From Lysobacterales bacterium (lineage in GTDB: Bacteria; Pseudomonadota; Gammaproteobacteria; Xanthomonadales; Marinicellaceae): DNA of 43,293 bases. The DNA lies in contig JALSHI010000063.1 of assembly GCA_026982315.1 (NCBI GenBank), positions 1-43,293 on the forward strand, written 5' to 3'. How positions within the stretch are numbered: position 1 is the first letter of the stretch; every line of letters starts with the position of its first letter. Shown here piece by piece: positions 1 to 43,293 of this stretch. A program made the position numbers and the translations under genes. Below the pieces are notes generated by a model that was not told the DNA's origin, did not search any database, and was given only the letters and a program-made list of their open reading frames with translations.

Positions 1-2
1 AC

Positions 3-371
3 ATTGGCGATGATGTTTATCTGGGGCAAGGCACGCAGGTGGTGGCCAAAAAGTCCATCAGCATTGGAAGTGACTGTTTGATTGCGCCCTACGCGGTCAT
101 CCGCGATGCCAACCACAAAACCACATATGGAAAGCTGATCCGCCAACAGGGTTTTGATATCCGGCCAGTCACGCTGGGCCGTGATTGCTGGCTGGGCAGC
201 CATGTGGTGGTCACCGCTGGCGCGACACTGGGTAATGGTGTGGTGGCAGGCGCCAATGCCGTGGTGCTGGGTGAGTTACCGGACAACGCCATTGCCGCGG
301 GCGCACCGGCGCGGGTTGTCAAATACCGCCAGCCTGAACAGGCGCAAAAAAGGCCGGACAAGCCGGCCTGA
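3..371 (+). CDS. Hexapeptide-repeat O-acetyltransferase, 5' end missing
   Basis: C-terminal part of a left-handed beta-helix acyltransferase; the reading frame is open from the window edge, so the start lies outside. The visible 122 codons carry hexapeptide-type repeats (IGDDVYLGQGTQV, ISIGSDCLIAPYAVI, VTLGRDCWLGSHVVVTAGA, LGNGVVAGANAVVLG). They end with the AAGAPARVVKYR cap typical of the maltose/galactoside/WbbJ-type sugar O-acetyltransferases that use acetyl-CoA. An internal histidine in DANHKTTYG fits the catalytic His of this family. The acceptor is probably a surface-polysaccharide sugar, but nothing in view identifies it. The last codons overlap the terminator of the convergent fdxA gene. 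Confidence 0.8.
   Translation: MGDDVYLGQGTQVVAKKSISIGSDCLIAPYAVIRDANHKTTYGKLIRQQGFDIRPVTLGRDCWLGSHVVVTAGATLGNGVVAGANAVVLGELPDNAIAAGAPARVVKYRQPEQAQKRPDKPA
346..369 (-). terminator. Intrinsic terminator of fdxA
   Basis: Read on the minus strand: arms AGGCCGG (363-369) and CCGGCCT (351-357), a 5-nt loop and a run of T (complement of the A run 346-351). It lies 26 bp after the fdxA stop and overlaps the last codons of the acetyltransferase on the other strand. Confidence 0.8.
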
Positions 372-394
372 TTCACGCCCTTGTCACCGGCGGT

Positions 395-718
395 TTATTT
401 TTCCAGCAGGTGACGCTTGTCCTTGACCTCGGCCCACTGATCGGCATCCGGCGGCGGCTCTTTCATGCGGGTAATCACCGGCCACACCTGTGCCAATTCC
501 TTGTTGATTTCGATAAAGTCCTCCTGCCCTGGCGGCAGGTCGTCTTCAGGATAAATGGCCTCCACGGGGCACTCCGGCTCACACAAGGTGCAGTCGATGC
601 ACTCATCCGGGTCAATCACCAGAAAATTCGGGCCTTCATGAAAACAGTCGACCGGGCACACTTCAACGCAGTCGGTGTATTTGCATTTGATGCAGGCTTC
701 AGTGACAACAAAGGTCAT
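395..718 (-). CDS. fdxA: Seven-iron ferredoxin FdxA ([3Fe-4S][4Fe-4S])
   Basis: Small cytoplasmic electron carrier of the Azotobacter FdI type, 107 aa, the usual length. Cysteines at 9, 12, 17, 21, 25, 40, 43, 46 and 50 match the FdI pattern. By analogy C9/C17/C50 bind the [3Fe-4S] cluster and C21/C40/C43/C46 the [4Fe-4S] cluster, with C12 and C25 as the extra conserved cysteines. The acidic C-terminal tail (about 60-107) is also typical. ATG start with GGAG 10 bp upstream; a perfect TATAAT lies 30-35 bp upstream of the start on the same strand. Transcribed divergently from pcnB and ended by its own terminator, so probably monocistronic. The redox partner is not evident from the neighbours. 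Confidence 0.95.
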
Positions 719-747
719 GCGTTTGCTCCAAAATTATTTGACATGGT

Positions 748-753
748 ATTATA
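748..753 (-). promoter_or_regulatory. -10 box of fdxA
   Basis: Minus strand TATAAT, a perfect sigma-70 -10, 30-35 bp upstream of the fdxA ATG. No convincing -35 at 16-18 bp. Confidence 0.5.
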
Positions 754-871
754 TCGCAGTTTCTTTGCAAGTTATATTAGAAGGAGCTAATTAACAAGCC
801 GGTTTTCGAGCCCGGACTATTGGCATCATCCCAGCTTTCCCGAAAAACACGCATTACGAGACCCGAATAAT

Positions 872-2149
872 TTGCGCACCTATTCCAAGAATCAACACAA
901 CCTGTCACGCGAGCAGTTTTCTCCAGCCAGTCGCACCATTATCCAACAGCTGAAAGATCATGGCTACGAGGCCTACGTGGTGGGCGGCGCCATTCGGGAC
1001 TTGCTGCTGAACAAGACACCCAAGGACTTTGATGTTGTCACCAGCGCCACGCCAGAACAGATCAAGTCGGTGTTTCGCCGCCGATGCCGGCTTATCGGCC
1101 GGCGTTTCCGCCTGGCGCATGTGTACATTGACCGCGACCTGATTGAGGTAGCCACTTTCCGCAGCGCATCCAGTGACGATACGGAAAACAGCGGCGACCG
1201 CCTGATTCGCAATGGCCAGATTATTCGCGACAATGTCTACGGGCGTATTGACCAGGACGCCCTGCGGCGGGACTTTACCGCCAATGCCCTCTACTTTGAC
1301 CCCGATGAGGAAACCATACTCGATTTTGTCAATGGCTACAAAGATATTGGCGCGCGCACTCTCAACCTGATCGGCGAGCCTGTCAGGCGCTTTACCGAAG
1401 ATCCGGTACGCATGCTGCGCGCCGTGCGCTTTGCGGTCAAACTGGGCCTGCAGTTGCAGCCGGACTGCGCCGCTGCCATTGCCCCCAACGCCCATTGTCT
1501 GGGGAATGTCGCGCCAGCGCGATTGTTTGACGAACTGATTAAAATTTTCCACTCCGGTTATGCCGAAGACGCTTTTGCCTTGCTACGCGAGCATGCGCTG
1601 TTCGCCCAACTTTTCCCTGAAGTTGAGCGGATTATGGAAGAAAAAAGCGAGTACGAAACGCTTTTCCGTACAGCTTTTGCCAATACAGACAAGCGCATTG
1701 CCGCCGGCAAACCGGTAACCCCGGTGTTCTTGTTTTCGGTGTTGCTCTGGCCCCAGGCTGAACAGCTCTTTCGGCAACACCGGCACAACGGACTGCCAGA
1801 GTTTGACGCCATGAATCTGGCGGCCACTCAGGTTTTTGAAGAACAACGCGAAAATATTTTTGTGCCGCGGGTGATTCAGGCAGGCATCCGCCACATCTGG
1901 GTGTTGCAACTGCGCTTTTTACGCAATCGCGGCAAACGGGTTTTTTCTACCCTGGCGCACCCGCGCTTTCGCGCCGCGTATGACTTTCTGTTACTGCGGC
2001 AAATTATCCAGCCAGAACTGGCCGACCTGGCCCAGTGGTGGACAAAAATACAGGAAGTATCACCAGAGGAAAAACGCGAGATGATTTTCGGCGGTGGTGA
2101 GAAAAAATCCAGACGCCGGCGGCGCCGGAAAAAACCGGCCGGTTCCTGA
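872..2149 (+). CDS. pcnB: Poly(A) polymerase I
   Basis: Adds 3' poly(A) tails to RNA and so promotes decay of mRNA fragments and small RNAs; class II nucleotidyltransferase fold. The head domain shows VVGGAIRDLLL (residues 36-46) followed by KDFDVV with catalytic Asp52/Asp54, then RRFRLAHV, RRDFTANALYFD and the RFTEDPVRMLRAVRFAVKLG segment shared with CCA-adding enzymes. The poly(A)-polymerase-type C-terminal domain contains FRAAYDFLLLR and ends in a basic tail (KKSRRRRRRKK). 425 aa is near the family size. No ATG or GTG precedes the conserved region in frame, so TTG 872 is the best start. It lacks a good Shine-Dalgarno, while an AGAAGGAG at 779-786 has no start codon at the right distance. 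folK follows in the same direction. Confidence 0.93.
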   Translation: MRTYSKNQHNLSREQFSPASRTIIQQLKDHGYEAYVVGGAIRDLLLNKTPKDFDVVTSATPEQIKSVFRRRCRLIGRRFRLAHVYIDRDLIEVATFRSASSDDTENSGDRLIRNGQIIRDNVYGRIDQDALRRDFTANALYFDPDEETILDFVNGYKDIGARTLNLIGEPVRRFTEDPVRMLRAVRFAVKLGLQLQPDCAAAIAPNAHCLGNVAPARLFDELIKIFHSGYAEDAFALLREHALFAQLFPEVERIMEEKSEYETLFRTAFANTDKRIAAGKPVTPVFLFSVLLWPQAEQLFRQHRHNGLPEFDAMNLAATQVFEEQRENIFVPRVIQAGIRHIWVLQLRFLRNRGKRVFSTLAHPRFRAAYDFLLLRQIIQPELADLAQWWTKIQEVSPEEKREMIFGGGEKKSRRRRRRKKPAGS

Positions 2150-2167
2150 TCCGGTTCCGTGTGCGCC

Positions 2168-2716
2168 ATGACACCAGCAGCTCCGGCACAACATGTGGCT
2201 TATCTGGGCCTGGGCAGTAACCTGGGAGACTCGCTGAACACCATCTCCACAGCCATTGCGGCGCTGGACGCACTGGCTGACAGCCGGGTTGTCGCCTGTT
2301 CCCAGGCTTATCACTCGACACCCTGGGGCGTTGTCGATCAACCGGACTTTATTAATGCCGTGGTGGCGCTGGAAACCCGCCTGACGCCATTACAATTACT
2401 GGCCCAGACCCAGGCATTGGAAAAAAACCTTGGCAGACAGCCATCCCGGCGCTGGGGCGAGCGCGTCATTGATATTGATATCCTGCTGTATGGCCATCAC
2501 TGGCTTAACACGCCGGACCTGACTATCCCCCATCCCTGGCTGAGCCAACGCGCCTTTGTGCTGCAGCCCTTACTGGAAATCGCCCCGGATATTTATGTTC
2601 CCGGCCAAGGGTCTGCCAACGATTTATGGCAACAACTCCAGCAAAAAGGCACGCGACCGGCCAAAAAAAACGGCAAAATCGTGTGGTATAAATGCAACAA
2701 ACACCAGAATGGGTAG
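2168..2716 (+). CDS. folK: HPPK: 6-hydroxymethyl-7,8-dihydropterin pyrophosphokinase
   Basis: Transfers pyrophosphate from ATP to 6-hydroxymethyl-7,8-dihydropterin, the step before dihydropteroate synthase in folate synthesis. The N-terminal AYLGLGSNLGD motif, the central RRWGERVIDIDILLYG segment (Mg-ATP-binding aspartates) and IPHPWLSQRAFVLQPLLEIAPD are diagnostic. I chose ATG 2168 (182 aa); GTG 2159 in the same frame is an alternative. It starts 18 bp after pcnB. The pcnB-folK pair is common in gammaproteobacteria, usually followed by panB/panC, which are absent here. The C-terminal 25 residues are lysine/asparagine rich. Confidence 0.93.
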   Translation: MTPAAPAQHVAYLGLGSNLGDSLNTISTAIAALDALADSRVVACSQAYHSTPWGVVDQPDFINAVVALETRLTPLQLLAQTQALEKNLGRQPSRRWGERVIDIDILLYGHHWLNTPDLTIPHPWLSQRAFVLQPLLEIAPDIYVPGQGSANDLWQQLQQKGTRPAKKNGKIVWYKCNKHQNG

Positions 2717-2797
2717 TTTTTTCGCGGATTTTATGCAAAAAAACCACAAAATAGCGTAAATAAAGCCACATCAGTGTTGCGTTTATGCCAATGGCAT

Positions 2798-2905
2798 GAT
2801 AATCTACAGGCAGTTTTGAAGCAGGTGACTTTTCAGCCACTCCAAGACAAACAGGGCGCAGACAGAAAAATAACTTCAACCCATCCCACCGGATGGGTTT
2901 TTTTT
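2798..2905 (+). ncRNA. Candidate small RNA or leader between folK and pgi
   Basis: A -10-like GATAAT (2798-2803, with TTGCGT 15 bp upstream) precedes about 95 nt that end in a very strong terminator at 2878-2905. There is a small internal hairpin (GGTG/CACT around 2825-2843) and no convincing ORF. The terminator is 160 bp beyond the folK stop, farther than usual for a gene's own terminator, and pgi has its own promoter further on. This suggests an independent short transcript, but an extended folK 3' end is the simpler alternative. Confidence 0.25.
2878..2905 (+). terminator. Strong intrinsic terminator upstream of pgi
   Basis: Perfect 9-bp stem: AACCCATCC (2878-2886), loop CACC, GGATGGGTT (2891-2899), inside an 8-T run (2898-2905). 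Confidence 0.9.
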
Positions 2906-2993
2906 GGCCGTTACACACCCGCCCTGCACCCCGGATGCGCAAGGCACGGACTCCGGCAAACGACTGAGCGGACACCCGCACTCCGGCAGGCTC

Positions 2994-3002
2994 TGGTACA
3001 AT
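2994..3002 (+). promoter_or_regulatory. Extended -10 promoter of pgi
   Basis: TGG-TACAAT is an extended -10 (TGn plus 5/6 of TATAAT). Transcription would begin near 3009. That places the upstream in-frame ATG at 3001 inside the promoter and favours ATG 3028 as the pgi start. Confidence 0.5.
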
Positions 3003-3027
3003 GGCGTTTTTTTCGCTTTTGGGTCTC

Positions 3028-4629
3028 ATGGAACACATTCAACCCAGCGTGACAGCAGAACCACCAAGCCGCCATCAGGCATGGACACGCCTACAGAAAC
3101 TGGCGAGTGATCCAGGACTGCGCCAGTTACAGACGCTGTTTGCCCACGATGCTGACAGAGCCAGTCGCTACACGTTCCGACAGGGTACGCTGATGGCGGA
3201 CTTGTCCAAAAACTGGATCAACGATCAAGTACTCAAGGCATTAATTGACCTGGCTGCCAGTTGCCGTCTGGAAGAAAAAATCCGCCAACTGCACCAGGGC
3301 GAAGTGGTCAATCCGACTGAAAACCGGCCTGCAACCCACGTGTTACAACGCCGGCGCCACACCCGGGCAGATATTGAAGACCAACGCCGGCATTTTTACG
3401 CTGTAGCGGAAAACTACCAGCAACAACACTGGCTGACCGCCTTTGGCGAACCCGTAGAGTCTATTGTCAACATTGGCATTGGTGGTTCTTTTCTGGGGCC
3501 ACAACTGGTGATTGAAGCTCTGACCGACTTGCAGACCAGCAGCCGCTACCCTGTGCACTTCCTGTCCAGCGTCGATGACAGCCTGCACAAGCAGGTTTTC
3601 AGCCAGATTAATCCACGCCGCTGTGTGTTCTGTATTTCATCCAAAAGCCTTGGCACCAGCGAAACCTTGCGCAATACCGAGGCGGTCATGCAGCGCATTC
3701 GCGCCTTGCCCGGTTATCAACCAGACGCCCGGCGTCAAAGTTTTGTTGCCGCCACCGCCAACCATGAAGCCGCTTGCGCCCTTGGCATTGCCGAAACCCA
3801 CATATTGCCCTTCGCCAACAGTATTGGCGGCCGGTTTTCCTTGTGGTCAGCCATTGGCTTTCCCATCCTCATGAGTATTGGAGCCGATGCGTTTTCCCGG
3901 CTCTTGCGCGGGGCTGAAAGCCTGGATGAACACTTTGCCAGCGCGCCTTTTGCAAATAATCTGCCTGTGCTCATGGCCCTGCTATCCATCTGGTACCGCA
4001 GCTTTATGGGCTTACCAGCCTATGCCGTTCTGCCTTATGACGCCCGGCTCAAGCATCTGCCAGCCTGGTTACAGCAACTGATGATGGAAAGCGTTGGCAA
4101 GGGCCGGGATATTCACGGAAACCCGCTACCCTATTCCACTTCGCCCTGGGTATTTGGCGAACACGGCCAGTTGTCCCAACACGCTTTTTTTCAGGCATTT
4201 CATCAGGGTAACGACGTTATCCCGGTGGACTTTATCGGCGTTCGCCAACCGGCCACCGGCAATCAGCGGTTTCTGCTGATTAACATGCTGGCGCAATCGG
4301 CTACACTAATGAACGGCAGCCAGACGCAGGATAACAACCCTCATGCCCGTTGCCCGGGCAACCGGCCCAGCACGGTTCTGCTGCTGGATGACTTATCGCC
4401 CCATTCCCTGGGCCAGCTTCTGGCCCTGTATGAAAACATGGTGTTCACCCAGTCGGTTATCTGGAATGTGAACTGCTTCGACCAGCCCGGTGTCGAACTG
4501 GGCAAGCGCATGGCGCGCCAAATCGATCAACACCTGAGCGCCGGAACCCTGAAAGAACTGGACACGGATGACTCCACCCGCGCCTTGTTGCAGAACATTC
4601 TTTTAGACCACAACGGACACGCGGAATAA
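3028..4629 (+). CDS. pgi: Glucose-6-phosphate isomerase
   Basis: Cytoplasmic enzyme interconverting glucose-6-phosphate and fructose-6-phosphate. Both family signatures are present: the NIGIGGSFLGPQ phosphate-binding loop with the PFANSIGGRFSLWSAIG segment, and the C-terminal NCFDQPGVELGK signature. 533 aa from ATG 3028 (MEHIQPS), close to the E. coli length of about 549. The in-frame ATG 3001 would add nine residues but overlaps a -10 element. It is separated from folK by a terminator and lies 2 bp before apbC, so pgi, apbC and dcd are probably one transcript. The N-terminal domain is divergent from E. coli Pgi, but the active-site regions are intact. Confidence 0.94.
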   Translation: MEHIQPSVTAEPPSRHQAWTRLQKLASDPGLRQLQTLFAHDADRASRYTFRQGTLMADLSKNWINDQVLKALIDLAASCRLEEKIRQLHQGEVVNPTENRPATHVLQRRRHTRADIEDQRRHFYAVAENYQQQHWLTAFGEPVESIVNIGIGGSFLGPQLVIEALTDLQTSSRYPVHFLSSVDDSLHKQVFSQINPRRCVFCISSKSLGTSETLRNTEAVMQRIRALPGYQPDARRQSFVAATANHEAACALGIAETHILPFANSIGGRFSLWSAIGFPILMSIGADAFSRLLRGAESLDEHFASAPFANNLPVLMALLSIWYRSFMGLPAYAVLPYDARLKHLPAWLQQLMMESVGKGRDIHGNPLPYSTSPWVFGEHGQLSQHAFFQAFHQGNDVIPVDFIGVRQPATGNQRFLLINMLAQSATLMNGSQTQDNNPHARCPGNRPSTVLLLDDLSPHSLGQLLALYENMVFTQSVIWNVNCFDQPGVELGKRMARQIDQHLSAGTLKELDTDDSTRALLQNILLDHNGHAE

Positions 4630-4631
4630 GC

Positions 4632-5855
4632 ATGAAATTCAAAAACCCCTTTCAACGTCAGAAAAACAGCCAGAAAACCAACAACCCCGGCGAAAACCAG
4701 AACAACAAACCGGCCACAAATAACCCCGGTGGCGATCCCCATGCGCCACCGGATAATGCCAGTAGCAACCAGGTGCTTCATCGCAAGACCCTGCGCCAGG
4801 CTTTGGCCACGGTGCACGACCCGATCATTGACAAGCCCTATGGCGAGGCCATAGAAATCAAGCTGCCAGCAGAAACGCCGGAAAATATCGGCGTGACCTT
4901 GCGCTATCCGGTGGGTGATTTTTTATCCACAGAGCGCGAGAACATCCAGCAGGCGCTGACAAAAATCGCGCCCCGGGCGCACATGGCCCACTTTGGGACA
5001 GTGATTCGCCCTCACAAGGTGCAACGCGACATTGCGCCAGTCGACAATATCAAGAATATCATTGCCGTGGCCTCGGGCAAAGGCGGCGTAGGCAAATCCA
5101 CTGTAACGGTCATGCTGGCCAAATCCCTGCAAGCGTTGGGCGCCCGGGTGGGCATTCTGGATGCGGATATCTATGGCCCCAGCATGCCGCGCATGCTGGG
5201 CGACCACGGCAAGCCCGCCTCGCCCGACAACAAAAGTTTTCTGCCGGTTGATGCCGACGGCATCCAGAATATGTCGCTGGGTTACATGATGGATGAAGCC
5301 AGCCCGGCCATTTGGCGCGGCGCCATGGTCAGCCGCGCCCTGATGCAAATGATGAACGAAACCCGCTGGGACAATCTGGACTATCTGCTCATTGACCTGC
5401 CCCCTGGCACCGGCGATATTCAGCTCACTCTGGTACAGAAAATCCCCGTCACCGCCGCGGTGATTGTCACCACACCCCAGGACATTGCCCTGATCGATGC
5501 CCAACGCGCCTGGGCCATGTTTGAAAAAGTGCAGGTGCCGGTTCTGGGCGTGATTGAAAACATGAGCACCTTTATCTGCCCCCACTGCGGCCATGAGGAG
5601 CACATTTTCGGCCAGGGCGCGGCGGAGACCATGGCCAGAAAATTCCAGGCGCCCATTCTCGGCCGCCTGCCGCTGAACATTGCCATTCGTGAGCATATGG
5701 ACGCCGGCCAGCCGGAACACTTGTGGAAAGCCCCTAAAGACAAAACACTGGCGGAAAGTGGCCAGAAAATCGCCCTGAACACCGCCCACGCTCTGGCGCA
5801 ATTACCGGTGGACCTGAACCGCAATAACCCATTGACCCTTAAAAAGACTTTTTGA
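4632..5855 (+). CDS. apbC: Iron-sulfur cluster carrier ATPase Mrp/ApbC
   Basis: Mrp/NBP35-family P-loop ATPase that carries Fe-S clusters to apo-proteins. A short MIP18/DUF59-like domain (about residues 52-115) precedes the deviant Walker [10 protein letters not shown] (149-157), the switch motifs [13 protein letters not shown] and DLPPGTGD, and the C316-P-H-C319 pair that binds the bridging cluster in the dimer. Residues 1-48 are an unusual Asn/Gln/Pro/Gly-rich, low-complexity extension with a repeated TNNPG. GTG 4773 (residue 48) would remove it, but ATG 4632 lies 2 bp after the pgi stop, as in translational coupling. dcd follows after 1 bp. The apbC-dcd pairing is common in gammaproteobacteria. 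Confidence 0.93.
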
Positions 5856-5856
5856 C

Positions 5857-6423
5857 ATGAGCATCAAATCAGACAGATGGATTCGCCGCATGGCCGAGGA
5901 GCACGGCATGATTTCGCCCTTTGTGCCCAGCCAGGTTTCCCAGGTCGATGGAGCGAAAATCATTTCCTACGGCACCTCCAGCTATGGCTACGACGTGCGC
6001 TGTGCGGATGAATTCAAGATTTTTCACAACATTAATTCGGCCGTTGTCGACCCGAAAAACTTCGACCCGCAAAGCTTTGTGGACATTCAATCGGATGTCT
6101 GCATCATCCCGCCCAATTCATTTGCCCTGGCGCGCACTGTGGAATACTTGAAAATCCCCCGCAATGTACTCACCATCTGTCTGGGCAAATCCACTTATGC
6201 CCGTTGTGGCATTATCGTCAACGTTACGCCGCTGGAACCGGAATGGGAAGGCCATGTGACCCTGGAATTTTCCAACACCACACCGCTGCCGGCCAAAATT
6301 TACGCCAACGAAGGCGTGGCCCAGTTCCTGTTTTTTGAATCGGACGAAGATTGCGAAGTGTCCTATAAAGATCGCAAAGGCAAGTATCAGGGGCAGCAAG
6401 GGGTCACCCTACCCAAGGCCTGA
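5857..6423 (+). CDS. dcd: dCTP deaminase
   Basis: Deaminates dCTP to dUTP, the main route to dUMP and so to thymidylate in many proteobacteria; a trimeric cytoplasmic enzyme. 188 aa, the standard size. Conserved blocks are [40 protein letters not shown] and the C-terminal [10 protein letters not shown]. The LEF glutamate (Glu137) corresponds to catalytic Glu138 of E. coli Dcd. The ATG lies 1 bp after the apbC stop. Convergent with degS, with 36 bp between the two stops and no obvious terminator there. Confidence 0.96.
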
Positions 6424-6459
6424 CCCCCCCCAGACACCGCGGCAACATTTGACAGTCAT

Positions 6460-7611
6460 TCAGTTTTTGTTCTCGGCGATCACCGACGGTTGTTCCATGG
6501 CCACCAGGTCGATGGCGAAGGGCTGGTTTTTGTGCAAACCTTGCAAGCGTATGGTTTCGCCGGGCTTGGTTGAGGCCACCAGCTCGCGATAGTGACGGTC
6601 ATCGCGCAATTCAACGCCATTCACAGCCGTGATAATATCGCCGGCCTGTATACCGGCCCGAGCCGCCGGAGTGCCGTCATATACCCCCAGCACCAGCACG
6701 CCGTGGTCTGGTTTGCTTATGCCGCGTATCTGGTAGCTGGGGTTCCACATGGCCAGCCCCAGCCAGCCACGCAACACTTTGCCGTGCTGGCGAATCTCCT
6801 CCATAATCAACCGTGCAGCGTTGGCCGGAATGGCAAAGTTGATCCCCTGGGCGCCTTGTTTATTGAGCATGGCGGTGTTAATGCCCACAACCTGGCCGAG
6901 GGTGTTAATCAGCGCCCCCCCGGAAGAGCCTTCGTTGACTGGCGCGTCTGTCTGAATAAAGTTTTCGATTGCTGACACGTCCAACCCGCTGCGGCCAGTC
7001 GCACTGACTATGCCATGAGTCACTGTCTGACTGAGCCCAAAAGGATTGCCAATGGCCAGCACCACATCACCGGAACGCACGGTGTCACTGTCAGCAAACT
7101 CCGCTGCGCTTAGTCCCTGGGCGTCAATTTTTAACACGGCCAGATCGGTATCCGGATCACTGCCTATCAAGCGCGCCTCGAAAACCCGGTTATCCCACAA
7201 GGCCACAGCGATTTCATTGGCATTTTTTACCACATGGTAATTGGTCACCAAATAGCCATCAGGAGAAACAATCACGCCTGAGCCAAGGTACTCGCGGGTA
7301 AACGTTTCACTGGGGCCCAGCTTGACAATCCCCGTAAAACGCTGTAATTCCGGTGCCAATACCCGCTGCCGGGTTAATGTCGTCGTGGCATAGATGCTCA
7401 CCACCGAAGGAGAGACCCTGTCCACCGCATCAGCATAGCTGGCCGGCGCCACCGCTTGCCTTGGCAGCTCGCCTGTGTCCCGGGTATTATCCAAATCCGC
7501 TTCGCCATTCCAGAGCTCATAGCGTTGCCACAGCACCAGAACAAACGCCAGGGCCAGGCCGGCAGTCACAGACTTGAGGACAAATCCCAGTATCTCTTTG
7601 AGTTGCTTCAT
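6460..7611 (-). CDS. degS: DegS/AlgW-type periplasmic serine protease
   Basis: Inner-membrane-anchored HtrA-family protease. In relatives it makes the first cut in the anti-sigma factor RseA/MucA when mis-folded porins bind its PDZ domain. Seen: one N-terminal membrane anchor (residues 10-28), a chymotrypsin-like domain with triad His126 (TNYHVV), Asp156 (DTDLAVLKID) and Ser230 (NEGSSGGAL, where relatives have GNSGGAL), and one PDZ domain (about 280-370). A single PDZ plus an anchor separates DegS/AlgW from DegP. Start at ATG 7611 (383 aa); an upstream TTG would add 29 residues before the anchor and is unlikely. Placement beside petABC is seen in several gammaproteobacteria. No rseA/mucA homologue is in the window. 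Confidence 0.9.
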   Translation of the reverse strand: MKQLKEILGFVLKSVTAGLALAFVLVLWQRYELWNGEADLDNTRDTGELPRQAVAPASYADAVDRVSPSVVSIYATTTLTRQRVLAPELQRFTGIVKLGPSETFTREYLGSGVIVSPDGYLVTNYHVVKNANEIAVALWDNRVFEARLIGSDPDTDLAVLKIDAQGLSAAEFADSDTVRSGDVVLAIGNPFGLSQTVTHGIVSATGRSGLDVSAIENFIQTDAPVNEGSSGGALINTLGQVVGINTAMLNKQGAQGINFAIPANAARLIMEEIRQHGKVLRGWLGLAMWNPSYQIRGISKPDHGVLVLGVYDGTPAARAGIQAGDIITAVNGVELRDDRHYRELVASTKPGETIRLQGLHKNQPFAIDLVAMEQPSVIAENKN

Positions 7612-7688
7612 GGAGGAATTTTTACCGCAGGTTGGCTCGTATGCGCCATTGTAAGGGATGATTTTGCCAAAATGAAACCAATCATCAG

Positions 7689-7718
7689 TTGTGGTCAAGG
7701 GGAATAGTTTAGTAAAAT
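7689..7718 (+). promoter_or_regulatory. Candidate promoter of petABC
   Basis: TTGTGG (7689-7694), 18-bp spacer, TAAAAT (7713-7718), about 115 bp before petA. The 222-bp gap between degS and petA otherwise shows only the petA ribosome site AGGGGAAG. Confidence 0.4.
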
Positions 7719-7833
7719 TATCGGGTTAGGGCCTCGCGCGACTTCAGCGGCTTGTCCATATTGCTGCTGGCGTTTTGCCCGTCTCGCCATCTCAATATAT
7801 GAGTCCCAACCATTTACTACCAGGGGAAGTACA

Positions 7834-8424
7834 ATGACTGAAAAAGTCAACTCCAACCGCCGCAATCTACTGATTGCCACCTCCGTTGTGGGAGCAGTCG
7901 GCGTCGGTTTTGCGGCGGTTCCTTTTATCAAATCCTGGCTGCCCAGCGAACGCGCCAAGGCCGCAGGCGGGCCAGTGGAAGCCGATTTCTCAAAACTGGA
8001 ACCCGGCCAGATGCTACAAGTCAGCTGGCGTGGCCAACCCATATTCATCGTTCATCGCACGCCTGAGCAACTGGCAGTATTGCCCGAATTGAATCCGCGC
8101 CTGAAAGATCCCCTGAGCGATCACAGTATTCAGCCGCCGTTTGCCAAGAATATTCACCGTTCGCTCAAGCCCGAATACTGGGTTGGCGTGGGCATTTGCA
8201 CCCACCTGGGCTGTTCGCCAAAGTATGTCCCGGACATGGTTCCACAGCCTTTTGACGAACAATGGAAAGGTGGTTTTTACTGCCCCTGCCACAACTCCCG
8301 ATTCGATGTCGCCGGCCGTGTTTTCAACGGCTCGCCGGCTGGCACCAACCTGGTGATTCCTCCGTATATGTATGAGGGCGAAACCAAAGTCATCATTGGC
8401 CAAATGGCTGAAGGAGAAGCATAA
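7834..8424 (+). CDS. petA: Rieske iron-sulfur subunit of cytochrome bc1
   Basis: Carries electrons from ubiquinol at the Qo site to cytochrome c1. Tat-type N-terminus: SNRRNLLIATS with Arg9-Arg10, then an uncleaved hydrophobic anchor (about 12-30). The [2Fe-2S] motifs are CTHLGC (Cys122, His124, Cys127) and CPCH (Cys150, Cys152, His153). The cluster ligands are C122, H124, C150 and H153, and C127-C152 form the disulfide. 196 aa is the normal proteobacterial length. A good ribosome site (AGGGGAAG) precedes the ATG. The stop TAA shares its last A with the petB ATG, so the genes are translationally coupled. Confidence 0.97.
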   Translation: MTEKVNSNRRNLLIATSVVGAVGVGFAAVPFIKSWLPSERAKAAGGPVEADFSKLEPGQMLQVSWRGQPIFIVHRTPEQLAVLPELNPRLKDPLSDHSIQPPFAKNIHRSLKPEYWVGVGICTHLGCSPKYVPDMVPQPFDEQWKGGFYCPCHNSRFDVAGRVFNGSPAGTNLVIPPYMYEGETKVIIGQMAEGEA

Positions 8425-9674
8425 TGGGTAAAGCCGCAAGTAAAAATATGGCCGGCCGCTTGCTCGGCTGGATGGATGAGCGTCTGCCAGTCACTGAGTT
8501 CTGGAACAAGCACCTGGCTGAATATTACGCACCAAAAAACTTTAACTTTTGGTATTTCTTTGGCTCACTGGCCTTGCTGATGCTGGTTAACCAGATCCTC
8601 ACCGGCATCTGGCTGGCCATGCACTACAAGCCCGACGCCAACCAAGCCTTCGGCCTCATTGAATACATTATGCGCGACGTGCCCTGGGGCTGGCTGATCC
8701 GCTACCTGCACACCACCGGCGCGTCCATGTTTTTTGTGGTGGTCTATCTGCACATGTTCCGCGCTTTTCTCTATGGATCATATAAAAAACCCCGTGAGCT
8801 GGTGTGGATCATCGGCATGCTCATCTATGTGGCGCTGATGGCTGAAGCCTTTTTGGGTTATGTCCTGCCTTGGGGAAATATGTCCTACTGGGGCGCCAAG
8901 GTCATTACCTCCCTGTTTGGGGTCATCCCCGGCTATGGCGAACAAATTGTGGAATGGGTGCGAGGCGACTACCTGATTTCCGACGCCACCTTGAACCGGT
9001 TTTTCGCCCTGCATGTGGTGCTGATTCCCTTTGTACTGGTCTTTTTGGTGATTCTGCACCTGGCCGCCTTGCACCAGGTCGGCTCCAACAACCCCGACGG
9101 CGTGGATATCAAAAAACTCAAGGACGAAAATGACAAGCCGCTGGATGGCATTCCCTTCCACCCTTACTACACCGTCAAGGACATTTTTGGCGTCGGCTTT
9201 TTCCTGATTATCTTCATGGGGATTATTCTGCTTAAACCGGACCTGGGTGGTTTGTTCCTGGAGCATGACAACTATGTACCGGCCAACCCCATGGTAACCC
9301 CCGAGCATATCAAACCGGTATGGTATTTCACGCCGTTTTACGCCATGTTGCGCGCCATTCCCGACCCTTTGTGGGGCGCTGTCGTCATGTTCAGTGCCAT
9401 TATCGTGCTGTTTTTCCTGCCGTGGATTGATGTCAGCCCGGTACGCTCCATCCGCTACCGCAAATGGCCCTACAAGGTGGCTTTAGCCATTTTTACCATT
9501 TCTTTTGTGGGTCTGGGATATCTGGGGCTGCAATCCGGTAGCGCCTTGCAAAAACTGATGGCGCAAATCTTTACGGTGCTGTATTTCGGCTATTTCGTGT
9601 TCCTGTATTTTTACAGCCGCTACGAAGCCAAGCACCATTACTACAAACCGATTCCAGAGAGGGTGACACACTAA
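8424..9674 (+). CDS. petB: Cytochrome b of cytochrome bc1
   Basis: Membrane core of ubiquinol:cytochrome c reductase, with both quinone sites and haems bL and bH. 416 aa with about eight hydrophobic helices. Helix B histidines are His96 and His110, helix D histidines His197 and His212, so helix D has 14 residues between ligands as in beta/gammaproteobacteria and not 13 as in alphaproteobacteria. The Qo loop reads PVWYF in place of PEWYF, a variant reported for beta/gammaproteobacterial enzymes. GYVLPWGNMSYWGA is the other conserved Qo segment. Overlaps petA and petC by one base each. Confidence 0.97.
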   Translation: MGKAASKNMAGRLLGWMDERLPVTEFWNKHLAEYYAPKNFNFWYFFGSLALLMLVNQILTGIWLAMHYKPDANQAFGLIEYIMRDVPWGWLIRYLHTTGASMFFVVVYLHMFRAFLYGSYKKPRELVWIIGMLIYVALMAEAFLGYVLPWGNMSYWGAKVITSLFGVIPGYGEQIVEWVRGDYLISDATLNRFFALHVVLIPFVLVFLVILHLAALHQVGSNNPDGVDIKKLKDENDKPLDGIPFHPYYTVKDIFGVGFFLIIFMGIILLKPDLGGLFLEHDNYVPANPMVTPEHIKPVWYFTPFYAMLRAIPDPLWGAVVMFSAIIVLFFLPWIDVSPVRSIRYRKWPYKVALAIFTISFVGLGYLGLQSGSALQKLMAQIFTVLYFGYFVFLYFYSRYEAKHHYYKPIPERVTH

Positions 9675-10414
9675 TGAACAGATTCATACTGATTGCCGCG
9701 CTGGCGTTGGCCAGCTTCGCTGCTCAGGCCAGTAGCGGCGGAGAGACACTGGAACCGGCCAATACCAACATCCGCTCCAAGGCCTCGCTGATCAATGGCG
9801 CCAAATACTTTATGGCTTATTGCGCTGGTTGCCACTCTCTGCAATACCAGCGTTATAACCGCATGGCCAAAGACCTGGGGCTGACAGAGGACGAGCTGAA
9901 AAAGTATCTGATCTTCACCGGCGCCAAGCCCACTGACACCATACAAACCGCCATGACGCCGGAGCAAGGCGAAAAATTCTTTGGCAAGGCGCCGCCGGAT
10001 CTGACTGTCATCGCCAAAGCCCGGGGAGTGGACTGGCTATATAGCTACCTGCTGGGCTTTTATGCGGATCCAGAACGGCCCATCGGCTGGAATAACCAGG
10101 TGTTCCCCAACGCCTCCATGCCACATGTATTGTGGCGTCTGGAAGGCATTAAAGTGGCCGAGTTTGAAACCCACACGGATGACCACGGCATCGAAACACG
10201 CACACTGGCTCATTTCAAAAAAGTCCGTGAAGGCGTTATGGATGAAGAAGAATATCGCCGCACTGTGCGCGATATTGTCAACTTCCTGGACTACACCGGC
10301 GAGCCGGCTCAGTTGATCCGCATGCGCCTGGCACCGTGGGTGTTGTTATTCCTGGTGGTGTTTACTTTCCTGGCCTATTTGCTGAAACGGGAATATTTCA
10401 AGGACGTTCATTAA
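9674..10414 (+). CDS. petC: Cytochrome c1 of cytochrome bc1
   Basis: Accepts electrons from the Rieske centre and passes them to soluble cytochrome c; the haem domain is periplasmic. Signal peptide 1-19 (ending AAQA), haem c site C50-A-G-C53-H54, a likely axial Met in NASMPHVLW, and a C-terminal membrane anchor (about 218-236, LAPWVLLFLVVFTFLAYLL) followed by a short charged tail. 246 aa is the expected size. Last gene of the petABC operon; an intrinsic terminator follows within 30 bp. Confidence 0.96.
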   Translation: MNRFILIAALALASFAAQASSGGETLEPANTNIRSKASLINGAKYFMAYCAGCHSLQYQRYNRMAKDLGLTEDELKKYLIFTGAKPTDTIQTAMTPEQGEKFFGKAPPDLTVIAKARGVDWLYSYLLGFYADPERPIGWNNQVFPNASMPHVLWRLEGIKVAEFETHTDDHGIETRTLAHFKKVREGVMDEEEYRRTVRDIVNFLDYTGEPAQLIRMRLAPWVLLFLVVFTFLAYLLKREYFKDVH

Positions 10415-10436
10415 TTCAATACCCGTATCAGAACAC

Positions 10437-10468
10437 ACAAAAAATCCCCGCTTGAGCGGGGATTTTTG
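10437..10468 (+). terminator. Terminator after petABC
   Basis: Stem AATCCCCGC (10443-10451), loop TTGA, GCGGGGATT (10456-10464), with A residues before and T residues after, so it can work in both directions. Confidence 0.92.
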
Positions 10469-10561
10469 GTCTACAGGCCGCCTTTCACTCCAATAGCCCC
10501 CCTGAAAAGCTTTTATCAGCCCTCCCTCAAAACACCAGATTAGCCAAGCAAGCAATGCCAG

Positions 10562-10570
10562 TGGTATAAT
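10562..10570 (+). promoter_or_regulatory. Extended -10 promoter of sspA
   Basis: TGG-TATAAT: a perfect -10 with an extended TGn. No good -35, which extended -10 promoters can lack. The predicted start near 10577 gives a leader of about 115 nt. Confidence 0.65.
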
Positions 10571-10581
10571 TCGCGGCTTAG

Positions 10582-10651
10582 CCGAAAACCAGTTGGCGTG
10601 TCAAGCCACAACCCCACAGCCAGCTGCAAATGCAACGACTGGGGATTTCGG
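10582..10651 (+). promoter_or_regulatory. Structured sspA 5' leader (possible three-way junction)
   Basis: The closing helix is CCGAAA (10582-10587) with TTTCGG (10646-10651). Inside lie hairpin 1, GTT/GGC with GCC/AAC around 10592-10611 (a 2-nt bulge), and hairpin 2, CCCCA (10612-10616) with TGGGG (10640-10644). All lie between the promoter and the GTG start and outside any supported gene. Ligand or binding protein unknown. Confidence 0.35.
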
Positions 10652-10691
10652 ACAAGATAACCGGGAGTATCCACAGCAAGGGAGGTCAGCC

Positions 10692-11324
10692 GTGACAATA
10701 CCAGTGAGGGGAAGATCCGTCATCACGCTATTTTCTGAACCCGGCGCTTACGAAAGCGACCGCATTCGGTACATTCTTTCTATCAAAAACATTAACGTCG
10801 ATATCGTTAACGTGGATGCGAATAATCCACCCGAAGACCTCATGGATGTCAATCCCTATGCCTCTTTGCCCACACTGGTGGACCGCGATCTGGCGGTGTA
10901 TGGCATGAATGTCATCACCGATTACCTGGATGAGCGCTATCCCCACCCGCCGCTTATGCCGCCGGACCCGGTGGGCAGAGCCAAGCTGCGGGTGGCCGCC
11001 TATCATATGGAAAAAGACTGGCTCAGCCACCTGGACGAGCTTGACCAGGGCAGCGATGAAGAAAAGGCCGCCGTTTTGAAAACCCTCGCGGCCAAACTGG
11101 AAGCCGCCAGCGAGCTGTTTCGCGGTTCACCCTACTTTCTCAGCAATGAGCTCACCTTGCTGGACACCATGCTGGTGCCTTTCCTGTGGCGCCTGATGCA
11201 GCGCGGGCTTGACTGGGACAACATGAGCAAATCCATTCGCCAGTACGGCCATAACATGTTCAATGACCTGGCATTTCGCCGCAGCGTGGCTCATGCTGAA
11301 CGAGGTATGCGCTTTGACTTCTGA
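10692..11324 (+). CDS. sspA: Stringent starvation protein A (RNA polymerase-associated)
   Basis: GST-fold protein without glutathione transferase activity that binds RNA polymerase and affects stationary-phase, acid-stress and virulence transcription in relatives. Thioredoxin-like N-terminal domain (residues 1-80: RSVITLFSEPGAY, then NPPEDLMDVNPYASLPTLVDRDLAVYG), the surface motif DYLDERYPHPPLMPPDPVGRAK that is the most conserved part of SspA, and a helical C-terminal domain. GTG 10692 is the start: GGAGGT lies 5-11 bp upstream and the product is then 210 aa, like E. coli SspA. An in-frame ATG at 10593 falls inside the structured leader. sspB follows after 10 bp. Confidence 0.93.
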   Translation: MTIPVRGRSVITLFSEPGAYESDRIRYILSIKNINVDIVNVDANNPPEDLMDVNPYASLPTLVDRDLAVYGMNVITDYLDERYPHPPLMPPDPVGRAKLRVAAYHMEKDWLSHLDELDQGSDEEKAAVLKTLAAKLEAASELFRGSPYFLSNELTLLDTMLVPFLWRLMQRGLDWDNMSKSIRQYGHNMFNDLAFRRSVAHAERGMRFDF

Positions 11325-11334
11325 TGTTCCCGCC

Positions 11335-11712
11335 ATGACTTCATCCAAGCCTTACATTCTCAGAGCCTTACATGAATGGATTGAAGACAATGGTCAAACG
11401 CCATTGATTCTGGTCAACACCCGTTACCCGGGTGTGGACATTCCTGCTGGCATTGACAGCAACGGCAAGGTGGTGCTGAACATTTCCCAAACTGCGACCG
11501 AAGGCCTGCACATGGATCACAACGGCGTGGCTTTCTCAGCCCGTTTCGCCGGTAAAAGCGCCCCGGTGTTTGTGCCGGTGGGCGCGGTACTGGCCATTTA
11601 TTCCCGTGACTCCGGACAGGGCATGATGTTCGAGGAAGAAGACACGCCGCCGCCGGACACGCCCACTGAAAAACCGCGCAAAGGCAAACCCGCGTTACGC
11701 GTGGTCAAATAG
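11335..11712 (+). CDS. sspB: ClpXP adaptor SspB
   Basis: Adaptor that tethers ssrA-tagged and some other substrates to the ClpXP protease. The N-terminal dimer/peptide-binding domain spans about residues 1-95 (SKPYILRALHEWIEDN, FSARFAGKSAPVFVPVGAVLAIYSRDSGQGMMFE). A short flexible Pro-rich linker leads to the C-terminal LRVVK tail, which in E. coli SspB is the XB motif that docks on ClpX. At 125 aa the linker is shorter than in E. coli (165 aa). Start is ATG 11335, just after the sspA stop; an in-frame ATG at 11263 lies inside sspA and is rejected. Confidence 0.94.
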   Translation: MTSSKPYILRALHEWIEDNGQTPLILVNTRYPGVDIPAGIDSNGKVVLNISQTATEGLHMDHNGVAFSARFAGKSAPVFVPVGAVLAIYSRDSGQGMMFEEEDTPPPDTPTEKPRKGKPALRVVK

Positions 11713-11743
11713 CGCCTGTTCGCGCTGCAAACGGAATCATCCC

Positions 11744-13066
11744 ATGTCGCTCGTTCTGGCTGGACTCAACCACACCACCGCTTCAGTGTCCCTGCGCGAA
11801 AAGCTGGCCATCAGCGAACAGCAGTTGCCCGAGACTTTGTCATGGTGCCTGCAACAATCGGCAGTGGATGCCTGCGTCATTGTCAGCACCTGCAACCGCA
11901 CCGAGTTTTATTTTTGGCTTAACCCGCACAGTGAGTCTTTTTCTGTCCGTCAGATGCTCAGTGAAAAATTCAACATCAGCACCAGCGAAAAGCAAAAATC
12001 CCTGTACGAAAAACACGATGAGGAAGCGGTGCGACATCTTTATACCGTAGCCTCCGGCCTGGACTCACTGGTGCTGGGCGAGCCCCAGATTCTGGGCCAG
12101 GTGAAAACAGCCTTTGACCTGGCGCGCCAGCATAATGCCGTCAACAAATACCTGGAACGCCTGTTCCAGAACGCCTTCCATGTGGCCAAGGACGTCCGCA
12201 GCAGCACTGCCATCGGTCGCAATCCGGTAAGTGTGGCCAACAGCGCGGTCCAACTGGCCAAACAGGTTTTTGGGCAATTACAGGGGCGCTCCATTCTGGT
12301 GGTGGGTGCCGGTGAAACCGCCCAGTTAGTCGTTCGCTACCTGCGGCGGCAACGCTTTTCGCAATTGGCCATCACCAACCGCACCGAAGAAAAAAGCCGG
12401 CAGCTGGCCGAGGAGGTTGGAGCCCAGGTTGTGCCTTTTGAAACCTTTACTTACCAACTGCATCACTACGACCTGATTTTTTCGGCCACCGCCAGTCCTC
12501 AGCCGGTAATTAGCAAGGCAGCCGCCAGCAATGCCATTCAATTCCGTAAACACCAACCGATGGTGATGATTGATCTGGCCATTCCCCGGGATATTGAACC
12601 GGCTGTGAGCGATCTGAATGATATTTTCCTGTATGGAGTCGATGACTTGCAGCAAGTGGTCAGCAAGAACCTGAAAAGCCGCGAACAAGCCGCCGAACAG
12701 GCCCGGGTCATTATTGACATGAAAGCCGAAGCCTTTATGCAATGGCTGCGTGCCCAGCAACACATGGATCTGATTCGGCAATATCAGCAGGAAAGCGACA
12801 AACTGCGCCAGAAAGCCCTGCTCAAGGCGCATAAAATGCTGCGCAAGGGCGAACGGCCTGAAATTGCTCTGGACCACCTGGCCCGCACACTCACCCGCAC
12901 ACTGATTCACGCGCCGGTCAGTGGCCTGCGCCAAGCCGCGGAAAAAGGCGACCTGGCCACCATACGCGCGGCGTGCCGCCTGCTTGATCTGCACTGCGAA
13001 GCATTGCAGGCAGATAACAGAACAAACGCCATTGATGATACGGAAGGGAAAAACGATGACTCCTGA
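11744..13066 (+). CDS. hemA: Glutamyl-tRNA reductase
   Basis: First committed step of C5-pathway tetrapyrrole synthesis: reduces Glu-tRNA(Glu) to glutamate-1-semialdehyde with NADPH. Catalytic Cys50 in [11 protein letters not shown], the [14 protein letters not shown] segment (about 107-120), the Rossmann motif [15 protein letters not shown] (about 187-201) and the C-terminal dimerisation helices are present. 440 aa, a normal length. Its last 11 bases overlap the start of prfA, the usual hemA-prfA coupling. The product supplies haem for cytochromes such as PetB and PetC encoded upstream. Confidence 0.96.
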
Positions 13067-14132
13067 CATACGCCAAAAACTTCACCAAGCGTGCGAACGC
13101 CACGAGGAACTGGCGGTTTTGCTCAGTGACCCGGAAATCATTAATGATCAGAACCAGTACCGCAAACTGTCCCGCGAGTACGCCACGCTGGATCCGCTGG
13201 TCAATGCATTTGCCGAATACAACGCCGTTGAACAGGAAATTGCCGATGCCCGCGAAATGCTGGCCGATCCGGACATGAAAGAACTGGCCGAGGAGAGCCT
13301 GCAAGAAGCCCAGGAGCGCCTGAGTGAACTGGAGCACTCCCTGCAACTGCTATTACTGCCCAAGGACCCCAATGACGACCGCAATCTGTTCCTGGAAATT
13401 CGCGCCGGGACCGGCGGGGACGAAGCCGCCATTTTCGCCGGGGACCTGTTCCGCATGTACAGCCGTTATGCAGACAGCAAAGGGTGGAAGGTAGAGATTA
13501 TCAGCGCCAGTGAGGGCGAACATGGCGGCTATCGCGAAATTATCAGCCGCATCGCCGGCGATGGCGCCTACGCCCGGCTCAAATTCGAATCCGGCACCCA
13601 CCGGGTACAGCGGGTTCCGGCCACAGAATCCCAGGGGCGCGTCCACACTTCCGCCTGTACCGTGGCTGTGCTGCCAGAAGCCGACGAGGTCACCGATTAT
13701 GAAATCAACCCCGCGGATTTACGCATTGATACCTTTCGCGCTTCCGGCGCCGGTGGCCAGCACGTCAACACCACAGATTCGGCCATACGCATCACCCACC
13801 TGCCCACCGGCGTGGTGGTGGAATGCCAGGACGAGCGTTCCCAGCATAAAAACAAGGCCAAGGCCATGAGCCTGCTGCGCTCGCGCCTGCTGGAAGCAGA
13901 ACGACAAAAAATTCACGACGAACAAAGCGAAAACCGCAAACTGCAAGTGGGCAGCGGTGACCGCTCCCAGCGGATTCGCACCTACAACTACCCCCAGGGA
14001 CGCTTGACAGACCACCGCATAAACCTGACACTGTACAAACTGCCGGAAATACTGCAAGGTCAACTGGACAGTGTTATCGAACCTTTGATGCAGAAACACC
14101 AGGCCGACTTGCTTGGCAAAAATGCGTCATAA
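13056..14132 (+). CDS. prfA: Peptide chain release factor 1
   Basis: Recognises UAA and UAG in the ribosomal A site and triggers peptide release. Codon-recognition tripeptide Pro188-Ala189-Thr190 ([10 protein letters not shown]) marks RF1 as opposed to RF2. GAGGQHVN carries the catalytic Gly233-Gly234-Gln235, the glutamine that PrmC methylates. 358 aa. Start is ATG 13056, preceded by GGAAGGG and overlapping hemA; an upstream in-frame ATG (12921) lies inside hemA. prmC, which normally follows, is 15 kb away at 29546. Confidence 0.97.
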
Positions 14133-14212
14133 TTCAGAAACCATTGTGGTTGTTTTCGGTCTATGACAACAGAATCTCTGACATTCCGGCCAAAGGTGCC
14201 ATCTGAAATCCA

Positions 14213-15739
14213 ATGCCCAGCATCAAAAAATCATTTTGCATCCCCCTGTTACTGCTAAGTCTGTTGCTGACAGGCTGCCAAAGCCAGCCCAAAAAGGCCG
14301 TTGCGGGCGCCACACCGCCAAAACATGGCGTCACACTGAAACTGACCGATAAAAACGGTCGCGAAATCAGAGCGGATAAAAACGTTGAGTGGGCCATGTT
14401 CAAAAGCCTGGCCGCCACCACGCTCAAATCAGGCGACATCAAACACACCGAAGACATCCTCGACAGCATGCTGGACTCCGCAGGCCAAAAGCCTGACCGC
14501 TGGCACGCCATGGCCCAAATTGTGGCGGCGCTGCCACAGCACAAGGCCGCCGCCTGGCTCGACAAACTGGCTGAGGCCGCAAAAAACACCCGGCAGGCGG
14601 AAATTCCACTGATCCTCAGCCAGTTAGCTGCCGCCATGAAAGACCGGCAAAAAAGCCTGGAGCTGGCCACCTGGGCCATGGAACTGGACAAAAACAACCC
14701 CAAAATCCGCTTTTGGCATGCCCGCTTGCTGGAGCTGGAAAAAAACACCCTGCAAGCCCAGTCCGAATACCAATGGCTGGTCACGCACTATCCTGACGAC
14801 AGCCAGTATCAGGAAGCCCTGGCCAATATCCTGCGGCAACAAGGGGAACTGGACGCGGCGGAAAACATCTATGCCCGGCTGCCACAAACCCGTGATGTAC
14901 TCTTTAAACGCTTGTTGCTGGCCGTGCAGCAACAAAACAAACCCCGGGCCGAGTCCCTATTCGCCCAGTTAAAAAACACACCCATTAACGAAAAATCCAG
15001 CCCCGAGCAAGCCGACAAGCAGTGGTATCTGCAAGGTGAGGCCGCCTGGCTGCTGGATAGAAAACGCGATGCCCTAAACGCTTACCAACATGTCACAGGC
15101 GGTGAGCACTACGTCACCGCACGTTTTCGCATGGCCGCCATCCTTGAACAGCTGGGAGAAACACCGCGCGCACTGGAAATTCTGCGCCTGCTCCAAAACC
15201 ACGACAGCACAACCGCAGCGCAAGCCGCCGTGTATCGCGCATCCTGGCTGGACAAAACCGGCCAAAAAAACGCGGCTTTTGACGTTCTCGACCACGCCTT
15301 GCGCTATCAGCCCAAAAATATCGACCTGCTTTATGCCCGTGGGCTGCTGCACGAACGTCACGACAACCTCGAAGCCATGGAGCGTGACCTGCAAGCCATC
15401 CTGGCTATCGACCCGGACAATGCCACCGCCCTCAACGCCCTGGGTTATTCACTGGCCGACCACAACACCAAACTGGAAGAAGCCAGGCGGTACCTGGAAA
15501 AGGCGCTGCAACTGGAGCCGGACAACCCGGCCATCATCGACTCCATGGGTTGGTTGCACTACCGCCTGGGAAACTACAGCGAAGCCGAAAAACTGATTCG
15601 CAAAGCCCTGGCGCTCAGCGGCAGCGACCCGGAAATCTACCATCACCTGATTACCGTTCTCAAAGCCCAGGGCAAGGCCAGCGAAGCCAGCGCCGTCGCC
15701 AAGCGCGCTCAGGCTGAGTTCCCCAGCCTTGAAAAATAA
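14213..15739 (+). CDS. TPR-repeat outer-membrane lipoprotein
   Basis: Lipoprotein signal peptide with lipobox LLTG-Cys22; the residue after Cys is Gln, which favours outer-membrane sorting. The remainder (508 aa in total) is helical. Degenerate TPR-like helices run from about 60 to 320 and three or four clear TPRs lie near the C-terminus (for example DNATALNALGYSLADH, DNPAIIDSMGWLHYRLGNY). It resembles the TPR proteins found beside hemA/lolB in pseudomonads (PA4667-like). Expected role is a periplasmic scaffold for protein-protein contacts; no partner can be named. It lies 80 bp after prfA on the same strand and may be cotranscribed. No lolB is present. Confidence 0.82.
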   Translation: MPSIKKSFCIPLLLLSLLLTGCQSQPKKAVAGATPPKHGVTLKLTDKNGREIRADKNVEWAMFKSLAATTLKSGDIKHTEDILDSMLDSAGQKPDRWHAMAQIVAALPQHKAAAWLDKLAEAAKNTRQAEIPLILSQLAAAMKDRQKSLELATWAMELDKNNPKIRFWHARLLELEKNTLQAQSEYQWLVTHYPDDSQYQEALANILRQQGELDAAENIYARLPQTRDVLFKRLLLAVQQQNKPRAESLFAQLKNTPINEKSSPEQADKQWYLQGEAAWLLDRKRDALNAYQHVTGGEHYVTARFRMAAILEQLGETPRALEILRLLQNHDSTTAAQAAVYRASWLDKTGQKNAAFDVLDHALRYQPKNIDLLYARGLLHERHDNLEAMERDLQAILAIDPDNATALNALGYSLADHNTKLEEARRYLEKALQLEPDNPAIIDSMGWLHYRLGNYSEAEKLIRKALALSGSDPEIYHHLITVLKAQGKASEASAVAKRAQAEFPSLEK

Positions 15740-15766
15740 GGCCGGCTGAAAAAAACCGCCGGCCTT
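15738..15766 (+). terminator. Probable terminator after the TPR gene
   Basis: Perfect 9-bp stem AAGGCCGGC (15738-15746) and GCCGGCCTT (15758-15766), 11-nt loop, but only TTGTTGG after it, so a weak intrinsic terminator. The 276 bp from here to the next gene show no other structure or ORF that I can support. Confidence 0.5.
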
Positions 15767-16015
15767 GTTGGCGGTCTAACACCACTTTATCACCCTCCCG
15801 AAAAAACCCTGCCGCAGCCTGATCGCCGACTGGATTTCCTCGCCTGCAGACCTTTTAACAGCGCATCCGTTGCTCACCGGTCTTACGGTCTTACCTTGCT
15901 TGCGTGTCAATTTTTTGGCAGAAAACCCGGCAAAAAAACGATTAGATTAAGTAGGACACTGAGCGATCCGCTTCAAACTGTTTTTTCTTTGACCACATGT
16001 GAAGGAGAGACAACC

Positions 16016-18839
16016 ATGGCCACATTGCCTAATATCAATCTGCGTCGTTTTACTCTGCTTGCTGTGTTCTTGTGCACTGTCATTACGCCAGGTCTGGCAG
16101 GGTCCGGCTACTGGAGCGGCAACGGCCCTGCTGGCGGGACCATTTACCGAATTGTCGCCGATCCGGTGGTACCGGGCGTTTTCTACGCCGCCAGCCGGAG
16201 TGATGGCATTTACAAGAGCACTGATAACGCCTTGAGTTGAAGCCAGAGCTCTACCGGTCTGAATGGCACCGTCAACGCACAAACGCTCATTCATCACCCC
16301 ACCATGAGCCAGATTTTATACGTGGCCCAGGGCAACACCCTGTATAAAACCACCAACGGCGGCATAAGCTGGCTTCCTGTCTCAACGCTACCGGTAACCA
16401 GCGGCAACGGTATCTATACCTTGTCCATTGCGCCCGGCACCCCGGCACGACTCTTTGCCACCCTCTGGGGCAATAACACAGTCTATCGGTCTGATGACGG
16501 CGGTGTGACATGGACGGGCCTCCCGCTTGGCGCTCCCGATGAATTTGTCCAGGCCTGGGCAGTTGACCCAACCAATGCCGATCATTTATGGGCCAGCACC
16601 CGTAATGACACCACATATCCCCCTGTTTTCCGTTTTTATTCCAGCGTCGATGGCGGTGTCAGTTGGGCGGATCACACCGCGGCCCTGGGCGGTTGTTGCG
16701 CCACGGACGTTTACGACATCGCACTGGATGCCAGTGGCACAATCATTTATCTCACCGGCGCATCGGGCCAGGCCAAGAGCACCGATGGCGGTGTCACCTG
16801 GATAAATATTGGCGCCTATGACGCCCGCTCTGTATTTATCAATCCCAGCGACAGCAATGAAGCCTATCTTGCCGGTACCACTGGCGTCATCCATACCACC
16901 GACGGCGGCAGTACCTGGACGGTCCTGCGCGCCAATTTTGCCGCAAATGATACAACGGTGGCCATTTCCACAGCAGGTTTGTTCAGCCCCCATGATCCCA
17001 ACCTGGTGCTGGTGGGTACCGAAACCACAGGCGTTTACAAAAAAACCGCCTCCATGTCTGGTTTTTCTCCCAGTAACCAGGGGTTGAGTGCAACCATGGT
17101 GCGCGCTTTGGCGGTCCACCCGTCAAACCCCGATTATGTGCTGGCCGGAACAGGTGAATTCATTGCCCCCACCCGCCCACACTTCATTTCTCCCAACGGC
17201 GGAGTAAACTGGCTATCGGCCGCAAGTGGTCTGGATGCACAGTATTTGCGTGCCCTGGTGATTGACCCGAATACAAGTGCATCAGTCGGCACCACCGTCG
17301 TTTATGCCACAGGTGCGAAGTATCCGACTGACATCGACTTTACCGGTTCGACAAGGCCGGCCAACGGCGGCATTTACAAAAGCACAGACGGTGGACAAAC
17401 CTGGGCTGTCATCGATACCGGACTGCCAATTGATCCACCCCCTTATGGCTACAGTTGGTTTGGCATCGTGCGTGACCTGGCCCTGGATCCCTCCAGTGGC
17501 GCAGGTGGCGGCAGCGGCCCCTTGCAAACCCTGTTTGCCGTGGGTAGCGGCCGTTTTTCCGACAACGGTAGTGGCAGCTACGCCAAACAAGCGGCGAGAA
17601 TTTACAAATCCACCAATGCTGGCGGCAGTTGGACTGCCTCGGACACTGGCATGGACGAAGCCGAACTCATTGATGGGCGGTGGGTATGGCCCCATGCGAC
17701 GCAAATCGAAATCAACCCAAGCAATCCGGCCATCATGTATGTGGCCACTTTTCTGGGTATCAGCGGCACCAGCACGCCTCCGACCCTGGGTAACGGCATA
17801 TGGAAATCCACCGATGGCGGAGCCAGTTGGAGCCTGAGCAGCAATGGCTTGCCACGGGTGGCCGGCGCAGGCAGTTCTTACTTCGATGTCTTGTCCCTGG
17901 CCATGGACCCGTCCAATCCGGATACCTTGTATGCATCTGCACATGACCCGGACACCTTCGAGTCAGAGATATACAAAACCACCGATGGCGGCGCAAACTG
18001 GACGCCTGCGAATACCGGCATTACCAGTACAGATGTACGCGACATACTGGTGGACACCGACGGCCACATCTACGCCGCAGTAGCCGGGCGTCCTGGCAAC
18101 CCCGGCGGAATTTATCGCAGCACCGATGGCGGCAACAGCTGGCATGCCATCAGCGTTGACTTGGATGGCGGTGTCACCGCACTGAAGTTGACCATTGACG
18201 AAAGCGGCCCCAACAAAATTCTCTATGCCGGAACCGGCCGCTCGGTGCAAAACATTGAGTTATTGCCAGATGCCGACCTCGACGGCGCGCCGGATGCCAG
18301 CGAAGCCACAGCCCCCAATGGCGGTGATGGCAATGGTGATGGCACAGCCGACAACACCCAGGGCCAGGTGGCTTCTGTCACCACCTCGCCACTGGCGGAG
18401 TCCGGCTCAGGCAACACCTGGCAAACCGCCGGGATTTCCCAAATTACCATTGAAGTCACCCCCCCTGAACGGCAGTTGCGAACGGTTGGAGAATGTAGAA
18501 GCGCTCGACAGCACCCGCGTTCCTCTCTCACCTGAACGCGATTTCTCCTACGGCGTGATTCGTTTTGAGATTGTCAACTGCCAACAGGCCCAGGTTCGCC
18601 TCATTTACCATACCGCCACCGGTTTTGGCAGCGGCTGGAAATTGTCTCTGTACGCACCCGCCACACCCGGGGAAGACCAGTTCACATGGCATGATTACCC
18701 GACGGCCACCACCACGGGCAACCAGTGGCTGTTTACGCTTGCCGACGGTCAGTTTGGCGATGTGCGCCCGGCCAACGGCCGCATTTTGTTCCAGGGCGGA
18801 GCCGGATTCCAGGATCTGATTTTCAAGAACGGCTTTTGA
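16016..18839 (+). pseudogene. BNR/beta-propeller surface protein, broken by a stop and a frameshift
   Basis: Strong ribosome site (AAGGAG) and ATG 16016, then a signal peptide (RRFTLLAVFLCTVITPGLAG) and about ten BNR/sortilin-type blades of the form STDGG-x-[ST]-W (GVTW, STW, QTW, ASW, ANW, NSW). A calcium-binding-like DADLDGAPD/GDGNGDG stretch follows. The last ~85 residues resemble a choice-of-anchor U domain (LADGQFGDVRPANGRILF). Two lesions break it. TGA at 16238-16240 replaces the tryptophan of the first blade (STDNALS-stop-SQSSTGL) and the same frame continues at once. At a run of seven C (18459-18465) the frame shifts, and the anchor domain continues in another frame to 18839. Undamaged, the product would be about 940 aa, exported and probably surface-bound. 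The substrate is unknown. Confidence 0.8.
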
Positions 18840-18949
18840 AGCCATTGCAGTAACCACTCCGGCAAAGGCGGCATGACCTCTGCCATCGGGACTTGAATAG
18901 CGGCCATGATGGACCCATGATTAAGGCAGTCATGTCTTTGGAGGCCATC

Positions 18950-20080
18950 ATGAACCACATCACCATTATTGGCAGCGGCTTTGCCGGCCTGACGGCTATA
19001 CGTGAAATCCGCAAAAAGCTGCCATCAGCCCGCATCACCCTGGTGTCGCCGCTGCCGGAGTTTCATTATCTGCCCAGCCTGATCTGGATTCCACCGGGAT
19101 TGCGCCAGCCGGAAGACTTACGCATTGACCTGAGCCGTTTTTTCCGCACCCACCGGGTGGAGCATCACCCCGGCCGCCTGCTGGGTGTGAGCGAAACCGG
19201 TCGGGGACTGTTCACGGACAAGGGTGAACTGTCCACTGACCAGTTACTAATTGCCAGTGGCGACCGTTTTATCAAAAACCTGCCGGGCATTGAGCACACC
19301 ATCGCCCTGTGCGAAGGCATTGACGCCGCGGTCAAGATACGCGACCGTCTGGTAAACATGCAAGGCGGCACCATTGCCTTCGGTTTTAGCGGCAATCCCA
19401 AAGAACCCGCCGCCATGCGGGGCGGCCCCATGTTTGAGCTGCTGTTCGGCACTGACACCTTGCTGCGCAAGCAGGGGCGGCGAGAACACTTCAATCTGGT
19501 GTTTTTTGCCCCAGGCACCCAGCCGGGCAAACGCCTGGGCGAGCAAGCAGTCAGAAAAATCCTCGAGGAAATGAAGCGGCGTGACATTAAAACCCATCTC
19601 GGGCACAAAATCACCGGTTTTGAAGCAGACAAGGTACTCACCGAAGGCGGCGCCATTGAAAGCGACCTGACCCTGTTCATGCCCGGCATGACGGGGCCGG
19701 ACTGGGCGGTAAACAGTCCGTTTCCACTCAGCGAAGGCGGCTTGATTCAGGCCGACAAGCATTGCCAGGTACCAGGCTTTGAAGGCAGCGTTTACATTGC
19801 CGGGGACGCAGGCAGCTTCCCTGGCCCTGCATGGATGCCCAAACAAGCGCATATGGCTGACTTGCAGGCCAAAGCGGCTGTGGCCAATATGGTCTTGTAC
19901 ACCCAGGGCAAACCGCCTGCGGCCACATATACGCCGGAGCTGGCATGTATTATCGATACACTGGCCGATGGTATTCTGGTTTTCCGGCGGCCAAACCGGA
20001 AGTTCATGTGGCGCAGCCGGATTTTTCATTATGCCAAACGGCTTTTTGAATGGTGGTATTTGCGTCCCTATCGTTCATAG
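18950..20080 (+). CDS. SQR/NDH-2-like FAD oxidoreductase, atypical
   Basis: Two-dinucleotide-fold flavoprotein, 376 aa: FAD motif ITIIGSGFAGLTA (4-16), second FAD contact VYIAGDAGSF (281-290), and a C-terminal amphipathic end (FHYAKRLFEWWYLRPY) suited to membrane association. Overall it resembles sulfide:quinone oxidoreductases, with FELLFGTDTLLRKQG (162-176) and ACIIDTLADG around Cys333 as in the SQR redox-active cysteine segment. However, the partner cysteine expected before GGPMFE (158-163) is absent (sequence AAMRGGP). Cys121 and Cys272 are the only others. Sulfide oxidation is therefore doubtful; quinone reduction is plausible. GGAGG precedes ATG 18950 at the right distance. Confidence 0.75.
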   Translation: MNHITIIGSGFAGLTAIREIRKKLPSARITLVSPLPEFHYLPSLIWIPPGLRQPEDLRIDLSRFFRTHRVEHHPGRLLGVSETGRGLFTDKGELSTDQLLIASGDRFIKNLPGIEHTIALCEGIDAAVKIRDRLVNMQGGTIAFGFSGNPKEPAAMRGGPMFELLFGTDTLLRKQGRREHFNLVFFAPGTQPGKRLGEQAVRKILEEMKRRDIKTHLGHKITGFEADKVLTEGGAIESDLTLFMPGMTGPDWAVNSPFPLSEGGLIQADKHCQVPGFEGSVYIAGDAGSFPGPAWMPKQAHMADLQAKAAVANMVLYTQGKPPAATYTPELACIIDTLADGILVFRRPNRKFMWRSRIFHYAKRLFEWWYLRPYRS

Positions 20081-20133
20081 AGATGCGGCCGATAGCTGAT
20101 CACCTCGGCATGGGCGTCGCCGCACAGTTCGGG

Positions 20134-20139
20134 TATAAT
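20134..20139 (+). promoter_or_regulatory. -10 box of glyQS
   Basis: Perfect TATAAT 18 bp before ATG 20157; no clear -35. The leader would be only 10-23 nt. Confidence 0.5.
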
Positions 20140-20156
20140 GGCGGGTTTTCGCAGCC

Positions 20157-21089
20157 ATGGATTCCGCCATGCCAAACACCCCGAAAACCTTTCAGGAACT
20201 GATTTTCCGGTTACAAGAATACTGGGCCAAAAACGGCTGTGTTCTAATCCAGCCACTGGATCTGGAAGTGGGCGCCGGTACGTTTCATCCGGGCACTTTT
20301 CTGCGCGCCATTGGGCCGGAACCCTGGAATGCCGCCTATGTGCAGCCCTGCCGCCGGCCCACCGACGGCCGCTATGGCGAAAACCCCAACCGCCTGCAAC
20401 ATTACTACCAGTTTCAGGTGGTCATGAAACCCAGCCCGGATAACCTGCAGGAGCTCTATCTGGATTCGCTCAAAGCCATTGGCATCGACCCGCTGGTGCA
20501 TGATATCCGCTTTATCGAGGACAACTGGGAATCCCCCACGCTTGGCGCCTGGGGCTTAGGCTGGGAAGTCTGGCTTAACGGCATGGAAGTGACCCAGTTC
20601 ACCTACTTCCAGCAAGTGGGCGGACTGGAATGCAAACCGGTGATGGGAGAGATCACCTACGGACTGGAGCGCCTGGCCATGTATTTGCAGGACAAGGACA
20701 GCATTTACGATCTGATTTGGGCCGAAACGCCCAATGGCATTGTCACCTATGGGGATGTCTACCACCAAAACGAAGTGGAACAATCCGCCTACAACTTTGA
20801 ACATGCGCCGGTGGACATCCTGCTGCAAAACTTCAATAACAGCGAAAAACAGTGCCAGGACCTGTTGGCCAAAAAACTGCCATTACCCGCCTATGAGCAG
20901 GTGCTCAAAGCCTCGCACAACTTCAACCTGCTGGATGCCCGCAAGGCCATCAGCGTCACCGAACGGCAGCAGTATATCCTGCGGGTGCGCAGCATGGCCA
21001 AAGGCGTGGCTGAAATGTATTACCAGGTACGCGAAGACCTGGGTTTCCCCAACCTTAAAGCCGCCAGCACTCCTGGAGCACAAGCATGA
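20157..21089 (+). CDS. glyQ: Glycine--tRNA ligase alpha subunit
   Basis: Catalytic subunit of the bacterial alpha2beta2 glycyl-tRNA synthetase (class II). It makes glycyl-adenylate and charges tRNA(Gly). Highly conserved blocks are [59 protein letters not shown] and [19 protein letters not shown]. 310 aa. Start is either ATG 20157 or ATG 20169; the later one aligns better with the E. coli N-terminus and leaves a more usual leader. The stop overlaps the glyS start (ATGA). Confidence 0.97.
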
Positions 21090-23164
21090 GCGACATTCTT
21101 TTTGAACTCGGTTGCGAAGAACTGCCACCCAAATCACTGGACACACTGGCAGAAAGTTTGCTAACAGGCGTGTTACAGGGACTCAAAGACAAAAACATCG
21201 CCTGTAACGCCACAGCCAGCCAGTGGTTTACATCACCACGCCGACTGGCTTTTATCCTCCGGGAAGTGGCGGACAAACAACCTGACCGGAAAACTGTCCG
21301 GCGTGGCCCGGCTGTGAATGTGGCTTTCACGGATGATGGCCAGCCAACACCCGCAGCCTTGGGGTTTGCCCGCTCGGTGGGCAAAACAGTGGACGAACTG
21401 GAACGGGAAAAAACGGCCAAGGGTGAATGGCTGGCCGCCACCCTGGAAGAACCGGGCGCGCCCACTGCTCAATTACTGCCTGGCATTATCCAGCAGGCCA
21501 TCAAAAAACTGCCCATCCCCAAACCCATGCGTTGGGGTGGACACGACTTCAGCTTTATCCGTCCGGTTCATTGGGTGGTGCTCATGGCTGATGACACAGT
21601 CATTGAGGGTGAGTTTTTTGGCCTGAAAGCCGACAATCACAGCCGCGGGCACCGTTTCCATGCGCCAGAACCCTTTGCAGTCACTTCGGTTAACGACTGG
21701 GTGGAACAACTGCGCCAGCGCCAGGTTCAGGTCAACCCACAGACCCGACGGGATAACATTCAGCAACAAGTGCAGGCCCTGGCCGCTCAACACAAAGGCC
21801 ACGCCCTGATTGACGACGATCTGCTCAACGAGGTCAACAATATCGTCGAGTGGCCCGTGGCCATGCTGGGGCATTTTGACGCAGAATTTTTGCAGGTGCC
21901 TGCCGAAGCCCTGATTTCCTCCATGCAATCACACCAGAAGTACTTTCCGGTGACAGACACCAAGGGGCGGTTACAGCCGCATTTTATCGCCATCGCCAAT
22001 ATCGAATCCCGCGATCCCAAACAGGTAATTGCCGGCTTTGAGCGGGTGATTCGTCCCCGCCTGGCCGATGCCCGTTTTTTCTGGGAACAGGACAAGAAAA
22101 TCCCCCTGCAACAGCACGCTGAAAAACTCCAAAGCATGGTCTTTGAACAGTCATTGGGCACCCTGGCGGATAAAACCCGCCGGGTGCAAAACCTGGTTGA
22201 ATCACTGGCCAGAGCCAACGACCTGGACACCACCGCCGCCGTGCGTGCTGCCGAACTGGCCAAAGCCGACCTGGTCACGGACATGGTGGGCGAATTTCCC
22301 GAATTACAGGGAACCATGGGCCGCTACTACGCCCGGGAACAAGGCGAGCAGGACACTGTTGCCGCCGCCATTGGCGAGCAATACAAACCAGCCTTTTCCG
22401 GCGATGCCATCCCCGTCACAGCTTTGGGCCAGGTTTTGTCTCTGGCTGACCGCATTGACACTTTGGCCGGCATTTTCGCTGTCGGCAAAAAACCCACTGG
22501 CAACAAAGATCCCTTTGCCCTGCGCCGGGCAGCCCTGGGCGCCATACGCATTTTGCAGGAAGGTCAGCTTCAGGCCGATGTTTTTCAGCTACTCGATAGC
22601 GCACAAACGCAACTGCACGGACTGGACTTTGACAAGCCAGCAACTAATGCCCAATTGCGTGAATTCATCGCCCAACGACTGAAGCACCACAGCCTGGAAC
22701 AAGGGTTTGATTACGATGTGGTGGATGCGGTACTGGCGCGGCTAAATGGTGATATGCGCGATTTTCAGCAACGGTTGCAGGCGGTCACCCAGTTCAAGGC
22801 CATGCCGCAATCCCGGACCCTGGCCACCGCCAACAAACGCATTGGCAATATTCTTCGCAAGGCAGACCTGACCAACATCGCTGCGGTTGACCCTGAACAG
22901 TTTATCGCCAGGGAAGAAACCGCCCTGTTTCAGGCCTTGCAGGCATTACAAAGTGACTACAAGAGCGCAACGGAAAAACATGACTATGCCCAGGCACTTG
23001 CATTACTGACCCGCTTGGCCGAACCGTTGGATGCATTTTTCGAGCATGTCATGGTCAATGCCGAAGACCCTGCCGTGCGCGCCAACCGGTTGGCCCTGCT
23101 TCAACAACTGCAGCATATATTTAACGAAGTGGCTGATATCGCCCTGCTTGAAACCAGCAGTTGA
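21086..23164 (+). CDS. glyS: Glycine--tRNA ligase beta subunit
   Basis: tRNA-binding beta subunit of glycyl-tRNA synthetase, 692 aa, standard size. It begins [14 protein letters not shown]. Conserved blocks are TPRRLAF-like [62 protein letters not shown] and [19 protein letters not shown]. The C-terminus has the anticodon-binding-like helical domain ending [22 protein letters not shown]. Overlaps glyQ by four bases. No good terminator follows; a weak CCATCA/TGATGG hairpin lies at 23202-23216. Confidence 0.97.
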
Positions 23165-23222
23165 TGCCCACGGTTCACTGAACGTTCATGCCCGAATACT
23201 TCCATCACCATGATGGTATTAA

Positions 23223-23361
23223 AAGCAGGAACAGGTGCAATGGCAACCCGACCAGACTGGCCATGAAGCGCAGCAGAACATACTGGAACACATCACCATG
23301 TTGTATAACACCCGGAGACTGCATTCCTATTTGGGTTACATGAACCCCTACGACGGCGAAC
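23223..23361 (+). mobile_element. IS3-family transposase remnant (C-terminal end of OrfB)
   Basis: In one frame the segment reads EQVQW, then HEAQQNILEHITMLYNTRR and LHSYLGYMNPYDGE. This matches the end of the IS3-family integrase domain (EA...IF.YI..FYN..R.HS.LGY.SP..FE). There is no start, no catalytic DDE region and no inverted terminal repeats. It is a scrap about 45 codons long directly before the palindromic repeat cluster. Confidence 0.7.
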
Positions 23362-23373
23362 ATTCCTTTTCCC

Positions 23374-23411
23374 GTCATTCCGGGCGAGCCTCCCACCTCC
23401 GTCATTCCGGG
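23374..23411 (+). repeat. Two truncated palindromic-repeat left arms
   Basis: GTCATTCCGGGCGAGC at 23374-23389 and GTCATTCCGGG at 23401-23411 repeat the left arm of the complete copies at 23429 and 23674 but lack the right arm. Confidence 0.75.
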
Positions 23412-23428
23412 TAAGTTTTTCCTTCTCC

Positions 23429-23465
23429 GTCATTCCGGGCGAGCGGAGCGAGACCCGGAATCCAT
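23429..23465. repeat. Palindromic repeat type A, copy 1
   Basis: 37 bp, GTCATTCCGGG at the left and CCCGGAATCCAT at the right, with central GCGGAGC; identical to the copy at 23674-23710. It can form an ATTCCGGG/CCCGGAAT hairpin and is of the intergenic REP-like kind. Confidence 0.85.
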
Positions 23466-23586
23466 AGCCCCAGGCGGCACGGCGTAGCCAACAGACGCAA
23501 ACTCACCAGCTTCCAGAGCGTACGCCAATGAGTGCCTGCCTCGGTAAACCCTGCGGCTGCGGGTTGTTCCTTCCCATTGTGTGGCA

Positions 23587-23612
23587 TGGATTCCCGCGTT
23601 CGCGGGAATGAC
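23587..23612. repeat. Palindromic repeat type B, copy 1
   Basis: ATTCCCGCG (23590-23598), two-base loop, CGCGGGAAT (23601-23609), in the frame TGG...GAC. The arms have the general form ATTCCC...GGGAAT known from several proteobacterial intergenic repeat families. Confidence 0.8.
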
Positions 23613-23629
23613 GAGATGTCTGGTGAGTG

Positions 23630-23655
23630 TGGATTCCCGCGTTTACGGGAATGAC
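23630..23655. repeat. Palindromic repeat type B, copy 2
   Basis: Same 26-bp unit as at 23587, with a TTTA loop: ATTCCCG (23633-23639) and CGGGAAT (23646-23652). Confidence 0.8.
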
Positions 23656-23673
23656 AGTGTGGGAGCTGCCCCC

Positions 23674-23710
23674 GTCATTCCGGGCGAGCGGAGCGAGACC
23701 CGGAATCCAT
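23674..23710. repeat. Palindromic repeat type A, copy 2
   Basis: Identical 37 bp to 23429-23465. Both copies are followed after 40-70 bp by related sequence containing CACCAGCTTCCAG (23504-23516 and 23780-23792). The rest of the 695-bp gap between glyS and btuF shows no gene. Confidence 0.85.
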
Positions 23711-23859
23711 TTTCCCAGCCAGCACGATCCACCGACAGGCACATAACCACCACTTCGCCAAGTGTCACCAACAGGAACCCACCAGCTTCCAGATCGTCAC
23801 CAACGGGTGTTTACTCCGGCGCATCACCTCTGTGCCCTTTACATGCAGATGTTGCCCGC

Positions 23860-24819
23860 TCACTCCCCAAGGCGCAGGACCTCGCACAGCGCCGAAACAG
23901 TGGACAAAATACGCGGCGTCGGGCGGCTCAACCGGTCTGCATCCACATGCAAAACCCGCTGATTTTTAACAGCGGGCATATCTTGCCAGGCACGCCATAA
24001 GGTTTTGTTGGCATCCATAACCGAAACCGCAGACTGACCGGCTGTGGCGGTCTCTTCCCCTTTTGAGAGAATAAGGATTACCTCGGGCTGACGCTTTACC
24101 ACCGATTCTTCTGTCACTGGCGCCGACACCAAATCCATATCGGCAAAGACATTATGTAGCCCACACAAGGCCACCGCCTGACTGATCCAGTGTGTTCCCG
24201 AAACGGTGTATAGCGGCTTGTCACTAATCTGAATAAAGGCCCGCTGTACCGGCATGCGTGGCATGTTCTGCTGGCGGCTGGCCAGTTCCTGTTCAAAAAA
24301 ATCGGCTTGCCGGTTGGCTATGCTGCTTGAGCCCAGCAAATGCCCAATGCGGCGAATAGCCTGACCAATATCCGCCAGGTTTTGAATGCTGATGGCCTCC
24401 ACATTCAGGCCGATGCGTTTGAGTTTTCGCAACACCGGTTCAGGCGTGCCGCCGTCCCAGGCCAGAACCACCTCCGGCTGCATTTGTAACAGTTTTTCAT
24501 AATCCAGGGCAAACGCATCACCCACCACCGGCAAAGATTTTATTGCCGGTAGAAAATCACTGTATCGCGTTACCGCCTGCAAATGGGCGCCAGCACCGGC
24601 GGTATACACCAATTCCGCCAAATGTGGGGCCAGAGCCACCACCTTCGGCGACTCAACAGGCGGTGCCGAGATTACTGCATCTTTCCCGGTAGTGACCTGC
24701 TGACGGGATGCCGGCTCGAACACGCTCAACGCAATCACAGTCAGCGCTATCAGCAGGGCAAAAAAAATCAGCCCGACCAGCGGGCTGTTCTTTTTATCAG
24801 GAAAATATGGGCCAGGCAT
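23860..24819 (-). CDS. BtuF-like cobalamin/corrinoid-binding protein, membrane-anchored
   Basis: Class III periplasmic substrate-binding protein like BtuF. After an N-terminal hydrophobic segment (about 14-34, with no clear cleavage site, so probably an anchor) and a linker, the first lobe begins VVALAPHLAELVYTAGAGAHLQAVTRYSDF and continues LPVVGD and QPEVVLAWDGGTPEPVLRKL, matching BtuF of E. coli. The second lobe has VQRAFIQISDKPLYTVSGTHWISQAVALCGLHNVF and ends RLSRPTPRILSTVSALCEVL. 319 aa. No btuC, btuD or btuB lies nearby, so it must serve a transporter encoded elsewhere. It starts 3 bp after the preceding exported-protein gene on the same strand, so the two are coupled. Confidence 0.82.
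   Translation of the reverse strand: MPGPYFPDKKNSPLVGLIFFALLIALTVIALSVFEPASRQQVTTGKDAVISAPPVESPKVVALAPHLAELVYTAGAGAHLQAVTRYSDFLPAIKSLPVVGDAFALDYEKLLQMQPEVVLAWDGGTPEPVLRKLKRIGLNVEAISIQNLADIGQAIRRIGHLLGSSSIANRQADFFEQELASRQQNMPRMPVQRAFIQISDKPLYTVSGTHWISQAVALCGLHNVFADMDLVSAPVTEESVVKRQPEVILILSKGEETATAGQSAVSVMDANKTLWRAWQDMPAVKNQRVLHVDADRLSRPTPRILSTVSALCEVLRLGE
24760..24786 (-). other. Terminator-like hairpin inside the btuF-like gene
   Basis: On the minus strand: AGCCCG, 5-nt loop, CGGGCT, then GA and eight T. It covers codons about 11-20 of the gene. It may be chance encoding of Ser-Pro-Leu-Val-Gly-Leu-Ile-Phe-Phe, or an attenuator separating the gene from its upstream partner. Confidence 0.4.
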
Positions 24820-24822
24820 AAG

Positions 24823-25725
24823 CTAGGGGTGGTTCTCAACCAGTTCTTCCAGCGCGTCTTCTATGGCACCCGGGGCGCTGATCAGCTTGGTAAAGCCATG
24901 CTTGCCCATCATGGGCAAGTCGGGAAAATGCACAGCCATGCGAAACTTCATGTGCAAGGCTTCCACTTCGTTACCGTTAACCATGACTTCGTAAGGCAAA
25001 TAGGCAATTTTGCTGGGACTCTCAAAATCCACCACACTGAGCTGGAATTGCTCATCCAGATCTTTTTCATCTTCATTGGTGGCCTTGAGTTGCACGCCAA
25101 AAACCGTCTGCTGTTCGCCGGGAATGTCAATGCGATAAACCGTACTGATGGCATCATTCGGTGTGGCCAAACGTTTTTCCAGAGCCGTCACGGCCGCCTC
25201 GTGGCTGTCAAACTCTCCCAGTTCATAGGGATCATCAAAGTATGGCATGGAAAACATATAGTGATATTTTTTCAGCTTTTTGGGTCTCATGCCTTCTTTG
25301 GCGCCAAAGTCCCGCACATGCCCCAAGGCCCCTTTCAGTTTTTCCGCCACCGGCTTCATGTCTCCGTTCAGGCGATAGGCATACTGAAAATATTCAGGAT
25401 TGGCAAAACTGACCTCCACTTCTTCTCCATGTTTGGCCACACCAATCCGTTGGCCCGCGCCATAACCGCCGCGCTTGGACGCAGCCGCAATTTGAAGGGT
25501 TTCCGGACTGGTGACAACAATCACTGTGTTATCACCAAACGGTTGGTATTCACCCACTACGGTAAAGCCGGCATCCATGAGTTTTTGTTTGGTGTCCGCC
25601 ACAGTCTGGGCATAATCGGCTTTTTCTACCGAAGCCAGCACAAAGGGTTTAAGGCGCTGTTCGGCCTGGGCCGTTGCCAAGGTGGCCAATAACATCACAC
25701 ACAACAAAACCAGTGTTTTTTTCAT
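24823..25725 (-). CDS. Exported protein of unknown function
   Basis: Not confidently recognised. 300 aa with a clear cleavable signal peptide (MKKTLVLLCVMLLATLATAQA) and a GGAGAAG ribosome site. The N-terminal third (DYAQTVADTKQKLMDAGFTVVGEYQPFGD, then VIVVTSPETLQIAAASKRGGYGAGQRIGV) has the alternating pattern of DUF302-like domains, which is a weak resemblance only. The remainder is mixed alpha/beta, charged and without transmembrane segments. There are no cysteines in the mature part and no metal-binding motif. It directly precedes the BtuF-like gene with a 3-bp gap, suggesting a shared role in the envelope, but nothing shows that it binds corrinoid. Confidence 0.8.
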   Translation of the reverse strand: MKKTLVLLCVMLLATLATAQAEQRLKPFVLASVEKADYAQTVADTKQKLMDAGFTVVGEYQPFGDNTVIVVTSPETLQIAAASKRGGYGAGQRIGVAKHGEEVEVSFANPEYFQYAYRLNGDMKPVAEKLKGALGHVRDFGAKEGMRPKKLKKYHYMFSMPYFDDPYELGEFDSHEAAVTALEKRLATPNDAISTVYRIDIPGEQQTVFGVQLKATNEDEKDLDEQFQLSVVDFESPSKIAYLPYEVMVNGNEVEALHMKFRMAVHFPDLPMMGKHGFTKLISAPGAIEDALEELVENHP

Positions 25726-25885
25726 GGGTCTTCTCCAAAAAAGGGGTCAACAGTGCATTATGCAACAACTTTGCGGTAAAACCAATTGAGTCTCGCCGCC
25801 AGCCAGCGGCCACAAATGGTATTATCATAATGCCAGAACGGGCGCGCCCTCGTGACTGCAACAACAAAAAATACCGGAGGAAACC

Positions 25886-26665
25886 GTGAACACACCAGAC
25901 ATTCACCCCACCGCCTTTGTTCACCCCGACGCCCGTCTGGGGGCCAACACCCGGGTGGGCGCTTTTAGCCAAATCCATGCCGGAGTCATACTGGGTGGCA
26001 ACAGCCAGGTGGGAAGCTATTGCGAGCTGGGCTATGCCAATGGCCTGGAAAAGACATCCACCCTGGAAATTGGCGCCAACAGCTTGATTCGTTCTCACAG
26101 CGTATTTTATCTGGGCTCCCGTTTCGGGCCGGGGCTAAGCACAGGACACCGGGTGACCATACGCGAAAACACCCAGGCCGGCAAAGATGTGCGTATTGGC
26201 ACCTTGTCGGATATCCAGGGCGACTGTCAAATAGGCGAACACTGCCGTCTGCACAGCAATGTTCACGTCGGAAAGCACAGCCAGATTGACCGCTTTGCCT
26301 GGATTTTTCCCTATGTGGTACTAACCAACGACCCAACCCCACCCAGTGAAATCCGCCTGGGCGTGCATGTGGGTGAATACGCGGTTGTCGCCACCATGTC
26401 AGTGCTGCTGCCAGGGGTATCCATTGGTCCACATGCCCTGGTGGGCGCCGGCAGCGTTGTTAGACGCGATGTATCTCCACACAGTCTGGTGGCCGGGAAT
26501 CCGGCACGGTTTATCCGGCCCGTGAAAGAGATTCGTCATCCTCATACCGGCGCCCCCATGTACCCCTGGCCACGCCATTTCCACCACGGCTATCCGGATT
26601 CCGTGCGCGCCCAGTGGCAGACTGAATTCGGCGCTCAGGACACGCCACCGAAGTCATCACCCTGA
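25886..26665 (+). CDS. LpxA-like hexapeptide acyltransferase
   Basis: Left-handed beta-helix protein, 259 aa, with a long run of hexapeptide repeats from residue 5 (IHPTAFVHPDARLGANTRVGAFSQIHAGV) to about 210. It then has an AGNPARFIRPVKEIRH cap and a short C-terminal tail with HxxxH residues. The catalytic histidine of LpxA sits in a different context; here candidates are His123 (LHSNVHVG) and its neighbours. It resembles the acetyl/acyltransferases of nucleotide-sugar pathways (WxcM-N/WlbB type) more than true LpxA. GTG start with GGAGG 5 bp upstream. Neighbours give no pathway context; it lies between the divergent exported-protein gene and the ankyrin operon. Confidence 0.8.
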   Translation: MNTPDIHPTAFVHPDARLGANTRVGAFSQIHAGVILGGNSQVGSYCELGYANGLEKTSTLEIGANSLIRSHSVFYLGSRFGPGLSTGHRVTIRENTQAGKDVRIGTLSDIQGDCQIGEHCRLHSNVHVGKHSQIDRFAWIFPYVVLTNDPTPPSEIRLGVHVGEYAVVATMSVLLPGVSIGPHALVGAGSVVRRDVSPHSLVAGNPARFIRPVKEIRHPHTGAPMYPWPRHFHHGYPDSVRAQWQTEFGAQDTPPKSSP

Positions 26666-26683
26666 CACTGCCACAAAAGACCG

Positions 26684-26703
26684 GTCACAACAAACACTGT
26701 GAC
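26684..26703. repeat. Inverted repeat upstream of the ankyrin-sigma unit
   Basis: GTCACA (26684-26689), 8-bp spacer, TGTGAC (26698-26703), about 50 bp before the candidate -10. Possible operator, or a stem at the end of the preceding transcript; there is no T run. Confidence 0.3.
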
Positions 26704-26753
26704 GAAGGTTTACGGAATAAGGCCGGTTAATGTTTCTTTAATTCCACTAAGGG

Positions 26754-26759
26754 GATAAT
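26754..26759 (+). promoter_or_regulatory. Candidate -10 of the ankyrin-sigma unit
   Basis: GATAAT (5/6 of TATAAT) 30 bp before ATG 26789, with no good -35. I could not recognise a GGAAC-type ECF -35. Confidence 0.35.
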
Positions 26760-26788
26760 ATAGGCCGCGCACTGTACAGGTTGTCGAA

Positions 26789-28384
26789 ATGACCAAGAAC
26801 TTCACGGAAGAATTACTGAACTGCTGCGCCCATGGCCCGCTGGACAAGGTAAAAACACTCCTGCGCCAGGGCGCCAGCGTGGATGTCCGCAACCCGCGGG
26901 GACATACCTTGTTGCAAGTGGCTTTGCGCCACGGCCAATGGGGTGTAGCCCGCTATTTACATCGTAAATACCCGCAACTGGCCACAGTCAACAGCCAACG
27001 GCTTCCCTGTTTGCTGGCGGCAAGCCAAAACAAGAAAGACGACCCTGAAGGTTTGGAGCTCTGCCTGTCCAGACTGGGCGGTTCCCTGAATGACACGGAC
27101 GCTCATGGCCGCAGCGCCTTGCTCACTGCCTGTCTGCAGGGCCACTTGAAAAAAACCAAATGGCTGCTGGCCCGCGGGGCTGATGTGAACCAGGCCGACC
27201 AAACCGGCCGAACCGCGCTGATGGAAGCCACCGAAGCCAGTCATGTGGCCCTGGTGCGCGCCTTGCTCAAGGCCGGCGCCCAGCCCAATGCCGCTGATGG
27301 CAACGGCGATACGGCGCTGCTGTGCGCCATGCGCGCAAAAAAACCCAACCTGACACTGATTAAAATGCTGCTTGGCAACCAGGCCGACCCGGAACAGCGG
27401 AATCATCAGGGTGTCAGCCCCTGGTTACTGGCCAAGCAAAAGCATAAACAGGCGCTGGAGGTCATTGAAAAGCACATCAACAGCCAACGCCAAATCGAAT
27501 TGCCGCTTTTTGACAGCACGGCACAAAATAAAAAGTCAACACAAGCCATTACCACAGCCCATATGTCCGCAACCATAAAACCTTCAGGCAAAAACAGGAT
27601 GGAGAATCATGTCCGCACCACTGCCACTCCCTTGGCTCCCGCCCCCAAAGAACAGGACCTAAAAACCTGGTTTGCCGCCGCCCGCAGCGGCCATATGGGC
27701 ACACTCAACCGCCTTTTGCTTAACGGCATGGACATTAACGCCGTGGACAAACAAGGCTGCACCGCCGTGATTCGTGCCGCCGGCGCCGGTCACCGCGCGA
27801 CCGTGGCCTTCTTGCTGCAACGAAAAGCGGATATTCACCACCGATCCAATAATGGCAGCACTGTTTTATCTGCTGCCATTCTGGCCAATCAACGGACGAT
27901 CTGCCGGCTTTTGCTTAAGCACGGTGCCGATGCCTCCGGAACCGGGCCAGGCAATGTGCCGCTGGTATTGCTGGCGGCTGCTCAATGGAGCGAGGATCAA
28001 TTGCTGGCCTTGCACCAGCAAGGCGCCGACTTGTCAGTGCAAGACAAACAGAAAAGAACCGCCCTTCATTGCGCGGCACTGGCTTGTGAGTTTCAGCACA
28101 ATCTACCCGCAGGCAAGGCGCTTTTTCAATTCCTTCTGCAACATCATCTGGACTTGACCCAGCCGGATAGTCACGGCCTAACCCCGCTGGAAATACTCTG
28201 TGGCGGACATAAACCCCATGCCTACCAGGCGCCGGACAGTCGCGTTGCGACACTCTTGCATTCCATACTACAATTGCCGGCAGCAGCAGGCGTAATACAC
28301 GCGCTCATGCCGAAACTACTCGCTAGCTGCGAGCGCCACGGCCTGAGTCATACACGGGGGATTTTGCTGGCAGGGGGATCATGA
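26789..28384 (+). CDS. Ankyrin-repeat protein with two repeat blocks
   Basis: 531 aa with no signal peptide or membrane segment, so cytoplasmic. Two ankyrin blocks: residues about 1-225 (for example GRSALLTACLQGHLKKTKWLLARGADVN and GRTALMEATEASHVALVRALLKAGAQPN) and about 290-475 (GCTAVIRAAGAGHRATVAFLLQRKADIH, GSTVLSAAILANQRTICRLLLKHGAD, KRTALHCAALACE). They are separated by a polar linker rich in Thr, Lys and Asn (about 228-288) and followed by a helical C-terminus. Ankyrin arrays bind proteins; no catalytic domain is seen. The stop TGA overlaps the ATG of the sigma-factor gene (ATGA), which implies coupled translation and a joint function. Confidence 0.88.
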   Translation: MTKNFTEELLNCCAHGPLDKVKTLLRQGASVDVRNPRGHTLLQVALRHGQWGVARYLHRKYPQLATVNSQRLPCLLAASQNKKDDPEGLELCLSRLGGSLNDTDAHGRSALLTACLQGHLKKTKWLLARGADVNQADQTGRTALMEATEASHVALVRALLKAGAQPNAADGNGDTALLCAMRAKKPNLTLIKMLLGNQADPEQRNHQGVSPWLLAKQKHKQALEVIEKHINSQRQIELPLFDSTAQNKKSTQAITTAHMSATIKPSGKNRMENHVRTTATPLAPAPKEQDLKTWFAAARSGHMGTLNRLLLNGMDINAVDKQGCTAVIRAAGAGHRATVAFLLQRKADIHHRSNNGSTVLSAAILANQRTICRLLLKHGADASGTGPGNVPLVLLAAAQWSEDQLLALHQQGADLSVQDKQKRTALHCAALACEFQHNLPAGKALFQFLLQHHLDLTQPDSHGLTPLEILCGGHKPHAYQAPDSRVATLLHSILQLPAAAGVIHALMPKLLASCERHGLSHTRGILLAGGS

Positions 28385-28929
28385 AGCGCACCAAAAAACA
28401 ACTCGAACACCTTTTTTACGAACATAAAACACTCATTGTCCGGGCGGTGGCCGCCCACCGTCCCAATATCCCTGGTATCACCGCCGATGATGTCGAACAG
28501 GAAGTGTGTATTCGTTTGTGGAATACCCTGAAAAATGACCGGCAGATTGACAATCCTGCGTCTTATATTTACAGAATGACAGCCAATGTCATTATCGACC
28601 TGGCACGCAAAAATCAACGCCACAGCAATGAAACCAAACTGCCCCATGAAGGCGATGAAGATTGTCACCGGGCCGAACTGGAATCAAGCACCGCTTCACC
28701 GGAGGCGCACATTTTCAGTGAGGAGAAGGTACGGCAAATTATGGCCGTGATTAACACCTTGAACGAAAACCGACGCACTGCAGTCAAACTGCGTTTGCAG
28801 GGGTTTTCCATCAAGGAAATCAGTGAAATTACCGGCTGGTCGTTTTATAAGGCCGAGAACCTTTCCAAACGGGCATTTACCGCTTTGAAGGCCAAACTCA
28901 AGGAATTGGGCATTGAATATGACAACTGA
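28381..28929 (+). CDS. ECF-type sigma-70 family factor
   Basis: 182 aa, with sigma region 2 and region 4 only. Region 2: DDVEQEVCIRLWNTL (36-50, core-binding) and NPASYIYRMTANVIIDLARKNQR (58-80, the -10 binding part). A variable acidic linker (86-112) leads to region 4: NTLNENRRTAVKLRLQGFSIKEISEITGWSFYKAENLSKRAFTALKAKL with its helix-turn-helix at about 143-165. The -35-reading helix (GWSFYKAENLSKRA) differs from the common GVSxxTVRSRLSRA. Overlaps the ankyrin gene by four bases and the following membrane-protein gene by eleven. Target promoters are unknown; self-regulation would be usual for the family. Confidence 0.9.
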   Translation: MKRTKKQLEHLFYEHKTLIVRAVAAHRPNIPGITADDVEQEVCIRLWNTLKNDRQIDNPASYIYRMTANVIIDLARKNQRHSNETKLPHEGDEDCHRAELESSTASPEAHIFSEEKVRQIMAVINTLNENRRTAVKLRLQGFSIKEISEITGWSFYKAENLSKRAFTALKAKLKELGIEYDN

Positions 28930-29452
28930 CACGCAATCAACCCCGAAAAAACAGACAACCATGACACTCAACCAGGATGAGTTGGATGAGTTGGCTGCCT
29001 TGTTCCAGCAACATACACGAAATGGCCAGGCTTCGCTGGACGCTGTTTTTCTCGCCCCGGCGGCCTCTGACAGACGCATTGCCTATGCCGAAAAACTGGC
29101 TGAAGATGCTCTCGCCTGTCAGGCCCTCAAACTGGCCAATCGTCTCAAGCCCTGGAGCACAGCTATTGGCAGACGACTGGCACACACTTCTCCGTTGTCC
29201 CATCCTTGGTGGAAACCAATCCGCTGGCTGGGGTTGGGGCTGGCCTGTGCGGTACTGGCCATGGTCGTGATGACGCCCCAATGGCAAAAAGGCATGCAGC
29301 CTGCCGACCAGGATACCTTTTTTGCCGGTCATTTTGAGCGGACTCAGCCAGCCAATGAGCACATTTTCACTGAAAGTTTCGCCCCGGCTATCAAGGACGA
29401 ACCACTTTTCAAAGCACATTTTGACAGAGCCGGGCCTGATTACCAGTCCTGA
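28919..29452 (+). CDS. Single-pass membrane protein, possible anti-sigma factor
   Basis: Not matched to a known family. 177 aa: a cytoplasmic N-terminal part (1-100) with an acidic helix (LNQDELDELAALFQQHT) and a second helix, one transmembrane segment (about 103-119, WLGLGLACAVLAMVVM), and a C-terminal tail of about 55 residues, probably periplasmic. The tail has three tandem repeats (132-146, 147-160, 161-174) of the form [DE]-x-[FIL]-F-x-x-[HS]-F-[EAD]-[RP]. Topology and position directly after an ECF sigma gene suggest an anti-sigma factor, but the zinc HxxxCxxC motif of the common anti-sigma domain is absent. Start taken as ATG 28919 inside the sigma gene; an intrinsic terminator follows. 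The name rests on context, not on homology. Confidence 0.75.
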   Translation: MTTDTQSTPKKQTTMTLNQDELDELAALFQQHTRNGQASLDAVFLAPAASDRRIAYAEKLAEDALACQALKLANRLKPWSTAIGRRLAHTSPLSHPWWKPIRWLGLGLACAVLAMVVMTPQWQKGMQPADQDTFFAGHFERTQPANEHIFTESFAPAIKDEPLFKAHFDRAGPDYQS

Positions 29453-29460
29453 CAAAGCAT

Positions 29461-29492
29461 AATCGGCCACCAGTATGGTGGCCATTATTTTT
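29461..29492 (+). terminator. Terminator of the ankyrin-sigma-membrane protein unit
   Basis: GGCCACC (29465-29471), loop AGTAT, GGTGGCC (29477-29483), then ATTATTTTT. It lies 8 bp after the stop. Confidence 0.92.
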
Positions 29493-29545
29493 GTATACGA
29501 CTGTGCGAACCGCTCACAACCTTCTTTTGCGCCGCCGCATCTGCC

Positions 29546-30394
29546 ATGGCATTTGACCCGTCCCCACCGGCCAGTATCCAGAACCTCCTGCACCGGGCCT
29601 GCCACACCTGGGGGCTGTCGCGTCTGGATGCTGAATTACTCCTGGCCATGGCATTGGGGAAGCCTCGAAGCTGGCTGTATGCCTGGCCTGAACACATTCC
29701 CGGACCAGCCATCCAAGAGACTTTTATCCAGCTGACGCAACAGCGCGCCGCAGGAAAACCCCTGGCCTATCTGACCGGCCACAAGGAGTTTTACGGCCTG
29801 GATTTACAGCTAAGCCCGGATGCCCTGATACCCCGCCCGGATACCGAAACCCTGGTGGATACAGCCATCGAGATCATCGACCGCCACAAGGCCAGGCGTA
29901 TTCTGGATTTGGGCACGGGCAGTGGCGCCATTGCCCTGGCCATCAAGTCCCAATGCCCGGCATGTGATGTCTGGGCTAGCGATGTCTCTTCCCAGGCGCT
30001 TGGCGTCGCACGCAACAATGCCAAACGTCTGGGCTTGTCGGTGCATTTTTGCCAGGGATGCTGGTTCGATGCCATCCCCATGAATTGCGGCCCTTTCGAT
30101 CTGATTGTCAGCAACCCGCCCTATATCGCCCCGGATGATGGCCATTTGGAAGCCTTGTCTCATGAACCCAGGCACGCCCTGGTGGCCCATAACCACGGCT
30201 TGGCAGACTTGTTTGAAATTATTGACCAGACACCGAAATATCTTGCTGACGGTGGCTTTGTGTGGCTGGAACACGGACACACACAAGGCGCGGCCGTGCG
30301 GGAACGATTCCATGAACGTGGTTATCAAGCCATTGAATCCCGGCATGATTTAGCCGGGCTTGAACGCATTACCGGCGCGCGCCTGTATCCCTGA
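29546..30394 (+). CDS. prmC: Release factor glutamine methyltransferase PrmC
   Basis: Methylates the glutamine of the GGQ motif in RF1 and RF2 with S-adenosylmethionine, raising the rate of termination. N-terminal helical release-factor-binding domain (1-80, including RLDAELLLAMALGKPRSWLYAWPE), AdoMet motif ILDLGTGSGAIALAI (about 118-132) and the NPPY glutamine-binding motif (SNPPYIAPDD). 282 aa. In most gammaproteobacteria prmC follows prfA; here it stands alone between the sigma unit and convergent recG, 34 bp from the recG stop. Start ATG 29546 has only a weak ribosome site. Confidence 0.95.
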   Translation: MAFDPSPPASIQNLLHRACHTWGLSRLDAELLLAMALGKPRSWLYAWPEHIPGPAIQETFIQLTQQRAAGKPLAYLTGHKEFYGLDLQLSPDALIPRPDTETLVDTAIEIIDRHKARRILDLGTGSGAIALAIKSQCPACDVWASDVSSQALGVARNNAKRLGLSVHFCQGCWFDAIPMNCGPFDLIVSNPPYIAPDDGHLEALSHEPRHALVAHNHGLADLFEIIDQTPKYLADGGFVWLEHGHTQGAAVRERFHERGYQAIESRHDLAGLERITGARLYP

Positions 30395-30428
30395 AAACAG
30401 AGTACACACTCGTCTGGCTTGTATCGCC

Positions 30429-32489
30429 TCAAGCATTGGCCAGCTCATCCTGGCGTGGTAGCCAGCGAGCAATCAGCTTGTCAGCCAACTCCGGGCTTTT
30501 CTGTAACAATTTCGGCGCCAGAAGCGTAGCCTGCTGCAAGGCCGTCTGGTCCCGCTGCACATCGGCCACACGAAACTGCAAGGCGCCCTTCTGGCGGGTA
30601 CCCAGCACCTCACCCGGTCCGCGAATTTGCAAATCGACCCGGGCAATTTCAAAACCATCATGCGTGCGCCGCAATGTTTCCAGCCGTTTTTTGGCGGTTG
30701 CGCCCAGCGGCGACTGATACAGCAACACACAGTGGCTGTGGCGGTTGCCACGCCCCACTCGCCCACGCAACTGATGTAATTGCGACAGGCCCAAGCGCTC
30801 GGCATTTTCAATCACCATTAAACTGGCATTGGGCACATCCACACCCACCTCGATGACCGTGGTGGCCACCAGCAAGTCGGTTTGGCCAGCCTTGAATTGA
30901 CGCATAACGGCGTTTTTCTCCTCGCTTTTCATGCGGCCATGCACCAGGCCAATACGCAAATCGGGGAATTGCCGGGCCAGCTGCTCGGCGGTCTCGCTGG
31001 CTGCCCGGGCTCGCATCAGCTCTGATTCGTCAATCAAGGTACACACCCAGTAGGCCTGTTCACCGCGGGCGCACGCCGCGCGAATGCGCTCGGCCACCAA
31101 TGGCATTTTTTCATTGGATAAAACGAGCGTGGTGACAGGCTGGCGGCCCGGCGGCAACTCGTCAATGACAGAAACATCCAGATTGGCATAGGCGGTTTGC
31201 GCCAGCGTTCGGGGAATGGGTGTGGCGGTCATGATTAACTGGTGGGCCATGTGACTGTGTTCCCCATGGGGCCCCTTCTGGCGCAAAGCCAGACGCTGAT
31301 GCACCCCGAAACGGTGTTGTTCGTCAATCACCACCAGGACCAGATCAGAAAACTGAACCGCATCCTGAAACAGGGCGTGGGTGCCCACCACCAGAGGCAC
31401 ACCGGCTGCAATGCGCGCCATTGCCGTGCGGCGCTGAGCCGCGTTCAGGCCACTGGATAAAAACACCACGTCCTCTGGCGCAAACCACTGCGTCAAACTG
31501 GCCGCATGTTGTTCGGCCAGCAACTCGGTGGGCGCCATCAAGGCGGCCTGCTTGCCTGCCGCCTGAGCGGTCATCATGGCCGCTGCTGCCACCACGGTTT
31601 TGCCACTGCCCACATCACCTTGCACCAATCGTTGCATGGGCACATTTCTGGCCAGATCCGCCCGGACCTCTGCAATAACCCGCTGTTGCGCCGCAGTCAG
31701 GGAAAAGCCCAGGCGCTGCTGGAATGCCTGCCAATCGGACTCTGGCAGATGCAATACCGGCGCCTGGCGGGACTGAACAGTGCGCCGCAGTTTTTTCATG
31801 GCCAGCACGTGGGCAATGATTTCCTCAAGAACCAGCCGCTGCCGGTGCGGATGAGTGGCGGACAGCAAGGTGGTGATATCCGTGTCCGCAGGCGGCCGGT
31901 GAATCCCGTTTAAGGCGGTGAGCAAATCCGGCATGTCAGCCGGTAACACTTCGGCCTGTTGCAGATAGTCAGTCAATACCAGGCGGCCCTGCTGCAAACA
32001 GTCCATGGCTTGGGAGACTGCGCGCTGCACGGCCTTTTGGCTCAAACCATCGGTTTTTGGATACACTGGCGTCAAATAATTCGCCAATGGCGGTGGCCGC
32101 TGGCCAATATGCTGATATTCAGGATGCAACATTTCCGGCATGCCCATTCCCGGGCGCACCTCACCGTAAGCCCGGATGAGTGTGCCCGGCTGCATCTTAA
32201 TGGACTGGGAGCGGTAGAAGCGGAAAAACTTCAAGGCCAGCGTGGCGTTGCCATCTGTGATTTCACACACCAGGATCGGCCGTCTTGTGTTTGTGGTGTA
32301 ACGCCGCAGCACGCGCCCCTCCACCATGGCTGGCTGACCGAAGACCAGCTTGTCCAGCGGGTACAAGCGGGTGCGATCTTCATACCGCAAGGGCAAGTGA
32401 AACAGCAGGTCTTCAACCCGTTGAATCCCCAGACTGGCGAATTTGGCCGCCTGGGCCTGGCCAATGCCCTTGAGTCGAGTTAATTCCAC
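30429..32489 (-). CDS. recG: ATP-dependent DNA helicase RecG
   Basis: Branch-migrates Holliday junctions and remodels stalled forks. N-terminal wedge/OB domain (about 45-150, after LKGIGQAQAAKFASLGIQRVEDLLFHLPLRYEDRT), Walker A GDVGSGKT (291-298), DEQH box (389-392), MTATPIPRTLA, and helicase motifs V/VI (IEVGVDVPNASLMVIENAERLGLSQLHQLRGRVGRG). 686 aa. GTG 32489 is the only sensible start; the upstream region lacks a clear Shine-Dalgarno. Last gene of the rpoZ-spoT-ridA-recG group, 51 bp after ridA. Confidence 0.97.
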   Translation of the reverse strand: MELTRLKGIGQAQAAKFASLGIQRVEDLLFHLPLRYEDRTRLYPLDKLVFGQPAMVEGRVLRRYTTNTRRPILVCEITDGNATLALKFFRFYRSQSIKMQPGTLIRAYGEVRPGMGMPEMLHPEYQHIGQRPPPLANYLTPVYPKTDGLSQKAVQRAVSQAMDCLQQGRLVLTDYLQQAEVLPADMPDLLTALNGIHRPPADTDITTLLSATHPHRQRLVLEEIIAHVLAMKKLRRTVQSRQAPVLHLPESDWQAFQQRLGFSLTAAQQRVIAEVRADLARNVPMQRLVQGDVGSGKTVVAAAAMMTAQAAGKQAALMAPTELLAEQHAASLTQWFAPEDVVFLSSGLNAAQRRTAMARIAAGVPLVVGTHALFQDAVQFSDLVLVVIDEQHRFGVHQRLALRQKGPHGEHSHMAHQLIMTATPIPRTLAQTAYANLDVSVIDELPPGRQPVTTLVLSNEKMPLVAERIRAACARGEQAYWVCTLIDESELMRARAASETAEQLARQFPDLRIGLVHGRMKSEEKNAVMRQFKAGQTDLLVATTVIEVGVDVPNASLMVIENAERLGLSQLHQLRGRVGRGNRHSHCVLLYQSPLGATAKKRLETLRRTHDGFEIARVDLQIRGPGEVLGTRQKGALQFRVADVQRDQTALQQATLLAPKLLQKSPELADKLIARWLPRQDELANA

Positions 32490-32540
32490 CAGTACACGCG
32501 GAAAAGAAAAGCATATCCCGACGGCTGTCGCCGGGTCTCT

Positions 32541-32927
32541 TTATGCTTCCACAGCAATAAGGGCGTCCATTTCCACCAGCGCATCCCGCGGCAATGCCGC
32601 GACTTGCACGACGGCCCGGGCCGGATAAGGCGGGTCAAAAAATTCTGCCATAATGCTGTTGACGGCATCATAATGGCTTAAATCCTGCAAATAAACATTC
32701 AGCTTGATGGTGTTTTGCAAGCGGGTGCCCGCTGCTTCGGCCAGAGCAGCCAGGTTGAGAAACACCTGGCGGATCTGCTTTGCGGCGTCTTTGTGGGCCA
32801 AAACGCCTGTTTCTGCATCCAGGGCGATTTGTCCGGACGTATAGAGAATGCCATTGTAGACCACGCCCTGGGAATAAGTGCCAATGGCCTCTGGCGCGGT
32901 TTTTGTCTGAATAATGTGCTTGTTCAT
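32541..32927 (-). CDS. ridA: RidA family reactive enamine/imine deaminase
   Basis: Hydrolyses reactive enamine/imine intermediates (2-aminoacrylate) made by PLP enzymes such as threonine/serine dehydratase. 128 aa, a trimeric YjgF/YER057c/UK114 fold. Conserved features are APEAIGTYSQGVVYNGILYTSGQI, the PARAVVQVAALPRDALVEMDALIAV terminus with the active-site arginine of PARA, and acidic residues near the end. ATG 32927 with AGAGGA upstream. It lies between spoT and recG, where E. coli has trmH. The 85-bp gap before it can form a CCCCT/AGGGG hairpin (about 32966-32982). Confidence 0.95.
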   Translation of the reverse strand: MNKHIIQTKTAPEAIGTYSQGVVYNGILYTSGQIALDAETGVLAHKDAAKQIRQVFLNLAALAEAAGTRLQNTIKLNVYLQDLSHYDAVNSIMAEFFDPPYPARAVVQVAALPRDALVEMDALIAVEA

Positions 32928-33012
32928 CGGGTGTCCTCTTTTCTTTTATGCCCCCCCTCACAATAGGGGCAGTATAAAACGGCCTGCAGGCACAGGTAAA
33001 GCCAGAGAACTG

Positions 33013-35190
33013 TCAGAGGCGCTTGCGCTCAGCGCGTAACATTTCCGGATAGTGTCGTAACTTGCGCAAAATGGACTCCAACTCTTGCAGGTGACGCACG
33101 CTGACCACGAACTCCAGTCCCGTAAAATCGCCGTCCCGATCCACCTGGCGGACACTTTCGATATTTGTGCCCATTTCCGCGGTGGCACCTGCCAGCTTTG
33201 CCAGGACGCCGGGCTTGTTAATCACATCCAGCTCCAGGGTGCTGCGGTAAGTTCCGCGGTTTTGCCGATCCCACTTCACTTCCACCATGCGCTCGGGATT
33301 TTTTTGCAGTTCTTCAATGTTGGGGCATTCGTCACGGTGAATCACGATGCCCTTGGATGGACTCAAATAACCGACAATGGCATCGCCCGGAACAGGCTGG
33401 CAGCAGTTTGGATAGTGAACAATACTGCCTTCATCGCCTGTGATTTTCAAAGCTTCCTTGGGGACATAATCCTGTCCCAGCCCCCGTTGTTTGAGCAAAG
33501 GCAATAATTTCCGGGCAAGCAGTGAGGGCAGTTGCTCACCCAAAGCGATGGATTTGAGCAGGTCGTCCATGCTGTCGAAACGATATTCCTTGAGCACACG
33601 GCGAATGGAGCGCTTGTCCAGCTTTTCAAAGGAATAGCCATAGGTATCCAGCGCCCGGTCCAGCATCCGGTGACCCACCAGAATGGCTTCCTCATCACGC
33701 ACCTGCTTGAGGGCCTGACGAATGGCCGTGCGCGCCTTGCTGGTGGCCACCACCTGGAGCCATTCCGTTTTGGGCCGCGCATGGGGATCCGTTTCAATCC
33801 GGACGGTTTGACCGGTATGCAGTTTTTGCTTCAGGGAAGCCGGTGCATTGTTGACTTCCGCCGCCACTGCATGATTACCCACGTCGGTATGGATGGCATA
33901 GGCAAAGTCCAGCACGGTGGATTTTTTCGGCAACTGGACAATATCGCCCCGGGGGGTAAACACGTAAATCTCATCGGTGATGAGATCGCGCTTCATGTTT
34001 TCGTAGAATTCCAGGGAGGAGCCGGTGTCTTTTTGCAGCTTTAACAGGTTATTGAGCCAATTACGGGCCGCCATTAAACGGCTGGAGGTTTCGGCATCCG
34101 CATTTTTGTACAACCAATGCGCAGCCACCCCGTTTTCGCACACCACATCCATGCTTTCGGTCCGAATCTGGGCTTCCAGCATCAGGCCATAGGGACCAGT
34201 CACCACGGTGTGCAGGCTTTGGTAGCCATTGCTCTTGGGTACGGCAATGTAGTCCTTGAAGCTTTTTTCGTTGGGAGGATACAAATTGTGCAGTATGCCC
34301 AGGGTGACATAGCAGTCCCTGACTTCGTCAACAATAATCCGCACCCCGAAAATGTCGTAAATTTGTTCAAATGGACGGTTTTTCTCGCGCATCTTGCGCC
34401 AAATGCTGTAAATGGATTTTTGTCGTCCCAATAACTTGGCCTGCAACCCGGAATGGCGCAATTCCCGCGCCAGCTTCCGCTTGACGTCGTCCATAATGTG
34501 CTGGCGCTTGCCGGTAAATTCCCGGACTTTTTCGCTGATTTCGGCAAACACATTGGGGTGCAGGGCGCGAAAGGCGTGATCTTCCATTTCGTGCTGGATC
34601 TGTTTTAACCCCAAGCGCTCCGCAATGGGCGCAAAGACGTCCAGGGTTTCCCGGGCTATGCGCTTTTTGGCTGACTCGCTCATGGCCTCGATGGTCCGCA
34701 TGTTATGCAGGCGATCGGCCAGCTTAATCAGGATAACGCGAATATCCTGGGCCATGGCGAACAGCATCTTGACGAAGCTTTCGGCCTGCGCCTCTTTCAG
34801 GTTACGAAACTTGAGCTTGTCGAGTTTGGTAACCGCTTCCACCAACTGTGTGACGGTTTTTCCGAAACGCCGCTCCAGGTCTTTCGCGGTGACCTCGGTG
34901 TCTTCAATGGTGTCATGCAAAATACCGGCGCACAAGGTGGCGATATCCATGTGGTGGTCGGCCAGAATGGCCGCCACAGTCAATGGATGCGTGATATAAG
35001 GCTCGCCGGATTTGCGAAACTGTGTTTTATGCGCCTCGGCGCCAAAGTGAAAGGCAGATTCAAGGCGCTGGCGGTGTCTCTCAGGCAGGTAGCCGGTCTT
35101 ACGCTGGAGGTTTTTCCAGGCCGCCTGAACGGCTGGATGGTCGCGGGTGCAGGTGTCAGGTAGTTGAGTGCTCACGTGCGACACCTGCAC
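33013..35190 (-). CDS. spoT: Bifunctional (p)ppGpp synthetase/hydrolase SpoT
   Basis: Makes and degrades the alarmone (p)ppGpp in the stringent response. HD hydrolase domain with His92-Asp93 and Glu96-Asp97 (GILHDTIEDTEV), so hydrolase-competent. Synthetase domain with FGVRIIVDEVRDCYVTLGILH and the SFKDYIAVPKSNGYQSLHT loop; the basic x-Lys-Asp form is that of bifunctional enzymes. A TGS domain (VFTPRGDIVQLPKKSTVLDFAYAIHTDVG) is followed by the conserved-cysteine/helical region and a C-terminal ACT domain. 725 aa. The start may be GTG 35190 or one of the GTGs just inside. Downstream of rpoZ as in E. coli. Confidence 0.96.
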   Translation of the reverse strand: MQVSHVSTQLPDTCTRDHPAVQAAWKNLQRKTGYLPERHRQRLESAFHFGAEAHKTQFRKSGEPYITHPLTVAAILADHHMDIATLCAGILHDTIEDTEVTAKDLERRFGKTVTQLVEAVTKLDKLKFRNLKEAQAESFVKMLFAMAQDIRVILIKLADRLHNMRTIEAMSESAKKRIARETLDVFAPIAERLGLKQIQHEMEDHAFRALHPNVFAEISEKVREFTGKRQHIMDDVKRKLARELRHSGLQAKLLGRQKSIYSIWRKMREKNRPFEQIYDIFGVRIIVDEVRDCYVTLGILHNLYPPNEKSFKDYIAVPKSNGYQSLHTVVTGPYGLMLEAQIRTESMDVVCENGVAAHWLYKNADAETSSRLMAARNWLNNLLKLQKDTGSSLEFYENMKRDLITDEIYVFTPRGDIVQLPKKSTVLDFAYAIHTDVGNHAVAAEVNNAPASLKQKLHTGQTVRIETDPHARPKTEWLQVVATSKARTAIRQALKQVRDEEAILVGHRMLDRALDTYGYSFEKLDKRSIRRVLKEYRFDSMDDLLKSIALGEQLPSLLARKLLPLLKQRGLGQDYVPKEALKITGDEGSIVHYPNCCQPVPGDAIVGYLSPSKGIVIHRDECPNIEELQKNPERMVEVKWDRQNRGTYRSTLELDVINKPGVLAKLAGATAEMGTNIESVRQVDRDGDFTGLEFVVSVRHLQELESILRKLRHYPEMLRAERKRL

Positions 35191-35233
35191 GGTCGGTCAG
35201 CCACAAGTAACATGTGTTGACCGGCCGTTGCGC

Positions 35234-35539
35234 TCATAGAGGAGGCAGGGGCAGATCCAGGTCGTTCGCTTCTTGTTGGCGCTGGTTTTCAGCCACAGCA
35301 TTCCAGGCTTCCAGTTCCTCATGCCGTTTCTGCTCGGCTTCCATTTCCGCAACCACCTTGGCATCAATAACGCCTTCGGCGATTTCGCGCAAGGCCAAAA
35401 CGGTGGGTTTGTCGTTTTCTTCTTCCACCAGCGGTTCCTGGCCATTGGCAATCAAGCGCGCGCGCTTGGCGGCCAGCAGAACCAGTTCAAAACGGTTATT
35501 GACTTTTTCCAGACAGTCTTCAACAGTAACTCGTGCCAT
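35234..35539 (-). CDS. rpoZ: RNA polymerase omega subunit
   Basis: Small subunit that binds the beta' C-terminus, helps RNA polymerase assembly and forms part of a ppGpp site in E. coli. 101 aa beginning [30 protein letters not shown], the family's signature, then [14 protein letters not shown]. The C-terminal third is Glu/Gln rich and varies between species. It lies 43 bp before spoT on the same strand. gmk, usually upstream, is absent and replaced by hutF. Confidence 0.97.
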
Positions 35540-35648
35540 GATTTATTCCTGATAATTTGCGCAACCTTTAAGGCCACTTCTTGCAAGGAACCGATAATTT
35601 TACCAAAAAATTCGGTATCAATGGCGTTTGAAAGTACAATTGATGCGC

Positions 35649-35674
35649 AAAAAAGGCCGAAACTGCATGCCTCT
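35649..35674 (-). terminator. Weak candidate terminator of hutF
   Basis: Minus strand AGAGGC (35669-35674), 11-nt loop, GCCTTT (35652-35657; one G-T pair), inside a 6-T run. It overlaps the hutF stop, and rpoZ follows in the same direction. Confidence 0.4.
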
Positions 35675-37067
35675 AGATGAGCTGCCGTTTTTTCAGGGAT
35701 GAGAAAGCGGACAACCCGTGCCGGCGCCATGTTTCTACCGCCACCGGCCGGCCGGCTTCAGCCACACAGCGGCCGGCTTGCCACACCCGCTTGATGGCGT
35801 CCGGCGCGGCGAACATAAAGGCATCCAGTCGCTGAGCTTCACTGGCGTATTTCAGCAACAATTTGTCATCATCCAGTTCCAGCCAGTGGGCGACTTGTCC
35901 CACCAAACCTTCTGCCGGCGCATGGCCGCAACTGGCCTGCCAGCCGCCACGCATGGCAGTCAGCCACAAGGCGTCACCGGCGTGAATGGCTTTGGCAGGC
36001 CGAATATCAGTGGTCTCACCGGCCACAACCCGACGTTGATGCTGCAAGCGCTGGCCATACTCCAGCCATTGGCATTCGCAGGCAGGATTCAGCGTCACGT
36101 TGCTGTCCGAGCCCACTGCATAACGGCCACCGGCGGCTTGGTATTCCGGAAAAGGGAAAACGCCATCACCCAGATTGGCTTCCGTGCTGGGGCACAGGAC
36201 CGCTACGGCGCCACTGGCAGCCAGCGCACGTGTTTCCATGGTGTTCATGTGCGTGGCATGTATCAGACTCCAACGGTGGTCAACCGGCAAATGCTGTAAC
36301 AGCCATTCCACTGGACGCTGGCCCAGCGCCTGCTGGCACTGCCGAACTTCCGCCACCTGTTCAGCAATATGCACATGCACCGGCCAGTCTTCAGGGACTG
36401 TCGATAATACCGCTTGCATATCGCCCAGCGAAACAGCCCGTAAACTGTGAAAACACACCCCCAGCCGCTGATTGCCACGGAGCCGGCCCTGCAGATAATC
36501 CAGCATGGCCAGATATTCCCTGACGGATAATCCAAATCGCTGTTGTGCAGGGGACAGGCTATCATCACAAAAACCGCTGCGCCGGTAAAGCGCCGGTAGC
36601 AGGGTCAAGCCAATTCCGGTGGCTTGGGCAGCCGCCAGGACAGCTTCTGCCATGGCCGTGGTATCACGGTTATGCGGGCCACTGCGATGCAAGTAATGAA
36701 ACTCGCACACATGCACGTAACCATGAGCCAGCATGTCCGCATAGGCCCAGCAAGCCAGGTCATATAACTCATCGGGCGTAATGCCATTGGCCAGTGCGTA
36801 CATGCGCTCCCGCCAGCTCCAGAAATCATCATGTTCGCCCAGGCGAAACTCGGCCTGACCGGCCATGGCGCGTTGAAAGACGTGACAATGGGCATTTGCC
36901 ATGGCCGGAATCAGCCAGCCACAACGGATATCCCCGACATGCGGCGGCTGATTGGCATGCACGCTGATAACACGCCCTTGATTATCCACAGCCACCCGCG
37001 CATTGGGCAACCAGTGGCCATCCACCTGCAAGGCGGCCGCATGAAAAAATCGTTGAGAACGGCTCAT
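35673..37067 (-). CDS. hutF: Formimidoylglutamate deiminase HutF
   Basis: Amidohydrolase that converts N-formimidoyl-L-glutamate to N-formyl-L-glutamate plus ammonia, in the five-step branch of histidine degradation used by pseudomonads. Metal site MANAH60-C-H62-VFQRAMAG on a TIM barrel, FHYLHRSG (further metal histidines), SLIHATHMNTMETRAL and VGSDSNVTLNPACECQWLEYGQR with the catalytic Asp. 464 aa, close to the usual size. Divergent from hutI with 64 bp between. hutH, hutU, hutG and the repressor hutC are not in the window. Confidence 0.93.
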   Translation of the reverse strand: MSRSQRFFHAAALQVDGHWLPNARVAVDNQGRVISVHANQPPHVGDIRCGWLIPAMANAHCHVFQRAMAGQAEFRLGEHDDFWSWRERMYALANGITPDELYDLACWAYADMLAHGYVHVCEFHYLHRSGPHNRDTTAMAEAVLAAAQATGIGLTLLPALYRRSGFCDDSLSPAQQRFGLSVREYLAMLDYLQGRLRGNQRLGVCFHSLRAVSLGDMQAVLSTVPEDWPVHVHIAEQVAEVRQCQQALGQRPVEWLLQHLPVDHRWSLIHATHMNTMETRALAASGAVAVLCPSTEANLGDGVFPFPEYQAAGGRYAVGSDSNVTLNPACECQWLEYGQRLQHQRRVVAGETTDIRPAKAIHAGDALWLTAMRGGWQASCGHAPAEGLVGQVAHWLELDDDKLLLKYASEAQRLDAFMFAAPDAIKRVWQAGRCVAEAGRPVAVETWRRHGLSAFSSLKKRQLI

Positions 37068-37102
37068 GAAAAACTGGCATCCAGGGGTGAGTATGGCCTA
37101 TC

Positions 37103-37108
37103 ATTATA
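37103..37108 (-). promoter_or_regulatory. -10 box of hutF
   Basis: Minus strand TATAAT, 36 bp before the hutF ATG, in the 64-bp hutF/hutI divergent gap; no clear -35. The gap must hold both promoters, so joint regulation is likely. Confidence 0.4.
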
Positions 37109-37131
37109 CGCTGCTTTTTTGTTAAAAATTT

Positions 37132-38367
37132 ATGGCCGCTTCTTCCCGCACCCGTTTGTTGTTAAAAAACGCCCACATCGCCAGCCTGCAGGACAATGGC
37201 GAACCTTACGGGCTGATAAAAGGCGCCATTGCCATTGACAATGGCACCATTCAGTGGGCAGGTTCTGAAGACCAACTGCCTCCAGACTGGTGTCAGACCG
37301 CAACCGACTTGCACATTTGCGACCTGGGCGGACGACTGGTAACCCCCGGTCTGATTGACTGCCACACGCATCTGGTGTTTGCCGGTGACCGCAGCGGTGA
37401 ATTTGAGCAACGCCTTAACGGGGCCAGTTATGCAGACATCGCCAGGGCCGGCGGCGGCATCCTGGCCACGGTCAAAGCCACCCGGGCAGCCAGCGAAGCA
37501 GAACTGCTTGACCTGGCCGCGGCCCGTCTCGAGGCCATGATGGCTGAGGGTGTGACCTCTGTGGAAATCAAATCCGGCTACGGCCTGGATGAAGCCAGTG
37601 AAATCAAAATGCTGCAGGTGGCAAAACGTCTGGAAGAATCCCTGCCCGTACGAATCAGCCGCACATTCCTGGGCGCCCACGCCCTGCCGCCGGAATATGC
37701 CCATGACCGTGCAGGCTATGTCAACTGGTTGTGTCAAAGAATGATTCCACGCATTGCCGGGGAACAACTGGCCGACGCCGTGGATGCCTATTGTGAGCAC
37801 ATTGGTTTTACGCCCGAGGAAACACGGAAAATCTTTGATGCCGCGGTACGCCATAACCTGCCGGTCAAACTGCATGCAGACCAGCTTTCCGATATGCGTG
37901 GGGCCGCCCTGGCCGCCGAATACTGTGGCCTGAGCGCTGATCACCTGGAATACACCTCGGTTCAAGGCGTCAAAGCCATGGCCCGAGCCGGCAGCGTGGC
38001 GGTGTTGTTACCCTATGCGTTTTACAGCCTGGGCGAAACCCGAAAACCCCCAGTGGCCGCCTTGCGTCAATGGCAAGTGCCCATGGCCGTGGCCACCGAC
38101 TGCAACCCGGGTACCGCCCCTAACACCTCCCTGTTAACCTGCCTGAACATGGCCTGCGTGCTATTTGGACTGACTCCGGAAGAGTCTCTGAACGGGGCCT
38201 GCACACATGCGGCCCGGGCTCTGGGCCGCGAACAGACATGCGGCCAGATCGCCCCGGGGTTTCATGCCGATCTGGCCGTGTGGAATGTAACCACTCCAGC
38301 GCAATTGCTCTACTGGCGCGGCGCTTCTCCCTTGTATATGCGGATTTTTAACGGGCGAATTGACTGA
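37132..38367 (+). CDS. hutI: Imidazolonepropionase HutI
   Basis: Third step of histidine degradation: hydrolyses 4-imidazolone-5-propionate to N-formimidoyl-L-glutamate, the substrate of the neighbouring HutF. Amidohydrolase with metal ligands His78 and His80 (LIDCHTHLVFAGDRSGEF), the substrate-binding YADIARAGGGILATVKATR segment, VEIKSGYGLD, KLHADQLSD, SADHLEYTS and ATDCNPGTAPNTSLL. 411 aa. ATG 37132 follows an AT-rich stretch with no Shine-Dalgarno, so the transcript may have a very short leader. Convergent with the RND gene, with 10 bp between stops. Confidence 0.95.
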   Translation: MAASSRTRLLLKNAHIASLQDNGEPYGLIKGAIAIDNGTIQWAGSEDQLPPDWCQTATDLHICDLGGRLVTPGLIDCHTHLVFAGDRSGEFEQRLNGASYADIARAGGGILATVKATRAASEAELLDLAAARLEAMMAEGVTSVEIKSGYGLDEASEIKMLQVAKRLEESLPVRISRTFLGAHALPPEYAHDRAGYVNWLCQRMIPRIAGEQLADAVDAYCEHIGFTPEETRKIFDAAVRHNLPVKLHADQLSDMRGAALAAEYCGLSADHLEYTSVQGVKAMARAGSVAVLLPYAFYSLGETRKPPVAALRQWQVPMAVATDCNPGTAPNTSLLTCLNMACVLFGLTPEESLNGACTHAARALGREQTCGQIAPGFHADLAVWNVTTPAQLLYWRGASPLYMRIFNGRID

Positions 38368-38377
38368 AACCCGGACA

Positions 38378-41300
38378 TCAAGCAGATGATGCGTCTTCAT
38401 GCTCCACTTGCCGATAAGCCTGATCCAGCCTTTCTGTGGTGACGCTTTCGCCTTTCCAGCGAGCCAGCATGACATAAAGCACCGGAATCAGCACCAGCGT
38501 AATCACAGTGGCAAACAAAATGCCAAACGCCAGGGAGATGGCCATGGGAATAATCACCTGGGCCTGCAGGGACTTTTCCAGCAAAATTGGAATCAGGCCC
38601 ACAAAAGTGGTCAGCGAAGTCAGCAAAATGGCGCGAAAACGCTGTTTACCAGCGGCCAGCACCGCATGCACCACGTTATCACCGGCTGTGCGAGCCTTGT
38701 TGACAAAGTCCACCATCACCAGAGAGTCATTCACCACCACGCCAGCCAATGCGATCACACCAAAAATCGACATCATGCTGAAAGTCTGACCCGTGAGCAA
38801 GTGGCCGACAATGGCGCCAACAATGCCGAAAGGAATCACCGACATAATCAGCAACGGCTGGGCATAAGATTTCAGCGGAATCGCCATCAACAGATAAATC
38901 AGTAATAAAGCCAGAGCAAACCCCTTGGCCAGACCCAGCATCAAATTCTGTAGCTCCTTGCTGATACCATCCAGGCCCAGCTTGACACTGGGACGCTGTT
39001 CCAGTAACCGGGGAATATAATGGCGTTGCAGTTCGCTGATAATGGCCTGGGGATCCGCCTGGGATATGTCCACATCGGCGGTGATACGCATTGCGCGCTT
39101 GCGATCAACCCGTTCGATATCATCGCTGGCTTCCTCCAGTCTGGCTTCCGCCACCATGGCTAAAGGCACCTGGGCTCCTTGGGGGGAACGCACGCGCAGG
39201 CCCATCAAGGTGGCGATGGTTTCGCGCTCGTTGCGTGGCAAACGCGCCATCACTTTGACTTCATCATCATCGCGCTGAATCCGCTGCACTTCTTCGCCGT
39301 AAAAGGCCTGCCGGACCTGGCTGGCCAGATCGCGCTGGGTCAGACCCAAGTTGCGTCCCAGCGGTTTTAATTTAAGCTGTACTTCCAGTTTGCCGGATTC
39401 CAGGGAGCTTTGCACATCGGAAACGCCATCGTAAGTCCGCAATTTTTCCATGATGGCCTGGCCCACCTGGCGCAATTCATCCAAATTGTTGCCCACCAGT
39501 TTAAGGCTGATATCCGGCCCCTGACCCGGGCCTGTGGCCCCGCCAATGGTCAAATGCGAAACACCGGGAATATCACCCACTTTCTGTTTCCATAAGCGCA
39601 CCACTTCATTACCGGTAATGACCGCTTCTTCGTCCTTGACCAGTTCGGCGACCATTTGCCCTTCAGTCTGGCTGCGGGTAAAGGCAAACAAGTGCTTGAC
39701 CACTGCACCGTGATCCTTGCCGACTTTCTGACTGTACTCCCGGTCAATGTTCAGCAGGGCGGTTTTAATTCGCTCCATGGCTTTTAAGGTTTTTTCTTCC
39801 GGTGTGCCTTCCACCATTTTGAGGTTTGCCTGAATAAAATCGGCTGCAAAGTCCGGCATCATCACAAAGCGCACCAGACCGCTTTGCACCAAACCGATAG
39901 ACAGCACAAAAACAGCCACAAAAGCCGTGAGCGTGACACCCGGGCGACCAATGGCCCAACGCAAACCTGGCAAATAGCGGCGGCTCACAAACTGTTCCAG
40001 GACACCATTAACACGCCGCTGGATACGCAACAGACGACCAGGTCTGTCCGTGCCCACATCCGTCAATTTCATATGCGCCAGATGCGCCGGCAAAATGAAC
40101 TTGGACTCGATGAGGGAAAAGAACAATGCCAGGATGACCACCCAGCCAATGGCTTCAAAAAACGAACCGAACACTGTCCCCACGAACAGCATGGGCGCGA
40201 ATGCCGCAATGGTGGTCAAAACCCCGAAAGTGGCCGGCAGCGCCACCTTCTGCGCGCCTCGCACCACATTTTCCAGCGAGTGCCCATTGGTCTGAATTTC
40301 CGCATAAGCGCTTTCTGCAATCACGATGGCATCGTCCACCACGATGCCCAACACCAAAATAAAACCAAACAGACTTAACATATTGATGGAGATATCCAGC
40401 CAAGGCATCATCATAAACACGCCCAAAAACGCCACCGGCAGACCGACCATGACCCAAAAGGCGACTTTCAGCCGCAAAAACAGGGTCAGAATCAACAATA
40501 CCAACACCGCGCCCATCATCATGTTGCCAGTCATCATGTCCAGCCGCCCGCGGACATAATGGGAAATATCGCCCCAGGCATCTACACGCACATTGGTTGG
40601 CAAGCGCCGATTCAATTGGTCGACATAACGATTCACGTCATCGGATATGGCCAGCACGTCCTCATCCCCCACGGAATTAACGCGGATGGACATGGTGGGC
40701 TTGCCATCAAATTCCGAATAGCCACTGCGTTCTTCAAAGCCATCCTTGATGACCGCCAGGTCCTTCAGGGTCAAACGGCCGCCATCCGGCAGACTGCGCA
40801 CCACAATATCGGCAAACTGGCCCCCATAATAGGCCTGGTTGGTGGACCGGATAAGAATATCGCCCTGCTGGCTTTTAATGGCGCCGCCTGGCAAATCCAG
40901 GGATGAAGCCCGAATGGCCTGCGCCACTGCATCAAAACTCAAGCCATATTTACGCAGGTTTTTTTCAGGGATTTCAATGGCGATTTCAAAAGCCCGCGCG
41001 CCCACCACATCGGCAGAAGACACATTGGGCAGGCTGATAATTTCATCGCGAACATCCTTGGCCAGGTCCAGCAAGCCTTTTTCATCCAGATCGCCATGCA
41101 CCGCCAGCCACAAGACCGGCTGGGAAATACGCACCGTGCTGATGCGGGGTTTCTCCACATCCCGGGGAAAGGAGTTAATCGCATCAATGCGGTTTTTAAC
41201 TTCATCCTTGACCTCGTTAACATCGTAGCCGCTTTTGACGTCTACCTGTAATGTGCCTACATTCTGGCGGGCAAAACAGGTTATCTTGTCCACTCCTTCG

Positions 41301-41536
41301 GTCCCGGTTACCGCCTCTTCCATTTTCTGGCAGACGCCCTTTTCCACTTCCTGGGGCGCCGCGCCCGGATAAACGGCCGTTGCCGTCACGACATTCACCT
41401 CAGTGGGTGGAAACATTTCCTTACGGATGGTCAGCGCGGAATACAGCCCCAGCACAATAATCACCACCATCAGCAAATTGGCCGCCACCGGGTTATTGGC
41501 GAACCAGTAAATAATGCCTGCGCGCCAGCTTTTCAT
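38378..41536 (-). CDS. RND efflux transporter, inner-membrane permease
   Basis: AcrB/HAE1-type proton-driven permease, 1052 aa. First transmembrane helix near residue 15 (NPVAANLLMVVIIVLGLYSAL), two large periplasmic loops, and TM4 with the proton-relay Asp pair in LVLGIVVDDAIVIAESAY. The C-terminal half repeats the pattern (VIALAGVVVNDSLVMVDFV, where one Asp is replaced by Asn). The divergence from AcrB/MexB, and the partner being one MFP gene without a TolC gene, fit the less-studied RND branch of unknown substrate. The ATG overlaps the MFP stop by four bases (ATGA). Confidence 0.92.
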   Translation of the reverse strand: MKSWRAGIIYWFANNPVAANLLMVVIIVLGLYSALTIRKEMFPPTEVNVVTATAVYPGAAPQEVEKGVCQKMEEAVTGTEGVDKITCFARQNVGTLQVDVKSGYDVNEVKDEVKNRIDAINSFPRDVEKPRISTVRISQPVLWLAVHGDLDEKGLLDLAKDVRDEIISLPNVSSADVVGARAFEIAIEIPEKNLRKYGLSFDAVAQAIRASSLDLPGGAIKSQQGDILIRSTNQAYYGGQFADIVVRSLPDGGRLTLKDLAVIKDGFEERSGYSEFDGKPTMSIRVNSVGDEDVLAISDDVNRYVDQLNRRLPTNVRVDAWGDISHYVRGRLDMMTGNMMMGAVLVLLILTLFLRLKVAFWVMVGLPVAFLGVFMMMPWLDISINMLSLFGFILVLGIVVDDAIVIAESAYAEIQTNGHSLENVVRGAQKVALPATFGVLTTIAAFAPMLFVGTVFGSFFEAIGWVVILALFFSLIESKFILPAHLAHMKLTDVGTDRPGRLLRIQRRVNGVLEQFVSRRYLPGLRWAIGRPGVTLTAFVAVFVLSIGLVQSGLVRFVMMPDFAADFIQANLKMVEGTPEEKTLKAMERIKTALLNIDREYSQKVGKDHGAVVKHLFAFTRSQTEGQMVAELVKDEEAVITGNEVVRLWKQKVGDIPGVSHLTIGGATGPGQGPDISLKLVGNNLDELRQVGQAIMEKLRTYDGVSDVQSSLESGKLEVQLKLKPLGRNLGLTQRDLASQVRQAFYGEEVQRIQRDDDEVKVMARLPRNERETIATLMGLRVRSPQGAQVPLAMVAEARLEEASDDIERVDRKRAMRITADVDISQADPQAIISELQRHYIPRLLEQRPSVKLGLDGISKELQNLMLGLAKGFALALLLIYLLMAIPLKSYAQPLLIMSVIPFGIVGAIVGHLLTGQTFSMMSIFGVIALAGVVVNDSLVMVDFVNKARTAGDNVVHAVLAAGKQRFRAILLTSLTTFVGLIPILLEKSLQAQVIIPMAISLAFGILFATVITLVLIPVLYVMLARWKGESVTTERLDQAYRQVEHEDASSA

Positions 41537-42828
41537 ACCGGCGCCCCCTGGCGGGTGACAACTGGCGAGAAGAAGGCCGCCGAAGCGCTGGCTGCCGGCG
41601 GATCGTCCACCACGTCATCCGTCCGGCGCAGTCGCATGCCGTTATACGGGGAGACAATGGGTGTCAGAATAATCCGTTCCCCGGGCTTGAGACCACGGTC
41701 GATATAGGCATATTGCTTGTCCCGGTAAAGCACATGCACCGGGCGAATTTCCAGTGTATTGTCCGGCTTGTAAATGTTCAGCTCGTCACCACGCACCAGC
41801 AAGGAACGCTCAATACGGAATACCCGGTGCAAGGTTTTGCCGGGAATGCGCGCCTGCAAAAAAGTATTAAGTTTCAAGGGCGCGGCCGGGTTTTCTTCCA
41901 ACAAGGAAAAGGGGTCCTGAATGTCTACTGCCAGATAGTTGAGCAAGGTGCTTTGTTCGCGCTGGGCTTCCACTCGGCGGGCCACACCCCGCCACAAACC
42001 GGCAGGCACGGTCTCCGGCACTGGCCATTCCACGGCAAACTGCACCATCGCTTCTTGCGAATTCAACAGCCGGGGCACATCCAGCATGGCCAGTTCTTCA
42101 TCGGTCAGTGGCAAGCGCACCTCAGCCACATCGGAATTGGCAATATTGCCAAGGTTGGCCCCAGGCGTGACAAACTGGCCAATATCTGCATTTTTTTGTA
42201 ACACAATGCCGCCAAACGGCGCCTTGATACGGGTTTTCTCCAGGTCGCGCAGAGCCTTTTTCAAGTCAGCCTTGGCGGATTCCAGAGCCGCTTTGGCGCT
42301 GGCCACCTGGGGCAGATTTAACACCAACGGCGAGGGCTGGCCTTTTTTACCGTATTTTTTCCAGTCGCGCCGGGCCACTTCGGACTTGGCTTGCTCCAGA
42401 TCCAGCTTGGCTTGAGCCTGAGCCACAGCCGCTTCCGCGCGTTGCACCGCCACCTCATAATCAGCCGGGTCAATTTCAATCAGAACATCGCCGGCATCAA
42501 AGGTGGCCCCCGGTGCAAAATGATCCGCCACCCGCCGCACTTTGCCAGATACTTCGGCCACCAGAGAAATCTGGCGCTTGGCCTTCGCCACGCCCTGGGA
42601 CGCCACTTGCAGTTGTACATCTTCGGGAAACACCTGCCGGGTTTCCACCAGATAGCCGGTTTTGACCCGCGCTTTCTTCTCCGGTGGTTTTTTCAGCGCC
42701 ATCAGGCCCGAAAACAACACCATGGTGACAACAACAATCACCGCCACTGGCGCAAATTGCTTCCAACGTGACGCCTTTGTTTTCCCGGTGATTTTCGCAT
42801 TTGGAGGATTGGCAATCTTTTGTTGCAT
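41533..42828 (-). CDS. RND efflux periplasmic adaptor (membrane fusion protein)
   Basis: HlyD/AcrA-family adaptor linking the RND permease to an outer-membrane channel. 431 aa: cytoplasmic N-terminal 22 residues, one transmembrane anchor (about 24-45, WKQFAPVAVIVVVTMVLFSGLMAL; no lipobox), a lipoyl/barrel-sandwich half (LVAEVSGKVRRVADHFAPGATFDAGDVLIEID), a helical hairpin (about 125-200, Ala/Lys-rich), the second lipoyl half (APFGGIVLQKNADIGQFVTPG) and a beta-barrel region. The Pro/Ala-rich C-terminus is short. GGGAG lies 9 bp before the ATG. First gene of the pair; TATTAT (minus, about 42888-42893) may be its -10. Confidence 0.92.
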   Translation of the reverse strand: MQQKIANPPNAKITGKTKASRWKQFAPVAVIVVVTMVLFSGLMALKKPPEKKARVKTGYLVETRQVFPEDVQLQVASQGVAKAKRQISLVAEVSGKVRRVADHFAPGATFDAGDVLIEIDPADYEVAVQRAEAAVAQAQAKLDLEQAKSEVARRDWKKYGKKGQPSPLVLNLPQVASAKAALESAKADLKKALRDLEKTRIKAPFGGIVLQKNADIGQFVTPGANLGNIANSDVAEVRLPLTDEELAMLDVPRLLNSQEAMVQFAVEWPVPETVPAGLWRGVARRVEAQREQSTLLNYLAVDIQDPFSLLEENPAAPLKLNTFLQARIPGKTLHRVFRIERSLLVRGDELNIYKPDNTLEIRPVHVLYRDKQYAYIDRGLKPGERIILTPIVSPYNGMRLRRTDDVVDDPPAASASAAFFSPVVTRQGAPV

Positions 42829-43155
42829 GGCAACTCCCTGTCATTCTGGTAAACCCGGCAATAGTCCGGCAGCAATATGGATGGATTCGAGCATAATACA
42901 TCATGCACATGACCACCACACCAGCCATTAGTCATGGTTTGGATATGCCTGTTATGGGCAGAACCTATTCACGGCGATGCACAAAATACCCGTATCCCGC
43001 AGAGCGCCCATCCACTATTTTGCGCCTGCCTGACAAATCGTTCCTCGCTCACACTCGCCGGGCACAACCCACCCAAACTCGACTGGCCAACAGTCTATTG
43101 ACAAGCTCACTAAAAATTGATAGCCTGTTTTGTATTGGGTATCTTGTAAAACAAC
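42829..43155. other. Divergent intergenic region, 327 bp
   Basis: Lies between the efflux operon (minus) and the truncated exported-protein gene (plus). Apart from a ribosome site and a TATTAT for the efflux side and the TTGACA promoter for the plus side, I see no gene, repeat or clear operator. A 61-codon minus-strand ORF (43049-43234) overlaps the plus-strand signal peptide and looks spurious. Confidence 0.6.
43098..43126 (+). promoter_or_regulatory. Candidate promoter of the last gene
   Basis: Perfect -35 TTGACA (43098-43103), 17-bp spacer, weak -10 TAGCCT (43121-43126). About 30 bp before ATG 43156. Confidence 0.45.
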
Positions 43156-43293
43156 ATGAAGTACTTACCCCCCAGCTCCACAAAGCCCCTGTATGCGCAC
43201 CGGCAAACATGGGTGCTTCGCACAAACAGCACACTGTGTCTTTTCCTTTCCCTGTTGGCCGCCATCGCTCATCCCTGGAACTCCAGGGCTCAA
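43156..43293 (+). CDS. Exported protein, 3' end missing
   Basis: ATG 43156 opens a frame that runs 46 codons to the window edge with no stop. It starts with a polar, basic stretch (KPLYAHRQTWVLRT) and a hydrophobic core (TLCLFLSLLAAIA), and ends SRAQ, which has the look of a signal peptidase I site; the positively charged leader is long, as in some TonB-receptor or porin precursors. A TTGACA promoter precedes it. The function cannot be told. Its divergent position beside an RND pair that lacks an outer-membrane channel makes an envelope protein plausible. Confidence 0.5.
   Translation, partial: MKYLPPSSTKPLYAHRQTWVLRTNSTLCLFLSLLAAIAHPWNSRAQ

Follow-up and report, generated by a model that had tools for sequence, protein, structure and literature searches.

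The window analysed here, a stretch of 43,293 nucleotides from a Lysobacterales bacterium (GenBank assembly GCA_026982315.1, contig JALSHI010000063.1), carries a compact unit of three genes on the forward (+) strand, each beginning with ATG. An ankyrin-repeat protein of 531 residues, predicted to be cytoplasmic, is encoded first (26789–28384), followed by an ECF-type sigma factor of 182 residues (28381–28929) and a single-pass membrane protein of 177 residues (28919–29452), which is a predicted anti-sigma factor without a zinc motif. The original prediction had described these reading frames as overlapping by 4 and 11 bp, and the coordinates agreed: the ankyrin and sigma genes share the 4 bp of an ATGA, and the sigma and membrane-protein genes share 11 bp. 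An intrinsic terminator had been placed directly behind the unit, and a GC-rich hairpin of 8 pairs (6 of them GC) followed by a T-rich stretch was indeed located at 29465–29483 (+), between the membrane-protein gene and prmC (29546–30394, +; PrmC_N and methyltransferase domains), a conserved downstream neighbour that is not part of the mechanism discussed below. The candidate promoter proposed in front of the unit was not confirmed, as a consensus scan of the gap at 26666–26788 turned up no sigma-70 match scoring at least 9/12. A TAAT-rich stretch in this gap is suggestive of a promoter at most, and the gap in front of the ankyrin gene was not conserved, even within the same genus. No sign of a defence system was seen at the locus.

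The second gene had been read as an ECF sigma factor, and its product matched the Pfam models Sigma70_r2 and r4_2 as well as TIGR02937 (sigma70-ECF) at 69 bits against a cutoff of 42.9. It contains only sigma regions 2 and 4, its 182 residues fall within the size range of the class (about 180–200 aa), and its profile also matched solved ECF sigma factors, e.g., RpoE (1or7_A). Relatives in other families share 30–41% identity with the window sigma factor (P0002) and have no ankyrin gene beside them. A literature search for an ankyrin-linked ECF group returned nothing relevant. In one genome (G021, loci L012/L070), the aligned sigma region contained a single in-frame stop and the frame ended early, because of either a fault in the assembly or damage to the gene; many of the compared genomes are MAGs.

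A search of 61 relatives detected the sigma gene in 31 of the 33 genomes of its own family (f1). The order ankyrin–sigma–membrane protein–prmC was kept in f1 wherever the contig was long enough, and the membrane-protein gene lay directly downstream of the sigma gene in all 22 aligned f1 loci. The predicted linkage of the three genes is therefore a conserved order across the family. Because of this conservation a chance arrangement was excluded, and the unit is very probably a real, inherited sigma/anti-sigma switch. One f1 member (G003) lacked the sigma gene, the ankyrin gene and the C-terminal tag described below.

The ankyrin protein and the predicted anti-sigma factor

Pfam Ank families matched the first protein at residues of about 2–234 and 288–530, which upholds the description of two repeat blocks, and the AlphaFold model (mean pLDDT 85) showed two solenoids joined by a disordered linker (pLDDT <50 at residues 235–282). 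The protein lacks a signal peptide and probably resides in the cytoplasm. Orthologues scoring 640–830 bits were present in 31 of the 33 f1 genomes, the exceptions being G003, where the gene was lost together with the unit, and G011, whose contig ends inside the unit and hides the gene from the count. The best matches outside f1 reached 161 bits, were mostly proteins of about 1,100–1,300 residues and were unlinked to sigma genes where positions were compared. As judged from these searches, the ankyrin gene is specific to f1; since it is fixed in that family only and was never seen beside the sigma gene elsewhere, the core unit is the two-gene sigma/anti-sigma pair. The ankyrin protein is a candidate regulator of this pair. 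The disordered linker starts with the peptide QIELPLF (27491–27511, +), which follows the near-invariant pattern Q[IML]ELP[LIF]F, with Q235, E237, L238, P239 and F241 invariant in the alignment. This is likely to be a docking peptide for a partner, and it presumably resembles sliding-clamp-binding peptides. Large ankyrin proteins (about 1,100–1,180 aa) that are similar to the second ankyrin block and do not lie near a sigma gene were widespread in families f12 and f2 (e.g., G067:C1:395200–395898). Hits against the MzaA and Legionella Ank effector models scored far under their cutoffs and were dismissed as reflecting generic repeats.

The third gene very probably encodes an anti-sigma factor without a zinc motif, in agreement with what had been proposed for it. 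Outside f1, the sigma gene is followed, nearly always with an overlap, by a gene for a single-pass protein of 134–210 residues, and this adjacency was seen in ten families of the order; genes of class I anti-sigma factors likewise adjoin and usually overlap the ECF gene. The f1 alignment matched the other-family (type I) versions along the whole length (hhalign 98.2%, E 3e-14), and these matched the zinc-type (Cx2C) versions over the N-terminal 80 residues (hhalign 95.8%, E 7e-9); compared directly, the f1 and zinc-type alignments gave 1.5%, which was not significant, so that the chain to the zinc type is indirect. The Hx3Cx2C motif was absent from the window membrane protein (P0003) and from the f1 alignment, and the Cx2C motif was present in the type II relatives and in L147. 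Searches with the zinc-type alignment gave no Pfam match above cutoff, and the third protein itself had no match in Pfam, NCBIfam or PADLOC.

The predicted cytoplasmic anti-sigma domain comprises residues 1–95 (28919–29203, +), with predicted helices at 19–35, 40–45, 51–62 and 64–90. The transmembrane span follows at about residues 101–119 (29219–29275, +; hydropathy 1.95 over 19 residues) and corresponds to a helix at 96–121 in the structure model. This model (pLDDT about 65–80, pTM 0.29) was too weak to yield a fold match in the PDB by Foldseek or VIA-align. Class I anti-sigma domains (ASDI) consist of helices 1–3 plus helix 4, exist in zinc and non-zinc versions and are mostly membrane bound (PMC7406223). 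For the window protein, the model predicts a layout of this kind, four helices followed by a transmembrane span, at moderate confidence; the protein differs from ASDI proteins in its tandem tag-like tail repeats and in having no library-model match. Among the relatives, the anti-sigma factor L147 (family f9) carries both a zinc-type Cx2C motif and a tag-like tail, bridging the two types. A further arrangement was observed in f4, f5 and f11 (L054, L056, L063, L065, L066), in which a related sigma factor is followed by a tail-less, mostly zinc-type anti-sigma factor and then by a TPR-CHAT protein; these loci are possibly a protease-linked sigma system.

C-terminal tag of exported proteins and tail repeats of the predicted anti-sigma factor

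A common C-terminal tag, D-x-[IV]-F-x-x-G-F-E-COOH, is carried by signal-peptide proteins from these genomes that are unrelated to one another. In the genome that contains the window, a search at the DNA level for [FLIMV]-F-x-x-G-F-[ED]-stop yielded nine sites, in comparison to one for the reversed control, and eight of the nine read D-L-I-F-x-H-G-F-E, though D had not been part of the search pattern. All nine tagged proteins start in a signal-peptide-like manner, one of them of the twin-arginine kind, according to a crude hydropathy rule combined with inspection. They belong to the M12B, M14 and S8 peptidases, endonuclease I, glucose/sorbosone dehydrogenase, DUF1501, Vps10-like and P-domain proteins. 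No NCBIfam or Pfam model covered the tag when the tagged C-termini were searched, a literature search for the tag gave nothing relevant, and the tag appears to be undescribed. In 364 genomes sampled from the class outside the order, none had more than one site under a stricter pattern, i.e., the rest of the class is practically free of the tag. PEP-CTERM, LPXTG and GlyGly-CTERM are likewise short C-terminal motifs found on many unrelated exported proteins; in these systems the motif precedes a transmembrane helix and a basic tail, whereas the tag described here ends the protein, with no hydrophobic helix or basic cluster behind it. The conserved part spans about 9 residues and matched no C-terminal-domain model, in contrast to the domains of type IX cargo. 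The tag, or a variant of it, was also noted at the end of secreted-looking proteins (about 900–1,000 aa) encoded close to the zinc-type sigma loci L062, L063, L065, L066 and L146.

A similar motif recurs in the predicted anti-sigma factor. Behind its transmembrane span, the window protein carries three stretches that resemble the tag, DTFFAGHFE (29312–29338, +), EHIFTESFA (29357–29383, +) and EPLFKAHFD (29399–29425, +), in a tail that was unstructured in the model and would lie outside the cytoplasm. Nearly all members, from ten families, carry two to four such repeats, which follow D-x-[LI]-F-x-x-x-F-[GED] or depart from it slightly; the repeats vary between members, and in most but not all cases the final repeat stands at the C-terminus. 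At least two such motifs in the last 75 residues were present in 29 of the 3,439 distinct ORFs of at least 100 aa from the window and the fetched loci, and 27 of these were the anti-sigma factors by inspection. The tails fitted the tag matrix better than shuffled tails in all cases tested (p <= 0.039, mostly <= 0.007). Tail and tag share D, [IL], F and F at the same spacing, but the position before the second F, G in the tag, is mostly another residue in the tail, and in place of the final E the tail often has G or D. These differences would fit an imitation of the tag that is not processed. The tail repeats had been missed in the original prediction and are the best clue to the signal.

The sigma gene and the tag were found largely in the same genomes. 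Across 299 genomes of the order, 70 had both, 5 the sigma gene only, 13 the tag only and 211 neither (p = 3e-48; thresholds of at least 100 bits for sigma and at least 4 sites for the tag), counts that rest on a handful of independent gains and losses and not on 70 events. The number of tags per genome reached 63, in comparison to 0–3 for the reversed control. The association also held for hand-grouped genera (27 with both, 1 sigma only, 6 tag only, 51 neither; p = 3e-15) and was perfect within f12 (10/0/0/66 in the same order) and f2 (2/0/0/76). Incomplete sequence or a contig break affects several of the genomes with the tag only (G011, G072, G084, G099); the true exceptions are G056 and some f8 and f9 genomes. 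Tail-type anti-sigma factors were not found in the tag-rich f5 genomes (G036, G047, G063) or in G056, G132, G160 and G168. Family f5 has the tags and a related sigma factor but only tail-less anti-sigma factors. In f9, the tailed anti-sigma factor L147 (G101) accompanies 6 tags, in comparison to 0 and 2 tags for the tail-less L148 and L149.

Proposed mechanism and alternative explanations

From the operon-like gene order, the homology, the tail repeats, the tag on exported proteins and the co-occurrence, all of them read from sequence, we infer a switch of which the binding, topology, signal, regulon and ankyrin role are conditional throughout. The third protein, consisting of a non-zinc cytoplasmic N-terminal domain, one span and a disordered outer tail, would retain the sigma factor at the inner membrane. 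This tail would display tandem look-alikes of the 9-residue tag put on exported enzymes and would bind whichever receptor, sorter or protease recognises the tag. The state of the anti-sigma factor may thereby report how busy the tag-reading machinery is: when tagged proteins compete for the reader, or when the reader is missing, the anti-sigma factor would be altered or cleaved, and the freed sigma factor would adjust the export pathway. Competition of tail and tagged exports for one reader is suggested because the tail itself looks like the tag. In f1, the operon would have gained the ankyrin gene at its front, and the cytoplasmic ankyrin protein would be a third component of the switch. We give about an even chance to the central claim that the anti-sigma factor imitates the tag and reports on the handling of tagged exports. 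The full version, in which a Lysobacterales tag has its own feedback switch, the tandem imitations sense reader load and an ankyrin subunit was added in one family, falls in our judgement just short of that. The conserved neighbours of the sigma loci were searched for the tag-reading machinery and none was identified among them; they comprised only prfC, a CBS-domain gene and the TPR-CHAT gene beside zinc-type pairs. In f3, f4 and f12 (L051, L053, L057, L058, L059, L061), the sigma/anti-sigma pair faces a convergent prfC gene (release factor 3), a conserved synteny.

An ordinary envelope-stress pair would have the same membrane anti-sigma architecture, with coupling as in RseA/DegS (PMC8103513). 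Regulated proteolysis would then follow general damage, the repeats in the tail, which is unstructured in the model, would serve only as a protease recognition or degradation signal, and their likeness to the tag would stem from one periplasmic protease trimming both. A general stress sensor, however, need not track the tag from lineage to lineage, and the sigma gene and the tag are both absent from most f2 and f12 genomes; we regard this explanation as rather unlikely. The co-occurrence could also arise if the sigma factor transcribed the tagged genes and the tail motif docked an unrelated periplasmic partner, its likeness to the tag being coincidental. Tagged ORFs do lie within 6 kb of some other-family sigma loci (L051, L052, L062, L065, L138, L146), but no common ECF-type GGAAC/GTC promoter, which would indicate autoregulation, was found in front of the sigma operons compared, and neither the shared spacing of D, [IL], F and F nor the better fit of tails than of shuffled controls would be expected from coincidence. 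This account is unlikely in our view.

The ankyrin protein might exert the main control, as a scaffold or partner switch that binds the sigma or anti-sigma factor in the cytoplasm and is possibly tethered elsewhere via QIELPLF. It is the first gene of the unit in every checkable f1 genome, was lost with the unit in G003 and has a near-invariant peptide in its disordered linker; yet it is absent beside the same sigma/anti-sigma pair in other families and is hence not needed for the core switch, and the clamp likeness of the peptide is a tentative one. We hold this to be quite improbable. That the third protein is a membrane effector or target, and that only transcription or else the ankyrin protein governs the sigma factor, would agree with the lack of matching Pfam or NCBIfam anti-sigma models and with the only moderate confidence of the structure model. 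Against it stand the profile chain to zinc-type versions, the location of the gene immediately behind that of the sigma factor in all families and the predicted four helices followed by a transmembrane span, a layout described for class I; this reading strikes us as highly improbable.

Several elements of the preferred mechanism, a switch whose anti-sigma factor would imitate the export tag, have counterparts in known systems. ECF sigma factors are held by membrane anti-sigma factors, and in E. coli their release is started by C-terminal peptides of exported proteins, those of outer-membrane proteins triggering the cleavage of RseA through DegS (PMC8103513). The unit shares with RpoE-RseA-DegS an ECF sigma factor and a single-pass, non-zinc anti-sigma factor, and C-terminal export peptides, the signal in E. 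coli, are proposed as the signal here; it differs in that the E. coli peptide binds the protease DegS and that no ankyrin gene is present there. RseA is not known to carry tandem look-alikes of the DegS-binding peptide. In the control of type IX secretion (PorXY-SigP, PorA), a protein with a cargo C-terminal domain, PorA, feeds into ECF sigma signalling (PMC7712824). The Bacteroidetes system likewise ties an ECF sigma factor to a C-terminal signal and has a signalling protein that bears a cargo-like signal, but a two-component system feeds SigP, a whole C-terminal domain takes the place of the 9 residues, and the phylum is another one. The new element here would be an ECF switch that is coupled to an apparently undescribed export tag.

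If the proposal is true, a large order of environmental bacteria would possess a protein-sorting route with a built-in sensor, in which many exported peptidases, nucleases and other enzymes are tagged. It would also provide a handle on the tag-reading machinery, as any binding partner of the tail would be expected to recognise the tag as well. The imitation of a cargo signal would then join the known ways in which anti-sigma factors perceive the envelope.
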